A stretch of DNA of 64,000 nucleotides. It comes from Bermanella marisrubri (GTDB taxonomy: Bacteria; Pseudomonadota; Gammaproteobacteria; Pseudomonadales; Oceanobacteraceae). The stretch spans positions 2,321,001 through 2,385,000 of the forward strand of contig NZ_CP051183.1 of the NCBI RefSeq assembly GCF_012295615.1, read 5' to 3'. How positions within the stretch are numbered: the stretch's first letter is position 1; each line of letters opens with the position of its first letter. Shown here in pieces: positions 1-64,000 of the stretch. Both the position numbers and the translations under genes were made by a program. The notes under the pieces were generated by a model. That model made no database searches and was not told the origin of the DNA. It saw only the letters and a list, made by a program, of their open reading frames with translations.

Positions 1-867
1 GGAAAGTTTTGGGTGATTTTACCGCCCTATGTCTGGTTACTCGTTTTCTTTGTGCTGCCGTTTGTATTTGTGGGCAAAATATCTGTGTCAGAATCGATTC
101 TATCGATTCCACCATATAGCCCTATGTTCGAATGGTTGGATGAAAAGCTCAGTATCTCGATTAATTTTGCCAATTATATTTGGTTGTTGGACGATCCTTT
201 ATATGCAGAAGCCTACTGGAACTCCATCGTTATTGCATTTTGGTCCACTGTATTTTGCTTATTAATCGGTTATCCGATGGGGTATGCCATTGCCCGAGCC
301 CCCAAGCATCAGCAACCAATTTGGTTACTGCTCGTATTACTTCCGAGCTGGACGTCGTTTCTGATTCGCGTATACGCTTGGATGGGGCTATTAAAAGATA
401 ATGGTCTAATTAACAACTCACTCATGTTTGTGGGCATTATTGATGAACCATTACGTATGATGAATACCAACTTTGCCGTATACGTAGGTATTGTTTACAG
501 CTATTTACCGTTTATGGTTCTGCCTTTGTATGCCAACTTGGTTAAGCATGATCAATCACTGATTGAAGCAGCATCCGATTTAGGTGCGAACAAAGTAACT
601 ACTTTCTTTAAGGTCACCTTACCGCTCTCTTTTAACGGCATTGTTGCTGGCTCTATGCTGGTATTTATCCCTGTTGTAGGTGAGTACGTAATTCCTGAAC
701 TATTAGGCGGTACTGATACCATCATGATCGGTAAAGTATTGTGGGAAGAGTTCTTTAATAACCGCGATTGGCCGGTTGCTGCGTCCTTAGCGGTCGTCAT
801 GATTTTGATTCTGATTATTCCTATTACGCTGTTCCACCATTATCAGAATAAGGAGGTGCAATCATGA
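1..867 (+). CDS. potH: Putrescine ABC transporter permease PotH (5' end missing)
   Basis: Inner-membrane permease subunit of a PotFGHI-type putrescine importer. The frame is open to the first base of the window and codons before the GTG at 13 still read as sensible protein, so the true start lies off the left edge. About six hydrophobic segments are visible. The cytoplasmic EAA loop that docks on the ATPase (EAASDLGA, about residue 185 counted from base 13) is present, and stretches such as LPSWTSFLIRVYAWMG and EFFNNRDWPVA are typical of PotH. Its stop overlaps the potI start by 4 bp (ATGA), which implies translational coupling. The periplasmic binding protein and ATPase genes are presumably upstream, outside the window. 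Confidence 0.9.
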   Translation, partial: GKFWVILPPYVWLLVFFVLPFVFVGKISVSESILSIPPYSPMFEWLDEKLSISINFANYIWLLDDPLYAEAYWNSIVIAFWSTVFCLLIGYPMGYAIARAPKHQQPIWLLLVLLPSWTSFLIRVYAWMGLLKDNGLINNSLMFVGIIDEPLRMMNTNFAVYVGIVYSYLPFMVLPLYANLVKHDQSLIEAASDLGANKVTTFFKVTLPLSFNGIVAGSMLVFIPVVGEYVIPELLGGTDTIMIGKVLWEEFFNNRDWPVAASLAVVMILILIIPITLFHHYQNKEVQS

Positions 868-1685
868 GCCTTGATATTCGCAATTGGAGTTTCAGCAAAA
901 TATTCTTTTGGATAGGTATCGCATTTTTGTACTTACCCATGGTGATTTTGATTATCTATTCATTTAACGAGAGCCGTTTAGTGACCGTTTGGGCTGGCTT
1001 CTCCACCAAATGGTATGTGGAGCTTTTTAAAGATGATCAGATCATGACCGCTGTTGGTCGTTCGCTACAGGTCGCTTTTTATAGCGCAACCGCTGCTGTG
1101 GCTTTGGGTATATTCGCCGCAATTGTAATGGTAAGAATTAAAAAGTTTAAGACACGAACATTTTTTACCGGCACGATTACTGCGCCTTTGGTAATGCCCG
1201 ATGTCATCATTGGTTTATCGATGCTGCTTTTATTCGTAGCCATGGGTCAATTAATCGGTTGGCCAGCCGAACGAGGCATGCTTACCATATGGATTGCTCA
1301 TACTACCTTTTGTTTGGCCTATTCCACAGTAGTAATCAGTTCACGCTTATTGGAAATGGATCATAGCATTGAGGAAGCAGCTCTGGATTTAGGGGCCAAT
1401 CAACTGGAGGCATTTGTGAAAATCACCATGCCTGTGATTGCACCCGCCATTGCGTCAGCTTGGTTGCTCTCGTTTACACTCTCGCTAGACGATGTGGTAA
1501 TAGCCAGTTTTGTAACCGGTCCAGGTGCAACAACCCTACCGATTGAGGTGTTTAGCTCAGTTCGTCTCGGCATTACGCCGAAGATCAACGCATTGGCTAC
1601 GCTAATTATATTAGCCGTTTCATTTGTAGCGCTCATCAGTTGGTATTTCATTCGTAAACAAAACGAAAAATACAAGCCCGTTTAA
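864..1685 (+). CDS. potI: Putrescine ABC transporter permease PotI
   Basis: Second permease subunit of the putrescine importer, 273 residues, the usual length. It has about six membrane segments, the first right after a short basic N-terminus. Family stretches LVTVWAGFSTKWYVELFKDD, TAPLVMPDVIIGLSMLLL and the EAA loop EEAALDLGANQLEAF are present, as is LSLDDVVIASFVTGPGATTL. It forms a heterodimeric channel with PotH. The ATG overlaps the end of potH (ATGA) and a GGAGGTG ribosome site sits just before it inside potH. It is the last gene of the operon; a hairpin follows. Confidence 0.9.
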   Translation: MSLDIRNWSFSKIFFWIGIAFLYLPMVILIIYSFNESRLVTVWAGFSTKWYVELFKDDQIMTAVGRSLQVAFYSATAAVALGIFAAIVMVRIKKFKTRTFFTGTITAPLVMPDVIIGLSMLLLFVAMGQLIGWPAERGMLTIWIAHTTFCLAYSTVVISSRLLEMDHSIEEAALDLGANQLEAFVKITMPVIAPAIASAWLLSFTLSLDDVVIASFVTGPGATTLPIEVFSSVRLGITPKINALATLIILAVSFVALISWYFIRKQNEKYKPV

Positions 1686-1691
1686 TCTTTT

Positions 1692-1747
1692 AAGACATCT
1701 CGTTCACTCGTTTATTCATCAGCCAATGAGTGATCGAGGTGTCTTTT
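1692..1747 (+). terminator. Probable intrinsic terminator of potHI
   Basis: A long hairpin starts 7 nt after the potI stop. AAGACATCTCG (1692-1702) pairs with CGAGGTGTCTT (1735-1745) through one T-G wobble, and CACTC pairs with GAGTG further in. A short TTTT run overlaps the end. The loop is large, so efficiency is uncertain. Confidence 0.55.
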
Positions 1748-1780
1748 CCCAAACCTCAGCACCTTCCCAAAACCAATTTA

Positions 1781-1809
1781 TTGGGTATCCCAGCCTAAAC
1801 CGCTATAAT
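1781..1809 (+). promoter_or_regulatory. Sigma-70-like promoter of hisA-alkB
   Basis: TTGGGT (1781-1786), a 17-bp spacer and a perfect TATAAT (1804-1809), placed 30 bp before the GTG of the HisA gene. Spacing and -10 match the consensus; the -35 is fair. Confidence 0.55.
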
Positions 1810-1838
1810 CTGCACAGTTTTTAGTAAGCGGTGAAGAT

Positions 1839-2612
1839 GTGACTGTATTTCGTCCCTGTATCGACCTACATCAAGGTCAAGTAAAACAAATCGTGGGTGG
1901 CAGCCTTAATGATGAAGGCGCAAAGACCAATTATGTGAGCCCATACGATAGCGCCTATTACGCAGACCTTTACAAAGAAAAGAATCTGACCGGTGGTCAC
2001 GTGATCGCACTTGGCCCAGGTAATCAAGAGGCCGCTCTAAAGGCACTTAAGGCGTGGCCCAATGGTTTGCAATTTGGCGGCGGTGTAAACAGAGAGAACG
2101 CATCCGATTATCTCAATGCGGGGGCTAGTCACGTCATCGTCACATCTGCCCTATTTGAAAACGACGAATTTAGTTTTGAACGCCTAGAAGCCATCAAAAA
2201 AGAAACGGGTAAAAATAAATTAGTGCTCGATCTAAGCTGTCGTCGTACCAAAGATGGCTGGCACATCGCTACCAACCGCTGGCAAACGGTCACCCGTACC
2301 GCCATCACAGCAGAAAACCTCAAGTCTCTTGCCGAACACTGTGCTGAATTTTTAATTCATGCTGCTGATGTAGAAGGTCTACAGGGGGGTATCGACGAAG
2401 AGTTAGTTACTCTGCTTGGTAAACACGCCTATGCGCCGATGACCTATGCAGGTGGCGCTCGCTCCTTGGCCGATTTACATCGAGTAAGTGAGTTATCCAA
2501 TGGCAAAGTGGATCTGACGATCGGAAGTGCTTTGGATATCTTCGGTGGCAAGGGTGTCACGCTTGATGAATGTATCCAGTGGAACCAGAATTATGAGCGA
2601 TCTGTTCGCTAG
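1839..2612 (+). CDS. hisA: Eukaryotic-type HisA (ProFAR isomerase, His6-like)
   Basis: Predicted phosphoribosylformimino-5-aminoimidazole carboxamide ribotide isomerase, a (beta/alpha)8 enzyme of histidine synthesis. The sequence follows the fungal/plant His6 pattern rather than ordinary bacterial HisA: CIDLHQGQVKQIVGG near the start (Asp9), LDLSCRRTKDGWHIATNRWQ near residue 130, FLIHAADVEGLQGGID near 171 (Asp177), and GKVDLTIGSALDIFGG near the C-terminus. The two Asp residues are the expected acid/base pair. The start is a GTG at 1839 with a weak ribosome site. There are no other his genes here, so it stands apart from a his operon. Its last 20 bp overlap the alkB-like gene. I am sure of the family, less sure that this is the cell's only HisA. 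Confidence 0.85.
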   Translation: MTVFRPCIDLHQGQVKQIVGGSLNDEGAKTNYVSPYDSAYYADLYKEKNLTGGHVIALGPGNQEAALKALKAWPNGLQFGGGVNRENASDYLNAGASHVIVTSALFENDEFSFERLEAIKKETGKNKLVLDLSCRRTKDGWHIATNRWQTVTRTAITAENLKSLAEHCAEFLIHAADVEGLQGGIDEELVTLLGKHAYAPMTYAGGARSLADLHRVSELSNGKVDLTIGSALDIFGGKGVTLDECIQWNQNYERSVR

Positions 2613-3231
2613 CAATGAAGTCGAGATTTTAGATCACGGTCAAGGGCTGTTTCAAATTCGCAACTTAGTGAATACAGAAGCAACTATGGCAGCGATTCAC
2701 GAGGTGGCCAAACAAGCACCCTTTCGTCATATGATGACCCCTATGGGCCATCATATGAAAGTGGCGACGACGAACTGCGGAGAATATGGATGGATTGCCC
2801 AGCCATCCGGTTATGGATACAGTCGTAATGACCCAGAGTCTGGCCAATCTTGGCCAGCTATGCCAGACACTATTCGTACTATCTCTGACGATGTCATTGC
2901 TCACCTCAATCTTCCTAAGTACAGCCCAGACGCATGCCTTATTAACCGCTATGACATAGGCACGAGCATGGGAAGGCATCAAGACAAGGATGAAGCCAAC
3001 TTCGACTATCCCATCATTAGCGTATCACTTGGCCTGCCTGCCATTTTTCAGGTGGTCGGTCCAAAACGCCAAGGAAAAGCCACATATTATTCAGTTTCCG
3101 ATGGTGACGTTTTCATACTCAGCGGCCAGGCGCGCTTATACTACCATGGCGTTAATACGGTTAAGGCCAATCCTAATCAGCCTGAGCTGCAACAACGATA
3201 TAATCTGACCCTTAGGCGTAGCCAGCCCTAA
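2593..3231 (+). CDS. alkB: AlkB-type Fe(II)/2-oxoglutarate DNA dealkylase
   Basis: Oxidative demethylase that repairs 1-methyladenine and 3-methylcytosine, 212 residues. The iron ligands are His129, Asp131 (GRHQDKDE) and His185 (YYHGVN). The 2-oxoglutarate-binding arginines are Arg202 and Arg208 (RYNLTLRRSQP). These sit two residues earlier than in the E. coli enzyme, so the spacing is preserved. The start is the ATG at 2593 inside the end of hisA; a longer frame begins at 2527 but it only duplicates hisA sequence. The 20-bp overlap suggests co-transcription and coupled translation. It is not next to ada, the usual adaptive-response context. Confidence 0.9.
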   Translation: MSDLFASNEVEILDHGQGLFQIRNLVNTEATMAAIHEVAKQAPFRHMMTPMGHHMKVATTNCGEYGWIAQPSGYGYSRNDPESGQSWPAMPDTIRTISDDVIAHLNLPKYSPDACLINRYDIGTSMGRHQDKDEANFDYPIISVSLGLPAIFQVVGPKRQGKATYYSVSDGDVFILSGQARLYYHGVNTVKANPNQPELQQRYNLTLRRSQP

Positions 3232-3307
3232 ACTGCTGTGTGCTACAGATAATTGATTGACTCGAATTGTCACCTACACTTTAAACATGGATTAAGGGTG
3301 ACTGTAC

Positions 3308-4954
3308 ATGGCGGTAGAAAACGATTATCGCGACAAGAAATTCCTCATCGTCGACGATTTCGAAAGCTTTCAAAAAATACTGAAACGCATGCTCCATGGT
3401 CTCAATGTCAAGGATATTGATACCGCGACCAGTGGCAGCCAAGCTATTCGGTTTTGCGAAGAACATGAGTATGACGTTATCTTTTCGGATCTCGACCTAG
3501 GCAAGGGACCAAATGGCTTGCAAATGCTCGAAGAGCTACGTCACAAAGATATACTGAAGCACAGCTGTATATTCATCATGGTAACGGCCGATTCCAGTCG
3601 TGATGCTGTCGTGGGCACCTTAGAATACAAACCGGATGCCTACATGAATAAACCCATCTCTCCTGGGGAAATTCAATCTCGTCTACTCAAATGCATCAAG
3701 CAAAAAGACAATTTGAAACCTATTTATACCGCTCTAGACCAAGAAGACTTCGATCAAGCTCTTATGCTGTGTGAGCAAGAAATTACAAACAAGAGTCGCA
3801 ACAAGAATTGGTGTTTAAAGACCAAAGGAGAGATTCTTCTAAATCAAGAACGTTTCGATGAGGCAGAGCAGCATTACCAAGCCATCGTTGAGGAACGTCC
3901 ACTCTTTTGGGCTCGCATGGGACTGGCAGACGTATATTTAGCTATAAAGAAATTTAAGCAAGCACTCAATTTATATGAAGAATGCTACAGCGAGAATCCT
4001 GCAAGCCTCGAGGCCTATGAAGGCGCAGCCCAATGTTTAGTAAGTATGGGGAATACCAAAGGTGCTCAGTCCCTTCTGGAGCGTTCTACGACGATCAGTT
4101 CGCGATCCGTTAAACGCCAAAAGCTGCTAGCAGAAATCAGCCGTATGAATAACGATTATGATACGGCGGCAAAAGCATCTCGCAGTGTTGTCCGATTAGC
4201 TGAGCACAGTATTCACGAAAATGCAGAAAATGAACTAGATTTGGCTGACAGCCTTTCAGAAGCCGCATTGCATACTAAGGAACGAGAGCTTAAAAAAGCC
4301 TACGCGAAAGAAGCGTTAAATACGTCGCAGGCAACACAAAAGAAATACGCTAATCAAGACATAAAAATTCAAGCGAAACTCATCGAATCTCGTGCTTATG
4401 CCAGTAGCGGTGACGATGCAAATGCACAACGAGCATTGGAGTCAGCTGAGAGTCGTATAGACAGACACGGGACACATACTTTAAGAAGCCAATTAGAATT
4501 AGCAAAAAGCTATTTACAAACAGGCCATAAAGATAAAGGCTTTGCTCTACTCAAACAGCTCGCTCAAGAATATAAACATGATAAAGCCATCAGCCAGCGC
4601 TTAGATAAATTAGTTGATGAACCTGTCACCGCTCAAGGCCGAGAAGCTGTGGTTAAAATAAATAAAGAAGGCATCAATTTGTTCGAACGAGGAGAATATC
4701 AAGCAGCTCTTGATAGTTTCTCTGAAGCGGTTCAGTTCTTCCCTAAACACGTTGGTATTCGTCTGAATATTATTCAAGCTTTGTTATTTGATATGAAAAA
4801 GTCTGGCCCGGCTCCTGAAAAAATTGCTTTGTGCAAGCAGCACATTGAATTTGTTGACCATATTGAAGGAGGCGACAAGCAGTTTAAACGCTATCAACAA
4901 TTCAAAAACACGCTAGAGATGTTACAGAAGCATGGCCAAAAGGAGACGAGCTAA
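3308..4954 (+). CDS. Response regulator with C-terminal TPR repeats
   Basis: 548 residues. Residues about 11-130 are a receiver domain: acidic pair in FLIVDDFE, phosphoacceptor Asp61 in VIFSDLDLG, conserved Lys in YMNKPISPGE. There is no DNA-binding or enzymatic output. The rest is helical and reads as TPR-like repeats (e.g. LKTKGEILLNQERFDEAEQHY, about 173-193, and a last repeat INLFERGEYQAALDSFSEAV near 457), so the output is probably protein-protein contact. An AAGGG ribosome site precedes the ATG. The stop overlaps the next ATG as TAATG, so it is translationally coupled to the histidine kinase. The partner and process are unknown. Confidence 0.8.
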   Translation: MAVENDYRDKKFLIVDDFESFQKILKRMLHGLNVKDIDTATSGSQAIRFCEEHEYDVIFSDLDLGKGPNGLQMLEELRHKDILKHSCIFIMVTADSSRDAVVGTLEYKPDAYMNKPISPGEIQSRLLKCIKQKDNLKPIYTALDQEDFDQALMLCEQEITNKSRNKNWCLKTKGEILLNQERFDEAEQHYQAIVEERPLFWARMGLADVYLAIKKFKQALNLYEECYSENPASLEAYEGAAQCLVSMGNTKGAQSLLERSTTISSRSVKRQKLLAEISRMNNDYDTAAKASRSVVRLAEHSIHENAENELDLADSLSEAALHTKERELKKAYAKEALNTSQATQKKYANQDIKIQAKLIESRAYASSGDDANAQRALESAESRIDRHGTHTLRSQLELAKSYLQTGHKDKGFALLKQLAQEYKHDKAISQRLDKLVDEPVTAQGREAVVKINKEGINLFERGEYQAALDSFSEAVQFFPKHVGIRLNIIQALLFDMKKSGPAPEKIALCKQHIEFVDHIEGGDKQFKRYQQFKNTLEMLQKHGQKETS

Positions 4955-5628
4955 TGTCCGATAATAATTTAGATATGCTATTGGCTTCCTGTATTCACGA
5001 CATGAAAAACTCTATCATCATGATATTAAATAGCATCGATGAAATTCAAGATAACCAAGCACTAGCAGACAGCAACGAAAAGCAATTGGCAAATTTACGT
5101 TATGAAGCAAGTCGTTTAAATAACGACTTAATGCACTTACTCGGTGTTTATCGCTATGAAGATAACAGCCTGCCGTTAATCATCGATGAAATGGAGGTAT
5201 GGGAGCTGTTACATGAAGTACATTTGCGCAATCAAGTACTCATTGAAAAATATGGTCACACATTTGAGTTAAACTGTGACGAAGATGAAATTTGGTACTG
5301 TGATTACAATCTAGTCGCAAGCGTGATCAATAACATTATCGTTAACACCGTACGCTATACAAAAACCAAAATTCTCGTAAAAGCCGAAATCACAAACGAC
5401 ATGCTATGTATTCAAGTGAACGACGATGGTTTAGGTTATCCTGACAACATGCTTATGAAGCCCTACGAGCCTAAGGGTATAAACTTCAGAAACGGAAGTA
5501 CAAGCCTCGGGTTATATTTTGCAAGCTGTGTTGCGAAGCTACATCGTAGAAAAGAACAAACCGGCTATATCGAGTTAAGCAATGGCGGTGAATTGGGTGG
5601 AGGTCTGTTTTCTATTTATATACCATGA
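4954..5628 (+). CDS. Minimal soluble histidine kinase
   Basis: 224 residues with no membrane segment and no sensor domain. An H-box with His15 in CIHDMKNSI is almost at the N-terminus, followed by a helical dimerisation region. The GHKL ATPase follows: N-box NNIIVNTVRYT (about 127), G1 box VNDDGLGYP (about 155), G2 box GSTSLGLYFAS (about 177), and a closing GGGLFSIYIP. It is probably the partner of the receiver-TPR protein encoded immediately upstream, with which it overlaps by one base. The kinase must take its input from another protein, perhaps through the TPR partner (inference). Confidence 0.78.
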   Translation: MSDNNLDMLLASCIHDMKNSIIMILNSIDEIQDNQALADSNEKQLANLRYEASRLNNDLMHLLGVYRYEDNSLPLIIDEMEVWELLHEVHLRNQVLIEKYGHTFELNCDEDEIWYCDYNLVASVINNIIVNTVRYTKTKILVKAEITNDMLCIQVNDDGLGYPDNMLMKPYEPKGINFRNGSTSLGLYFASCVAKLHRRKEQTGYIELSNGGELGGGLFSIYIP

Positions 5629-5649
5629 CGTCCCTAATCACTAGGGACG
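5629..5649. terminator. Hairpin between convergent genes
   Basis: CGTCCCTA and TAGGGACG form a perfect 8-bp stem with a 5-nt loop, directly after the kinase stop at 5628 and before the convergent MAPEG gene. There is no U-tract on either strand, so it may be a weak or Rho-assisted terminator. Confidence 0.45.
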
Positions 5650-5663
5650 CATGTGAGTAAACC

Positions 5664-6041
5664 TTAGGCAGTGAAAAACAGACCCAAAGTGCAAGCCAAT
5701 GCTGCGCCCCACACCAATGTTCTTAATAACCCAATATTGGCCATATACAAAAAACCGTAGGCTAATCGCAATAAGATATAAGCTATTGCCAACCCATCGA
5801 TCATAGTTTGATCGCCACCCATTTGGTGGGCAATAATGACTGCAGCCATAAAGCCTGGTATCGATTCAAACGTGTTTAATTGCGCCCAATGAGCACGCTT
5901 ACGAAAACCTGAAAGTCCCTCAAGATATTCACGAGGATTGAGATTATCTTTGGGTGTAAAGCGTCCCGAGAATTTTGCAGATGCAGTAAAAACCAGTGGT
6001 AATAAAATGGCAATGAAGACACACCAATAGGCTAACGTCAT
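5664..6041 (-). CDS. MAPEG family membrane protein
   Basis: 125 residues with four hydrophobic helices, matching the MAPEG fold (membrane-associated eicosanoid/glutathione metabolism). The N-terminal helix is followed by the polar stretch GFRKRAHWAQLNTFESIPGF, which resembles the conserved RAxRAxxNxxE region that binds glutathione in MAPEG enzymes. Bacterial members are mostly uncharacterised, so the substrate is unknown. It is transcribed alone, convergent with the kinase gene and divergent from the thioesterase. Confidence 0.75.
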   Translation of the reverse strand: MTLAYWCVFIAILLPLVFTASAKFSGRFTPKDNLNPREYLEGLSGFRKRAHWAQLNTFESIPGFMAAVIIAHQMGGDQTMIDGLAIAYILLRLAYGFLYMANIGLLRTLVWGAALACTLGLFFTA

Positions 6042-6183
6042 AATGAAACCCCTAAATATTATTATTGTCTTGATTCAACAGTGCGTTCTATAGCAAATAG
6101 AAGCCATAAATACACACTTGTGCTTATATATATCAAGTTTTACTCACAAGTTTAAGTTTTAGATTACTCGAGCTAAATTATTT

Positions 6184-6984
6184 ATGAAAAACCTCTCTCA
6201 GTATTTTGAACTTGCCGCAGGTTCAGAGCCATTTTCAATTGATCCTACTTGGGCTCAAGGTCGCAGTGTATTTGGCGGACTAAGCGCTGCTCTATTGCTT
6301 GTACACATAGAACAGCAAACAGGCTTAACTGATAAGGAATTGCGAACATTAAACGTTCACTTCTCGGGTGCCATTACAGCCGATGAGCCTTGCCAGCTAA
6401 GCTATGAAACCATTAGCGAGGGTCGATCAGTCATTCAAGTACAAGCCCGCTTGCTTCAAGGCAATCAATGTAAAACTCTGGTTATGGCCTGCTTTGCTAA
6501 AAACAGAGATTCCGATATTCGACATCAAGCCGAAATTCTTACCCCCAGCAAAAGTCGAGAGCAAGCCCAGAAAATGCCATTTATAAAAGGGGTCGTGCCT
6601 GATTTTATTCAGCATCTGGACTTGCGCTTCACCAGCAAGGCACTTCCGTTCTCTGGTGCTGATCAGGGTATCATCACTGGCTACATGAACTTTAATGATC
6701 CGCACTCAGAGTTTAATGATGCCTCCGTTGTAGCCTTGATCGATGCATGGCCACCGGCTGTTTTCCCTATGCTAAAAGGTCCAGCACCAGGTAGTAGCGT
6801 TACTTGGAATATCGAATTTATTCAGCCACGTACAGAGCTAGCGCAAGATGATAGCCTTTATTACGAGTGCGAAGTGAAGCAAGCGGATCTCGGCTATGCC
6901 CACACGGAAGCTAAGATCTTTCATCCCAATGGTGAACTTATCGCCTTTAGCCGCCAGCTGGTCGCGGTTTACGACAAGCGCTAG
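6184..6984 (+). CDS. Acyl-CoA thioesterase-like, double hotdog
   Basis: 266 residues, resembling the thioesterase-like superfamily (TesB-type tandem hotdog). The first half has WAQGRSVFGGLSAALLLVH, where the Gly-rich helix starts a hotdog; the second half has the matching helix in DASVVALIDAWPPAVFP, the usual position of the TesB catalytic Asp (likely the D in LIDAW). The conserved VTWNIEFIQPR precedes the last strands. It probably hydrolyses acyl-CoA in the cytoplasm; chain-length preference cannot be read. The ATG at 6184 lacks a clear ribosome site. A hairpin follows the gene. Confidence 0.75.
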   Translation: MKNLSQYFELAAGSEPFSIDPTWAQGRSVFGGLSAALLLVHIEQQTGLTDKELRTLNVHFSGAITADEPCQLSYETISEGRSVIQVQARLLQGNQCKTLVMACFAKNRDSDIRHQAEILTPSKSREQAQKMPFIKGVVPDFIQHLDLRFTSKALPFSGADQGIITGYMNFNDPHSEFNDASVVALIDAWPPAVFPMLKGPAPGSSVTWNIEFIQPRTELAQDDSLYYECEVKQADLGYAHTEAKIFHPNGELIAFSRQLVAVYDKR

Positions 6985-6994
6985 TGATCTATCG

Positions 6995-7033
6995 AGCAAT
7001 TTGGCGGAAATCAATCCATGCCGTCAAATTGCT
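6995..7033 (+). terminator. Hairpin after the thioesterase gene
   Basis: AGCAATTTGGCGG pairs with CCGTCAAATTGCT (one G-T wobble) around a 13-nt loop, 11 nt after the stop codon. The stem is strong but lacks a U-tract. The rest of 7034-7255 is AT-rich and shows no gene. Confidence 0.45.
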
Positions 7034-7255
7034 GCTGGCTAGACGGAATTTCATCAGTTTAGCGCACCAAATCTGATCATATATCTGCAATCATTTTTTA
7101 AAAAAATTAAGGTGCACATTAAAAGTGCAATCATGAGTGTTTTTATACTTTCGATGTATATAGGCTTGAACTGCAAGATCAATTTTCTATCTTGCCTGTG
7201 AAGTAGAGGTTTTTGAATTAAGCTCTAAGTGAATGTGAATCATTGAGGGCTAATC

Positions 7256-7477
7256 ATGAATCGCCTTATACAGCGCCTCATTCGGTTTTTGGGTATCAGC
7301 CAAGAAACTGAAGCATTTAAATGGAGCCAAAGTAAAGCCTATGCCCAACGCATCGAGTGGATAAAAAATACATGGATCTTAAGCGGTATCATCATGTTGA
7401 TCATCGCTCATCCTGCTTTTATTCTGCTATTCAGCAGCTTCTTGGTGTTTTTAAGCTTTGCGTTCTTGGAGCCATAG
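7256..7477 (+). CDS. Small two-helix membrane protein
   Basis: 73 residues. The first 38 are basic and aromatic (MNRLIQRLIRFLGIS, with WSQSKAYAQRIEW), followed by one or two hydrophobic segments from about residue 40 to 70 (ILSGIIMLIIAHPAFILL and FSSFLVFLSFAFL). A GAGGG ribosome site lies 7 nt before the ATG, which supports a real gene. I recognise no family. It is isolated between a plus-strand hairpin and the convergent rluB gene. Confidence 0.55.
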   Translation: MNRLIQRLIRFLGISQETEAFKWSQSKAYAQRIEWIKNTWILSGIIMLIIAHPAFILLFSSFLVFLSFAFLEP

Positions 7478-7539
7478 ACCAGAGTACACATCCAACGTTC
7501 CTTGTTAGATGCTCACGTCTTCGAATTTCAGGAGGAGTT

Positions 7540-8412
7540 TTAAGAATCTATGCGAGCGTTGCGGCTGGGGCCTTTGGGTTTGTTAGGCTGATCTCCCGCC
7601 TTTTGACGAGTACGCTGACGGCGAAATTCACGTTCATAGCGTTTCATTTCTTGCGGGTCCAGTTTCGCTACTGGCTTGGAAGGTAAATCCACCAATGCCG
7701 ATAATTCATCTGTATCCGCTTGATTCAATTCCGTCCACTTGCCTGCACTGACTCTCTTGGGTAAGAAAACACAGCCATAGCGCACACGTTTCAAACGGGA
7801 TACTTTAAAACCTTGGCTTTCCCATAGGCGACGCACTTCTCGATTGCGACCTTCCATAATACAGACGTGATACCACTGGTTAAAACCATCACCATCGAAA
7901 TACTGAACATCGGTAAATTTAGCCATGCCATCCTCAAGCAAGACACCTTCAGTCATGGCTTTTACCGCTTCATCTGTGACTTCACCGGCCACGCGCACGG
8001 CATACTCACGGTCAACGGTATTGGTAGACGGGTGCATGAGTTTGTTGGCTAATTCGCCATCTGTGGTAAATAGCAACAAACCGCTAGTATTGATATCGAG
8101 TCGACCTACAGCAATCCAGCGCTCACCATGCAACTTAGGCAAACGATCAAAAACCGTGGGACGGCCTTCGGGATCGTGACGTGTACACACCTCACCTTCA
8201 GGCTTGTTATAAGCTAACACGCGTCTGGCTTTGCGTTGACCATGTTCAATCACTTTGCCATCCACTTTGATCTGGTCTTTTGCTTCGGCACGCTCACCGA
8301 GCTTGGCTGGACTACCATTGAGCTCAACGCGGCCTTGCTCAATCCAACGTTCCATCTCACGACGGGAGCCCAAACCAGCTTGGGCCAATATTTTTTGTAA
8401 CTTCTCACTCAC
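7540..8412 (-). CDS. rluB: 23S rRNA pseudouridine(2605) synthase RluB
   Basis: Makes pseudouridine at position 2605 of 23S rRNA. An N-terminal S4 RNA-binding domain (about 1-60, [20 protein letters not shown]) is followed by an RsuA/RluB-type catalytic domain with the active Asp in [14 protein letters not shown] (about 104) and [16 protein letters not shown] basic tail after residue 250 ([10 protein letters not shown]) is common in RluB and argues against RluE/RluF. The start is a GTG at 8412. It follows scpB on the same strand, the usual order in gammaproteobacteria, with a hairpin in the gap. Confidence 0.9.
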
Positions 8413-8459
8413 GGTGGGAATCTCTCTTGGATTTTATGGGGGAATGTTTCATTGTAGTC

Positions 8460-8489
8460 GATAGCAGGCGGTTTACGCCACCTGCTATC
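8460..8489 (-). terminator. Hairpin between scpB and rluB
   Basis: GATAGCAGG (8460-8468) and CCTGCTATC (8481-8489) pair perfectly, with two further G-C pairs past a mismatch. It lies 12 nt after the scpB stop and lacks a U-tract, so it may be a processing site or partial terminator that lets rluB be expressed separately. Confidence 0.4.
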
Positions 8490-8500
8490 ATTCAGAAAGG

Positions 8501-9739
8501 TTAATCATCTAGTTTATTAGCAAGATCAGAAAGACTCTTCGAACCGCTAGCAGAGGACTCTTGCGTTTGTTCCTCTTCCTGCTCTTGCATCAAGGCTTCT
8601 TGCTCAGCCTCTAGCTGTGCCATCATTTCTTCTTCACGAGCCGCCAGCAGTGCTTCTTCATCTTCATCAGCGCTCGAGCTTTCGCCAAACACCGATGGTC
8701 CTGCCTGATAGGCTTGATGGGTTGATTCGTTGCCCGTATCTTGCTCACGCCATGACTCTTCGATGGTCACAGGTTTAGATACATATTCTTCTATGTCTTT
8801 TTCTTCAAGCTTCTTTTCTTCACTGTTGATCAAGGCTTCTTGCTCGGCCAGCATACGTGCAATGGTTGCTTCGGCCATGGCTTCATCATCCATTTCATCC
8901 AAGGATACATCCGCTTCGTCATCCTCGTTGCTGCTTCGTTCTGCTTCAGAAGCATCTTCCAACGCCGCTAAAAGGTTTTCACCATCTTGTAAAGAATCGG
9001 TTTCTTCAACGCTATGGTTTTCTTCCTCTTCTTCTGGCTGCTTAAAGACAGAGTTTTCAACGCTCTCTACTAGGGCTTCCGCTGCGGCCAAGTCTTCTTG
9101 GGCGCTCTTCAAGTTTTCGCTGTCTTCTTGTTCTTCTTGCTGATAACTAAAGTCATAGTTACCTTCTTCAGTTTGCTTGTCTTCAAACTCCAGAGCATGA
9201 TTCGCATCAGCGATTTCTTGAATCTCTTCAAGCGTCGGCAACTGGTCGAGGGACTCTAAATTGAAATAATCCAAGAACATTTTGGTGGTTGCGTACATGG
9301 CTGGGCGACCTGGCACATCACGATGTCCTACTACTTGAATCCACTCACGTTCTTGCAGGGTTTTGGTAATATGAGAGCTAACCGCGACACCACGAACGTC
9401 TTCGATCTCACCACGTGTCACCGGTTGACGATAGGCAATAATAGACAGGGTTTCTAACAGGGCGCGACTGTAGCGCTGAGGTTTTTCTTCCCACAAGCGG
9501 CTAACCCAATTGGACAGATCTTGCTTCACTTGAAAGCGATAACCCGTCGCAACCTTTTTTAACTCATACCCTTTATGTTCGCATTTCTCATAAATGCGTT
9601 GCACGATAATTTCCAAGCGTTGTTTGCTTGGTGCTTCGTGTTCTTCAAACAGGGTTTGCATACGGTCGACACTTAACGTCTGACCGGAAGCCATCAATGC
9701 TGCTTCTACAATTTGTTCTAATAATGCGTCATTGATCAT
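8501..9739 (-). CDS. scpB: Condensin subunit ScpB with long acidic tail
   Basis: Subunit of the SMC-ScpAB condensin. The first ~185 residues are normal ScpB with two winged-helix domains: IVEAALMASGQTLSVDRMQ, RALLETLSIIAYRQPVTRGEIEDVRGV, and GRPAMYATTKMFLDYFNL. The tail from about 190 to 412 is dominated by Glu, Asp, Ser and Ala (EEEEENHSVEE, DEDEEALLAAREEEMMAQLE), predicted disordered or coiled. Typical ScpB is about 170-270 residues. The start overlaps the scpA stop by 4 bp, so the two are coupled. SMC itself is encoded at 25649-29146. Confidence 0.92.
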   Translation of the reverse strand: MINDALLEQIVEAALMASGQTLSVDRMQTLFEEHEAPSKQRLEIIVQRIYEKCEHKGYELKKVATGYRFQVKQDLSNWVSRLWEEKPQRYSRALLETLSIIAYRQPVTRGEIEDVRGVAVSSHITKTLQEREWIQVVGHRDVPGRPAMYATTKMFLDYFNLESLDQLPTLEEIQEIADANHALEFEDKQTEEGNYDFSYQQEEQEDSENLKSAQEDLAAAEALVESVENSVFKQPEEEEENHSVEETDSLQDGENLLAALEDASEAERSSNEDDEADVSLDEMDDEAMAEATIARMLAEQEALINSEEKKLEEKDIEEYVSKPVTIEESWREQDTGNESTHQAYQAGPSVFGESSSADEDEEALLAAREEEMMAQLEAEQEALMQEQEEEQTQESSASGSKSLSDLANKLDD

Positions 9740-10623
9740 GAGGATTTTGCCTTCACATGAATTGGACCAAAGGTTTCGTTTTGCACCAATTCAATTAGTT
9801 GTTCTTTTATTAATTCCAGCGTTGCCAAGAAGGTTACGACCACACCCGCTTTGCCCTCTTCCACGGTAAATAACCGAGTAAACGGAACAAAGTCACCTTG
9901 ATTTAGTTGATTAAGAATCTGACTCATTCGCTCACGAGTAGACAGTTTTTCTTTTGCCACTTCGTGTTCTGTGTACATATTGGCGCGGTGTAATACATCA
10001 CTGAATGCCAACATCAATTCATTAAAGTCTACGTCAGGGTGCGCTTTTTGTGCGTTGTATTCAGGCGGTTTGATTTCAACTTCGTAAGTATCACGACCCA
10101 TTCTCGGCAGCTCATCTAAGTCTTCCGCCGCTTGCTTAAAGCGCTCATAGTCTTGTAAACGACGAATCAACTCTGCCCTTGGATCTTCTTCCTCTTCTTC
10201 TACTTCTTTTGGTCTTGGTAAAAGAATACGACTTTTAATTTCCGCGAGCATGGCGGCCATGACCAAATATTCTGCAGCCAACTCAAGCTGTATCACTTTC
10301 ATTAGTTCGACGTACTGCATGTATTGCTTGGTGATTTCAAACACATCAATCTCAAGTACATCGAGATTTTGTTTTCGAATCAAATAAAGGAGTAAATCGA
10401 GAGGTCCTTCGAATTGCTCCAGAATCACTTCCAGAGCATCCGGTGGAATATACAAATCAAGCGGCAGCTGAGTCATGGCTTCACCATGAATCAAAGCAAA
10501 CGGCATTTCTTGCTGGCCTTTATGTTCAGCCTGCTCCTGTTGAGCTTCTTCTACATTCGCTTGCGCGTCTTGTGTAGATTCGGCCTCAGTTTGCTTATTA
10601 TTATTCTCAGCTTGCTCTGCCAT
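9736..10623 (-). CDS. scpA: Condensin kleisin subunit ScpA
   Basis: Kleisin that bridges SMC heads in chromosome segregation. After a ~60-residue Gln/Glu-rich leader comes the conserved N-terminal SMC-neck-binding region (LEQFEGPLDLLLYLIRKQNL, then YLVMAAMLAEIKSRILLPRP). The C-terminal winged helix (VVTFLATLELIKEQLIELVQ) binds the SMC head. 295 residues, near the family norm. It sits 8 bp after trpS and overlaps scpB by 4 bp, forming a trpS-scpA-scpB transcription unit. Confidence 0.92.
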   Translation of the reverse strand: MAEQAENNNKQTEAESTQDAQANVEEAQQEQAEHKGQQEMPFALIHGEAMTQLPLDLYIPPDALEVILEQFEGPLDLLLYLIRKQNLDVLEIDVFEITKQYMQYVELMKVIQLELAAEYLVMAAMLAEIKSRILLPRPKEVEEEEEDPRAELIRRLQDYERFKQAAEDLDELPRMGRDTYEVEIKPPEYNAQKAHPDVDFNELMLAFSDVLHRANMYTEHEVAKEKLSTRERMSQILNQLNQGDFVPFTRLFTVEEGKAGVVVTFLATLELIKEQLIELVQNETFGPIHVKAKSS

Positions 10624-10631
10624 ATTGACCC

Positions 10632-11846
10632 TTAGCGGTAAGACAAGCCCATTACATGACGAACGTCTTCCATGGTATCGCGAGCCGCATCACGGGCTTT
10701 TTCGCTACCTTCCTGAATCACGGTTTTCACCAAATCAGGATTGTTTTCGAAGTGCTCTGCTCGCTCTTGAATTGGAATCAGTTCCGCCTTGATGGCGTCA
10801 GTAACAGGGCCTTTACACTCGATACAACCAATGCCCGCATTACGGCACCCTTTTTGTACCCAGTCTTTCACTTCATCATTACTGTAAACCTCGTGCAACT
10901 GCCAAACCGGACAGTTTTCAGGCTCACCTGGATCATCACGACGCACACGAGCTGGGTCGGTACGCATGGTGCGAATCTTTTTCTCTACGTCATCTGGATG
11001 CTCACGCAAACTGATGGTATTGCCATAGGACTTGGACATTTTTTGGCCATCCAAACCTGGCATTTTCGATTCTGGTGTAAGCAGCGCTTGAGGCTCAGGC
11101 AGGATGACTTTACCGCCGCCTTCTAAATAACCCATCAAGCGTTCTTTATCCCCTAGTGTAATATTTTGCTGCTCTTTCAAAAGCGCTTGAGCAGTCGCCA
11201 ATGCTTCGCCATCACCTTCTTCTGTGTAGCGTTTACGCAAGTTGGTATACAACTTAGCCGCTTTTTTGCCCATTTTCTTAACCGCTGCCTGCGCGTTTTC
11301 TTCAAAGCCTGGCTCTCGACCAAATTTGTAGTTAAAACGACGGGCAATCTCACGGGTAATTTCAACATGAGATACTTGGTCAGCACCTACAGGTACGTGA
11401 CCCGCTCGATACAATAGAATGTCTGCACTTTGCAGTAGCGGGTAACCTAAGAAACCATAGGTGGCTAAATCTTTATCTTTTAGCTTCTCTTGCTGATCTT
11501 TATAGGTGGGGACACGCTCTAACCAACCAAGCGGCGTGATCATCGATAATAATAGGTGCAGCTCAGCATGTTCTGGGACTTTGCTTTGCAAAAACAACGT
11601 GGCGCTACCTGGGTTCACCCCTGCCGCTAGCCAGTCGATAACCATATCCCACACGCTTTGCTCGATGACAGATGGATCGTCATAGGTGGTGGTCAAAGCA
11701 TGCCAGTCGGCAACAAAGAAGAAGCACTCATATTCGTGCTGCAATTTAACCCAATTTTTGAGCACACCATGATAGTGGCCTAAATGTAGTTTACCTGTGG
11801 GGCGCATGCCTGATAGCACGCGCTGGGAAGAGTCTACCGAGCTCAC
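10632..11846 (-). CDS. trpS: Tryptophanyl-tRNA synthetase
   Basis: Class I synthetase charging tRNA-Trp. The HIGH motif is HLGH (21-24, within PTGKLHLGHYHG) and the KMSKS loop is in GQKMSKSYGN (about 268). 404 residues, longer than the ~334-residue E. coli enzyme but similar to the longer form found in pseudomonads, with an insertion around residues 190-235 (KKAAKLYTNLRKRYTEEGDG). The start is a GTG at 11846 with an AGGAGAGAG ribosome site. It precedes scpA by 8 bp. Confidence 0.93.
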   Translation of the reverse strand: MSSVDSSQRVLSGMRPTGKLHLGHYHGVLKNWVKLQHEYECFFFVADWHALTTTYDDPSVIEQSVWDMVIDWLAAGVNPGSATLFLQSKVPEHAELHLLLSMITPLGWLERVPTYKDQQEKLKDKDLATYGFLGYPLLQSADILLYRAGHVPVGADQVSHVEITREIARRFNYKFGREPGFEENAQAAVKKMGKKAAKLYTNLRKRYTEEGDGEALATAQALLKEQQNITLGDKERLMGYLEGGGKVILPEPQALLTPESKMPGLDGQKMSKSYGNTISLREHPDDVEKKIRTMRTDPARVRRDDPGEPENCPVWQLHEVYSNDEVKDWVQKGCRNAGIGCIECKGPVTDAIKAELIPIQERAEHFENNPDLVKTVIQEGSEKARDAARDTMEDVRHVMGLSYR

Positions 11847-11911
11847 GCTCTCTCCTAATACAGCTTATGAAAGTTTGTAAAATGACAAAGCGGTGAGTTT
11901 ACCAAGAATTG

Positions 11912-11942
11912 GCAGGAAAAACATAGTGCTTGTTCTTCCTGC
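11912..11942 (-). terminator. Hairpin between yciO and trpS
   Basis: GCAGGAA and TTCCTGC (11912-11918 / 11936-11942) pair, with three more pairs after one mismatch. It lies 11 nt downstream of the yciO stop and 65 nt before the trpS start. There is no strong U-tract; it could terminate yciO or attenuate entry into trpS. Confidence 0.4.
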
Positions 11943-11953
11943 TGAAGGTAGGT

Positions 11954-12577
11954 CTAGACCTCAAGCTCAGGCAGCTGGCCAACCCCCTGACGGGTAATGC
12001 TGTATTCATCCCCTGTCATATCAACGACAGTAGTGGCCTCAAAGCCACAGTATCCGCCATCAACCACTAAATCCACCGCATGCTCAAGCATTTGGCGAAT
12101 ATCATAAGGGTCGGACAAAGGCATTGTGTCCCCCGGCATAATCAGAGAGGTGGTCATTAGTGGTTCGCCTAATTCTTCCATAATGGCACAAGCAATAGCG
12201 TTGTCTGGGACTCGAATGCCGATTTGCTTACGCTTCGGGTGCATCAACCGACGTGGCACCTCGCGAGTGCCATCCAAAATAAAAGTAAAAGCCCCGGGGG
12301 TATGGTTTTTTAGTAGTCGGTACGCAGTATTGTCCACTTTGGCATAGGTGCTGATTTCAGTGAGGTCTCGGCACATTAGGGTGAAGTTGTGCTTGTCATC
12401 CAATTTACGAATGCGCTTCACGCGCTCCAATGCCTGCTTGTCTTGAATGTGGCATGCTAAGGCATAAGCACAATCGGTCGGAATAACCGCAAGACCACCT
12501 TGCTTTAAGATATCCGCCGCCTGCTTTACCAGACGCGGTTGAGGCGTTTCGGGGTGAATCTGAAAAAACTGACTCAT
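11954..12577 (-). CDS. yciO: YciO/Sua5 family (threonylcarbamoyl-AMP synthase-like)
   Basis: 207 residues with the YrdC-like fold of the TsaC/Sua5/YciO family, which makes or resembles threonylcarbamoyl-AMP for tRNA t6A. Family marks: GLAVIPTDCAYALAC near residue 29, VKRIRKLDDKHNFTLMCRDL near 73, GAFTFILDGTREVPRRLMHP near 95, IGIRVPDN near 118. Length and the clustering with RNase AM point to YciO rather than TsaC, whose role in t6A is weaker or unproved. It is on the same strand as the surrounding cluster. Confidence 0.85.
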   Translation of the reverse strand: MSQFFQIHPETPQPRLVKQAADILKQGGLAVIPTDCAYALACHIQDKQALERVKRIRKLDDKHNFTLMCRDLTEISTYAKVDNTAYRLLKNHTPGAFTFILDGTREVPRRLMHPKRKQIGIRVPDNAIACAIMEELGEPLMTTSLIMPGDTMPLSDPYDIRQMLEHAVDLVVDGGYCGFEATTVVDMTGDEYSITRQGVGQLPELEV

Positions 12578-12663
12578 TTAGCGTCCTTTACTTATATCTT
12601 TCATTGTGTTCAGCGTGAATGCAGTCGCTACTGAACACTGTTAAGTGTAGCAGCCGCTGGCTA

Positions 12664-13506
12664 CTAATCAGCGTACCAATCATGCCATACAGGTGTCACG
12701 GATTTGGGCATAGGGGGAAATTTACCCAGTTCACTCCATGGTCTAGGGCCATGGAAATCACTGCCTTGGCTACCTAATAAACCAAACTCATCGCAATATT
12801 GAGCCATGCGCTGCGCAAAGCTGGATTCCATGCCACCCGTGGTTACTTCCACAGCGCCTCCTCCGGCTTCTTTAAAGGCATTTAATAGCAATCGTAGCTT
12901 GGTTCGCGTTAACTTGTATTTATCTGGATGGGCCAACACGGCTGTCCCCCCAGCATCAACGATCCACTGCACAGCCTCACTCATTTCAGGCCACAGGGTT
13001 TTGACATCTCCCGACTTTCCGGCGCCAAGGTAGCGCTTAAACGCCGCTGCCATGTTGTTGACTTTGCCCATATCAATGAGGGCTTGAGCAAAATGGGGGC
13101 GTCCTATTTGTGCACCATTCGCAACTTTTTGCGCCGCTTCCCAAATACCTTCAGCACCCTGCTTTTCTAATTTTTTTGCAATGGTTTTAGCGCGCTCTAA
13201 ACGACAATTTTCTTGACGCTCAATGGCCGCTAACATGGCTGGGTGTTCTGCATCAAAATTTAGTCCAACGACATGAATGCCCATGCCATTCCACACAGTG
13301 GAGATTTCAATACCATGAATAATTTCAAGTCCAAGGGGCTTTGCAGCTTGCTTGGCTTCTTGCAAACCGTTGATTGTATCGTGATCCGTTAGAGCAAGAT
13401 GCGTGACGCCCTGCTCATAAGCACGATTGACCAAATCGGTGGGACTTAATTGGCCATCGCTACGTAAGCTATGGCAGTGAAGATCAAATAACATAGGCGT
13501 CCCCAT
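12664..13506 (-). CDS. rnm: PHP-domain RNase AM (YciV/TrpH)
   Basis: 280-residue PHP-domain phosphoesterase, known in E. coli as a 5'-3' exonuclease that matures rRNA 5' ends. Metal-binding motifs: DLHCHSLRSDGQ near residue 8, LALTDHDTINGL near 37, AHPDKYKLTR near 191, and GSDFHGP near 247. The ATG at 13506 overlaps the upstream stop codon by one base; a second ATG four codons in (MLFDLHCHS) is the common family start, so either may be used. It is clustered with yciO and trpS as in many gammaproteobacteria. Confidence 0.85.
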   Translation of the reverse strand: MGTPMLFDLHCHSLRSDGQLSPTDLVNRAYEQGVTHLALTDHDTINGLQEAKQAAKPLGLEIIHGIEISTVWNGMGIHVVGLNFDAEHPAMLAAIERQENCRLERAKTIAKKLEKQGAEGIWEAAQKVANGAQIGRPHFAQALIDMGKVNNMAAAFKRYLGAGKSGDVKTLWPEMSEAVQWIVDAGGTAVLAHPDKYKLTRTKLRLLLNAFKEAGGGAVEVTTGGMESSFAQRMAQYCDEFGLLGSQGSDFHGPRPWSELGKFPPMPKSVTPVWHDWYAD

Positions 13507-14282
13507 TAGGGTTCCACCATCACATCTTCAAAGCTGAGTCCTGTCAGTTTCTTAATGCTGCGGAACAAGTAGTACAAAGCGGCCATCAATACGATAGTGG
13601 CAGGAATGGCTATGACCGGAAAACTCAATGCCGTCATTTTGCCCAATTCTTCATTGAAAGCAGCCGTTCCAGAAGGGCTGACGACAATCCATTTGGCAAG
13701 AACATAGTTTAAGAAAGACGATAAAAAGAAGGACGCTGCCACTAGATAAGAGGCAATTTTCAAACTCTCATCAAATTCCGGCCGGTTATGGCGCTCTTCT
13801 AAGGCCAATTCGATTTTGTCTACCTTCAATATCTTATCGTTGTACAAAAAGGTTTTAACTAAGGGAAAACGGGTCTTCATTGAAAGCACGGTAACCAGCC
13901 CCAAAATGCCCGGTATTGCAGCTTCTTTGATGGCTATGTATTTAGCATCCAGCTCTAACAAAGCGATGCCACCAGTCAGGCAGATACTGAACACACCCAA
14001 TACCGAGAATACATTCACTTTATGGATGCGACCAAAATCCTTCACACCGTAAATAATGGGAAATGCCAAAGCGATAATAATGGCCAACTTTATACCGTGC
14101 GCATCGTAGACAGCGGCCATATGACTGCCAAATTTAGCGTCTAACTCCACCAGTTTTTCTGCAATCCACGGGTTTTCGCTGCCTTTCATTAAGATGAAGG
14201 TAGGAATAACGATGTTGAGCAATATATTGGCTAACATACTTTCTTTTTTAGGTTTTTCGCCAGCCTGAGTCATTTCTGTCAT
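13506..14282 (-). CDS. Multi-pass membrane protein, VC0807/septation-protein-like
   Basis: 258 residues with about six membrane helices (e.g. ILLNIVIPTFILMKG near 19, IIIALAFPIIYGVKDFG near 68, VFSVLGVFSICLTGGIALLE near 91). It occupies the place that yciB/ispZ (intracellular septation protein A) takes in related clusters and shares the same hydrophobic pattern, but it is longer than the ~180-residue IspZ and I do not see a clear sequence match. It may be a VC0807-type family member. The stop overlaps the RNase AM start by one base, suggesting coupled translation. Confidence 0.6.
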   Translation of the reverse strand: MTEMTQAGEKPKKESMLANILLNIVIPTFILMKGSENPWIAEKLVELDAKFGSHMAAVYDAHGIKLAIIIALAFPIIYGVKDFGRIHKVNVFSVLGVFSICLTGGIALLELDAKYIAIKEAAIPGILGLVTVLSMKTRFPLVKTFLYNDKILKVDKIELALEERHNRPEFDESLKIASYLVAASFFLSSFLNYVLAKWIVVSPSGTAAFNEELGKMTALSFPVIAIPATIVLMAALYYLFRSIKKLTGLSFEDVMVEP

Positions 14283-14469
14283 TGAAGTCTTCTACTGCAA
14301 ATCATTTATTTGAAATCTATTCTACGGCGGTGCTCTAATCGCAGCAAGCGCGGAATCTACGCTAACACCTTGATTAAGTGGCATAAAGCTGCTTCAAGCC
14401 GCTTTATAGTTGCTAAACCTGCTGCTACTATTGGGCGACAATAAAAGAGTAATAAGTAAGGTCATGTTT

Positions 14470-14769
14470 ATGCTGTACGCCATTATCAGCGAAGATGTTC
14501 AAAACAGCCTAGAAAAACGTAAAGGTGCCCGCCCTGATCACCTTGCTCGTCTCGAGACCCTGAAGCAAGAAGGTCGTCTTATTTTAGCGGGACCTCACCC
14601 TTTAGCCGATACGGAGGACGCCCCTGAGGCTGGCTTCTCTGGCTCATTGGTGGTGGCAGAGTTTGATAGTTTGGACGCTGCCAAATCATGGGCAGATGCT
14701 GACCCTTATGTTGCCGCTGGGGTTTACGCTAAAGTAACCGTGAAGCCGTTCAAGAAAGTTTTGCCTTAA
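14470..14769 (+). CDS. yciI: YciI family protein
   Basis: 99 residues, ferredoxin-like YCII fold. The start is placed at the ATG at 14470 ([17 protein letters not shown]), which matches the family N-terminus; a second ATG lies two codons earlier and a TAAGG ribosome site fits 14470. The active-site-like His lies in [20 protein letters not shown], followed by [10 protein letters not shown]. The function in E. coli is unknown. It is divergent from the RNase AM/membrane-protein pair, matching the conserved neighbourhood. Confidence 0.85.
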
Positions 14770-14790
14770 GGCGCTAAGCTTATAACCTAC

Positions 14791-15486
14791 ATGTTTGGAA
14801 AGAACTTTAAAAATAGGATTATCACAGTGAAACGACTATCTGCACTTGTACTTAGTTTTCTAATGGTCGCGCCAGCTTTGGCGGAAAAACGTTACATCAG
14901 TGACGAACTATGGATTAACCTGCGCACAGGTCCAAGCAACGAATTTCGCATCATCAAGACACTGAAAAGTGGCAGCCACTTGCAGTTCATTGAAGAATCT
15001 GAAGATGGCAAGTTTACAAAAGTGACCACGGACCAGGGATTAGAAGGTTGGGTACCGACTCGCTTCCTTCAGGATAAGCCAATTGCATTTGAAAAACTCA
15101 TTTTGACTCAACGTGAACTAGATAAGTTAAAAGCGGACTACAACGAGCTAAAATCTCAGCACTCCGAACTGAAGAAAGAACTGTCTCAAACCAAACAAGC
15201 ACAGTCTGAAACCACTGAAGAGAAACAAGCTCAAGCGAAAGAACTAGAGCACATCAAAAAAGTAAGTGCCAATGCCATCAATTTGGATAAGAAAAACCAA
15301 GAGCTGGCAAAAGCGAGTGAAGAATTAAAAATCAAAGTGGATACATTGAAAGCAGAAAACGAGCGCTTACAAGGCAGTAAGGATTTGAACTACATCCTGA
15401 TCGGCGGAGGCTTGATTCTATTAGGAATTATTCTTGGCCTAGTGTTGCCTAAAATGTCTGGCCGTAAAGGCGATGGTTGGGCATAA
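14791..15486 (+). CDS. SH3-domain envelope protein, TIGR04211 (YgiM-like)
   Basis: 231 residues. An N-terminal signal sequence ([18 protein letters not shown]) is followed by a bacterial SH3 domain (about 34-92; [28 protein letters not shown]), a coiled coil (about 100-195, rich in Lys, Glu, Gln) and a C-terminal membrane helix ([20 protein letters not shown]). This is the layout of YgiM. The SH3 part lies in the periplasm and may touch peptidoglycan. A GTG at 14827 directly before KRLS would give a more typical signal peptide than the ATG at 14791, so the start is uncertain. Confidence 0.8.
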
Positions 15487-15524
15487 CGCTCAACCCTTCC
15501 ACTCTCATTAGGAATGATACAAAA

Positions 15525-16136
15525 ATGCGTTTGATACTAGCTTTTTTACTTTCAATGTTTAGTTTTGCTGTGATGGCCGAGTCACAAAGCGAGCCGTCTG
15601 CAGAGCAAGCAGACGTAGCGACACCTTACGTCACAATGAAAACCAATATGGGCGACATTATTCTGGAACTCAACCCTGCCAAAGCACCCATAAGTGTGGC
15701 TAACTTTTTAGAGTATGCGCAAAACGGTTATTACGATGGCACCTTATTCCACCGAGTAATTCCAGACTTTATGATTCAAGCCGGAGGGTTCTTTACTCCA
15801 TCTATGATTCGTAAAGCCACCAATGAGCCCATTAAAAACGAAGCGGATAATGGCCTGTTTAATAATCGTGGCACCATCGCAATGGCTCGCACTGCGGCTG
15901 TTGATAGCGCCACCAGTCAGTTCTTTATTAACGTAAAAAACAATCACTTCCTCAATCATGGATTCCGTGATTTTGGTTATGCCGTGTTCGGAAAGGTGAT
16001 TTCAGGCATAGAAGTGGTCGATGCTATCAGTACCGTCGAAACGACGCGTAAGAGTGGCCACCAGAACGTTCCAGTAGAACCTGTCGCTATTGAAAGTGTT
16101 ACCGTCAGCTACGACAAGCCTGTCGCGACGAACTAA
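15525..16136 (+). CDS. Periplasmic cyclophilin-type peptidyl-prolyl isomerase
   Basis: 203 residues. The start is placed at the ATG at 15525 because it gives a signal peptide ([20 protein letters not shown]) and has a TAGGA ribosome site; an upstream in-frame start at 15477 overlaps the previous gene. The cyclophilin core is intact: [15 protein letters not shown] (catalytic Arg), [41 protein letters not shown]. PpiA-like, acting on proline bonds in envelope proteins. The end overlaps the convergent AEC gene by 4 bp. Confidence 0.9.
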
Positions 16137-17023
16137 GCGTTTGAAGCCAATAGTAGTGCCAATGCCGTTGGCACTACTACCATAGATAGCAAAGTCGAAA
16201 TCATCACCATACTCGCCACCGTATCTGCATCTCTTTTTGCTTGCAGTGCAAATAGATAATTAAAAATAGCCACCGGCATCAAGCCTTGAATAATCACGAT
16301 GCTTGCTTGCAACCCATGAAGATCCAATAACCACACCACAAACATCGCGACAGAACCGCCGATAACAAAACGCATGGTTGAATAAAACAAACCAAGCTTC
16401 CAGCTTTTAACCTGAATGCCTGCCAGTGATACACCAAGAGTGATTAACATCAGCGGTATGGTCATATCACCAATTAGTGTCACTGTGTTTTCTAGCCAAT
16501 TGGGCAATGATAACTGGAAGAAAATCAGACCCACAGCAACTGCAATTGCCCATAAAATCGGATTTTTCAAAAAGTCCTGCCAATCTAAGCTGCGCCCACT
16601 ACTCAAAGAAACTCCTAGCGAAAAGTGTGCAATGCTATTGATAATGAAATACGCCACAGCCAGTGCAAGGCCCGTTTCACCAAATGCAAACAAGCAAACC
16701 GGTAGGCCCATGTTACCGACATTGGCAAAACTCAAACTGACCAAGTAGTCCTTAGTATCGTGACCGAATAAACGAATCAGAGCGTAACTGAGACTAAGCA
16801 CGCACAACAGCACCAAGGCAGCTGCCATAGCCATATTCATTAATGCAGACATGGACAACTCTACACTCGCCATAGTGCTAATAACCAAACAGGGGGCAGC
16901 AATATTAAAAACCAAACGCGAAATGAAATCCGACGGGAAGGGGTTGCCTGACCGCACCCACATAAAGCCAATAGCAGCACATATCCATACTGGGGCGACA
17001 ACCTGAAAAATGGTTAAAAACAT
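16133..17023 (-). CDS. AEC family transporter
   Basis: 296 residues with about ten hydrophobic helices, the auxin efflux carrier (AEC) family, which includes bacterial malonate/malate and other organic acid carriers. Typical stretches are [13 protein letters not shown] near 39, [21 protein letters not shown] near 105 and [16 protein letters not shown] near 190. The substrate cannot be assigned. Single gene, convergent with the isomerase. Confidence 0.82.
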
Positions 17024-17112
17024 TCAAACTCACTATGTTAAAATCAAATACTCAAAGCACAGCGCAATACAAGCTTTACTGACACACATTACAGAAAGGT
17101 GCTTCAAGCTGC

Positions 17113-19101
17113 ATGATAAAACCCGCTCAAATCACATGGTCTGATGATACACCGATTTCTACAGAATTCGATGACGTCTATTTTTCCAAAGCCAGTGGTC
17201 TGGATGAAACCCGCTACGTATTTATCAAGCAGAACCACCTACCAGAGCGCTGGGCGAACCACCCTGTGAGCCAATTTACCATTGCCGAAACAGGGTTTGG
17301 TACAGGTCTAAATTTTTTATGTGCTTGGCAGCAATGGCTTAAACAAAGCAGCGAAGGTCAAACTCTCCACTTTACCAGTGTTGAAAAGTTCCCTCTGCAA
17401 AAGGCAGACTTAGTAACAGCACTGAACAAATGGCCTGAGCTTTCTCCCCTAGCCAACACACTTTGTGATTTTTACCCGGAACTGGTTCCGGGCTGGCACA
17501 GCATTCACTTACCCACGCCTACTGAACTCCAACATTCAAGCACAGGGGAAGTGGTTTTACACCTATACTTTGGTGACATACACGATTGGTTATCTGAAAC
17601 CACCGCTCGAGTAGATGCATGGTTCTTAGACGGCTTTGCCCCTGCAAAAAACCCTGAGATGTGGCAACCCAAACTCTTCTCTCAAATGGCGCGATTAAGT
17701 TACGCCAATACCACAGTAGCCACATTTACTGCTGCTGGGTTAGTAAAACGTGGTTTAAAAGGCGCTGGATTCAAAGTAGAAAAAGCAAAAGGCTTTGGTA
17801 AAAAACGCGACATGCTCGTAGCAAATTACCAAGCGACTATAGGCCCTGTGTTGCCGAACTATCTAACGCAGCCACCTTGGTTTTGCGTACCGCAAAACCA
17901 GACACCAAAAAATGTGATCATTGTAGGAGCCGGTATCGCAGGTTGCAGCACGGCTTATAGCTTGGCGAAGCGTGGATACAAGGTCACGTTAATTGAAAAA
18001 CAAGAAGGCATTGCCATGGGCGGCTCGGGCAATGCGCAAGGTGTAATCTACGCCAAGCTTCCCGTGAAATTCACTACCCAAAGTGATTTTTATCTATCTG
18101 GTTATTTATATTCTCTTCGAGTACTAAAACAGACACTAGGTGAGCCTCAGCGGATCAATAGACAGCAGCAATGGGACGACTGCGGCGTATTACAATTAGC
18201 GTTAAACGAGAAAGAGCAGCAACGACAAATAAAGTTTGAAAATAATCATGACCTGCAAAGCATCATTGCTAGGGTAAGCGCAGAGCAAGCTAGCAAGATT
18301 GCCGGTATCCATTTAAAACATGAAGGGCTTTGGTTTAAAAATGGCGCATGGGTCTATCCAAAGGCTTGGTGTGATGCACTGATCAAGCATGAAAACATCT
18401 CTCTCATTACAAAATGCACGGTCGAAGATATTCAATATGGTAATGGACAGTGGCAGATCCACTGTTCAGTCGATAGAGAAAAAACAACCATTAAAGGTAA
18501 CAACCTCGTAATCTGCAATGCTTATGAAGCAAAAAAATTAAACGCCCTATCCTTCCTACCGACCAAAGCAATGGCGGGCCAAGTAAGCCAAGCTAAACAA
18601 AACTCATTAACACTGAATACCGTATTGTGTGGCGATAGCTACGTAACACCTATACACGACGGCAGGATTAATTTTGGTGCCAGCTACAGAGTCAACAGTA
18701 CAGCTACTGAAATCCGCGCGGAAGACACTGATCACAATTTAAAAAGCTTAATGGACAACTTTCCTGCCGTAGCAGAACAAATCGATGTTGCGCTGGGAGG
18801 CCGAGCCAGCGTGCGCTGCAGCACGCCGGACTACACCCCCATCGTCGGCGCCGTTTGCGAACCCGAATCGTTCTTTAGAGATTTTGAACCATTAAGAAAA
18901 AACAAGAAATGGCGTTTTAGACAACCCGCAACGTTTTACCCAAACCTATATTTAAATCTAGGGCACGGCTCCCGTGGTTTAAGCACCGCGCCTTTATGTG
19001 CGGAGCTGGTTGCAGCTCAAATGAACAGCGAACCCTGGCCATTGCAGACAAGCACAGCAGAGATCCTAAGTCCGAATCGGTTTTTAGTGAATCTGCTTTA
19101 A
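17113..19101 (+). CDS. mnmC: Bifunctional tRNA mnm5s2U synthase MnmC
   Basis: Completes 5-methylaminomethyl-2-thiouridine at wobble U34. 662 residues, a full fusion. The N-terminal SAM methyltransferase (MnmC2, about 1-240) shows AETGFGTGLNFLCAWQ and DAWFLDGFAPAKNPEMW. The C-terminal FAD oxidase (MnmC1, from about 270) has the dinucleotide loop IVGAGIAGCSTAYSLAKRG and the late GHGSRGLSTAPL. The start ATG has an AAAGGTG site 10 nt upstream. It stands alone as a single gene. Confidence 0.94.
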   Translation: MIKPAQITWSDDTPISTEFDDVYFSKASGLDETRYVFIKQNHLPERWANHPVSQFTIAETGFGTGLNFLCAWQQWLKQSSEGQTLHFTSVEKFPLQKADLVTALNKWPELSPLANTLCDFYPELVPGWHSIHLPTPTELQHSSTGEVVLHLYFGDIHDWLSETTARVDAWFLDGFAPAKNPEMWQPKLFSQMARLSYANTTVATFTAAGLVKRGLKGAGFKVEKAKGFGKKRDMLVANYQATIGPVLPNYLTQPPWFCVPQNQTPKNVIIVGAGIAGCSTAYSLAKRGYKVTLIEKQEGIAMGGSGNAQGVIYAKLPVKFTTQSDFYLSGYLYSLRVLKQTLGEPQRINRQQQWDDCGVLQLALNEKEQQRQIKFENNHDLQSIIARVSAEQASKIAGIHLKHEGLWFKNGAWVYPKAWCDALIKHENISLITKCTVEDIQYGNGQWQIHCSVDREKTTIKGNNLVICNAYEAKKLNALSFLPTKAMAGQVSQAKQNSLTLNTVLCGDSYVTPIHDGRINFGASYRVNSTATEIRAEDTDHNLKSLMDNFPAVAEQIDVALGGRASVRCSTPDYTPIVGAVCEPESFFRDFEPLRKNKKWRFRQPATFYPNLYLNLGHGSRGLSTAPLCAELVAAQMNSEPWPLQTSTAEILSPNRFLVNLL

Positions 19102-19114
19102 ATACATCGTATTT

Positions 19115-19594
19115 TTATTTTAATTTTAGACTGTCCACCACAGATTTTAATTCTGCTGCCGTATTGGCCCAGTTATCTGCACTGTCGGTGGCTGTGGCTA
19201 AATACACCGACTTCCCTCGTTTAACGGCTTTAGCATAAAAATGCAAAAGACGTCCTTGCATCACGCCTTCATACTCCATCACTAATTCGGCATCGGAAAT
19301 CGACTGGTCGAGAATCCGTAAGCCCATTTGATCGAGCTGTCCCACCGATAGGTCTAAATATTCTTGCAAAGTCCCTGGGTATTCTTGTATTTGAACATTC
19401 ACATTGGCAGCGAACCCACCTTTCGCTGGTAATGCCATAGTGATGGGTTGGGCAAACGGGCTTTTGGTTTTTATATCAAGTGTATCGATACTAAACCCCG
19501 CTTCTTCAAATTCGATACTGCCCGCTGTCGCAGCGATTGTGGAAAGCATTAAGCTCACAGTCGTAATCAATACTAAAGGAATTCGCATATTCAT
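19115..19594 (-). CDS. Periplasmic protein of unknown function
   Basis: 159 residues. A signal peptide (IPLVLITTVSLMLSTIAATAG, cleavage near ATAG) is followed by a small domain. The pattern of VNVQIQEYPGTLQEYLDLSV and a C-terminal SADNWANTAAELKSVVDSLK recalls the PsbP/DcrB-like fold (uncertain). There is no catalytic motif. It is convergent with mnmC and followed upstream, on the same strand, by a LysE-type exporter gene. Confidence 0.6.
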   Translation of the reverse strand: MNMRIPLVLITTVSLMLSTIAATAGSIEFEEAGFSIDTLDIKTKSPFAQPITMALPAKGGFAANVNVQIQEYPGTLQEYLDLSVGQLDQMGLRILDQSISDAELVMEYEGVMQGRLLHFYAKAVKRGKSVYLATATDSADNWANTAAELKSVVDSLKLK

Positions 19595-19624
19595 CTCCTT
19601 ATAATTTAGTCTGAAAGTATTAGA

Positions 19625-20263
19625 CTAAATTTCGGTTAGTCCCAGTCGCACCGCCAAACCAACAAATACCAGTGATGCAATTCGATTCATCCAATTTTCT
19701 GCTCGACTATTGTTAGCATAGATGTTTTTTAGGCTACTCGCTAAAAAGGCGATAATGCCGAAACAAAGCAATGTTGAGACAATAAACACTCCACCGAGTG
19801 TAAGTAGTTGTACTGAGTATTCCCATCCACCTTCGATAACAAATTGAGGCAAAAAGGCAATAAAAAAGAATCCTACTTTAGGATTGGTAATATTCATCAC
19901 AATCCCTCGTGCATACAAAGCACGCAAAGATATGCGATGAACACTTTGCTCATTTGAAACTTCTGAGGAAGTTGATTGCATGGTGGACTTAAAGCTTTGA
20001 TAGGCAAGCCACAGCAGATAAACCACGCCCGCATATTGAATAACGCTTAGTGCATAATCATGACTCTGAATCAAAGCAGCCAAGCCTGTCACGACAATCA
20101 CGGTATGTACAATTAAGCCCGTACAAAGGCCACACACTACAACCATGGCTGAACGCATCCCCATGGTCGCAGAATGAGTTAAGACAAATAAATTATCAGG
20201 ACCAGGGGTCACGGCAAGTAAACAACTGGTTAGAAAGAACAATAAGAGATTTGATAATTCCAC
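19625..20263 (-). CDS. LysE/RhtB family amino acid exporter
   Basis: 212 residues with about six membrane helices. The family signature is at the N-terminus: AVTPGPDNLFVLTHSATMGMRSAM (here residues about 18-41), followed by YLLWLAYQSFKS near 84 and GIVMNITNPKVGFFFIAFLP near 115. It probably exports amino acids or similar small metabolites; the substrate is not readable. Single gene or paired with the downstream periplasmic protein gene. Confidence 0.85.
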   Translation of the reverse strand: MELSNLLLFFLTSCLLAVTPGPDNLFVLTHSATMGMRSAMVVVCGLCTGLIVHTVIVVTGLAALIQSHDYALSVIQYAGVVYLLWLAYQSFKSTMQSTSSEVSNEQSVHRISLRALYARGIVMNITNPKVGFFFIAFLPQFVIEGGWEYSVQLLTLGGVFIVSTLLCFGIIAFLASSLKNIYANNSRAENWMNRIASLVFVGLAVRLGLTEI

Positions 20264-20391
20264 GGTTTAAACCTGCGTAAAAGCTCAAGTCTAGCGGGAA
20301 ATGCTACAAAGAAGAATGGCGGAGGTTAAAACTTTACCAAAAAGAGTATTGTAATTATCAGACTATTTGGCCGTCCGTAGCAACAAAAACG

Positions 20392-20604
20392 CTAACTATC
20401 ATTTGCTGCTTTGTCACGTCCGTAGGGGCAACGAGGCATCACGTGGTTTTTCGCTGTAAAGCTGTTTCTACGAATAGCCTGCATCACTTCTTCAATCTGC
20501 TTGCATTGCTCTCGAGTTTCAGCCAGCTGCTTATGCAGTTTATCCGAATCTTTGAGTAAACCCTGAATTAAAGAACGTAACTTATAAGCGTGAATATGCG
20601 TCAT
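20392..20604 (-). CDS. Small helical protein, unknown
   Basis: 70 residues, predicted mostly helical and coiled-coil (LIQGLLKDSDKLHKQLAETR, then QCKQIEEVMQAIRR), with a Cys/Arg-containing tail (MPRCPYGRDK). No family recognised. A CCAGGATGG stretch precedes the ATG. Coding potential is plausible but unproved. Confidence 0.45.
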   Translation of the reverse strand: MTHIHAYKLRSLIQGLLKDSDKLHKQLAETREQCKQIEEVMQAIRRNSFTAKNHVMPRCPYGRDKAANDS

Positions 20605-20716
20605 GGGCCATCCTGGGTTAGAGCAGATATAAATTCAGGATAGCTCGTTTTAATAAGACGCGCTGTGTAGCTTTTGTTTTTGTGTGTAATTAAGGAAAAT
20701 TTCAGTACGAAACAGA

Positions 20717-20950
20717 CTAAGCAAGTTCGTCTTTATGCATAACACTCACACTTTGCGAGTCATGATCGAATACGATAAACGCAATCTTTTTCTGAAGCTG
20801 ATTCAATACTTGCTGCTTCTTAGTGGCAAAATCGTATTCGATCTCACCATAATCGGTGCCTTCACGATTGATATATTCTTCAATGACGCCCTCAAGAGCA
20901 TCGCTAGACAGTTGTTCGTGAGGAATTAACGTGTATGCGTCGCTTGTCAT
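20717..20950 (-). CDS. yheU: UPF0270 (YheU-like) protein
   Basis: 77 residues from the ATG at 20950. The family core LIPHEQLSSDALEGVIEEYI with NREGTDYGE and a short beta hairpin (IAFIVFDHDSQSVSVMHKDEL) matches the UPF0270/YheU family. Function unknown. A TTG at 20959 would add three residues. It lies 13 bp after the next upstream gene, probably in the same transcript. Confidence 0.82.
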   Translation of the reverse strand: MTSDAYTLIPHEQLSSDALEGVIEEYINREGTDYGEIEYDFATKKQQVLNQLQKKIAFIVFDHDSQSVSVMHKDELA

Positions 20951-20963
20951 AAAACCCAATCAA

Positions 20964-21404
20964 CTACTTAATGAAATCGGCTTCTCGTTCCCACTCACAT
21001 TTAACGCGCAGATCGCCAGAATTAGGGACATGGCATCCCCTGTTCACAGGTTCCCATGTGAAAGTGTGCTTACCGCTTAATTCAGTTTCTAGATGCACCG
21101 TAGCGCTCACCCAGTACATCTTGCCCAGAAGCTCTTCAAAGCGTTTCATCCATTGCTCCCACTCGTACTCAACAGCACGATAGGAAGCACCAAAATGAAT
21201 GACTTGGGTGTGATAGGCGCCACTGAATACGTCTAAACCCGGCAAAGTGAACATATCGCTGCAGAGGTAAGGCGATTCAACATCTAGCGTTTGAGGCAGA
21301 TCCAAAAGTGAAGAACTATTGACCATACGGCGAGTTTGCCCATCTAGCTCTGGAGCCATGGGAATGTCCTTAATGATGCCGTATACAATTGATTCCTGAT
21401 CCAC
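20964..21404 (-). CDS. Conserved-looking hypothetical protein
   Basis: 146 residues starting at a GTG with an AAGGA site 8 nt before it. Acidic, with many aromatics (YEWEQWMKRFEELLGKMYW, HTFTWEPVNRGCHVPNSGD). No signal peptide, membrane segment or known motif is visible. It sits 13 bp upstream of the YheU-like gene and 57 bp downstream of the transglycosylase gene on the same strand. Confidence 0.55.
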   Translation of the reverse strand: MDQESIVYGIIKDIPMAPELDGQTRRMVNSSSLLDLPQTLDVESPYLCSDMFTLPGLDVFSGAYHTQVIHFGASYRAVEYEWEQWMKRFEELLGKMYWVSATVHLETELSGKHTFTWEPVNRGCHVPNSGDLRVKCEWEREADFIK

Positions 21405-21461
21405 TGCGATGTCCTTACCTAGATACTTCGGTAATATTTAATAGACGTATTGATAACAAAA

Positions 21462-24192
<2,731 letters not shown>

Positions 24193-25626
24193 TTACTTCT
24201 TAAGAGTGCGACGGGTATAGTCACGAATACGCTGGCGGTAATGCTCTAACGTTTGTGGTGTTAACACACTATGACTTTCATCTTGAAGCTGAGCGCTAAA
24301 GTTTCGAGCAAATACGAGTGCCACTTCGGACATAGCATCGAACGCTGCCATTGGGTTTTCTGGCCCCGGCAAACTCATAAATAAACTGATCCCAGGAGTA
24401 GAAATAGCTTCCATATTATTAGGATCAAAAGTGCCGGGCTCCACGGCGTTCACGACGCTAAATTGGATCTTGCCTTGAGCGTTTGGCTCTTCAAAACGAT
24501 GGAAAATATTCATCTCACCAAAACGCATATCGCAGGCCTTAAAAATGTGTTCTAGATCCAACCCTTGCAGCCAAGGTTCTGAATTCTTTAGTACGTGAAT
24601 GACAAAGATTTCTTCTGCAGGAGGACGTTCACTTAAACGTTCGCCCACTTCCTCTCGTGGCGAGACCACATCATCAATGTATTCATCTAACAAGGCATCT
24701 TTTTCGGCACGAATTTCTTCTTCAGGTTGTTTGATAACGGCCTCATCACTTAAGGTTTGCTGAACAAACTCAGGTAAATGTAATTCTTGCTGTTGTGGTG
24801 CATCCGGTTCTACTTCTTCGCCCAACTCAATCGGATCCATTAACATTGGAACCGGTTCATCAGAGTTCAGGTCACGCTTAGGCTTTGCTGCTTGTTTTGC
24901 TGTTTGTGATTGTGCAGATAAAAGCTGTTCTTCTTGCGCTTTTTTGTTGTGCTTCAATTCTTGTACATGCTGTTTAAAAGATTGGGCAGCAGCCTTGGCT
25001 TTTTCCGTTAATAGAGAGCCTTCCGCTTTCACATTTAATGTCGCTTTTTTTGCTTTTTCGATTGTGCGCTTTTCTGCTGCAACTTTGTCAGCAGTAATAG
25101 TATCTGAATCCGCTTTTAGCCCAAGATCCAGATCATCTTCAGGCTCTTCTAAAACAGAGAAAGCGGGCTCTTGTTTTTCAGCACGCAACACATCATCCTC
25201 ACTGGCAACCGCTGGTTCTGGTTTTACTTCAGTTGGCGATTCGTTAATTTCTGCATGCTGGAAATCAGGCTCTGGAGATTCCGGCTCGGCCATTTCTGGT
25301 TGAACGGCATCATCTTGCTGCGGGGCAAATTGCGGTGTCTCAGGTTCGCTAGAATCAGCTGCCGTTTGTAGATCGTCTTTAGACTGTTGATCTTGTGTGC
25401 GCAGCGTCTTCTTCAGATCAAAGTGATCCGTCAGCATTTCATCATCAATTTCTAAATGATCGAATTGCAGAGGCTCGTCATCGGGAAGATCGTGATCCTG
25501 ATCTAACCACTCTTCCTCTAATGGCGTGGACTTAGTTTGTCTCATCTTCTTGATACCATCAATTACAATGAAGATGATGACTAATAAACCCACGACCAGG
25601 ATGAAACTATGTAAACTGATATCCAT
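24193..25626 (-). CDS. zipA: Cell division protein ZipA
   Basis: Membrane anchor and bundler of FtsZ at the division site. 477 residues: an N-terminal membrane helix (FILVVGLLVIIFIVIDGI), a short basic patch, a very long acidic Glu/Pro/Gln-rich linker (about 40-330), and the C-terminal FtsZ-binding domain (EEIFVIHVLKNSEPWLQGLD, HRFEEPNAQGKIQFSVVNAV, GPENPMAAFDAM). The linker is longer than in E. coli (328 residues total). It lies 22 bp downstream of smc, the conserved order in pseudomonads. Confidence 0.93.
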   Translation of the reverse strand: MDISLHSFILVVGLLVIIFIVIDGIKKMRQTKSTPLEEEWLDQDHDLPDDEPLQFDHLEIDDEMLTDHFDLKKTLRTQDQQSKDDLQTAADSSEPETPQFAPQQDDAVQPEMAEPESPEPDFQHAEINESPTEVKPEPAVASEDDVLRAEKQEPAFSVLEEPEDDLDLGLKADSDTITADKVAAEKRTIEKAKKATLNVKAEGSLLTEKAKAAAQSFKQHVQELKHNKKAQEEQLLSAQSQTAKQAAKPKRDLNSDEPVPMLMDPIELGEEVEPDAPQQQELHLPEFVQQTLSDEAVIKQPEEEIRAEKDALLDEYIDDVVSPREEVGERLSERPPAEEIFVIHVLKNSEPWLQGLDLEHIFKACDMRFGEMNIFHRFEEPNAQGKIQFSVVNAVEPGTFDPNNMEAISTPGISLFMSLPGPENPMAAFDAMSEVALVFARNFSAQLQDESHSVLTPQTLEHYRQRIRDYTRRTLKK

Positions 25627-25648
25627 GGTTATGCTCGTAATTGCAAAT

Positions 25649-28600
25649 CTAGTGTTCGGTCAGTTCTACTGCTTCTTCCATATTCACAGATACAATGCGC
25701 GATACACCAGGCTCATGCATGGTGACACCCATTAATTGTTCTGCCATTTCCATCGCTATTTTGTTGTGAGATATATAAATAAACTGAACATGCTCACTCA
25801 TAGCGTGCACAAGGCGCGCGTAACGGCCAACGTTGGCATCGTCCAACGGCGCATCAACTTCGTCCAGCATACAGAAAGGCGCTGGACGCAAACGGAATAT
25901 AGAAAAAACAAGCGCAATGGCGGTAAGCGCTTTTTCACCACCTGACAATAGATGTATGGTGCTATTCTTTTTACCTGGTGGTCGCGCCATAATGGCAACC
26001 CCAGTATCCAATAAATCGTCACCCGTTAGCTCTAGGTATGCGTGTCCGCCACCAAATACTTTCGGGAACAGTTCTGCCAAGCCAGCATTCACCTTGTCAA
26101 AGGTCTCTTTAAAGCGCGTTCGTGTTTCTTTATCGATCTTACGAATGGCGTTTTCTAGGGTCTCAAGCGCTTTTTCTAAATCTTCATTTTGCTTATCAAG
26201 ATACTCTTTACGCTCGGCTTGGGTTTTGTATTCTTCAATGGCCGCTAGGTTAATGGCACCTAAACGGGTAATGCGTTGCTGAATTTTTTCTAACTCCTGC
26301 TGACAGGCTTCAATAGATACACCTTCTGCCAGGTTTTCTAGAATCGATTCAAGCTCAAAATTTTGCTCTGCAAGCTGTTCTTCGATACCCACACGACGGG
26401 TATGAATGGTTTGATATTGCATACGCGATTGTTCTAGTTCAGAGCGCACATCATTGGCTTTTTGTTCAAGCTGCTGACGCTTCTGTTCAATTTCGCGTAT
26501 TTCTGCTTCTACCGTCTCCTTCTTAGAACGAGAGGCCTTCATTAATTCTTCTACGTCCAAGCGCTGCTGCATCATTTCTTCGTACTGCATTTTCAGCTCT
26601 TCGACTGGGTTATCACCCTGTCCGCGCTCTTCAATTAACGCATTCTTTCGTTCTTCTTGCTTGCGTTGCTCGTCTTTATAACGATTAATAGCATCCACCA
26701 AGGTTTGCTTTTGATGCTGCAAGGTTTGAACTTTTAATTGCTGCTGGTGAGCATGGTCTTTTTCGTGACGTGCACGCTGACGAGCATGGTCTAGTTTTTC
26801 ACGATAACTATCACGTTGTTCTAAAAGGTCCTCACGCTCAGCGTTAAAGCGCTGCATATCATCCAGTGCTTGCTGCCAATTGATACGGGCCTCTTCGAGG
26901 TTTTCTTGCTCGGTAGCCTTATATTCTTTTTGCTCTTCAATTTCGCTTTGCAATTGGTTGCGACGATTCACTTCTTGTTCCAAGCGCACTTTTTCCGCAT
27001 GGATTTTCGATTTGTGATCGCTTAATTGCTGCGACGCCGTATTCAATTCTCGCTGTGCGTTTTCACGCTGCTGCTCTAAGGTATTGATACGCAGTGAAGT
27101 GGTTTCTAAATCCACTTCCAATTCTTCCACTAGCGCTTCTAAATCATCTTCTTTAATCGCTAGTTCTTCTAACTCTTGCTTACGAGCTAAAACACCGGCT
27201 TGATCATCATCGCCTTTTTTAACGCGAATCCAATTGCTGCCCAACCATACACCGTCTGGTGTAATGAGGCTTTGACCTGCTTGTAATTGACTACGTTTTT
27301 GAAGTGCTTCTTCAAGCGAACTGGCACAAATAACAGAATCTAACCAATGGTTGTTTAAGCCAGTCACTTTATTAGCAAGACTATCTGCATTTAACTGAGT
27401 CGATTGGCTGGCTTGCTTATCAACCAGTGTAATTTCACCGGATTGCAGATGATCTAAACGCTGTGCGTAATCATCTAAACGGTCGACTACAACCGATTGC
27501 AATTGCTGGGCTAAAACCGTTTCAACCGCTTTTTCCCAACCGTTTTCAACTTCCAGTTGATCGGCCAAGCGTGGTTGATTGTGCAGTTGCTGACTTTGCA
27601 ACCAGCGGCCAGTTTCACCTTCTGTTCCCAATGCCGCTTGCTGTAGAGCTTCAAGTGAAGACTTTCGCCCCATCACACTTTGCAATTGGTTACGAGAATC
27701 GCTCAATTGCTGTGATAATTGGCTTTGTTTTTCACGGGCTTGCTCTATCTGATCTTGATACTGCGCTGCTTCTTGCTGTTGTGCTTCAAGCTTTAATTCT
27801 TTTTCCGACAGCTGCTCATCAAGCATGGCCAACTGTTCGTCAGCTTCATCACCAATCTGTAAATTAACTAACTCATGCGTAAGGCGATCGATGCGCTGAC
27901 TAATACGGGAAATACTATTTTCAAAGTGCTGGATTTGGGACTTGTTCACTTCGGCGGCACGTTGTGGCTCAGCACTTTTTTCGTTAAAGGCTTCCCAACG
28001 CTGCTGCCAATTGTTCATAGCTTCTTCAGCGGCGACGAGTTCTTCTTGCGCACCCTCTTCTTGAGCTTGCATAAGTTCGCTTTCAGGCTCTAGTGCTAAC
28101 AAGTCTTCTTCTACTTGTTCAAGGCTCAGCTCATCTTCTTGCTGTTTCTGTTGTAATTCAGCAACCGTACTGGCAACTTCTTGCAAGTCATTATCTAACT
28201 GCAAAGAACGCTGACTTTGAAATTGAATGCTTTGTTCTACTTGACCAATTTTACCGCCAAGTTGATAGAACTGTGCTTGAACCTTTTCGAACTCATCGGT
28301 TAAATCAACAAGTAAAATACGTTTTTCTTCGATGCCTGCATCGTCTTCCACTTGAACAGTCACTACTTGCTCAAGAGCCAATTCATGCTCAGCGATGACT
28401 TGATTGATTTGCTTAAGTTCGTCATCCATGTTTTTCCAGCGCATGGCTAGAAGCTGACTTCTGGTTTGACGTTCTTCTTGTTTGTATTCTTTGTATTTTT
28501 CTGCAGACTCGGCTTGGCGCTTTAATCGGGAAAGCTGACGGTCTAGCTCTTCGCGAATATCAGTTAAACGCTCAAGGTTTTCAGTGGTACGACGAATACG

Positions 28601-29146
28601 GTTTTCGGTTTCTTTGCGACGTTCTTTGTATTTTGAGATACCCGCGGCTTCTTCAATGTAAACACGCAGCTCTTCTGGCTTAGATTCAATCAGCTTAGAA
28701 ATCATGCCTTGTTCGATAATGGCATAACTTCTTGGACCTAAACCGGTACCTAAAAATAAATCGGTAATGTCACGGCGACGACACTTGGTGCCGTTCAGAT
28801 AATAAGTAGATTGACCATCGCGGGTCACTTTACGTTTCACCGCTATTTCCGTGTATTGAGCGTACTCCCCTTGCAGCTTGCCCTCTGAGTTATCAAATAC
28901 CAACTCGATGCTGGCTTGGCCCACCGGCTTACGACCCGTAGAACCGTTAAAGATAACGTCGGTCATGGCATCGCCACGAAGGTTCTTTGCAGAGCTCTCA
29001 CCCATTACCCAACGGACCGCATCGATGGTATTGGATTTACCACAGCCGTTCGGGCCGACGATACAGGTCAGATTGGTAGGAAATGGAATTTTGGTCGGAT
29101 CAACAAATGATTTAAAACCGGCCAATTTAATGGACTTAAGTCGCAC
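25649..29146 (-). CDS. smc: Chromosome segregation ATPase SMC
   Basis: 1165 residues, full length. Walker A GPNGCGKSN at 31-39, the ABC signature LLSGGEKALTAIALVFSIF near 1065, Walker B CMLDEVDAPLDDANV near 1092. Between lie long coiled coils (about 170-500 and 670-1000) flanking a hinge domain (about 510-660). It forms condensin with ScpA and ScpB encoded 15 kb away. Gammaproteobacteria outside the enterics use SMC beside or instead of MukB; no muk genes are seen here. It is followed by zipA after 22 bp. Confidence 0.95.
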   Translation of the reverse strand: MRLKSIKLAGFKSFVDPTKIPFPTNLTCIVGPNGCGKSNTIDAVRWVMGESSAKNLRGDAMTDVIFNGSTGRKPVGQASIELVFDNSEGKLQGEYAQYTEIAVKRKVTRDGQSTYYLNGTKCRRRDITDLFLGTGLGPRSYAIIEQGMISKLIESKPEELRVYIEEAAGISKYKERRKETENRIRRTTENLERLTDIREELDRQLSRLKRQAESAEKYKEYKQEERQTRSQLLAMRWKNMDDELKQINQVIAEHELALEQVVTVQVEDDAGIEEKRILLVDLTDEFEKVQAQFYQLGGKIGQVEQSIQFQSQRSLQLDNDLQEVASTVAELQQKQQEDELSLEQVEEDLLALEPESELMQAQEEGAQEELVAAEEAMNNWQQRWEAFNEKSAEPQRAAEVNKSQIQHFENSISRISQRIDRLTHELVNLQIGDEADEQLAMLDEQLSEKELKLEAQQQEAAQYQDQIEQAREKQSQLSQQLSDSRNQLQSVMGRKSSLEALQQAALGTEGETGRWLQSQQLHNQPRLADQLEVENGWEKAVETVLAQQLQSVVVDRLDDYAQRLDHLQSGEITLVDKQASQSTQLNADSLANKVTGLNNHWLDSVICASSLEEALQKRSQLQAGQSLITPDGVWLGSNWIRVKKGDDDQAGVLARKQELEELAIKEDDLEALVEELEVDLETTSLRINTLEQQRENAQRELNTASQQLSDHKSKIHAEKVRLEQEVNRRNQLQSEIEEQKEYKATEQENLEEARINWQQALDDMQRFNAEREDLLEQRDSYREKLDHARQRARHEKDHAHQQQLKVQTLQHQKQTLVDAINRYKDEQRKQEERKNALIEERGQGDNPVEELKMQYEEMMQQRLDVEELMKASRSKKETVEAEIREIEQKRQQLEQKANDVRSELEQSRMQYQTIHTRRVGIEEQLAEQNFELESILENLAEGVSIEACQQELEKIQQRITRLGAINLAAIEEYKTQAERKEYLDKQNEDLEKALETLENAIRKIDKETRTRFKETFDKVNAGLAELFPKVFGGGHAYLELTGDDLLDTGVAIMARPPGKKNSTIHLLSGGEKALTAIALVFSIFRLRPAPFCMLDEVDAPLDDANVGRYARLVHAMSEHVQFIYISHNKIAMEMAEQLMGVTMHEPGVSRIVSVNMEEAVELTEH

Positions 29147-29168
29147 TGCTACGCCCCTTTTATAGTTT

Positions 29169-29831
29169 TTATTGCTCTAGGGCATCCATCATGATGCTAA
29201 GTAGGTGGTCGCCATAATCTTGGATGGCTTTCTCAACTTTTGGCAAATCACGTTTAACCACGCCTTCAAGCAATTGGCCAAAAAACGTCATACTGTAGCC
29301 CAGAGCATTGCTATCTGAGGTAATGGCCATGTGATAAGCGCGATGGATGGCTGGTTGCAAGTCTTCAAGAATACTTTCTAAATAAGGATTTTCCGCTAAA
29401 GGATAGGCCATACGCATTAGATCAAAACCGGCGGCCACAACACGTTCTGGTGCCTCTGGGTCGTTACTATTAGCGATAGCGCGGATTTTGTGAAGCTGTT
29501 CAATAAGCGGATCAAGCTGACCTTCTTTCCAGACTTCAGCTACTTTGCGGCCTAACACCACAAGCAAGGTAATATAGGTTTCGTACAAGGCACTTACGTT
29601 GACCTTGTTCAATTCGGCGACCATGGCGCCACGACGCGGTAAGATATCGATCAGATGACGGCTTTCTAAAATAAGCAAGGCTTCACGAACACTGCCACGG
29701 CTAACTTCTAACTCTGTAGCTACTTTGAGTTCTTGAATACGCTCTTTGGACTTTAGCTTACCGGTTATAATTTGTTCACCAATATGCTGGGCGATCTGTT
29801 CTGCCAAACTTTCCGGTGCCTTAAAGCTCAT
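29169..29831 (-). CDS. GntR family regulator, FCD type
   Basis: 220 residues. An N-terminal winged helix (IAQHIGEQIITGKLKSKERIQ, then ATELEVSRGSVREALLILESR) and a helical FCD ligand-binding domain. It lies directly upstream of smc (22 bp), an arrangement also found in pseudomonads, so it may be part of the smc transcript. The ligand is unknown; the FCD metal-binding residues are not obvious. Confidence 0.85.
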   Translation of the reverse strand: MSFKAPESLAEQIAQHIGEQIITGKLKSKERIQELKVATELEVSRGSVREALLILESRHLIDILPRRGAMVAELNKVNVSALYETYITLLVVLGRKVAEVWKEGQLDPLIEQLHKIRAIANSNDPEAPERVVAAGFDLMRMAYPLAENPYLESILEDLQPAIHRAYHMAITSDSNALGYSMTFFGQLLEGVVKRDLPKVEKAIQDYGDHLLSIMMDALEQ

Positions 29832-30176
29832 AAGCCCTTAAATCCTGTACAAAATCCAACCAATTACTGACCCAACCCCCATAGATAAGGGCTATGAAAA
29901 GCAGTTAGTGTACCACAACTATTTGCTTTGACTATGCTTATAGAGGCCTGTTTGTGAAGGGGTTTTACGGTTCGTCATTCATGGACGGCGCTTATCTACC
30001 TATCGAAACCAAACAACTTAAATTACAGTGAGAACAGCCTCCATGACTTCGCTTTTGTAACAAAACCATGCACTTTGGAACATGTAATCCTATGTAGATA
30101 CCCTACATCGCATGCACAAAACTGGTAGACTCGTCTCAACGCTGCTCATCCATTTGCATTTCATAGCGACAAACCA
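29832..30176. other. Divergent intergenic region, gntR / selO
   Basis: 345 bp without a gene. It must hold the outward promoters of the gntR-smc run and of selO. Visible elements are a GTG-N3-CAC motif within 29903-29920, which could be an operator for the GntR regulator (weak), and an ATGTAG/CTACAT inverted repeat at 30092-30108 in the selO leader. I see no convincing -35/-10 pair. Confidence 0.4.
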
Positions 30177-31889
30177 ATGAAAGACTCGCAACCCAACATC
30201 ACCAGTATTCAGCTACTTGCCTCTCACGCTGATTATTCATTAATGAATAATTTAAACTGTGACCCAGACGCCACCCAAGATGGTATTGATCATCAACCTA
30301 GGCAGGTTTTTTCTGGACATTATGTACCTGTAAAATCAACCCCCATTGAAAACCCTGAATATGTGGCACACAGCCATACTTTATTTAGCGAGTTAGGGTT
30401 GGCGGATAGCCTAACCACCACAGAGGATTTTACTCGCCTATTCTCGGGAGATCTTTCGTTGGTTCCCGCTCCCATGCGACAAACTGGTTGGGCCTGTGGT
30501 TATGCGTTGTCGATTTATGGTACTGAATATACCCAGCAATGCCCTTTTAGAACGGGCAATGGTTATGGCGACGGTCGAGCAGTTTCGGTACTAGAAGCGG
30601 TACTGAATGGTCAACGCTGGGAAATGCAATTAAAAGGCGGTGGGCGCACGCCTTATTGTCGTGGTGCAGACGGTCGTGCGGTTTTGCGCTCCAGCGTGCG
30701 TGAGTTTTTAGCACAAGAACACATGCACGCATTAGGCGTTCCAACTTCGCGCTCTCTCAGTTTATATGTTTCGAAAACCGAAACCGTTAAGCGCCCCTGG
30801 TATTCCGAAGGCTCTCATTCGCCCGACCCAGATCAACTCGTATTAGAACCGGTGGCCATTAGTACCCGTGTGGCACCGTCGTTTATTCGCGTAGGTCAAT
30901 TGGAACTCTTTGCACGTCGTGCAAGAAAACAAGAACACGAAAATGCTCTGCAAGAACTTCAACAGCTTGTATTGCATTTGATTGATCGAGAATACAAAAC
31001 TGAAATCGATCCAACATTGGATCTATCTGAAAAAGTCATTGCTCTGGCTAGCGCGTTTCGTCAGAGACTGACTAAGTTAATCGCCAACTGGATTCGAGTT
31101 GGTTATTGCCAAGGCAACTTCAATAGCGATAACTGTGCAGCCGGTGGCTTTACACTGGATTATGGTCCATTTGGCTTTTGCGAAATATTCCATCCGTTGT
31201 ATCAACCCTGGACAGGCGGTGGCCAACACTTCTCATTTATGAATCAACCATTAGCCGCAGAACAAAACTTTAAGTCCTTCTGTTCAGCACTCATGCCTTT
31301 AATCGTCGATGATGAAAAAGCACAGGCGCAACTAAAAGACATTGAAAATGGCTTTGCTTCCGTCATGCAAACAGAAATGGAAAACATGTGGGCTGCCAAA
31401 CTAGGACTGAAAACCTTTGATACAGAACTCTTCCAAGAATTAATGGCTTTAATGGTAGAAACCCCAGTGGATTACACACTATTCTTTAGAGCGCTATCAA
31501 GCATTCCCGAAGATATCACACCGCTTATTGGCAGCTTCTATCGCACAGACGAAGAACTGACCCTGCGCTGGGGGAAATGGCTAACAAAATGGCATTCGCT
31601 TATCGGTATCCATTCCGAAAACCAAGATAAAAATGCGAAGCTATTGCGCGACAAACTCTCTAAAGCGATGAAACAGGTTAACCCCAAATACACCATGCGT
31701 GAATGGTTTATCGCACCGGCTTATCAGCAAGCCGCTAAAGGAAATTACGAATTAGTAAAAGAACTGCAAACGGTTTTAACCCATCCGTACGATGAGCAAA
31801 CCGAAAAAGCAGATACGCAATACAACAAACGCAAGCCATCTGAGTTTTTTAATCTTGGCGGGGTTTCTTTTTATAGCTGTTCGTCGTAG
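30177..31889 (+). CDS. selO: SelO/YdiU family protein AMPylator-like
   Basis: 570 residues, pseudokinase fold that transfers AMP to proteins in characterised members. The nucleotide-binding core is clear: [16 protein letters not shown] near 126, [20 protein letters not shown] near 156, [20 protein letters not shown] near 230, and [12 protein letters not shown] near 330. The stretch [12 protein letters not shown] replaces the usual HGVMNTDN, keeping the Asn and Asp. It is longer than E. coli YdiU (478) with an N-terminal extension and belongs to the longer subgroup. The start ATG lacks a clear ribosome site. Confidence 0.82.
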
Positions 31890-32011
31890 CGAAGCTATTA
31901 TAAATCAATTAAAAAGCATCAGCTTAACTTATAGGTTTCTGCAACACCCATTATTTTAGCAAGCCGTATCAACAGTTGAGAGAAAGCAGGATTGGCAGCG
32001 GTTATTCGAGA

Positions 32012-32044
32012 AAAGGCCCTAGCAGTACTTGTTGTCGGGCCTTT
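32012..32044 (+). terminator. Probable selO terminator
   Basis: AAAGGCCC (32012-32019) and GGGCCTTT (32037-32044) form a perfect 8-bp stem with a 17-nt loop, followed by TTTGTTATT-type sequence. It is about 120 nt after the selO stop. The right arm belongs to a 28-bp repeat found again at 34304. Confidence 0.5.
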
Positions 32045-32062
32045 GTTATTGGCGACTGCTGT
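32035..32062 (+). repeat. 28-bp direct repeat, copy 1
   Basis: Begins TCGGGCCTTTGTTATTGGCG, identical over 20 bp to copy 2 at 34304, then two mismatches and an identical TGCTGT (26 of 28 matching). The two copies bracket the two-gene cassette at 32126-34064. Confidence 0.7.
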
Positions 32063-32125
32063 GGATTCGACGACGGTAGTTGCAGGTTAAAGCGACTACA
32101 TCAAATCCAAAAACCTTAAACCTGC

Positions 32126-32902
32126 CTAAGGCTTCCATCCCCGAGGCGGGGGTGGCGGAGGTGTCATAAGCTTTCTTTTCCGCTCAGTATAAGAATCATT
32201 ACTTAGCTGAACATCATTAAATATAGCGATCGGCGGCCTATAAACAAACAACGCATGTAGTAGATATTTATAAATTTTGATCAAGACTTTTGTTCTATCT
32301 GCGAACAAGCTCATCGAAGCATTTGGTTCTGGCTCTGTCTCGGAGGCCTCACCAATGAGGCCTACCAAAACCTTACTATTTGGTCTTCGGGGGTCATCAA
32401 AGTATCGGCAAACGCCCAGCATAGGAAGCCAACTCTTCATAACTTCTGTAAATTCATCATTTTCAGCTTTATCCTGCAATACCCTCACAACAATTTCATA
32501 ATAGATGTTTTCGTGAAATGCCTCACAGCCATTATAACTAAACTCATAATTCTGAACGTGAGGGTTTTCTAGATGCGTTGCTATATTGAGTATATACCGC
32601 CCACCGTTCATAAAGAGATTGATTGAAAAACCAATCATAATAAGGATAGTGACCGTTCTAAAAGCGTTAGAAACAACACTGACCTTCCTCTTAGACCACA
32701 CTTCGTTTCTATAGCGCTTTAAAAAGCGAGTAGAAAAAATTACTAGTACGGTTACGAGACATAACAAAGCAATCGCTATAACCGTATACTGGATATGGAA
32801 TATTTCATAAATTGTATTGAATATCCAAAAACCCAGCCAAGTCGCAGTTAACGCAAGCAGTGTAAACAAGAGCCCCAAAAAGATTCGTGATAATATTTTC
32901 AT
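32126..32902 (-). CDS. Membrane protein of unknown function, Pro-rich tail
   Basis: 258 residues from the ATG at 32902, chosen for its AAGGA ribosome site 8 nt upstream; an ATG at 32926 lies inside the upstream gene. Three hydrophobic segments near the N-terminus (ILSRIFLGLLFTLLALTATW, VIAIALLCLVTVLVIF, TVTILIMIGFSINLFM) precede a soluble region of about 150 residues that likely faces the periplasm. It ends in six prolines followed by RGWKP. No family recognised. AT-rich compared with the flanking genes. The gap to the lipoprotein gene upstream is 4 bp, so they form a unit. Confidence 0.65.
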   Translation of the reverse strand: MKILSRIFLGLLFTLLALTATWLGFWIFNTIYEIFHIQYTVIAIALLCLVTVLVIFSTRFLKRYRNEVWSKRKVSVVSNAFRTVTILIMIGFSINLFMNGGRYILNIATHLENPHVQNYEFSYNGCEAFHENIYYEIVVRVLQDKAENDEFTEVMKSWLPMLGVCRYFDDPRRPNSKVLVGLIGEASETEPEPNASMSLFADRTKVLIKIYKYLLHALFVYRPPIAIFNDVQLSNDSYTERKRKLMTPPPPPPRGWKP

Positions 32903-32906
32903 GCTG

Positions 32907-34064
32907 TCATTCCTTGTCAACATCATTATTCATTGACGCCAATGCGCTTTTGGATAACCAGCCTGATATTGCTATACAGAATGGTTCATATTCCTCATTT
33001 TTGTTATCACAATACACTTCCCGCAATGTCGAATCACTGATATTGACGATACTGATATTGTCCGTATAAGGTTTCTTATAATCACTGCCGTGATACCGCC
33101 ACTGCTGAGCATAATCTATATCGTCATGATCAATTATAAAATATCTATCAGATCCAATAGTCAGCGCAGGCCCTATTGTCGACAAGTACTTTGTATCTAA
33201 GTGTGGGTGAATTTCACCAATGATATTCTCATCCATCAATGGCGACCCTTGCTTTAAGAAAACTGCGTTTTCGTGATATTTTTTTGATTTCTCGACAACT
33301 CGTATACCCGGAATATGTGTTTGGTATCCTGGATAATTTTCCCTTGGCTCGGTGCGTAAGTATTCACCGGTAGACAAGTCATAAAAATGCATATCCCCCA
33401 AGGGGACAAGTACAAGATTTTCAGAAGGATATATTTCAATGCGGGCTTCAGAGCGACGACTCGGCTTATATGAATAATCCGACATGATTGGCTCTTGGCT
33501 TTTAGATTTCAAATCATACTTAAACAAATTGAAATCTCTATCATAAAAATAGACAGTTTGACTATCAGGCGACCAAAACACCTTAGAATGTTCATCAATT
33601 TTATTAACGCTATGCTCAACTTGTCTATTTTCCATGTTGATTAATAGGAAGTTATAAAGATAGCTTTCTCGATACATCAACGCTAAATACTTACGATCAG
33701 GTGATAAATACATTGGTCCTTCTATATCGATAGACTTAACACCCTTAAATAGTTTTGAGATCTCGTCTTCACTAAAAACTTGCTCAACTTTAGTACCCTC
33801 AAGATTAATTCTGTAGATACCTGGAATTGAGTTGTAATCGCGACTTTTCGCCATAGAAAACATCAAGTAGGGTTTGTTTTCCCACGCTAGATCTTGTTTC
33901 TCTATTATTGGAGTATGTAGCTTATAGACCCCCCATCGATATCGATCCTGAAATTTAGTCTCAAATTGCTTAGGTTTATTATTTGAATCAGAGGATGGTG
34001 GTATGCACCCAAAAAGAAAGGCTGAAATAGCCAATATGCAGAGAGCATTCAAGAGGTTCTTCAT
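32907..34064 (-). CDS. Lipoprotein with predicted WD40/TolB-like propeller
   Basis: 385 residues. Signal and lipobox (ILAISAFLFGC, lipid on Cys20). The body has repeated strands with Asp/Ser turns typical of propeller blades: PMYLSPDRKYLALMYRES near 117, KVFWSPDSQTVYFYDRDFN near 163, NLVLVPLGDMHFYDLSTGEY near 214. The SPDxxxxxF pattern is that of PD40/TolB-like blades (inference). Probably an envelope protein acting with the membrane protein downstream. No named family recognised. Low GC relative to neighbours. Confidence 0.65.
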   Translation of the reverse strand: MKNLLNALCILAISAFLFGCIPPSSDSNNKPKQFETKFQDRYRWGVYKLHTPIIEKQDLAWENKPYLMFSMAKSRDYNSIPGIYRINLEGTKVEQVFSEDEISKLFKGVKSIDIEGPMYLSPDRKYLALMYRESYLYNFLLINMENRQVEHSVNKIDEHSKVFWSPDSQTVYFYDRDFNLFKYDLKSKSQEPIMSDYSYKPSRRSEARIEIYPSENLVLVPLGDMHFYDLSTGEYLRTEPRENYPGYQTHIPGIRVVEKSKKYHENAVFLKQGSPLMDENIIGEIHPHLDTKYLSTIGPALTIGSDRYFIIDHDDIDYAQQWRYHGSDYKKPYTDNISIVNISDSTLREVYCDNKNEEYEPFCIAISGWLSKSALASMNNDVDKE

Positions 34065-34457
34065 GATAATCCGTTATCTCATATTACGTATTAATTCCCA
34101 CTCCCAAATCTGACATTCAAGCACTACTCAAACATCAGCAAGAGATCAATAGCTGATCAGAATAATGTATTTCATTACTCAATAGTACCTTTTAAAGGTG
34201 ATAATCATGATGTTAGAGAGTTTATTTGAACTATGTAACAAAAAATCAAAACCTTGCATAAATGATTCTATAATTTAGGCAGTATAGAACCGAGCCTAGG
34301 TTCTCGGGCCTTTGTTATTGGCGGTTGCTGTAGGGTTAGGGATGATTGTTTAAGAAAAGCTATTGATTAATTTTATATCTGATCGGTGTATTTACGTTAT
34401 TGCACTATGCATAAATTGAGGGTTTACCAGCACTGTAGTCCCTGCATGAACTTCTTC
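34065..34457. other. Intergenic region with second repeat copy
   Basis: 393 bp without a gene, AT-rich. It holds the promoter region of the lipoprotein gene (not resolved), a small hairpin AGAACC/GGTTCT (34286-34291 / 34299-34304), and the second copy of the 28-bp repeat. I see nothing else in it. Confidence 0.5.
34304..34331 (+). repeat. 28-bp direct repeat, copy 2
   Basis: Matches 32035-32062 at 26 of 28 positions (20 identical, 2 mismatches, 6 identical), in the same orientation. It sits 240 bp past the start of the lipoprotein gene, so the two copies delimit about 2.27 kb. Confidence 0.7.
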
Positions 34458-34721
34458 TTATTCGTAGTGACTCCACAAACGCAAAACTTTCACTACCTGC
34501 TCTTCGTCGATGACTTGATAAACTAATCGATGTTGAATGTTAATGCGCCTTGAGTAAGCGCCTGACAAATCACCAATTAACTTCTCGAATGGCGGCGGCT
34601 TGCGGTAGGGATCCTCAGCAATCAAGGACAGCAGCTCTTGGGCTTTGGGTTTAAGACCACTGGAGGCTAATTTCTTCGCATCTTTTTGGGCTTGCTTAGT
34701 ATAAACCAACTTCCATGTCAC
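34458..34721 (-). CDS. yoeB: Toxin YoeB (mRNA endonuclease)
   Basis: 87 residues of the RelE/YoeB fold, a ribosome-dependent mRNA cleaving toxin. The start MTWKLVYTKQAQKDAKKL and end VVKVLRLWSHYE are typical YoeB. The general base Glu46 (PFEKL), Arg65 (QHRLVYQV) and C-terminal His85-Tyr86 are present, so it looks active. It overlaps the antitoxin gene by 4 bp (ATGA) in the usual antitoxin-first order. Confidence 0.92.
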   Translation of the reverse strand: MTWKLVYTKQAQKDAKKLASSGLKPKAQELLSLIAEDPYRKPPPFEKLIGDLSGAYSRRINIQHRLVYQVIDEEQVVKVLRLWSHYE

Positions 34722-34960
34722 CAGTCCAGCTCCTCATCGCATTCATCCACTGGGGTATCCATCCCCTCACGTATTGACTCCCGCATACCAGGAACCGATA
34801 GCAAATAAAGGGTTTCCTGAATAGCGGACCAATCTTCTTCAGAAATCAAAACCGCCTTATTGCGCTTGCCAGTAATCACGATTGGCTGATGTGACTCTGC
34901 CGTCTCGTCAATCAAACGATAAAGATTACTGCGCGCCTCTGTAGCTGTAATACCTGCCAT
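34718..34960 (-). CDS. yefM: Antitoxin YefM
   Basis: 80 residues, Phd/YefM fold; binds DNA with its N-terminal half and YoeB with its C-terminal half. The start is the ATG at 34960 (MAGITATEARSNLYRLIDE), which has a GAGGTG ribosome site, rather than the ATG 10 codons upstream. PIVITGKRNKAVLISEEDW is the family core. Acidic C-terminus (DTPVDECDEELDW). It should autorepress with YoeB through GTAC sites upstream. Confidence 0.92.
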   Translation of the reverse strand: MAGITATEARSNLYRLIDETAESHQPIVITGKRNKAVLISEEDWSAIQETLYLLSVPGMRESIREGMDTPVDECDEELDW

Positions 34961-34994
34961 GACACACCTCAAAGTGTTCAACCTTTGCACAATT

Positions 34995-35026
34995 GTACGC
35001 CATTACGTACGTTCGTCAAGACGTAC
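34995..35026. promoter_or_regulatory. Putative YefM-YoeB operator
   Basis: Three GTAC cores occur within 32 bp (34995, 35007, 35023), the middle one inside the palindrome ACGTACGT. Known YefM operators are palindromes with a TGTACA core, and this cluster starts 35 bp upstream of yefM. Confidence 0.45.
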
Positions 35027-35030
35027 TGAA

Positions 35031-35058
35031 TTGATTAAACTGATGTTTTTGATATAGA
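35031..35058 (+). promoter_or_regulatory. Possible promoter directed away from yefM
   Basis: TTGATT (35031-35036), 16-bp spacer, TATAGA (35053-35058) on the plus strand, followed by a good ribosome site and a mini-ORF. Weak evidence: AT-rich sequence gives such matches often. Confidence 0.3.
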
Positions 35059-35080
35059 TATAAGCTTTTAGGAGAGGTAG

Positions 35081-35116
35081 ATGCCGGGCGACGACTTTGG
35101 GATATTACTTGACTAG
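35081..35116 (+). CDS. Candidate 11-codon mini-ORF
   Basis: ATG with a strong GGAGAGG site 3-9 nt upstream, encoding MPGDDFGILLD and a stop. It could be a leader peptide, a decayed gene end or chance. No downstream plus-strand gene follows; the next gene is convergent. Confidence 0.2.
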   Translation: MPGDDFGILLD

Positions 35117-35171
35117 GAGCTAGCTTGCGAAGGGAGCTTCAAATGCTCGCCCCTCCATAGCCTGACGAACA

Positions 35172-35651
35172 TCATGGGAGGTCATAGTTAAACTCCTCAC
35201 GTTGTACTTCTTTGGGTAAGATACCTGAATTAATGCCAAGAATATCATCTTCAAATCCGGTACAGTACTTTTGAGCGATGACTTTGTCTCGATTTAGAAC
35301 CAATAAACCAGAATACTCTGACTTGCTCCATTGCCCATCACCAACTTGCCGTGAATTGCACATAACGTCATAAAGAACATAGCTATAATCACCATTTTGG
35401 AATCTTAACCTGCTCATTCCACCACCCGGGCAAAATGTGCTGCTAAAAACAGGAGAATTCAATTTTATTTCGACTTTATCTTCTTTCCCATAAATGTAAT
35501 TAACAGTGGCATTGGGTGTTAAACAAGCTGATACGTTTTTATTTCCCATTTCACAAGAAAAGATGACTCTATCTTCTACATTGCACATGTTATTTCCAAA
35601 AACAGAGAAACTCGCTACCAATAAAGTCGGTAAGAGATATTTAGATTTCAC
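35172..35651 (-). CDS. Secreted protein of unknown function
   Basis: 159 residues from a GTG at 35651, chosen because it gives a signal peptide (KSKYLLPTLLVASFSVFGN) with cleavage near FGN. An open frame extends upstream to an ATG at 35780, but those 43 residues read as noncoding. The mature part has six cysteines (e.g. MCNVEDRVIFSCEMGNKNVSAC), suggesting disulphides and periplasmic or secreted location. No family recognised. It lies alone in the accessory stretch. Confidence 0.5.
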   Translation of the reverse strand: MKSKYLLPTLLVASFSVFGNNMCNVEDRVIFSCEMGNKNVSACLTPNATVNYIYGKEDKVEIKLNSPVFSSTFCPGGGMSRLRFQNGDYSYVLYDVMCNSRQVGDGQWSKSEYSGLLVLNRDKVIAQKYCTGFEDDILGINSGILPKEVQREEFNYDLP

Positions 35652-36006
35652 TGAAAGTCTTCTAGAAAATGCACATCGCTTAGTGGAAGTAATGGAACTA
35701 AAAATAAGTTGCAGGTGTGCTCGATTTTTCATAAATGCTAGGGTTCTCCATTGGCAACTATTTATTCGATAATATCTCATTCTGCATGTCTTTTCCTCGG
35801 ACTTCTAGTATACCAAGCCTCGATACTCATCACTCTAGAAACTGGCGCAGATAGCCTTCGTAAACATTTATCTAAGGACACTCGTCTCTAACTTCAAAGG
35901 CTCATCTAGCACTATTTGAGCCTCCTTTCTCGCTTTTTGGATGCCTTGCTTTAAATCTTCCGGTTTTATTGACCCTTATCAATTTTCTATTTTTTTATAT
36001 AGGGTG

Positions 36007-36038
36007 CCCCTTGAATATCCATTAATCGCTCCTATTTA
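36007..36038 (+). promoter_or_regulatory. Sigma-32 (RpoH)-like promoter of hsp20
   Basis: CCCCTTGAA (36007-36015), 14-bp spacer, TCCTATTTA (36030-36038). This matches the RpoH pattern CCCTTGAA-N13-15-CCCCATnTA with two mismatches in the -10 and suits a small heat-shock gene. Confidence 0.7.
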
Positions 36039-36149
36039 TTAAGCAAACGAAGTCGACTTTACGTTTAACTAGATATGACATACATGATTAACAAAGACTG
36101 ATTGCGAGACTTTGCAGTAATTGGCCATGCGCAATCTTTTTAACTGAAC

Positions 36150-36173
36150 TTTGAGTATATAAAACTCAGGAGG
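36150..36173 (+). promoter_or_regulatory. Candidate RNA thermometer over the hsp20 ribosome site
   Basis: TTTGAGT (36150-36156) pairs with ACTCAGG (36164-36170) around a 7-nt loop. Two of the seven pairs are U-G wobbles, formed with the first bases of the AGGAGG site (36168-36173). Such U-rich hairpins against the Shine-Dalgarno open on heating in other hsp20 leaders. Confidence 0.45.
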
Positions 36174-36179
36174 CTGATT

Positions 36180-36611
36180 ATGAAATTAACAACTTGGGAT
36201 CCGTTCCGTGAAATGGAAGCTGTTTTAGATCGCTACCGCCCTGCCCGCGGCGTGGCCTCTAATGAAGAAATAACACGCAGTGATTGGTATCCAAGCGTGG
36301 ATGTTTCGGAAACCGATGCGGCGTTCCACATTCACGCTGAATTACCCGGTGTGAAGAAAGACGATATTAAAGTAACGGTTCATGATGGCATTTTGACCTT
36401 GAGTGGTCAGCGCGAAAATGTTCATGAGCAGAAGGATAAAAAGGTACATCGCGTAGAGCGCAGTTTTGGTTCTTTCCGCCGCAGCTTTACCTTGCCAGAT
36501 AATGTGCAAGGGGAAGATGTTCAGGCGAACTTCCAAGACGGTGTACTTGAAGTGGATATACCTAAAGTGGAAAAACAAAAACCGAAACAAGTGGAAGTCC
36601 AAGTGAAGTAA
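36180..36611 (+). CDS. Small heat shock protein Hsp20
   Basis: 143-residue alpha-crystallin-type chaperone that holds unfolding proteins. N-terminus MKLTTWDPFREMEAVLDRY is the common class with ~145 residues, not IbpA-like in sequence. The crystallin domain (about 36-128) has YPSVDVSETDAAFHIHAELP, GVKKDDIKVTVHDGILTLSG and SFRRSFTLPDNV. The tail KPKQVEVQVK carries the short V-x-V contact motif. Strong AGGAGG site; sigma-32-like promoter upstream; perfect terminator downstream. Confidence 0.93.
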   Translation: MKLTTWDPFREMEAVLDRYRPARGVASNEEITRSDWYPSVDVSETDAAFHIHAELPGVKKDDIKVTVHDGILTLSGQRENVHEQKDKKVHRVERSFGSFRRSFTLPDNVQGEDVQANFQDGVLEVDIPKVEKQKPKQVEVQVK

Positions 36612-36641
36612 AAACGTCACTGGATGGAATACTAAAAAGAC

Positions 36642-36680
36642 AAAGGCTGCTTGCTTCTCTCATGGAAGCAAGCAGCCTTT
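36642..36680. terminator. Bidirectional intrinsic terminator, hsp20 / acs
   Basis: Perfect 16-bp stem (36642-36657 with 36665-36680) and 7-nt loop, followed by TGTTTTTTC on the plus strand and preceded by an A-run that gives U's on the minus strand. It serves hsp20 and the convergent acs gene. Confidence 0.9.
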
Positions 36681-36705
36681 TGTTTTTTCGCTCTCTATTA
36701 AAGCG

Positions 36706-38652
36706 CTATTTATTTAAGCGCTCTTTCATCAAAGTATCAACCACGCTAGGATCCGCCAGCGTGGAGGTATCGCCTAAATTGTCGCATTCATTGGCGGCTA
36801 ATTTACGCAAGATACGGCGCATGATTTTACCGCTTCGGGTTTTAGGTAAGCCCGGTGCAAATTGAATCAAGTCGGGCGTCGCTATTGCGCCAATATCCGA
36901 ACGCACCCAGTCTTTTAACTCTTGATTTAGCTCTTCGCTAGGTGACGTTCCGACCATTGGCGTGACGTACACATAAATCCCTTGGCCTTTGATGTCATGA
37001 GGGTAACCGACCACGGCGGCTTCGGATACTTTAGGGTGCGCCACTAACGAACTTTCGATCTCGGCAGTCCCCATGCGGTGGCCTGATACATTCAGTACGT
37101 CGTCTACTCGACCAGTTATCCAGTAGTAACCGTCTTCATCGCGGCGCACACCATCACCAGAAAAATATTTACCCGGGAAAGTTTTGAAGTAGGTATCGAT
37201 AAAGCGCTGATGATCGCCATAGACCGTGCGCATTTGTCCAGGCCAGCTATCCAGAATACACAGAGCACCATCAGTGGCGCCTTCTAGTATATTGCCTTCG
37301 TTATCCACGACCGCCGGTTGTACGCCCGGCATAGGTTTCGTCGCAGAACCGGGTTTTAAATCGGTCGCTCCCGGTAACGGGCTGATCAGAATACCGCCGG
37401 TTTCCGTTTGCCACCAAGTATCAACGATAGGACAACGTTCGTCACCCATGGTTTTAAAATACCATTCCCACGCTTCTGGGTTGATGGGTTCACCCACGGT
37501 ACCCAAAAGGTGCAGGCTTTTACGGCTTGTACCTTCGACAGCTTTATCGCCATGGGCCATCAGCGCACGAATGGCGGTAGGTGCGGTATAAAGAATATTG
37601 ATTTGGTGTTTATCCACCACTTGGGCCATGCGGTTAACACCGGGATAATTAGGTACCCCCTCAAATAAGACGGTGGTGGCAGCATTGGCTAGTGGACCAT
37701 AAATCATATAGCTATGACCTGTAATCCAACCTACGTCAGCAGTACACCAATATATATCACCGGGCTTATAGTCAAACACGTATTGGTGAGTAAAGGCGGC
37801 ATACACCAAATAGCCACCCGTGGTATGCAAGACGCCTTTGGGTTTTCCGGTACTGCCAGAGGTGTAAAGAATAAACAATGGATCCTCTGCATTCATGGCT
37901 TCCACTGGGCATTCGTCTTTTACATTCTTCAGCGCATCTTCGTATTTTACATCGCGCCCTTCTACCCAGTTTACGTTAGCTCCGGTACGAGTAACGACGA
38001 GTACTTTTTCCATACACTCGGTACCGGCTTTACCTAATGCTTCGTCCACGCTGGCTTTGAGTGGAATGGTTTTGCCACCGCGAATACCTTCATCGGCGGT
38101 AATTAGGAATTTACTATTACAGTCTTCGATGCGACCCGCCAAGGCGTCAGGACTGAAGCCACCAAAGACCACACTATGTATGGCGCCGATCCGCGCGCAG
38201 GCCAACATGGCTAATGAAGCTTCAACCACCATCGGCATATAAAGCGTAACCACATCGCCCTTTTTTACGCCCATATCTTTTAAAACATTGGCGAAGCGAC
38301 TTACGGCTAAATGCAGGTCCGCATAGCTGAGGGTTTTGTCGTCTTTCGGATCATCCCCTTCCCAAATAATGGCGGTTTGTTCCGCTTTATCGGCAAGGTG
38401 ACGGTCTACGCAGTTATAGCAGACGTTTAACTCGCCATCGTGGAACCATTTAATGTGTAGATCTTTTTCGTCGTAACTAACGTCTTTTACTTGAGTGTAG
38501 GGCTTGGACCAATGCAGGCGTTGGCCATGCTCACGCCAGAATCCTTCCGGGTCATTGATGGAAGCCTGATACATGGCCTCGTAATCTTCTTTATCAAGAT
38601 GAGCGCGATCTGACCAACCGGACATCACGGGATGTAGCTTCACTTCGGACAT
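36706..38652 (-). CDS. acs: Acetyl-CoA synthetase Acs
   Basis: AMP-forming acetate activation. 648 residues from the ATG at 38652, which has an AGGAGAG site; an upstream frame to 38730 adds 26 residues with no family match. Motifs: [20 protein letters not shown] (P-loop, about 262), [10 protein letters not shown] (about 414), [20 protein letters not shown] (about 495), and the acetylatable Lys in TRSGKIMRR near 610. A neighbouring DUF2804 gene is divergent. Confidence 0.95.
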
Positions 38653-38878
38653 AAGTCTCTCCTGTCTTCTTCCTGCAGGCTTTCGATAACCAGTATGGTT
38701 TGCAAAGCATAGGCTAGCGCTTTTTGCCAACTAACCATGTAAATTGACTCCATTGTGTTTTAGCCTGAATCAAGTTGTTATTAGACTTTGGCATAATTTC
38801 ATCCACGGCTTGGCCCGATAGAACCTAGCTTAGTAGCGGCATAGGGATAAACTCATTGTTTTTGCTTTGAGTCTATCC

Positions 38879-39880
38879 ATGCAGCAACTTATTGATTCCA
38901 AGGGCCAAATCGACTTTGGATGCTACCCCAACAGCCCTCATACCATTAATTACATGGACTTTGATCTACGTAATGCCATGGATAAACCATTATCCAAGTG
39001 GCGTCGGCATATGGGGTTTAACCAATTTCAATTTATCGCCATCACGGGCGACGACTTCATACTGGGTGTTGCTCTGGTTCACCTTAAGTGGGTAAGCAAC
39101 TGTTTTGCTTATATTTATCAGCCCAGTACGAAACAATTTAAAGAATATTCTTATCTAAAACCTTTCGGACTCGGATTGCAAACCAGTTTGCAGCCCAATG
39201 GTGGAAAATGGCATTTTAAAAGCGGTAATAAGCACGTCCGTATTGATTGCCAAAATGATAGTCGTCGCTTACAGGTTTCTCTTGGTGCGTTAAAGGCAGA
39301 CGTAACCATTAGCGAGCCCAAAAACACTCCTCCACTTTCTGTATGCTGTCGCGCCGGTTATAGCGGCTGGCAATTTACACAAAAGCAAACAGCCTTAGAT
39401 GTGAGTGGCAGCGTGCGTTGGCGCGAACATCAGTTTGATTGCAAGAACATGTTGGCCAGCGTGGATTGGTCATGCGGACACATGCGTCGCGAAACCTTTT
39501 GGATGTGGTCGAGTTTAAGTGCTTACACCTCAACAGGTAATAAAGTAGGTCTAAACTTGGCCGCGGGTGTCAACGAAACCAGCGAAACCGAAAACGCATT
39601 ATGGATTGATGATCGCATGATTAAATTAGACCGTGCCCGGTTTAAATTTGATCGCTCAAACCGTATGGAAGAATGGGTTATCACCACCAGCGATGGTCAT
39701 GTGGATTTACGTTTTCAACCAGAGGGCGAGCGTAAGGAAAAAGTCAATGCAGTATTCATTGCCAGCAACTTTACCCAATTGTTTGGTCGCTTTTATGGTA
39801 CGTTAAAAGATGAGAGCGGTGGTATTTATACTGTTAATGGTGCATTGGGTTTTTGTGAAGACCATTATGCGAAGTGGTAA
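38879..39880 (+). CDS. DUF2804 family protein
   Basis: 333 residues from the ATG at 38879; a TTG at 38867 would add four. The sequence has the mixed beta pattern of DUF2804 (lipocalin-like sandwiches): WVSNCFAYIYQPSTKQFKEY, RAGYSGWQFTQKQTALDVSG, NMLASVDWSCGHMRRETFWMW, and GRFYGTLKDESGGIYTVNGA at the end. Function unknown in the family. The ribosome site is weak. Palindromic repeats begin 7 bp after the stop. Confidence 0.75.
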   Translation: MQQLIDSKGQIDFGCYPNSPHTINYMDFDLRNAMDKPLSKWRRHMGFNQFQFIAITGDDFILGVALVHLKWVSNCFAYIYQPSTKQFKEYSYLKPFGLGLQTSLQPNGGKWHFKSGNKHVRIDCQNDSRRLQVSLGALKADVTISEPKNTPPLSVCCRAGYSGWQFTQKQTALDVSGSVRWREHQFDCKNMLASVDWSCGHMRRETFWMWSSLSAYTSTGNKVGLNLAAGVNETSETENALWIDDRMIKLDRARFKFDRSNRMEEWVITTSDGHVDLRFQPEGERKEKVNAVFIASNFTQLFGRFYGTLKDESGGIYTVNGALGFCEDHYAKW

Positions 39881-39886
39881 TCGTCT

Positions 39887-40135
39887 GTCATTCTCAACTT
39901 GATTGAGAATCCATGGAAAGGTTTTGAAACAACTAGATGGATTCCCGCCTTCGCGGGAATGACGACGCTAATGTCATTCTCAACTTGATTGAGAATCCAT
40001 GGAAAGGTTTTGAAGCAACTAGATGGATTCCCGCCTTCGCGGGAATGACGACGCTAATGTCATTCTTAACTTGATTGAGAATCCATGGAAAGGTTTTGAA
40101 ACAACTAGATGGATTACCGCCTTAGCGGAAATGAC
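39887..40135 (+). repeat. Three tandem copies of an 86-bp palindromic repeat
   Basis: Copies start at 39887, 39973 and 40059, period exactly 86 bp. Each is a 77-bp element plus a 9-bp spacer (GACGCTAAT after copies 1 and 2). The element begins GTCATTC and ends GAATGAC, contains the hairpins ATTCTCAA/TTGAGAAT (loop CTTGA) and ATTCCCGC/GCGGGAAT (loop CTTC). Copies 1 and 2 differ by one base; copy 3 is more decayed. The second hairpin resembles the neisserial dRS3 pattern ATTCCCN8GGGAAT. Non-coding. Confidence 0.92.
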
Positions 40136-40149
40136 GATTATAAGCTCAC

Positions 40150-40190
40150 GTCATTCTCTGGCTGACGCGAAGCGGTCAGACCAGAGAATC
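40150..40190. repeat. Long hairpin, relative of the repeat family
   Basis: ATTCTCTGG (40153-40161) pairs with CCAGAGAAT (40181-40189), extended by CTGAC/GTCAG with one bulged A. It begins GTCATTCTC like the 86-bp elements and lies 13 bp after the RND gene, so it may also act as its terminator. Confidence 0.65.
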
Positions 40191-40202
40191 TATGTCAACG
40201 GA

Positions 40203-43200
40203 TTAAGACTGCTTTCGACGAATACCGTAGAACAAACAGAACAATACCGGTACAGCAATCAAGGTCAGTATGGTTGCGAATGCCAAACCACCCATAATGG
40301 TAACAGCCATGTCCGCGAAGAACGCATCGGTTAATAGCGGCGCCATACCCAAGATCGTTGTCACTGCAGCCAGAGACACTGGACGCAAACGACTCAAACT
40401 CGCTTCCACCACCGCATCGTATTTATCCATGCCAGTTTCGATTTGTATGTCGATTTCCTCAAGCAATACGATACCGTTTTTAATCAACATACCAAACAGA
40501 CTTAAGAAGCCCAGTAAGGACATAAAGCCAAATGGTAAATCGGCAATTAATAAGCCTGCAACGACACCACAAACGGCCATAGGCACAATCAACCAAATGA
40601 TTAATGGCTCACGCACCGTACCAAACAAGAAGATGGTGATTAAAATCATCACTAAGAAGCCAAGCGGTAAGCCTTGTCCCAATGCTTGCTGTGCATCACG
40701 AGAACTTTCATATTCGCCGCCCCACTCTAAGCGATAATCCGCAGGTAATGGAATGGCTTCAATGTCTGCTTTAATACGCTCAAGTGCAGCAGCTGCAGTA
40801 TCATCTGGACCTGGCTCGCCGAATACACTAATCGTGCGAATGCGGTCTTTACGATGGATCAGCACGTCTTCACTTTGTACTTGCATATCCGGACTAATCT
40901 GACGAAGTGGTACATAGCTTCGCTGATATGGCGACCACACTAATGCATCTTTGAGTTTTTGCAGCTCGTCGTGATCTTCATGGTCAGAATCAGGCGCATA
41001 CGCTTTGGCAATAATGTCGTATGTGTAGTCTTCGTATCGTAATTTTCCGAGTTTCAAACCATCGGTAGAGAACTTCACCGCGTCAGAAAAGTCAGCACGA
41101 GTAACACCAGCAACACCTGCGTTGTATTCGTCGTATTCAGGAACCAAGATTAATTCCTTGTCACGCCAATTGTGACGAATATCCATGATATTGCCATCTG
41201 CTTGGAATATCTCTTCTGCAGCCGAAGCGAGTTCACGCAAGACCGTTTTATCTGGACCATAAAAACGCGCTTCTAGTTTTGCTCCAGTAGCAGGGCCAAA
41301 GATGATGCGCTGCGTAAATATTTCAGAATCTGGGTCCATAGACTGCAGTTTTTCCGAAATTTCTTTAGCTAAGCGCGGAATTTGATCTCGCTCTTTCGTG
41401 CGGATAATCATTTCGCCGTAACTTTCGTTTGGCTGTTCTGGCGCATACGTTAAGGTATAACGCTCACCACCACGTCCCACAAAAGTAGTTACTGCCGTTA
41501 TTTCTTCATAACCCAGTGCCACTTTTTCAGCTTCTTTCAAAAACTCTTCGGTTTGACGAATGTCACGACTTTGAGGACCCCAATATTTAACATAGAACAT
41601 CGGCGTATTGGATGCTGGGAAGAAACCTTGCTTCACAAAGCCAAAACTCATGTAACTAACAATGGTAATGCCCAGCAAAATTAAAACGCTTTTTCCTGGC
41701 TTTTCTAACGCGGCCTTCAAGGCTTTTTTATAGCGATTGTGTAGCGGCGTATCAAAGGCTTCACCACTGCTTTGATTTTCTTGCTTGAAGAAGTACGAAC
41801 CAAATAGTGGCGCTACGGTAATGGCCAATACCCAACTCATTAACAGGGAAATCAAGATAACCGCAAACAATGAGAATAAGAACTCACCTGTTGCATCATT
41901 CGATAAACCGATACCAGAGAATGCGGCAATACCAATAACAGTGGCACCCAGTAGTGGCCATTGCGTTTGCTTACAAACATGACTGGATGCTTCAATCGCG
42001 TTGTAGCCTTTTTGCATACGCAACATCATGCCTTCTGCCACTACGATGGCATTATCCACCAGCATACCCATGGCAATAACCAAAGCGCCAAGTGAAATAC
42101 GTTGTAGATTCAAACCATACAACCACATGATTAAAATAGTGGATAATACGGTTAGTAATAAAACGGAACCCACTACAATACCGGCACGCCAGCCCATGGT
42201 GATACACAAAGTCGCAATTACCACAGCAACTGACATAACGAGGTTAAATATAAAGCCATCTACCGCTTCATCAACCACGCGTGCTTGATCATATATCGGA
42301 GTCAATTCAATGCCTGCAGGCAGGTCTTTAAGTATATCTTCGATGTGGTGTCGTACTGCCGTTCCCACTTCAACCACATTAGATTCAGAATTTGCTGCGA
42401 CCGCTAGCGTGATGGCTGGCTCGCCATTGTAGCGCGCTAAAAAGTCAGGAATGTCGACAACCTCGAGCGCAACATCAGCAATATCGCTTAGACGAATTTG
42501 ACTAGTAGTACCCGGAACACCGAGGGTAATATTTTGAATCGCGTCTACTTGTGAGCCTGCGCTATCAATTGGAATGCGAATACGACGACCATCCATATAC
42601 AAACGGCCATTACTATAAGGACGTAAGTTGAGCGCTAATGCATCACGTACATCCGGTAAAGAAATACCTAGATTTGCCAACTGCGACGTATTAATGCGAA
42701 CCGTAATTTGCTCTTTCAAAACACCTTGAACAGAGACTTTTGTGACACCTTGTACAGTCAAAAGATCACGACGAATAATGCGAGAAAATTCGCGCAACTG
42801 GTAAGGTGTAAAATCGGGTGCTGTTAAGGCGTAATATAAGCCGTAAACATCGCCAAAATCATCCACCACTTGAATGGGACGGGTGCCCGTCGGCAATGAG
42901 TTCTGAACATCGCGCATGCGCTTTCGCAACTCATCCCAAATTTGAGGAAGCTGCGTACCATCATAATGACGCTGCATTTCAACGCGAATCTCAGACACTC
43001 CAGGCTTCGATTTTGAACGCACCTTATAGATTTGCGGCATCTGTTGAATCGCTACTTCCAATGGTTCAGTAACTTCTTGTTCAACCTGCTCGGCATTCGC
43101 TCCAGGGTAAGCGGTGATAACCATGGCTTCTTTGATGGTAAATGAAGGGTCTTCCAAGCGACCAATTTCGCCTAACCCTAACATGCCACCGATGAAGCAT

Positions 43201-43259
43201 ATGATGATCAATAACCATGTGTTAACCGGTGTTCGTATTGAGGCTTTTGCTATATCCAT
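40203..43259 (-). CDS. RND efflux pump inner-membrane transporter
   Basis: 1018 residues of the HAE-type RND family (AcrB-like proton antiporter). Twelve membrane helices in two halves; LEDPSFTIKEAMVITAYPGA near 35, LGALVIAMGMLVDNAIVVAEGM near 390 carrying the two transmembrane Asp of the proton relay region, and LLGFLSLFGMLIKNGIVLLEE near 922. The preceding adaptor gene is 12 bp upstream. Resembles pumps of the MexK/TriC/VexF type rather than AcrB itself. The substrate cannot be read; no outer-membrane channel gene is adjacent. Confidence 0.9.
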   Translation of the reverse strand: MDIAKASIRTPVNTWLLIIICFIGGMLGLGEIGRLEDPSFTIKEAMVITAYPGANAEQVEQEVTEPLEVAIQQMPQIYKVRSKSKPGVSEIRVEMQRHYDGTQLPQIWDELRKRMRDVQNSLPTGTRPIQVVDDFGDVYGLYYALTAPDFTPYQLREFSRIIRRDLLTVQGVTKVSVQGVLKEQITVRINTSQLANLGISLPDVRDALALNLRPYSNGRLYMDGRRIRIPIDSAGSQVDAIQNITLGVPGTTSQIRLSDIADVALEVVDIPDFLARYNGEPAITLAVAANSESNVVEVGTAVRHHIEDILKDLPAGIELTPIYDQARVVDEAVDGFIFNLVMSVAVVIATLCITMGWRAGIVVGSVLLLTVLSTILIMWLYGLNLQRISLGALVIAMGMLVDNAIVVAEGMMLRMQKGYNAIEASSHVCKQTQWPLLGATVIGIAAFSGIGLSNDATGEFLFSLFAVILISLLMSWVLAITVAPLFGSYFFKQENQSSGEAFDTPLHNRYKKALKAALEKPGKSVLILLGITIVSYMSFGFVKQGFFPASNTPMFYVKYWGPQSRDIRQTEEFLKEAEKVALGYEEITAVTTFVGRGGERYTLTYAPEQPNESYGEMIIRTKERDQIPRLAKEISEKLQSMDPDSEIFTQRIIFGPATGAKLEARFYGPDKTVLRELASAAEEIFQADGNIMDIRHNWRDKELILVPEYDEYNAGVAGVTRADFSDAVKFSTDGLKLGKLRYEDYTYDIIAKAYAPDSDHEDHDELQKLKDALVWSPYQRSYVPLRQISPDMQVQSEDVLIHRKDRIRTISVFGEPGPDDTAAAALERIKADIEAIPLPADYRLEWGGEYESSRDAQQALGQGLPLGFLVMILITIFLFGTVREPLIIWLIVPMAVCGVVAGLLIADLPFGFMSLLGFLSLFGMLIKNGIVLLEEIDIQIETGMDKYDAVVEASLSRLRPVSLAAVTTILGMAPLLTDAFFADMAVTIMGGLAFATILTLIAVPVLFCLFYGIRRKQS

Positions 43260-43271
43260 ACTGACACCCGC

Positions 43272-44330
43272 TTATTGCATCTTAAATGGACGAACAAGCA
43301 TGCCATCTTCTAGCTTGCGCACACCTGCAGAGACCACTTGTTGACCCTCTTCCAATCCAGAAAGAATAGCCACATAGCCTTTCAACATTGGACCCGTTGT
43401 CACTGGTTGCTTTTTAATACGTTGAGTTTCTGCATCAAACAACCATACGTAGAGATCGTTACTAGCGCTTGTGACGATACTCGTTACAGGTACACCTAAG
43501 ATCGCAGGAATACCCGTGCTATCACCAATAATATTTACAGTAGCACGGACCCCTGGTGTGATATCCAAACCACTTGGTTTGTTCATCGAATACGTCACTT
43601 TATATGTTTGAGTAACAGGATCAGGCTCGGTGCTATGCTCGACGTACTTGATATCAAACTCTTTGTCGATCGAGCCATCAATATAAGCCGTTGCTTTGGA
43701 GACTTGATCACGGCTATATCTAGCAATTAAACGCTCAGGGACATCAAATTCGAAATGTATTTTTGATAAATCTTGCAAACGGGCAATAGGCGACCCCGTA
43801 GCGATAAAGCCCTCGTTTTCAATTAAGCGACTGGCAACAAGCGCATCAAACGGTGCTTTTAAAACACTGTACTCTAGGTTTTGACGTGCATTTTCTAAAT
43901 CAAGCTGAGCAAGGTCGTAAGCGACTTGGGCATTGTCTACGCTTTGCTCTGAACCAATGCCTTTTGTAGCAATGGTTGTGATTCGGTCTAGTTCTAGTTT
44001 TGCTTGTTTAACTCGGACCTTGGCTGTACGAACTGCTCGTTCAAATGGCTCAGCTTCTAACCGGGCAAGAACCTGGCCTTTTTTCACCATTTGACCTTCT
44101 GGCAAGTTAATTTCTTGTAAGCGCCCGCTTACCTGAAATGCAAGATTTACTGTGGTTTTTGCCATTACCTTTGCAGGGAACGAAAACTCATTTTCTTGGT
44201 TTGCCACCTTTACTTGTGCCAGCTGAACAACCGTTGCTTGTTCTTGCTCTTGGCCTTGGTCTTCGCCATTGCTACAAGCCACTAATGAAATAATGGCCAT
44301 GGCTAGCAGACCCTTAAATAACCTGCCCAT
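43272..44330 (-). CDS. RND periplasmic adaptor (MFP) lipoprotein
   Basis: 352 residues. Lipobox ISLVACS (lipid on Cys19). Adaptor layout: first lipoyl half (VSGRLQEINLPEGQMVKKGQ), helical hairpin (about 105-155), second lipoyl half (LEYSVLKAPFDALVASRLIE), beta-barrel and membrane-proximal domains. It links the pump to an outer-membrane channel such as TolC. Encoded 12 bp before the transporter and divergent from the TetR regulator, 237 bp away. Confidence 0.92.
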   Translation of the reverse strand: MGRLFKGLLAMAIISLVACSNGEDQGQEQEQATVVQLAQVKVANQENEFSFPAKVMAKTTVNLAFQVSGRLQEINLPEGQMVKKGQVLARLEAEPFERAVRTAKVRVKQAKLELDRITTIATKGIGSEQSVDNAQVAYDLAQLDLENARQNLEYSVLKAPFDALVASRLIENEGFIATGSPIARLQDLSKIHFEFDVPERLIARYSRDQVSKATAYIDGSIDKEFDIKYVEHSTEPDPVTQTYKVTYSMNKPSGLDITPGVRATVNIIGDSTGIPAILGVPVTSIVTSASNDLYVWLFDAETQRIKKQPVTTGPMLKGYVAILSGLEEGQQVVSAGVRKLEDGMLVRPFKMQ

Positions 44331-44567
44331 GGATGTCTCCCTTGATATAGCGATTAATGCCGTTCGTTTTTGTATTGATAAAAAAGTTTAGTCTTAGTTT
44401 GAGTAAGAACTAACTTATATCGAGATATTGATTTCATGAGGACGCATTTGTAGCACATTGACAGCTTTACACAAAGTGATAATCTGTAAATTAACCATAG
44501 AATAACCATAAATCTATGATTCATATTTGCAACAATCCTATTACAAAACCTCGAATGGCTGAGAGTC

Positions 44568-45146
44568 ATGGAAAAATCAACAAAGCAAGCTGTACTGCTC
44601 GGCGCTCGACAATGCTTTTTCCAGCATGGTTATAGCGCAAGCAACATGACCCTGATCAGCCAATACACGGGTTATAGCCGAGTTACTGTACACAAATATC
44701 TACACAATAAAGACGACGCATTCCGTCAGGTTTGCCAAGACTTCCAAATAAACGCCACACAAGCTAGCCAACTTGTACTCGAAGAACATGAATTTGACTG
44801 CTGGCAGAGCATACGCCAAGTCATGCTGATTTGGATGACACCCACTTTTGAAGAAGTCAGCGATGAGCAAGTCATGGGAGATTTGAAATACCATGCGCAA
44901 ACCATCGCCAAAGACATCTTTGATGAGGCTCGCAAGTCAGTGAGTAATATGTGCGCTCAACTGCTCAATCGTGGCATACAGCGCAATGAAATACAGCTAA
45001 GTAAACTTGGCATAACAAGTAATCAACTGTCTGACATTTTGGTGGCATGTTTAGACGGCGTGCGTGGCCACATGGCGAACCAAGAAGTGAAAGCGGCCTG
45101 TGATAACATCTTAAAAATCTATGAACTGGCTACTCAGGCCCGTTAG
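44568..45146 (+). CDS. TetR family regulator of the RND pump
   Basis: 192 residues. Helix-turn-helix at the N-terminus (ARQCFFQHGYSASNMTLISQ, YSRVTVHKYLHNKDDAF) with a helical ligand domain. Divergent from the adaptor gene, the classic layout of a local efflux repressor (inference). Its end overlaps the convergent TapT gene by 17 bp. Confidence 0.88.
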   Translation: MEKSTKQAVLLGARQCFFQHGYSASNMTLISQYTGYSRVTVHKYLHNKDDAFRQVCQDFQINATQASQLVLEEHEFDCWQSIRQVMLIWMTPTFEEVSDEQVMGDLKYHAQTIAKDIFDEARKSVSNMCAQLLNRGIQRNEIQLSKLGITSNQLSDILVACLDGVRGHMANQEVKAACDNILKIYELATQAR

Positions 45147-45801
45147 TGTTCACAGGTTCCCGTCTTGAGCGAGCATACATGTGATTAAAATGCTTAAAGT
45201 AGTCGTCCAACTTTTTACCCGCGGCTTCTTGATGATGTTGCTTTAACAGTTCGATGGCCACTTCTGCGGTACATAAGTGAAAATCATCCGGCGCCTTACG
45301 CAACTGATACTGACTATTGCGCTGTGTCTGCAATGGCAATACGGGTAGATCTTGTAAATATTTGCTCAAACGAAACATGCGCCCAGCTTGACGCCAGCTG
45401 CCATCTAGAATGATAAATAATGGCTTTATCCCCACAGAAAAATCCGCTTTCTGTACCACTCGATGATCATATCCACCGCGATCGCCAGGAAATATAATAT
45501 ATGGCTGAATGTCTGGACGCTCTATCAATGCAATAAATTCAGGATCAGGCTCGGTACGATGCCAATAAAACCGGTAACAATGCTTGGGCAATATATCCTC
45601 GATTAAGCGCCCTGTATTAGTAGGTTTATATTGCTCATCTGTGTGCATTAGCAAACAAAAAGACACTTCGTGTTCACCTTGCAAATACTCTGGCTCTGCA
45701 CAGCCACAAATACAATAATCTGCCGCCATCATACAGCGAGTACATCGAATTATCTTACCGCCTTTTGCGGAATAACCATTACTGGCAGGCTGAAAGGCCA
45801 T
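45130..45801 (-). CDS. tapT: DTW-domain tRNA uridine aminocarboxypropyltransferase (TapT-like)
   Basis: 223 residues. Adds the 3-amino-3-carboxypropyl group to uridine 47 of tRNA in E. coli. N-terminal Cys cluster CTRCMMAADYCICGC, then FPGDRGG and the DTW-type motif ILDGSWRQAGRMFRLSKYL (the T is S here) and LCTAEVAIELL. Convergent with the TetR gene. The family call is firm; identity of the tRNA position follows from E. coli TapT. Confidence 0.85.
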   Translation of the reverse strand: MAFQPASNGYSAKGGKIIRCTRCMMAADYCICGCAEPEYLQGEHEVSFCLLMHTDEQYKPTNTGRLIEDILPKHCYRFYWHRTEPDPEFIALIERPDIQPYIIFPGDRGGYDHRVVQKADFSVGIKPLFIILDGSWRQAGRMFRLSKYLQDLPVLPLQTQRNSQYQLRKAPDDFHLCTAEVAIELLKQHHQEAAGKKLDDYFKHFNHMYARSRREPVNTNGPE

Positions 45802-46005
45802 ACTACTTAATTACCTGACGCTCATTTTAAACATGCAAGTTTACTGAAGATTAAAAGCTCATCGCAAGCAATGCATGCGACCGCTGCGTGATACTAGCAA
45901 ATTTGAAATACTGAGTTGCAAAATAATTGACCAAAAACTCAAGTTTTTTATTCCTATTTGTTTTACTCTACAGGGCTTTTTCAGACTAGGTCTAAAGGAC
46001 ATTTG

Positions 46006-46713
46006 ATGAATCAACATGCTCGCCAGCAATTAATCAAAGGGGTCATAGCCGTTAGCCCTCTTTGTGTGGCGGTAATCCCATGGGGAATATTAGCCGGCTC
46101 CTATGCCATTGAAGTCGGCATGACCATGTTAGAAGCACAGGCCATGTCAGCCATCGTCTATGCTGGGTCTGCACAGCTGGTGGCACTGGGAATGATCAAT
46201 TCAGGGGTCGGTTTAGGCACCCTTTTACTGACCACGTTTTTTATCACGTCGAGACACTTTCTTTATGGCCTCACTATGCGAGACCGTATTGCACCAATGC
46301 CGCTGAAATGGCGTTTATTATTTGGTCACTGGCTGACGGACGAATTGTTTGCCATCTGCGGAACACAATCAAAAGAGCATTTTAATCGCTGGTTTGCCAT
46401 TGGTGTAGCCGGTGGATTCTATTTTGCTTGGAACATTGTAAGTTTCATTGGCATTATTTTAGGCAGCTATATTCCAAACCTAACCGACTATGGGTTAGAG
46501 TTTGCTGTGGCGGCCACCTTTATCGCCATCGTTTTCCCCCTTATAAAAAACATTCCCGTTGCCGCCACGGTGTTCGTTTCACTGGTTTTATCCGTATTGC
46601 TAACGCGTTTTAATATCGAAGGCGCTTTGATCATCGCCTCTGTTAGCGGAATGGCAACAGGATATGTCTGTGAAACCTATTTCAAGAAGCGTAATGAGGG
46701 AGAATCCTCATGA
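46006..46713 (+). CDS. azlC: AzlC family branched-chain amino acid exporter subunit
   Basis: 235 residues from the ATG at 46006, which has an AAAGGA site; an open frame begins at 45958. Five to seven membrane helices with SAIVYAGSAQLVALGMINSG near 55 and FFITSRHFLYGLTMRDRI near 80, typical AzlC. It pairs with the small AzlD protein whose gene overlaps by 4 bp. Substrate: branched-chain amino acids in characterised members. Confidence 0.88.
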   Translation: MNQHARQQLIKGVIAVSPLCVAVIPWGILAGSYAIEVGMTMLEAQAMSAIVYAGSAQLVALGMINSGVGLGTLLLTTFFITSRHFLYGLTMRDRIAPMPLKWRLLFGHWLTDELFAICGTQSKEHFNRWFAIGVAGGFYFAWNIVSFIGIILGSYIPNLTDYGLEFAVAATFIAIVFPLIKNIPVAATVFVSLVLSVLLTRFNIEGALIIASVSGMATGYVCETYFKKRNEGESS

Positions 46714-47021
46714 TGTGGGCTGCTATTGCCGGCATGACTGCCATTGTATTTTTTAGTCGTTACGTCTTTTTAGAGCCTAAATTGCCTCTACGCCTAAACC
46801 AAAAGGCGGTTAGGTTTTTAAACTATTCAAGCCCAGCTATTTTAACCGCTATATGGGGACCCATTGTATTTGTTCACGATAAACAAATAGACATGACTTG
46901 GCACAATGCCTATTTCATGGCAGCACTGTTTGCAGTATTGCTGATTTGGAAAACAGGAAATGTATTGCTGACGACGGTTTTGAGTATGGCCGTATTTTTG
47001 GTTTTGAATACGCTTTTGTGA
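46710..47021 (+). CDS. azlD: AzlD family exporter subunit
   Basis: 103 residues, four helices, typical of AzlD. ITAIVFFSRYVFLE and FLNYSSPAILTAIWGPIVF fit the family. The start codon overlaps the azlC stop (ATGA). A palindromic repeat element follows. Confidence 0.87.
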   Translation: MMWAAIAGMTAIVFFSRYVFLEPKLPLRLNQKAVRFLNYSSPAILTAIWGPIVFVHDKQIDMTWHNAYFMAALFAVLLIWKTGNVLLTTVLSMAVFLVLNTLL

Positions 47022-47063
47022 ATGAGTGTTGAGTGGAATGGTGATACCCGAATTACACTACCC

Positions 47064-47171
47064 GTCATCCTCAACTCGATTGAGGATCCATTTAATTAGT
47101 GTTGAACTGCGAATGCTGAGTCATGAATGATGGATTCTCCGGTCTATCGCTTCGCGGAGCCGGAGAATGAC
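47064..47171. repeat. 108-bp palindromic element related to the 86-bp repeats
   Basis: Starts GTCATCC and ends GAATGAC. The left hairpin is ATCCTCAA/TTGAGGAT (loop CTCGA); the right is ATTCTCCGG/CCGGAGAAT (47134-47142 / 47160-47168) with TCGCTTCGCGGA in the loop. Same layout as the elements at 39887, with sequence changes that keep the pairing. It lies between azlD and the convergent efpL gene. Confidence 0.8.
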
Positions 47172-47188
47172 GATACACTAAAAACGAC

Positions 47189-47755
47189 CTAAGCACGTCC
47201 CATGAATTTCTTTTCTTCTACATTGATCTTTACTCGATCACCAGTCGAAATATGTTCTGGAACTTGAATCACTAGACCAGTGGACATTGTCGCAGGCTTT
47301 GTGCGCGACGTTGCCGATGCACCTTTAATGGAAGGGTCAGTTTCAGTGATTTCTAGCTCAACTGTAGAGGGTAGTTCAACGGTAACAGGAGCGTCGTTCA
47401 AAACCACCACGTACAAACCCTGAATATCTTCGGTAATGAACTGAATCTCTTCAGAGATAGCTTCTTTATTGATGTTGTACATGGTGAAGTCTTCGCTGTC
47501 CATGAATACCATCTCATCACCATCTTCATACGAGAACGTGGCATTACGTCGAATCAAATCCGCAAGATTCAGCATTTCACTGTCTTTAAAGGATTCATCC
47601 ACTTTATGACCCGTTACAACATCGTACATGCGCATACGATAGATAGAACCACCTGCACGGCCCTGTGGAACCGAACGCTCAATGTCTTTAACGATATAAA
47701 CACTACCATTGTATTCAACTGCAGCATTCTTTTTAATATCACTGGCCTTTGGCAT
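47189..47755 (-). CDS. efpL: Elongation factor P-like protein EfpL (YeiP)
   Basis: 188 residues, three beta-barrel domains as in EF-P. The tip loop reads [11 protein letters not shown] with Arg33 at the position of the EfpL Arg, not the Lys/Arg modified in EF-P, so it is EfpL. Also [20 protein letters not shown] and a C-terminal [17 protein letters not shown]. It rescues ribosomes stalled at polyproline and related motifs. Regular EF-P is not in the window. Confidence 0.9.
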
Positions 47756-47855
47756 AACTCAATCTCTTTTACTTTACTGTCGATCAAAAACGAGCCAAAG
47801 ATTACACCAAAATCAGGCTTATTCAACTGCTATTAATAACCTACAGTCAATACCA

Positions 47856-48071
47856 TTACTTCCAGCCTTGGCGCCATTGCTGACTATCCTTTAGATCTCG
47901 CCAGTTTATAGCGTATTCGTTGCCGCTATGAACTGCTTCAATTAGACAGTGTTCTACGACACCGTCTTCATCGAACTCTATCTCTGTAATGATGAAGTGC
48001 TTTTCTTTATTTTGCGGCTGAGCAGCGGTCCACTTACTATGTAACAACTTTCTAGGATTAATCTGATTCAT
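47856..48071 (-). CDS. Small Trp-rich protein, TIGR02450-like
   Basis: 71 residues. NPRKLLHSKWTAAQPQNKEK near the start and IEAVHSGNEYAINWRDLKD near the end match the small Trp-containing TIGR02450 family of unknown function. Three of four Trp are in the C-terminal third or WTA motif. Same strand as efpL, 100 bp upstream of it. Confidence 0.75.
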   Translation of the reverse strand: MNQINPRKLLHSKWTAAQPQNKEKHFIITEIEFDEDGVVEHCLIEAVHSGNEYAINWRDLKDSQQWRQGWK

Positions 48072-48092
48072 TAGCCATTTCTATCCCAATAA

Positions 48093-48128
48093 AAAAGGAG
48101 TATTACTGTGAGTAGTAATACTCCTTTT
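48093..48128 (-). terminator. Intrinsic terminator (minus strand)
   Basis: Perfect 15-bp stem AAAAGGAGTATTACT / AGTAATACTCCTTTT with a 6-nt loop. On the minus strand the 3' side continues as TTTTTTATTG, a good U-tract, 37 nt after the stop of the 48165-49028 gene. Confidence 0.9.
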
Positions 48129-48164
48129 ATCGTTCATTGGTTTTCTGAACGAGGCAAACCGTGG

Positions 48165-49028
48165 TTAATTAAAACGATATTCAAAGTCCGTGATTTCACC
48201 CTTCCATACGGGCAAATACATATCACTCATGTACCAGCCTACCTGGCCCTTGCTTGGCACACGTAAGCCTTCAACTTCTTGATAATCTGAAAAACTGCCC
48301 TCCCATGGACGCAACATATAACCCGTCTCGGTTTTAGCGAAGCGCTCAGGTGTATAAATACGCTCTACTTGATGTTGCTCATTAAAATGAAATTCTAAAG
48401 AGACGGTTACGTCATTCACCGATAGGGTAGCAAGTGCAGATCGCTCATCCATGGCTTGCCACGAGAGTTGGTAGGACGCTTCAGGATTTGGAACGAGCGC
48501 CGTCGGGTACCAAACTGCTTCGGCTAAATAGCGATGTAAAGCGCCCGAGGTAAGTTCTTTGCTATTGCTATCTCCACCAAATGGAATAGCCGACATTAGA
48601 TTAATCTCTGCCTCCCCTTCGTTATTGGCAAATGAGTCAACAACGTTCACATGTAGACCAAATGGCATTTGTACTCGAGCATCCCATATGAATCCAGGAG
48701 TATTGGCAATGGCAATGTGTTGTGCCTTGAAAGGAATCCACGAATTAGTTTTTAAATCTGTCCGGAGCTGGCCATCTTGTTGAAAGGCCGCCACTTGAAT
48801 CCCTTTACTCTGGCCGTTAAGCGCGTACGCCAAATAATCCTGCACAGGATCAGGCAAGTTAGCTAAGTCTTGCAGATAAACACTATCAACATTGGAAGCT
48901 TGCTTTGATTCCTGAACGAGATTGAATTTCGCTTCTTGTATATCGTCTTCTTGTACCTTCTGACCAAAGAAAACAACCACCAAAGCGACAAGCGTAATAA
49001 TGGCAGGAACAATCAATACGTACTTCAT
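48165..49028 (-). CDS. Membrane-anchored protein, DUF6544-like
   Basis: 287 residues. One N-terminal membrane helix (VLIVPAIITLVALVVVFFG) and a soluble domain with LANLPDPVQDYLAYALNGQS, WIPFKAQHIAIANTPGFIWD, LAEAVWYPTALVPN and a GYMLRPWEGSFSDYQEVEGL end. I think this fits the DUF6544 type (beta-rich, LolA-like in outline), with moderate certainty. Single gene with its own terminator. Confidence 0.65.
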   Translation of the reverse strand: MKYVLIVPAIITLVALVVVFFGQKVQEDDIQEAKFNLVQESKQASNVDSVYLQDLANLPDPVQDYLAYALNGQSKGIQVAAFQQDGQLRTDLKTNSWIPFKAQHIAIANTPGFIWDARVQMPFGLHVNVVDSFANNEGEAEINLMSAIPFGGDSNSKELTSGALHRYLAEAVWYPTALVPNPEASYQLSWQAMDERSALATLSVNDVTVSLEFHFNEQHQVERIYTPERFAKTETGYMLRPWEGSFSDYQEVEGLRVPSKGQVGWYMSDMYLPVWKGEITDFEYRFN

Positions 49029-49112
49029 TTGTAAACAAACCTAAACCTGAGAATTTTATCTATTATGCGGATCTAGCTTCGTTTGGCAAAGTGATATCCA
49101 TATAGAAAGTAA

Positions 49113-49144
49113 ACACCGCACTAATGGGGTAATCAGTGCGGTGT
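49113..49144 (-). terminator. Terminator of the aldehyde dehydrogenase gene
   Basis: Perfect 10-bp stem ACACCGCACT / AGTGCGGTGT with a 12-nt loop; on the minus strand it is followed by TTTACTTTC. It lies 12 nt after the stop at 49157. Confidence 0.8.
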
Positions 49145-49156
49145 CTATGATTATGC

Positions 49157-50965
49157 TTAGGACTGTTGATCGGCAGGTAACGGATAGGCAATACGTTTAA
49201 TATTCAACAAATGACGGTAGCTAACGTTATCACTAGTCGACCCACAACCCTGAGTGCCGCAGCCTAAGGTCCATGACAACTGCAAGTTATTGTTTGCACC
49301 GATACATCCTAATGTTGCAGGCGTATTGATCAGGATACGGCTTACATCCACTATTCGTGCATATTCCTGAATGGCTTCTTCGCTATTACTATGCATAACT
49401 GCAGTATGCCCAGCCCCTTCATTATTCAAAATACCCGCTGCTGTTCGCAAGGCTTGCTCTTGATCAAGAATGCGAGTGAGAGAAACGAGCGGCAATAACT
49501 TTTCTTTCATCAAAGGGTGTTGAATCGAATCGTCAGAATCGACAATAGACATTTCAGCAATGATCAATTTGATCGGATAATCGCGCTTAATACCAAGTCC
49601 ATCACATACCTCTTGAGCACTTTTGCCAATGTAATCCCTATTGAGCGAGCCATGGGCGAATAATGATTCCATAATGGCATGCAACTCAAAGTGATTTAAG
49701 ACAGCAGCACCCGCGTCAATCGCATATCCAACGAACTGATCGTAAATAGCGTCATCCACCAGTAGATTGTTTTCTGAACCGCAAACTACACCGTTATCAA
49801 AGCTCTTACTGAACACGACATCCTTCGCTGCTTTTTCAACATCGCAAGATTCTTCTATCCAAACCGGCGCATTACCTTTACCCACACCGATTGCCGGCGT
49901 ACCCGACTGATAAGCGGAAGCCACCATCGATGGGCCGCCGGTTGCCAGAATAAAGTTTAAATCGGGATGCTTCATAAAGCCTTGAGTTAACTCTCGGCTT
50001 GATGGCATTTGCGAAGTTTGAATAAGATCAACCGGTAAACCTAGCTCTTTGAGCTTTGCCTGCATGGCTTTAACTGCTTTCAAGCCCACGTTTTTAGCTC
50101 GGCGGTGGCTACTGATGATAACCGCGTTTCGAGATTTTAAAGCGATCAAACTTTTAAATACTAGGGTTTCTACAGGATTGGTAACTGGAATCATGGCAAA
50201 AACGATACCCATGCTTTGTGCGATTCCTTTAATACCATCATGTTCTTCAATGATACTGCCAACACCAGGCTTGCCGATCAGATCATGAGCGACTGCCAAT
50301 GTGCCTAATTTAATTTTCTCAATCTTATGTTCCGCCACGCCCATCCCTGATTCTGCAACGGTCTCTTTTGCATAGATTTCAGCATCATCGGCAATCACTT
50401 GAGCCAGCGCTTCAATGGCTTCATCTATACGGCTTTCCAATAAAGGCTGAATATCCAAATAGGCCTGCTTAGCTTTACTGATCATGAAATCCACTTCTTT
50501 AATCGGCGAGTTTGCCATTGCGCTATCGATAAGTGGCTGCTGCATCAATTCTTGTGGCTGGGTGAGATTGAGTATGACCTGTTCTGCTACTTGCGCATTT
50601 TGGGTAATTAACCCTAATAACGCCTCACGGTCTAACACAAATGCATGAGTGTCCTCTAATGCAATCAAATTTAAACTCAGCTTTTTTCCTGAAAAGAGTT
50701 CCCGGGCGGCCAAAATATCACCCGTTGTATACCGCCACGGTAATACTGCCTGCCTTTCTAACTGAGTATCTTCGATTTGAGCAGCAATTTGACCTGATAC
50801 AAGGATGTAGCATGTAGTCGTTACTGTTCCCTGAGCAATCAGCGTCTGACCGGCTTCAATTTGAATGGTTGGGTAAGAAGAAAAGTCTTCGCCCAATATC
50901 GCGCTCATATCGTGCGCATGTGGCATTTTATGACTGGTATTAGTGCGTTTTTCAGCTGTGGCCAT
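49157..50965 (-). CDS. CoA-acylating aldehyde dehydrogenase with N-terminal cNMP-binding-like domain
   Basis: 602 residues. Residues about 33-135 form a cyclic-nucleotide-binding-like barrel (IEAGQTLIAQGTVTTTCYIL, LVSGQIAAQIED, YTTGDILAARELFSGKKL), and about 155-595 match the acetaldehyde dehydrogenase half of AdhE: ETVAESGMGVAEHKIEK, MIPVTNPVETLVFKSLIALK, ATGGPSMV, and catalytic Cys395 in FDNGVVCGSENN. It should interconvert acyl-CoA and aldehyde with NAD(H). The barrel lacks the Arg of the canonical cAMP phosphate cassette, so its ligand is open. No alcohol dehydrogenase half. Divergent from the gene at 51129; single-gene transcript with terminator. Confidence 0.85.
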   Translation of the reverse strand: MATAEKRTNTSHKMPHAHDMSAILGEDFSSYPTIQIEAGQTLIAQGTVTTTCYILVSGQIAAQIEDTQLERQAVLPWRYTTGDILAARELFSGKKLSLNLIALEDTHAFVLDREALLGLITQNAQVAEQVILNLTQPQELMQQPLIDSAMANSPIKEVDFMISKAKQAYLDIQPLLESRIDEAIEALAQVIADDAEIYAKETVAESGMGVAEHKIEKIKLGTLAVAHDLIGKPGVGSIIEEHDGIKGIAQSMGIVFAMIPVTNPVETLVFKSLIALKSRNAVIISSHRRAKNVGLKAVKAMQAKLKELGLPVDLIQTSQMPSSRELTQGFMKHPDLNFILATGGPSMVASAYQSGTPAIGVGKGNAPVWIEESCDVEKAAKDVVFSKSFDNGVVCGSENNLLVDDAIYDQFVGYAIDAGAAVLNHFELHAIMESLFAHGSLNRDYIGKSAQEVCDGLGIKRDYPIKLIIAEMSIVDSDDSIQHPLMKEKLLPLVSLTRILDQEQALRTAAGILNNEGAGHTAVMHSNSEEAIQEYARIVDVSRILINTPATLGCIGANNNLQLSWTLGCGTQGCGSTSDNVSYRHLLNIKRIAYPLPADQQS

Positions 50966-51128
50966 GATAAATCATCCTTGTCATTGAAATAGCGTGAACT
51001 GTCTACTCAATCTAAGCATAAAAGACTTGTAAGAACAAATCATTAGACTAGAATCACTTCTCATAAAATAAAAATATATCAAATAAGAAATATTCTCACT
51101 ATTGATAGACGTTTTAAGGGGAAAGCGG

Positions 51129-52349
51129 ATGGACCGACTATATCGAAGGGAGGTGGAGCAAATCCTTGGGATTTATCCTCCATTCCAAATTAAGGAGTTA
51201 CATATCGACCCAGAGAAAGAACTGCTGGAAGTCGAAATAGAAGAACAACTCAAACAAACGAGACGCATTTTCCAGGCCAATAGGCCAAAAACAAAACGTG
51301 TGCAATGGCACCATACGAAACTCGGACGTTTCTCCACCGTCATCACGCTTTATGCAACGCCCCATACTTTTAGTAAACATCGCACCATCAATCCACCAGC
51401 GTTCATTGGCCCAGAAGACAGCCAATACACCTACCATTTACAGCAAATGGTTGTATTAGCGGCGAATAACAACCTAAAAACCGATGGTATTCAAAAGCTA
51501 TTGGAAGTAGATCGCAGCATCATTAATCAAATTCTGGCGGACAGCGAAAACCAAGAACAAGAACAACAAGCGAATACCACTTTGCCACTGGAAACAGATC
51601 CCATCTGGAAAAGTATTATTCGCCATGAGATTCCGTTTAAAACTCAACTGGCACCATTACGATTTTTATTGTCTAAGCTTGAGCTGAATTGCATGAACGC
51701 AAAGGACGATCCGAGCGTTATGCAAAATGCAGTGGCGACGTTACGTCAGTTCTTCATCAAAAATGCTCGTCAACTTAAAAGTGAATATGCGCAAATTGGC
51801 GTGTTAAACACGACTCCTAGCGAGAAACAAACAGAATCTTCGGAGCAAAGCGAAGGCACCAAAAAGCGCGTAACACTGACTGTAGATCACCCTATTTGGC
51901 ACAGCATTTTGCAGGGAGAAGTAGACCTTCTTTCTAAAAATATGGGGTTAAACTTATTCATAACCCAATTAAAAACGCTTTATAAAAAGGCAAACGATGG
52001 ACAAGAGCAAATGCAAGTTGCACGAGAACTTTTGTCATATCTGAAAAAGAATAAAAATAATCTACGTAACGAGTTGATGTCGATCTCACGCATGGTTAAG
52101 CAAATGAATGAACAACCTGAAAAGGTTGATCTGCCTGCGCCGGGTCATCAACTATGGAGCGATATTTTAGCGGGTCGTACCTATATTGAGTCTGATAAAA
52201 TGGCGTTGAAGCTTTTACTCGTAAAAGCACGAGCATTAGAAGACCAGCACGAAGCATCTGCTTTAATATGTGATTACTTTAATCGCAATAAACGCTCCAT
52301 GGACAATGAACTACGTCAACTTGAGCAACATATAACAGCTGCTGTTTAG
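51129..52349 (+). CDS. ISL3-transposase-like DNA-binding region fused to three Trp repeats
   Basis: 406 residues from the ATG at 51129 with an AAGGGGAAAGCGG site. The first ~90 residues have the strand order of the ISL3 transposase N-terminus (FQIKELHIDPEKELLEVEIE, RVQWHHTKLGRFSTVITLYA) but lack the zinc cysteines; about 100-137 resembles the ISL3 helix-turn-helix (LQQMVVLAANNNLKTDGIQK). The remaining part holds three repeats starting at Trp160, Trp257 and Trp343: DPIWKSIIRHE, HPIWHSILQGE, HQLWSDILAGR, each ending in N-x3-[LM]-x2-E. There is no DDE catalytic domain. Function unknown. Confidence 0.7.
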   Translation: MDRLYRREVEQILGIYPPFQIKELHIDPEKELLEVEIEEQLKQTRRIFQANRPKTKRVQWHHTKLGRFSTVITLYATPHTFSKHRTINPPAFIGPEDSQYTYHLQQMVVLAANNNLKTDGIQKLLEVDRSIINQILADSENQEQEQQANTTLPLETDPIWKSIIRHEIPFKTQLAPLRFLLSKLELNCMNAKDDPSVMQNAVATLRQFFIKNARQLKSEYAQIGVLNTTPSEKQTESSEQSEGTKKRVTLTVDHPIWHSILQGEVDLLSKNMGLNLFITQLKTLYKKANDGQEQMQVARELLSYLKKNKNNLRNELMSISRMVKQMNEQPEKVDLPAPGHQLWSDILAGRTYIESDKMALKLLLVKARALEDQHEASALICDYFNRNKRSMDNELRQLEQHITAAV

Positions 52350-52387
52350 CTTTTTATTTACAACGTATAAGAGTTTCAACGATATTT

Positions 52388-53392
52388 ATGGGTAACATCT
52401 CTATTTCAAGTCAATTAACCGACCTAGATACTGCAGTAGAAAAGATTGAGGCTGGGGAGTTTCTAGTTATCGCGGCCGATGAGTCTGTTTTAACGCAACT
52501 ACCGAGCGGCAACTGGATCGGTGGTAGTATCCCCTATTTTATGGGCGAGCAAGGCGGAACCGTTAGTAAGGAACAGGTTTTCATTCAAACCGTAGAAGGT
52601 ATTCAAGGTAACGCTCAACCTCGCATTACGCCATACGATGTAAAATCGATTAATCGTATTGCGCAAGACGCACCAGACAACGGTTTCACTATTGTGATTT
52701 TGCCAGCGGGAACGGATGTTCATGCCGACTACGCAAAAAATGCTCCTGGCTACGACAATATGTTCTTTACTCCCATTGTAGGTTGGATCTCCGGCATGCA
52801 CTTGGATGATGTCGAAAATAGCAAAGCACAAACTGTATTTGGCCCAGGTGCAATGATGATGGATGACAAAGCTATCGCCATGCACGTGGCCTTGCCTGAA
52901 AATCAAGTGGCCAATGTACAAACCATTAATCTATTTGAACAAGGCAAGGGTGCGAAGATCCGCTTCGACCAAACTGGCTTTAATGTAGATGCTTGCACCA
53001 TTGATGGACAACCAAGCTCCCTAACTCAATATGTTAAAGACAACAATATTGATACGCGCTTACCATTGGTGGCGGACTACAACGGTATCAATGTGAACGT
53101 GAGTATTCAAAGCGTCAATGCTGATAACATCGATTTATACGCACCTGTATTTGCCGATGTTGAATACCAGTTCGCAACACCCGTAGCGGATTACGTACAA
53201 AGCTTTAACCAAGCACTAGAAACACAGGATACTAAGAACACTGCCTTTAGCTGTAACTGTATTCTTAACTTCTTGTACTCTGAGCTAGAAGGAAAGCAAA
53301 CTTCGAACTTGATTGGTCCAATTACATTTGGTGAAGTGGCCTATCAGTTGTTAAACCAGACACTGGTTTATATGACGCTCGATAACCAGTAA
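52388..53392 (+). CDS. FIST-like protein of unknown function
   Basis: 334 residues, no signal or membrane helix. The start has EFLVIAADESVLTQLPSGNW and GGSIPYFMG, and the end SCNCILNFLYSELEG with GPITFGEVAYQLLNQTLVY resembles the closing strands of FIST_C sensory domains (inference). It stands alone rather than fused to a kinase or cyclase. It lies 38 bp after the ISL3-like gene on the same strand and is probably co-transcribed. Confidence 0.6.
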   Translation: MGNISISSQLTDLDTAVEKIEAGEFLVIAADESVLTQLPSGNWIGGSIPYFMGEQGGTVSKEQVFIQTVEGIQGNAQPRITPYDVKSINRIAQDAPDNGFTIVILPAGTDVHADYAKNAPGYDNMFFTPIVGWISGMHLDDVENSKAQTVFGPGAMMMDDKAIAMHVALPENQVANVQTINLFEQGKGAKIRFDQTGFNVDACTIDGQPSSLTQYVKDNNIDTRLPLVADYNGINVNVSIQSVNADNIDLYAPVFADVEYQFATPVADYVQSFNQALETQDTKNTAFSCNCILNFLYSELEGKQTSNLIGPITFGEVAYQLLNQTLVYMTLDNQ

Positions 53393-53463
53393 TCAACAAC
53401 TCGCTAATAATGAAGTTGTAAAAAACTTTCCACCAGTGCGCATTCATACACTATATTTAAAGT

Positions 53464-54024
53464 ATGGATGCACATTGGTTTTTGGAAATCACCCCGTTCG
53501 ACTGGCAAGCAATTGTTACCGCCCTCGCTTGCGGCACCATCATAGGCTTAGAACGTCAAGTTAAAGGCCGACCTGTGGGCATACGCACCTCAGCCCTGAT
53601 TATCCTCGGGACTTATGTCTTTATCGCAAGTTCTACCTATGTTTCTCAACATGCAACCATGACAGACCCTAGCCGAATTATCGGACAAGTCATCACAGGG
53701 ATTGGCTTTTTAGGTGCTGGCGTTATGCTCAGTAAAGGACGCAGCGTTTATGGCGTAACCACAGCCGCTACTATTTGGGCACTTGCTGCCATTGGTGTCA
53801 TTATTGGTATTGGACAACATGGAAGTGCATTGAAACTTTCTGTTATTGTCGTCGTCATTTTGTTTGGTGTAGATACGTTTGAGGAATACAGCCAGTACCT
53901 AGGGAAACGCGTTCGAAAACGCATGAAGCATTGGAGCAATACCAAACCCAAAAAAGAAGATATTGACCAGCAAAATACCGATTCCACATCCTCTAATTTG
54001 AGTCCTGATGACAAAACCTCTTAA
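53464..54024 (+). CDS. MgtC/SapB family membrane protein
   Basis: 186 residues. The MgtC core is present: ALACGTIIGLERQVKGRPVG near 20, IRTSALIILGTYVFIASS, GIGFLGAGVMLSKGRSVYGV near 80 and TTAATIWALAAIG. Four to five helices, then a charged tail (KHWSNTKPKKEDIDQQN). Without the long C-terminal domain of virulence-type MgtC. Often linked to Mg2+ or envelope stress. Convergent with rlmJ. Confidence 0.85.
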   Translation: MDAHWFLEITPFDWQAIVTALACGTIIGLERQVKGRPVGIRTSALIILGTYVFIASSTYVSQHATMTDPSRIIGQVITGIGFLGAGVMLSKGRSVYGVTTAATIWALAAIGVIIGIGQHGSALKLSVIVVVILFGVDTFEEYSQYLGKRVRKRMKHWSNTKPKKEDIDQQNTDSTSSNLSPDDKTS

Positions 54025-54033
54025 TAACGACGT

Positions 54034-54888
54034 TTACTTCTCAACGTAGTCGACTGAGAAGCCCGCAGTCTCATCTAAACCTAATACTTCCAATAATTTT
54101 GGCAATTCTTGATTTAGAAGGTCTTGCAAAATATAAGGCGGATTTACGATAAACAAACCACTGCCATACATGCCCTGAGTTTGCTTGCTGGTCCATAAGC
54201 GCACATCTAAGTACTTTGTTATGTCAGTCTTCGCAAGCTCATCAACCATGGTCTCGCTCATGCCTTGCTTATCATTGCGATTCAACAACGGATACCAAAC
54301 TGCAAATACACCCACAGCAAAACGCTTAATGCCTTGCTCTATGGCATTAACAACCTTTTTATATTCGTTAGCCTGTTCATAAGGCGGATCAATGACGATA
54401 AATGCGCGTTTAGTTTGCGGTGGTAAAACCGCTTTGATCCCAGAAAATCCATCTTCCATGTGCACTTTCAGCTGTTTACCTGTGTTCATGTTTTGCTCAA
54501 GCAAGGCATGATCTTGCGGATGCAACTCAAACAAATGGGCCTGGTCTTGCTCGCGCAATAACTCAGTCATAAACCAAGGACTACCTGGATAAAACTGTAA
54601 GTTCTTCTCTTCTCCTTGTGCCGCATTTAAGACTCGCACTTGTTCAAGATAAGGAGAGATCAAAGCCAAATCACTATTTGGATACAAGCGAGCGATACCC
54701 GTTTTATACTCCTGAGTTTTATTGGCCAAATCGTCACTCAGCTTGTAAACGCCAGCGCCACTATGTGTGTCTATATAAGTGTAGGCAGACTGCTTTTTAT
54801 GAAAATACTTTGCAATAGCCACCAAAACGCTGTGCTTTAGAACATCAGCATGATTACCAGCATGAAATGCATGGCGATAACTTAACAT
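54034..54888 (-). CDS. rlmJ: 23S rRNA (adenine2030-N6)-methyltransferase RlmJ
   Basis: 284 residues. Classic RlmJ N-terminus MLSYRHAFHAGNHADVLKH, YIDTHSGAGVYKL (SAM loop) and catalytic IDPPYEQ near 168, with a C-terminal TQGMYGSGLFIVNPPY. Methylates A2030 of 23S rRNA. Single gene, convergent with mgtC. Confidence 0.93.
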   Translation of the reverse strand: MLSYRHAFHAGNHADVLKHSVLVAIAKYFHKKQSAYTYIDTHSGAGVYKLSDDLANKTQEYKTGIARLYPNSDLALISPYLEQVRVLNAAQGEEKNLQFYPGSPWFMTELLREQDQAHLFELHPQDHALLEQNMNTGKQLKVHMEDGFSGIKAVLPPQTKRAFIVIDPPYEQANEYKKVVNAIEQGIKRFAVGVFAVWYPLLNRNDKQGMSETMVDELAKTDITKYLDVRLWTSKQTQGMYGSGLFIVNPPYILQDLLNQELPKLLEVLGLDETAGFSVDYVEK

Positions 54889-54927
54889 GGGAAACCCTTA
54901 ACAATAAAAATAACAATATGAACGTCA

Positions 54928-55920
54928 CTAGCCGCCAGTCGCATTCATGAAGCGAACAATCTGAACATCATCTTCTAAATCAAAGTGATGCCGCTCCGGC
55001 TTGATATGCATGGCATCAGAAATGGCTTGCTTAACCGCTAATAATGGTTGCTCAGATTGCTCCATAATCTGTTTTAGATCGACGCTGTGCTCGTTACCCA
55101 AACATAACAATAATTTACCAGTAGCGGTTACACGAACCCGATTACACTCATGACAAAAATTGTGACTATGAGGACTGATAAAGCCTAAGCGACTATTAGA
55201 GTGACTTTGAAACTGCCAATAACGACTAGGACCCGAGCTGGTGTGCTCGCTAGGTTCAATGTTGTAAGACTGTGCGATGGTTTCACGAACGTCATCACTG
55301 CTCATGAATGCCAAACTACGATCATGTTCAACAATATGACCTAGCGGCATTTCTTCAATAAAGGAAATATCAATGCCCTGATCACGGACAAATTTAACCA
55401 AATCTAAAATTTCATCGTCGTTGCGACCGCGTAATATAACCGCATTCAATTTAATACGATCAAAGCCCGCCTGCTTGGCCGCCTCGATGCCAACCAGCAC
55501 ATTCTGCAAATCGCCAGTGCGCGTCAACTCTTTGAAGCGCTCAGGTTTCAGTGAATCCAAACTGATATTGAGCCGCGACAACCCTGCTTGCTTTAAGCCA
55601 TGAGCTAACTGCGGCAATTGACTTCCATTAGTGGTCATGGTGATTTCATTCAGGCCATCAAGCTGATTGAGCTTAGCCACTAAATCCACAATGTTCTTGC
55701 GAATAAGAGGCTCACCGCCCGTTAGGCGGATACTGGTCACCCCTAACTCGACAAAGGCTTGACTGATGAGTTCGATTTGCTCGAAAGACAGTACATCTTT
55801 ACGCGGTATAAAGGTCATATCCTCCGCCATGCAATACACACAGCGAAAGTCGCAGCGATCGGTAACCGAGATTCGTACGTAATTAATCGTGCGCTTAAAT
55901 GTATCCGTGAGTGCGGCCAT
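54928..55920 (-). CDS. moaA: GTP 3',8-cyclase MoaA
   Basis: First step of molybdenum cofactor synthesis: radical SAM cyclisation of GTP. 330 residues from the ATG at 55920; an upstream TTG at 55932 is also possible, with GGGGG just before it. Radical SAM cluster DRCDFRCVYCM; second cluster CHECNRVRV plus the later Cys in LLLCLG; C-terminal Gly-Gly (MNATGG) needed for activity. Other moa genes are not adjacent. Confidence 0.93.
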   Translation of the reverse strand: MAALTDTFKRTINYVRISVTDRCDFRCVYCMAEDMTFIPRKDVLSFEQIELISQAFVELGVTSIRLTGGEPLIRKNIVDLVAKLNQLDGLNEITMTTNGSQLPQLAHGLKQAGLSRLNISLDSLKPERFKELTRTGDLQNVLVGIEAAKQAGFDRIKLNAVILRGRNDDEILDLVKFVRDQGIDISFIEEMPLGHIVEHDRSLAFMSSDDVRETIAQSYNIEPSEHTSSGPSRYWQFQSHSNSRLGFISPHSHNFCHECNRVRVTATGKLLLCLGNEHSVDLKQIMEQSEQPLLAVKQAISDAMHIKPERHHFDLEDDVQIVRFMNATGG

Positions 55921-55987
55921 GAAAGGACACAACCCCCAACTGCTTGATGAACAACAGAGTCATACTAGCAAGTTTTGGGCGCTGTGA

Positions 55988-57199
55988 CTAAGCCGTTAGT
56001 GCGGAGGAACGATCTAATCCACGCTCCAGTGCAGCCATGGCGGCCGGAAGATCCACATTGCCGCCGCAAGACTTCATGCTCATTCCCAATGCGTGCAGCG
56101 TTCGGAACAAGTTATGAGCACGGCTTTGCTCGCCCATTTGCCCAATGCGTACAATGGGTAAACCAAACGAGCCCGAAATCTCCACTTTGTAAAGCTGCGA
56201 CATGGTATTCAACAGTTGCTTACCTTCCACACCGTCAGGCAAGTTAATACCAACAACGCTATTTAAGCGGCTATGAGGTTCCACATACAAACTTAAACCC
56301 ATTGCCTCAATGGCTTGCTGTAACGCCTGACTACACAATCTGTGTCTATTAAATCGGCGATCCAATGTCTCTAAACACACTTGTCGAAGCGCTTCATGCA
56401 AGGCCAGAATACCGCTAACAGGAGCGGTATAGTGATACCCCTTCTCTTCCCAGAATTGTTTCGCTAAACGCACATCGAAACACCAATGGGGCATGTTCAC
56501 ATCACGATCCATCATGTAAGGCCAAACGCGCTCACTAAAAGCGATAAGGGACACGCCAGGAATGGATGCCAAACCTTTTTGTCCACCCGTGATGACCACA
56601 TCCACGTGCCATGCATCCATCTCCAAAGGCATGGTACTAAGCGTGCAGACGGCATCCACTATAGTGAATAAGCCTTGCTCATGGGCGTATTTGCAAACGT
56701 CTGCCAATTCGTGATTACAGACCGTATTAGACGTTTCGCCCTGTACTAGGGTTAACACATCATATTGCTTCTCGGCTAAAGCTTGCTGTACTTGTTCCAG
56801 CTTGACGCCTTCGCCATCTTCGCAACGTAAGATGTCAACATCGCCACCACAGCGCGTTGCCATCTCAGCTAAACGACCACTAAAAAAACCATTTTGGATA
56901 CAGAGAACTTTTTTACCTGGCCATACCAAATTCGTAATGGCCATTTCCATTGCCGCGCTACCAGGGCCAGCCACACCTAATATATGCGGGCTTGCTGTTT
57001 GAAACACGTACTGGGCCATCAAACGAACACGCTCAATGACTTGATTCATGGTATCGCCAAGATGATTGATCACCACGGTGTTGGCGGTGGCTACCTTTTG
57101 CGAAACAGGTACGGGACCAGCCCCCATTAATAACAAGGGCTCATCAGGTAAAATACTATCTAAAGGAAGATCGGCAGGAGGCGCGATAGATTGGGTCAC
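55988..57199 (-). CDS. Class V aminotransferase (alanine-glyoxylate / serine-pyruvate type)
   Basis: 403 residues, PLP enzyme of the AGXT family. LMGAGPVPVSQKVATA near the start, GVAGPGSAAMEMAITNLVWPG near 75, LVQGETSNTVCN near 155, cofactor Lys in TGGQKGLASIPG near 209, and EISGSFGLPIVRIGQMGE near the end. It probably transfers amino groups between alanine or serine and glyoxylate or pyruvate; exact substrate not readable. 34 bp upstream of the YfaZ-like gene's stop. Confidence 0.87.
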   Translation of the reverse strand: MTQSIAPPADLPLDSILPDEPLLLMGAGPVPVSQKVATANTVVINHLGDTMNQVIERVRLMAQYVFQTASPHILGVAGPGSAAMEMAITNLVWPGKKVLCIQNGFFSGRLAEMATRCGGDVDILRCEDGEGVKLEQVQQALAEKQYDVLTLVQGETSNTVCNHELADVCKYAHEQGLFTIVDAVCTLSTMPLEMDAWHVDVVITGGQKGLASIPGVSLIAFSERVWPYMMDRDVNMPHWCFDVRLAKQFWEEKGYHYTAPVSGILALHEALRQVCLETLDRRFNRHRLCSQALQQAIEAMGLSLYVEPHSRLNSVVGINLPDGVEGKQLLNTMSQLYKVEISGSFGLPIVRIGQMGEQSRAHNLFRTLHALGMSMKSCGGNVDLPAAMAALERGLDRSSALTA

Positions 57200-57234
57200 T
57201 AGCGGTCACTCATTTTCAATAATTCATATTTATC

Positions 57235-57879
57235 TTAGAAACGGAATCGAAGACCTAAAACCACGTCTTCTGCAAGGGTCACGTCGTTTTCATCCTCGTC
57301 AATAACTTTCATGGTGCGGTAATGGGTGTAAATAGCCGCATCAAGATTGAACGCGTATTCAAGTCCGCCTTGATATTCGTATTCCAGTTCTGCTTGATCA
57401 TCCCAATCGGAAGCCAAGAAAAATGGACGCAAGTTAAAACCAAGATTTAACTGTAAACCTGCAACAACAGGCAAAAACACCTGAGTGCGGAAACCAATTG
57501 CGGTGCGATCGTAGTCTAAAGCTTCTACTCTGGTCTGGCTCAATTCGAAATCAAATTCCGCACCGCCATTTTGATGATGACCTTCAATGTAGCCAAAACC
57601 TCCACTACCAATAGACAGTACCTCCACTTCGGTTTCGCCAATATTAGTATCTTCGATCTTGGCTATATCATCACTACGGTAGTAGCCTACATACAGCATA
57701 CTGGTTACTACGTCGCCCACTTCACCACGACTGGTTTCACCATAACCGAGGCGATAGTGTTCAATGGCTTCACCACTGGCTGCATCAATGAAAAGCGTAT
57801 CGTAATTTGCCTGAGCCATTGGCGCTGCTAAAACGCTCAAGTATAAAAAAGACGTGGAAATAACGGATGAAAATCGCAT
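57235..57879 (-). CDS. YfaZ-like outer membrane beta-barrel protein
   Basis: 214 residues from the ATG at 57879, chosen because it yields a signal peptide (SSVISTSFLYLSVLAAPMAQA). The mature chain has alternating strands (VTSMLYVGYYRSDD, TAIGFRTQVFLPVVAG, LGFNLRPFFLASD) and ends in GLRFRF, with terminal Phe typical of outer membrane barrels. It resembles the YfaZ family. Divergent from cmoM. Confidence 0.75.
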   Translation of the reverse strand: MRFSSVISTSFLYLSVLAAPMAQANYDTLFIDAASGEAIEHYRLGYGETSRGEVGDVVTSMLYVGYYRSDDIAKIEDTNIGETEVEVLSIGSGGFGYIEGHHQNGGAEFDFELSQTRVEALDYDRTAIGFRTQVFLPVVAGLQLNLGFNLRPFFLASDWDDQAELEYEYQGGLEYAFNLDAAIYTHYRTMKVIDEDENDVTLAEDVVLGLRFRF

Positions 57880-57971
57880 AATAATCACTACCCTGTAAAC
57901 GTTCGAAGAGCATACCAAAAACGCTTTGTAAAACAAGCAGATCCCACAAAACATGAGACATGAGCCTGTAA

Positions 57972-58748
57972 ATGGATCGAAACTTCAATGGTTTATCTAA
58001 TCGCTTTAAAAACCAGATTTATGGAACCCTCAAAGGCCAGATGCGTCTGGCCTTATTAGAAAAAGACTTGTCTCCTTATATTGAACAGACACACGCGCTC
58101 AATATTCTCGATTGCGGCGCGGGTCAAGGTCAGTTTTCGAGCATGCTTGCCCAGCATGGGCATAGTCTCGTTTTGAATGACGTCAGTGACGAAATGCTAG
58201 CCATGGCACAAGCCAACTTGGCCGAACTAGCGCCAGACAATCAGACTCACCAGATGATTACAGCACCCTTGCAATCATTGAACGAAGAGCTACACACACG
58301 AGCGCTGCCAACTCAATATGACTTAGTACTCAACCATGCAGTATTAGAATGGTTACATGAACCCTTTGCTGCGATTGAACAACTTGCTCTTTGGGTCAAA
58401 TCAGATGGCATATTATCCCTTATGTTTTATAACCTGCATGCCATTGTCTGGCGCAACCTCATGAATGGTTCCTGGCAGCGAGCTCAAAACACACACTTCC
58501 ATCATGATAAAAATAATCTGATGCCGCAAAACCCGCTAAACCCAGCTGACGTGGTAGAAAAGATAGAATCACTAGGATTCAGTATTGAACTGCATCGAGG
58601 CATTCGCTGCGTACATGACCATATGTTTGTAGAAATGCGAAAAAGAAAAACGCTAGAAGAGTTTGTAGAGCTGGAATCGGATATTGGTTTAAAAGCCCCA
58701 TACCGAGACTTGGGGCGTTACGTACACATTGTTGCTAGAAAAATCTAA
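57972..58748 (+). CDS. cmoM: tRNA 5-carboxymethoxyuridine methyltransferase CmoM
   Basis: 258 residues. Methylates cmo5U34 to the methyl ester mcmo5U. Start MDRNFNGLSNRFKNQIYGTL and end YRDLGRYVHIVARKI are typical of CmoM (SmtA). SAM loop LDCGAGQGQFSSML near 46; NHAVLEWLHEP near 117; GILSLMFYNLHAIVWRN near 142. Convergent with cmoB, 32 bp apart, so all three cmo5U-pathway enzymes here are neighbours. Confidence 0.88.
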   Translation: MDRNFNGLSNRFKNQIYGTLKGQMRLALLEKDLSPYIEQTHALNILDCGAGQGQFSSMLAQHGHSLVLNDVSDEMLAMAQANLAELAPDNQTHQMITAPLQSLNEELHTRALPTQYDLVLNHAVLEWLHEPFAAIEQLALWVKSDGILSLMFYNLHAIVWRNLMNGSWQRAQNTHFHHDKNNLMPQNPLNPADVVEKIESLGFSIELHRGIRCVHDHMFVEMRKRKTLEEFVELESDIGLKAPYRDLGRYVHIVARKI

Positions 58749-58780
58749 TCAGCAAGAGATAGCCGGAAACGTTTTTTTGA

Positions 58781-59797
58781 TTAGGGCGCTTCCGCAACAA
58801 TTGTTGCTCGAAGTGGCGCGGGTAAGCCTTCAACGGTTTTACTTGGATCATTGGGATCAAGAAAATCTTTAAGTGAACTGAACCCCATCCAATCGGTTGA
58901 CCTTTGTTCTTCCATAGTGGTGTAATTTTTTTCCGCCAAGCGCACATTTTTAAAACCAAGGCGACGCATCCATAACATAAGCGTCGGTACGGAAGGTAAA
59001 AACCAAACGTTGCGCATCATAGCATAGCGATCTTCTGGCATCAGAACTTCGCCTTCTTCCCCTTCAATCACTAGGGTCTCTAAAACCACTTGGCCACCAG
59101 TCCGTAAGGCGCTTTTTAATTCGCTTAAATGATCCAATGGAGAACGACGATGATACAAAACTCCCATGCTGAACACCGTATCAAAACGACGCATGTTCTT
59201 TGGTAAGTCTTCCATTTTAAACGGTAGAAAGTGCACAGGTAACGACTCTACACCTTGTGCGGCTTTGACATATTTTTTCACCGCTTCAAACTGCCAAAGA
59301 AATAATTTGCTCGGGTCCACACCGATAACGCGAGCAGCCCCTTCACCGTACATGCGCCACATGTGGTAACCACTACCGCAGCCCACATCTAAAATCGTTC
59401 TATTTTTTAGTGGAGATATATGATCTTTAATGCGGTCCCACTTCCAATCACTGCGCCATTCGGTATCCACGGGCACATCAAAAAACTGAAAGGGGCCTTT
59501 GCGCCACGGCATTAAACCTTTCAACGCGTCTTTTAATTCAACATGGGTTTGCGACTCGATATCACCCTGCAGCTCAACTGCACTTTGATTTAGGTATGCG
59601 TTCTTTGGTGTGATGTTCGGCAATGCATCAAAAGCCACCTGCCAACGCGCCATATCGCCATGGCTACGATCTATAAGTTCTGCTTTTAATTCAGACTCAA
59701 TGTTCTCGCCCCATGAAGTAAAGCGATTATCCGGCTCTTGCAAGAATTCAATAAGATCTTGATAAAAAGGTTGGAAGTAACCAAGGTTTTGCATCAT
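58781..59797 (-). CDS. cmoB: tRNA U34 carboxymethyltransferase CmoB
   Basis: 338 residues. Transfers the carboxymethyl group from carboxy-SAM to ho5U34. GPFQFFDVPVDTEWRSDWKW near 97, SAM-fold loop TILDVGCGSGYHMWRMYGEG near 134, VFSMGVLYHRRSPLDHLSEL near 208. It overlaps cmoA by 4 bp (ATGA), the standard cmoA-cmoB operon. Confidence 0.93.
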   Translation of the reverse strand: MMQNLGYFQPFYQDLIEFLQEPDNRFTSWGENIESELKAELIDRSHGDMARWQVAFDALPNITPKNAYLNQSAVELQGDIESQTHVELKDALKGLMPWRKGPFQFFDVPVDTEWRSDWKWDRIKDHISPLKNRTILDVGCGSGYHMWRMYGEGAARVIGVDPSKLFLWQFEAVKKYVKAAQGVESLPVHFLPFKMEDLPKNMRRFDTVFSMGVLYHRRSPLDHLSELKSALRTGGQVVLETLVIEGEEGEVLMPEDRYAMMRNVWFLPSVPTLMLWMRRLGFKNVRLAEKNYTTMEEQRSTDWMGFSSLKDFLDPNDPSKTVEGLPAPLRATIVAEAP

Positions 59798-60519
59798 TTG
59801 ACCGCTATAAAAGAACTAAAGTTAAAACACTGATACCACTGGAAGGCTTCACGGAAACCAGCGCCTTTCAAACGCTCAATTTGCTGTGTTTGCGATTCTG
59901 GCACTAACACATTTTCAAGTGCGCTTCGTTTTTGACTGATCTCTAAATCGCTGTAACCATTTGCGCGTTTAAAATCCCAATGCAGTTCCTGCTGAATCTC
60001 TTGCTCTTTTGCATTATCAAAGCAAATCTTTTCAGACAAAATTAAAGCACCGCCAGGCAACAGTGCATCATATAAGGATTGAATCAAATCCAGACGTTTA
60101 TCCTGATCAATAAACTGAAGTGTAAAGTTAAGGGTAATGACAGACGCATTTTGATATTCGAACTCGGTCACATCCCCTTCGTACAACTCAACCGGCACCT
60201 TAGCGTTATCAATATCCACATAGCTACGACAACGTTCAATCATGGCTTGCGAGTTATCAATTCCCACGACTTTACAGCCATCGTGTTTAACACCGTGGCG
60301 CATAGCTAATAAAGAAGCCCCTAAGGAACAACCTAAATCATATAGGGTGCTGTTTGCTTGGGCATACTGTTCGGTGATGACACCAATCATGGGAATAATC
60401 AGGTTATAGCCGGGCACACTGCGCTTGATCATATCCGGGAAGACACGGGTAACCGCTTCATCAAACGCAAAGGCATCCACAGCATCGTGGGGATTGGCGT
60501 ATATATTGTCTCGTGCCAT
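59794..60519 (-). CDS. cmoA: Carboxy-S-adenosylmethionine synthase CmoA
   Basis: 241 residues. Converts SAM and prephenate to carboxy-SAM, the substrate of CmoB. FAFDEAVTRVFPDMIKRSVP near 17, TLYDLGCSLGASLLAMRHGV near 56, VVGIDNSQAMIERC near 86, and LNFTLQFIDQDKR near 130 are conserved. First gene of the cmoAB operon; divergent from the SDR gene. Confidence 0.93.
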   Translation of the reverse strand: MARDNIYANPHDAVDAFAFDEAVTRVFPDMIKRSVPGYNLIIPMIGVITEQYAQANSTLYDLGCSLGASLLAMRHGVKHDGCKVVGIDNSQAMIERCRSYVDIDNAKVPVELYEGDVTEFEYQNASVITLNFTLQFIDQDKRLDLIQSLYDALLPGGALILSEKICFDNAKEQEIQQELHWDFKRANGYSDLEISQKRSALENVLVPESQTQQIERLKGAGFREAFQWYQCFNFSSFIAVK

Positions 60520-60682
60520 GGGTGTCTATCTTCGCTGTACGGGAAAGGCGCGCATACTACTAAAATTAGGTGTTTTTTTCACCCACTTGTAGCGGGATTT
60601 ACAAGAAGATTATGGCCCAATTGGTCCTAGTTATGCATTAGTAACCACAGTAGCCTAGATATTAGCAGCAGAGGACGGAATC

Positions 60683-61717
60683 ATGCATGCATTCATCACT
60701 GGCGCATCTGGCTTCATCGGCCAACACCTAGTCAAATGTCTGTTAACACAAGGATGGCAAGTGACCGCGCTTACCCGCAAGCATAGAGGTCACCATTTAC
60801 AGCACCCAGATCTCACTTGGGTGGAGGGTAACATCTGTAGCCTCAAGCATTTACTGGCGGCCATGCCAAATCAGCCTGATGCGGTATATCACCTTGCCTG
60901 CGATACCCGTACCTGCGCCACTCAGGTCAAACAACAATTTCAAACCAATGTCATGGGCACCCACAACGTACTACAAGCCGCCTTGAGTAAAAACGCCGCC
61001 CGAGTCATTTATACCAGCACCATTGCCGTGTATGGCTTTCATCACGATGAAGTAGACGAGCATAGTGAAAAACGTGCCATTGATAGCCCTGTTGCCTATT
61101 ACCGCAGCAAGTATTTAGCAGAAGAACTGGTAAGAGAATATATTCGCAAAGGCATTGATGCCGTCATTCTTAACCCCTCTTCGGTCATTGGTCCATTGGA
61201 CGAACGCAACTGGATTCAACTATTTGACCGAATTCACAACGGGTCACTGATTGGTATTCCACCTGGCAGTAAAAGTTTTTCGTATGTGGAAGATGTGGCC
61301 AAAGCCCATGTTCAAGCGTTTATCTACGGACGCTGTGGTGAGAATTATATATTGTCGGGCCCAAGCGGCAGTTTCGACTTAGTTTGTCGCTGGGTGAGCC
61401 AACGCTTAAATACACCATTGCCCCGAGGCCGATTACCGGCTTGGTGGTTTAAATGTATAGGTGCAACATTATCTCTTGTAGCGATGATTACGCGTAAGCA
61501 ACCCATCATGAGCCTTCATGAAGCGCATTTACTGTGTGCCGATTTAACTGCGAATTGCGATAAAGCAAAGAGAGAATTGCAGTATCAGGTAAGCCTAAGC
61601 CTACCTGAAATGCTTGAAAGCACTTATCAATGGTGGAAGCAAAAACAATCAGAGCAAACGGTGCGGCATCCTGCGCACATGACTGACAAGCAATATGATG
61701 CGCGGGATATTGCTTGA
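60683..61717 (+). CDS. NAD-dependent epimerase/dehydratase (extended SDR)
   Basis: 344 residues. Nucleotide loop ITGASGFIGQHLVKCL at 4-19, VYHLACDT near 70, active-site YYRSK near 138 with the Ser/Thr in YTSTIAVYG, and ILNPSSVIGPLD near 164. It is atypical of a sugar epimerase in that the C-terminal half has hydrophobic stretches (GATLSLVAMITRKQ), as in the dihydroflavonol-reductase-like group. Substrate unknown. Confidence 0.8.
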   Translation: MHAFITGASGFIGQHLVKCLLTQGWQVTALTRKHRGHHLQHPDLTWVEGNICSLKHLLAAMPNQPDAVYHLACDTRTCATQVKQQFQTNVMGTHNVLQAALSKNAARVIYTSTIAVYGFHHDEVDEHSEKRAIDSPVAYYRSKYLAEELVREYIRKGIDAVILNPSSVIGPLDERNWIQLFDRIHNGSLIGIPPGSKSFSYVEDVAKAHVQAFIYGRCGENYILSGPSGSFDLVCRWVSQRLNTPLPRGRLPAWWFKCIGATLSLVAMITRKQPIMSLHEAHLLCADLTANCDKAKRELQYQVSLSLPEMLESTYQWWKQKQSEQTVRHPAHMTDKQYDARDIA

Positions 61718-61782
61718 GAGCCAGTTCTGTTTTCAGCCGTTTTAAATGATATTTAGCTGCTTAATAACACTCAAGGTTTTGC

Positions 61783-63735
61783 TTATTTTTGACTTGGATA
61801 AAGCTCTTTAAAGCCGTAAATAATATAAAGCTCACCATTATAAGTGAGCCCATTTGAACTCATTGCAGGATCAGCAACGGTAAAATCATCAAGGCCATCG
61901 TTGTTAATGTCGCCGATATTATTAAGGTATGGAACGCCGCGGCTATCTGTGCCGTCCATCTGAATTCTTAAAACATTTTCATTGGCAGTTTCTGCACCAA
62001 TCGACATCTCCGACCAATTTTCTTTGCCATAAATGATATACACATCATTCTGGCGTTCTTCTTGAGTTTCCCCCATGCGATTAGCACTAACAATGAGCTC
62101 TGAGATACCATCCCCGTTCCAGTCGGATACCACCTCAACCCCTGCGCCAAATTCAAGATTATTTTCAGCGCCCTTTAAGTTAACCCCTAAGAAGTCTGTC
62201 ATTTTTGTGCGATCAAATGGCGTAGGCCAATCCCCACGATCACCCCAATAAATCGAAACGATACCAGGATGTGCAGGATCTTCCCCTTCTGCACTAATGT
62301 CACCTATCGTTGGTACCACTAGATCGGGTTTGCCGTCGCCATTTAAATCTCCAGACGCCAGTTCGCGGCCCATATGTTTCCAGCCACCCCAATAAGGTTT
62401 GGTGCTATCTGGCTCCAATGCATCAATGCGCATGAAATCTGTTTGGGCGAAAGTATCAACGGTATAAACATCTGCCCATTCGTTACTTTCTTTACCAAAG
62501 ACCACGTATACGCCAGCATCTTCATTGGCCTCTGGACCGCTGCGATAAGTAAAGGCAAAATCATCTATACCATCATCATTGAAGTCACCAGTGTGCACGA
62601 CTTCAACACCTAAATATTTCTTCACTTCATCTTCTTCGGCGTGATGGATTTTAGATATGACTAAACCGTTGTCGTTATTCAGGTCGGCAATATTATACAC
62701 TGAGCCAGCATTTTCCGGCTTCCATTCATCACTACCAAACAAGATGTAAAGCTCGCCTGCATTAGACATAGAAAAAACACGATCCTGAACACCTACAAGA
62801 GCAACATCAACAATTCCGTCATGATTAACATCTCCGATATTGCGAACTACCCTGCCAAATTGATGGCTGCCCTGAAAACCTTGGTATGAAACTGCATTCT
62901 CTTGAAGCTTTTGTTTCGATATAACTCCCTGTTCATCAGCTTCTTGAATCCAACTATTACGCCCAAATACGATAAATGCTGAACCTACATGCTCCTCAAT
63001 AAAATCTGACTCGATAGAAATGAAAAAATCGTCCAAACCATCTTTATTGATATCACCCAAAGCCTCTACCTCGGATCCGAAGCCTGAGGATCGACCGGAA
63101 TCGGAAAACCGTAGCTTGACATGAGATATACCTTCCAATGAATCAAGATCTACTGACGTAGGCAATGTTTCCGCACTACCAAAAATCAGATAAGCAATGC
63201 CACCTAAACGATAAAATCTACTCTTCTCAGATGGCGAATAAAAGTCAGCGTGCTCTGTGCCAATTACAAAATCATCGTATCCATCGCCATTTACATCTCC
63301 CACATTTTCTACATTCTGGCCAAAATTCGGATAGATATAATCACCTTGGAGATCTCCATGATAACCACCGGTCACTTTTACTGCCCTTTGATTATCCAGT
63401 AACCGACTCATTTTAATTGAATTGATATTTGAGCTTTGAAGATCAAGATCTTTATTATCGCCAATGCCGTCGCCATCCACGTCTACCGATTCGGTTACAT
63501 CTTTTGGAAACGCATCTTCAGCGTTGTTTACTCCGTCGCCGTCCATATCGTCATCGCACAGATCACCTTGACCGTTGTCATCAAGATCTGATTGATCTGG
63601 GTTTGCGATATTCAAGCAGTTATCGGTTTGATCGGGAATGCCATCAGCATCTGAATCGATAGGTTTGGAGTCGGACGATCCACAAGCAGTTAAAAAAAGA
63701 AAGGCACTGCAAAACAGTAACGTCTGGAGTTTCAT
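61783..63735 (-). CDS. Lipoprotein with FG-GAP propeller and TSP3-like calcium repeats
   Basis: 650 residues. Lipobox LFLTACGSS (lipid on Cys18). Residues about 27-105 are thrombospondin type-3-like Asp-rich repeats (DSDADGIPDQTDNC, DMDGDGVNNAEDAFP, DVDGDGIGDNKD). The rest carries seven FG-GAP calcium loops: GDVNGDGYDDFVIG, GDINKDGLDDFFIS, GDVNHDGIVDVALVG, GDFNDDGIDDFAFT, GDLNGDGKPDLVVP, DWNGDGISELIVS, GDINNDGLDDFTVAD. Seven loops fit a seven-bladed integrin-alpha-type propeller on the cell surface or periplasm (inference). Confidence 0.85.
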   Translation of the reverse strand: MKLQTLLFCSAFLFLTACGSSDSKPIDSDADGIPDQTDNCLNIANPDQSDLDDNGQGDLCDDDMDGDGVNNAEDAFPKDVTESVDVDGDGIGDNKDLDLQSSNINSIKMSRLLDNQRAVKVTGGYHGDLQGDYIYPNFGQNVENVGDVNGDGYDDFVIGTEHADFYSPSEKSRFYRLGGIAYLIFGSAETLPTSVDLDSLEGISHVKLRFSDSGRSSGFGSEVEALGDINKDGLDDFFISIESDFIEEHVGSAFIVFGRNSWIQEADEQGVISKQKLQENAVSYQGFQGSHQFGRVVRNIGDVNHDGIVDVALVGVQDRVFSMSNAGELYILFGSDEWKPENAGSVYNIADLNNDNGLVISKIHHAEEDEVKKYLGVEVVHTGDFNDDGIDDFAFTYRSGPEANEDAGVYVVFGKESNEWADVYTVDTFAQTDFMRIDALEPDSTKPYWGGWKHMGRELASGDLNGDGKPDLVVPTIGDISAEGEDPAHPGIVSIYWGDRGDWPTPFDRTKMTDFLGVNLKGAENNLEFGAGVEVVSDWNGDGISELIVSANRMGETQEERQNDVYIIYGKENWSEMSIGAETANENVLRIQMDGTDSRGVPYLNNIGDINNDGLDDFTVADPAMSSNGLTYNGELYIIYGFKELYPSQK

Positions 63736-63940
63736 ACTTCATCCTTGAATGTAGCGGGAATAGCGAGACAATAGCGACCACCATTCCTTGGTGATTAAAT
63801 ATTAGCGGCGGATTGTACTGGGGTTCTGAGGTGAGTTCTATCGCTCGATAATAGAATGAGAGATTTGTCGAAATTTCTTATTTTAATCGTTTAAGGATTG
63901 GGCAACGCAATGCTTTAGTATTAGCTGAGACCGAACATAT
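63736..63940. other. Intergenic region
   Basis: About 205 bp with no gene, repeat or clear terminator that I can see. It must hold the promoter of the lipoprotein gene. Confidence 0.5.
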
Positions 63941-64000
63941 TTATTTCAGCAAGGCTTGAATCTCGTCCACTGTTAACCAATATCGCGCATCATTAATAGG
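63941..64000 (-). CDS. C-terminal end of a gene entering from the right edge
   Basis: The minus-strand frame is open to the window edge and ends with PINDARYWLTVDEIQALLK and a TAA stop. The composition looks like real protein (amphipathic helix end), but only 19 codons are visible, so the product cannot be named. Confidence 0.5.
   Translation of the reverse strand, partial: PINDARYWLTVDEIQALLK

Follow-up and report, generated by a model that had tools for sequence, protein, structure and literature searches.

A cyclic-nucleotide-binding-like barrel joined to an acylating-type aldehyde dehydrogenase in Bermanella marisrubri and other Gammaproteobacteria

Architecture of the fusion gene and its locus

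The window analyzed here, a stretch of 64,000 nucleotides from Bermanella marisrubri, carries on its reverse strand an open reading frame at positions 49157..50965 that starts with ATG, contains zero internal stops and encodes a 602-aa protein. Open reading frame analysis, Pfam, NCBIfam and AlphaFold2 identify the product as a fusion of a cyclic-nucleotide-binding (CNB)-like barrel and an acylating-type aldehyde dehydrogenase. The barrel occupies residues 33–135 (50561..50869, reverse strand; Pfam, profile comparison and AlphaFold2), with Pfam cNMP_binding (PF00027) matching residues 35–123 (E 9.1e-12, 45.2 bits against a cut-off of 27.5). The dehydrogenase half occupies residues 149–595 (49181..50521, reverse strand; NCBIfam, alignment and Foldseek), including a Pfam Aldedh match at residues 154–551 (E 5.1e-23) and a cysteine, Cys395, encoded at 49781–49783. 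A preliminary description of this DNA, made from its letters, had proposed the same two domains in the same order, CNB barrel then AdhE-like half, and the Pfam and NCBIfam matches bear this out.

Directly after the stop codon of the fusion gene, pattern matching marks a terminator-like hairpin of 16 pairs with a T-rich tail (49110..49147, reverse strand), and sites of this pattern number 6 in the region compared to 5.7 in shuffles. The position of this 3′ hairpin suggests that the fusion gene is transcribed alone. Upstream, an intergenic region defined from the sequence (50966..51128) is common to two divergent transcription units, the second of which runs on the forward strand and consists of a gene pair absent from the preliminary description. 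Partner 1 (51129..52349), recognized as a conserved neighbor and modeled, is a 406-aa protein with an N-terminal beta domain followed by helices, and partner 2 (52388..53392) is a 334-aa DUF6976 protein (PF22396) with a C-terminus that is weakly FIST_C-like by hhalign. A candidate divergent operator, TGAGAA-N4-TTCTNA, picked by eye from the intergenic alignment, was found twice with at most one mismatch against 1.75 expected in the window and was dropped.

Distribution and evolution of the fusion

Whole-genome searches detected the fusion in 9 of 44 genomes of the window's own family (E ≤ 1e-100, window included) and in 5 of 22 genomes of a second family (E ≤ 1e-95). A pattern-based scan of contigs from 84,980 species returned 14 loci, 12 of them already found and two new (Teredinibacter, L069, and Marinibactrum, L075), and a contig scan with the window protein alone as query found nothing. 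Carriers include Bermanella, Oleispira, Gynuella, Reinekea (including R. forsetii and R. blandensis), Teredinibacter, Marinibactrum halimedae and one Gammaproteobacteria MAG, with further fusions in genomes G144, G150 and G192; all named carriers are Gammaproteobacteria and most of the carrier genera are marine. The two-domain order, which the preliminary description had suggested looking for across genomes, is thereby known from 18 distinct loci in 16 genomes, window included, and each of the 18 encodes it in one uninterrupted frame. No further member came up at E ≤ 1e-92 when 369 genomes of the class and 398 of the phylum were sampled evenly, an absence that is soft because a single query sequence was used and only three candidates were scored in the genomes listed. 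Neither the plasmids (E ≤ 1e-60) nor the phages (E ≤ 1e-20) searched contained a record that covered 80% of the query.

We compared 46 enzyme halves in a tree comprising the 18 fused proteins, 6 AdhE proteins and 22 stand-alone proteins from the same order, leaving out four non-fused hits without a locus and counting a protein as fused when over 110 residues precede the enzyme core. All fused proteins fall into a single clade with support of 100/100, recovered in 100% of 200 bootstrap trees, that stands apart from the 28 non-fused relatives on a stem of 1.71 changes per column, with long-branch joins flagged among some stand-alone rows and L075 also a long row. Before the core, fused rows carry 139–189 residues and non-fused rows 2–78, in agreement with the earlier claim that AdhE-like and stand-alone relatives are without the barrel (28 of 28 at or below 78 residues, against at least 139 in every fused protein). 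The single supported clade fits one fusion event, after which no member is seen to have lost the N-terminal extension, a pattern consistent with a CNB domain acquired once and with an enzyme half that forms a subfamily of its own.

A conserved enzyme half and a divergent barrel

We next consider the dehydrogenase half, which matches the superfamily best and yet falls under every curated cut-off among the best 25 of the 35 NCBIfam models matched, leading us to reject membership in AdhE or EutE. The top model is AdhE at residues 149–593, with 399.9 bits against a cut-off of 951, and the cut-offs of PRK15398 (236 against 403), TIGR02518 (350.5 against 620.1) and SauS (318.4 against 600) are likewise missed. 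The protein also ends at residue 602, without the C-terminal iron alcohol dehydrogenase half of bifunctional AdhE. Among the best 50 Foldseek matches listed for the model of the whole fusion, only aldehyde dehydrogenase superfamily chains appear, and we class ranks 1–33 as acylating-type, by title in every case but 3k9d ("probable aldehyde dehydrogenase"); the best solved relatives of the enzyme half are AdhE (6ahc, 6tqh), SucD (8cei) and a Geobacillus acetylating aldehyde dehydrogenase (5j78). In an alignment of 15 fused proteins, all of the 18 but L035, L040 and L044, residues Asn263, Gly364, Asn365, Cys395, Glu398, Glu488, Lys489, Glu516 and Thr521 are invariant, as is His520, so that the Cys395 singled out in the preliminary description is present in 15 of 15. 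We take Asn263, Cys395, Glu398, Glu488, Thr521 and His520 to matter for catalysis in this superfamily, and the invariance of these signature residues argues for retained activity. The cysteine with its neighboring residues and the structural matches place the enzyme half among the acylating-type aldehyde dehydrogenases, where it shares fold and catalytic signature with the AdhE N-terminal half and with EutE-type and SucD-type enzymes. It differs from all three in its N-terminal CNB barrel and its own long-stemmed group, and from AdhE also in lacking the alcohol dehydrogenase half. Within its own genome, the window protein matches only two other sequences at E ≤ 0.001, each of them partial and 25–29% identical, and an iron alcohol dehydrogenase considered as metabolic partner has no match above cut-off (one lies below, 21.5 against 31.3 bits), so an ethanol-type AdhE route is not evident.

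The N-terminal domain is a member of the CNB superfamily by Pfam score, structure prediction and profile comparison. AlphaFold2 modeled the fusion with a mean pLDDT of 79.6 and a pTM of 0.73, and the barrel with pLDDT 89–94 (means of 10-residue blocks from 31 to 120), in the order of strands and helices expected for a CNB barrel: strands at 33–36, 41–43, 51–57, 60–66 and 71–79, a helix at 87–92, strands at 99–102 and 106–112, and a helix at 113–122. Helices 113–122, 124–135 and 138–152 link barrel and enzyme, with the linker less surely modeled (block 131–140, pLDDT 66), and residues 1–22 and 541–579 have pLDDT below 50, leaving part of the C-terminal region of the enzyme poorly modeled. Pfam detects the CNB domain in 14 of the 15 aligned members at E ≤ 0.01, with one member lacking a match. 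A profile of 12 of the 15 N-domains, from which the most divergent (L072–L074) were left out, matches solved CNB proteins including PKG, PKA-R, Epac and CRP, with the best E-values summing several CNB repeats per chain and single-domain CRP at about 1e-11. The preliminary description had made its reading depend on the fold of residues 33–135, for which the model and profile indicate no fold other than the CNB barrel.

In contrast to the enzyme (residues 153–595), with a mean pairwise identity of 57% across the 15 aligned members, the barrel (residues 33–135) averages 25%, and within it G58 alone is invariant while G39, Q45 and D66 are kept in at least 90%. In CRP and PKA, a glutamate of the phosphate-binding cassette contacts ribose and an arginine contacts phosphate. 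We used as reference the CRP-like protein of the same genome, which keeps the canonical cassette FGEMGLF...PRSAW, and found at the glutamate position Ala in 8 members, Ser in 2, Val, Ile and Met in 1 each and a gap in 2, with Glu in 0 of 15. Seven of the 15 members keep the arginine; the window protein has Ala at the glutamate position and Leu at the arginine position, the latter in line with the preliminary description, which saw no usual phosphate-binding arginine. The loss of the glutamate, the survival of the arginine in some members and the fast divergence of the barrel go beyond that description. Eight of the 15 members, the window protein among them, have neither cassette residue, and the cassette regions of L072–L074 are shortened, although the placement of single residues is unsure, above all in L072–L074, because the cassette region diverges fast. 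By its glutamate and arginine positions, the barrel thus falls outside the cAMP-binding CNB domains of CRP/PKA type: on the basis of these residues we reject a canonical cAMP switch, and the barrel is not expected to bind cAMP or cGMP canonically. A consensus of the phosphate-binding cassette is given in Table 1 of a 2007 CNB survey (PMC2246266).

The same genome has seven CNB domains, that of the fusion included, and its four class III cyclase matches above cut-off make synthesis of cAMP or cGMP probable. One of the other CNB domains lies in a frame of ~630 residues (L091, G000:C1:331772-332017) in which, by eye, Gln replaces the cassette glutamate and apparent CBS domains follow the CNB domain. 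A role in a defense system was considered and rejected: PADLOC reported no more than 15.9 bits to part of a TIR-effector model across barrel residues 34–73 (E 0.0012), which we ascribe to chance or to a CNB-like resemblance, and had no match on either partner protein.

Partner genes and possible roles of the barrel

The divergent gene pair, encoding a protein of ~405 aa and a DUF6976 protein, adjoins the fusion gene in 13 of the 18 loci, one of which (L061) has an 84-aa frame in between. In L054 the first partner is present and is cut by the contig end, and the neighborhood of one locus (L051/L065) is uninformative because only ~150 bases of upstream sequence exist. The pair is not adjacent in three loci with full flanks, from Gynuella (L056), the second copy of Reinekea G2M2-21 (L057) and Marinibactrum (L075). 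Among 144 genomes sampled from the order, DUF6976 occurs in four (G000, which is the genome of the window, G007, G084 and, in pieces, G093). The sample contains two fusion carriers, G000 and G084, each with DUF6976, and G007 and G093 have no fusion match; the chance of two random genomes both falling in the DUF6976 set is 6/10296 by hand arithmetic on a small count that ignores relatedness. DUF6976 was found in none of 14 control genomes. Mean column identity is 75% for DUF6976 (10 members) and 56% for the fusion (15 members), in sets that differ. We consider this linked gene pair to be candidate partners of the fusion.

Comparison of the partners with known proteins gave few leads. The C-terminal ~110 columns of DUF6976 (225–333) align with the FIST_C profile (9 loci) at hhalign E 4.5e-4, against E 0.15–0.36 for three control profiles, one of them reversed, and share the pattern GPITFGE...NQT / GFYSYGE...NQT; with an HHalign probability of only 33%, the likeness is just a lead. 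Pfam gave no FIST match for DUF6976, its profile found nothing up to E 10 among solved structures, and no paper in the literature searched mentions it. For partner 1, the profile found nothing better than E 0.74 among solved structures, and the model (pTM 0.38) had no PDB fold match at E ≤ 0.001. Among 10 members of partner 1, Pfam weakly matched DUF7077 in 4 (best E 7e-5; the window's own member scores 18.2 bits against 27) and an ISL3 zinc ribbon, known from transposases, in 2 (best E 0.079), and we treat both as leads only. By eye, partner 1 of the window (51129–52349) has three repeats of ~75 residues with HPIW..IL.G-like starts after its beta-rich N-terminus.

CNB domains are best known as switches through which cAMP or cGMP controls kinases, channels and transcription factors. 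Their fusion to other modules is also known: Table 1 of the 2007 survey lists CNB domains fused to pyridine nucleotide-disulphide oxidoreductase, histidine kinase, CBS and AAA ATPase domains, which resemble the present case in joining a CNB domain to a non-DNA-binding functional domain and include non-canonical cassettes (PMC2246266), and a figure legend in PMC7729029 includes a CNB domain in its list of domains depicted alongside forms of phosphoglycerate kinase. Family 2B encapsulins likewise join a conserved module of another kind to a CNB domain that varies strongly, with 19% pairwise identity in that family, but this module is a shell protein and not an enzyme, with the CNB domain its sole relation to the fusion (PMC8346489). 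CNB–enzyme fusions as a kind were thus already known. The combination with an acylating aldehyde dehydrogenase is new as far as searched: the main text of the 2007 survey, which names many other fused domains, has no occurrence of "dehydrogenase" (PMC2246266), and a literature search that reached neither most subscription papers nor protein-domain databases had no description of such a fusion among the matches listed.

One intact frame joins a CNB domain to an acylating-type aldehyde dehydrogenase half, and an alternative in which two genes were united by error, be it a frameshift or assembly join, as the preliminary description had allowed for, or a misplaced start codon, draws on the rarity of the architecture only. 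The uninterrupted fusion in 17 further loci, including those of the named isolates R. forsetii and R. blandensis, refutes a frameshift or assembly join; with 18 of 18 homologous frames intact across 16 genomes, the fusion is not an artefact, and we regard this alternative as vanishingly improbable. We lean towards a functional acylating aldehyde dehydrogenase subfamily that acquired its CNB domain once and in which the barrel would regulate or assemble the enzyme without canonical cAMP binding. Such an enzyme would catalyze aldehyde + CoA + NAD(P)+ <-> acyl-CoA + NAD(P)H, and the barrel, as a regulatory or assembly module, would change its activity, oligomeric state or location through the helices that run into the dehydrogenase (residues 113–152). 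In the predicted model, helices 113–122, 124–135 and 138–152 appear suited to passing on a barrel movement or docking event, the trigger of which might be a ligand other than cAMP or the divergently encoded ~405-aa and DUF6976 proteins. That all known members have retained the module indicates that it matters, and its rapid drift and cassette loss speak against a conserved nucleotide pocket in the barrel.

The same drift bears on two other readings of the barrel. A small-ligand switch, the reading suggested in the preliminary description and one in which cAMP, cGMP, a dinucleotide, a nucleoside or another phosphate-bearing ligand turns the enzyme on or off, draws on the clear CNB fold (Pfam, AlphaFold2 and profile), on the arginine kept at the phosphate position in 7 of 15 members, on the four class III cyclase matches in the genome and on described non-canonical CNB domains that sense other signals (PMC2246266; PMC10959531), but a common pocket should hold its residues constant, and the barrel has only G58 invariant, no glutamate in any of 15 members and neither cassette residue in 8 of 15, among them the window protein. 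We consider this switch doubtful for the family and possibly most plausible in the members that keep the arginine. The fast divergence and cassette loss also fit a purely structural or decaying barrel, and the shortened cassette regions of L072–L074 add to the case for a vestigial or structural remnant on an ordinary acylating aldehyde dehydrogenase; a useless domain would, however, be expected to be deleted in some lineages, and an N-terminal extension of at least 139 residues is kept in 18 of 18 proteins across several genera, which makes a remnant decidedly unlikely.

A regulatory or assembly role of the barrel could also extend to the neighboring genes. In a three-gene sensing–metabolism module of these Gammaproteobacteria, many of them marine, the barrel would have ceased to read cyclic nucleotides and would instead dock with, or read the state of, a FIST-like sensor (DUF6976) and the ~405-aa repeat protein, thereby controlling the enzyme post-translationally, a proposal that we put forward tentatively and hold to be rather unlikely; if true, the module would represent a new mode of CNB-domain control over aldehyde metabolism. 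More broadly, a permanently attached CNB domain would place a reactive-aldehyde/acyl-CoA step under the direct influence of a signal, and the linked DUF6976 gene gets a first functional lead. As a compact family that fits a single origin and has members with and without the arginine, the fusions form a natural test set for the loss of nucleotide binding by a CNB domain and its aftermath.

DUF6976 genes also occur away from the fusion. In G007, a DUF6976 gene (L084:4716-5762) has neither the ~405-aa partner nor a fusion within the 14 kb covered, and in G093, a genome with no fusion, DUF6976 lies in separate pieces at about 9175–9838 of L085 and is probably a decayed gene. Gynuella (G084) has two tandem copies of the pair, each a 402-aa protein and DUF6976, at L083:6237-10973, away from its fusion gene.
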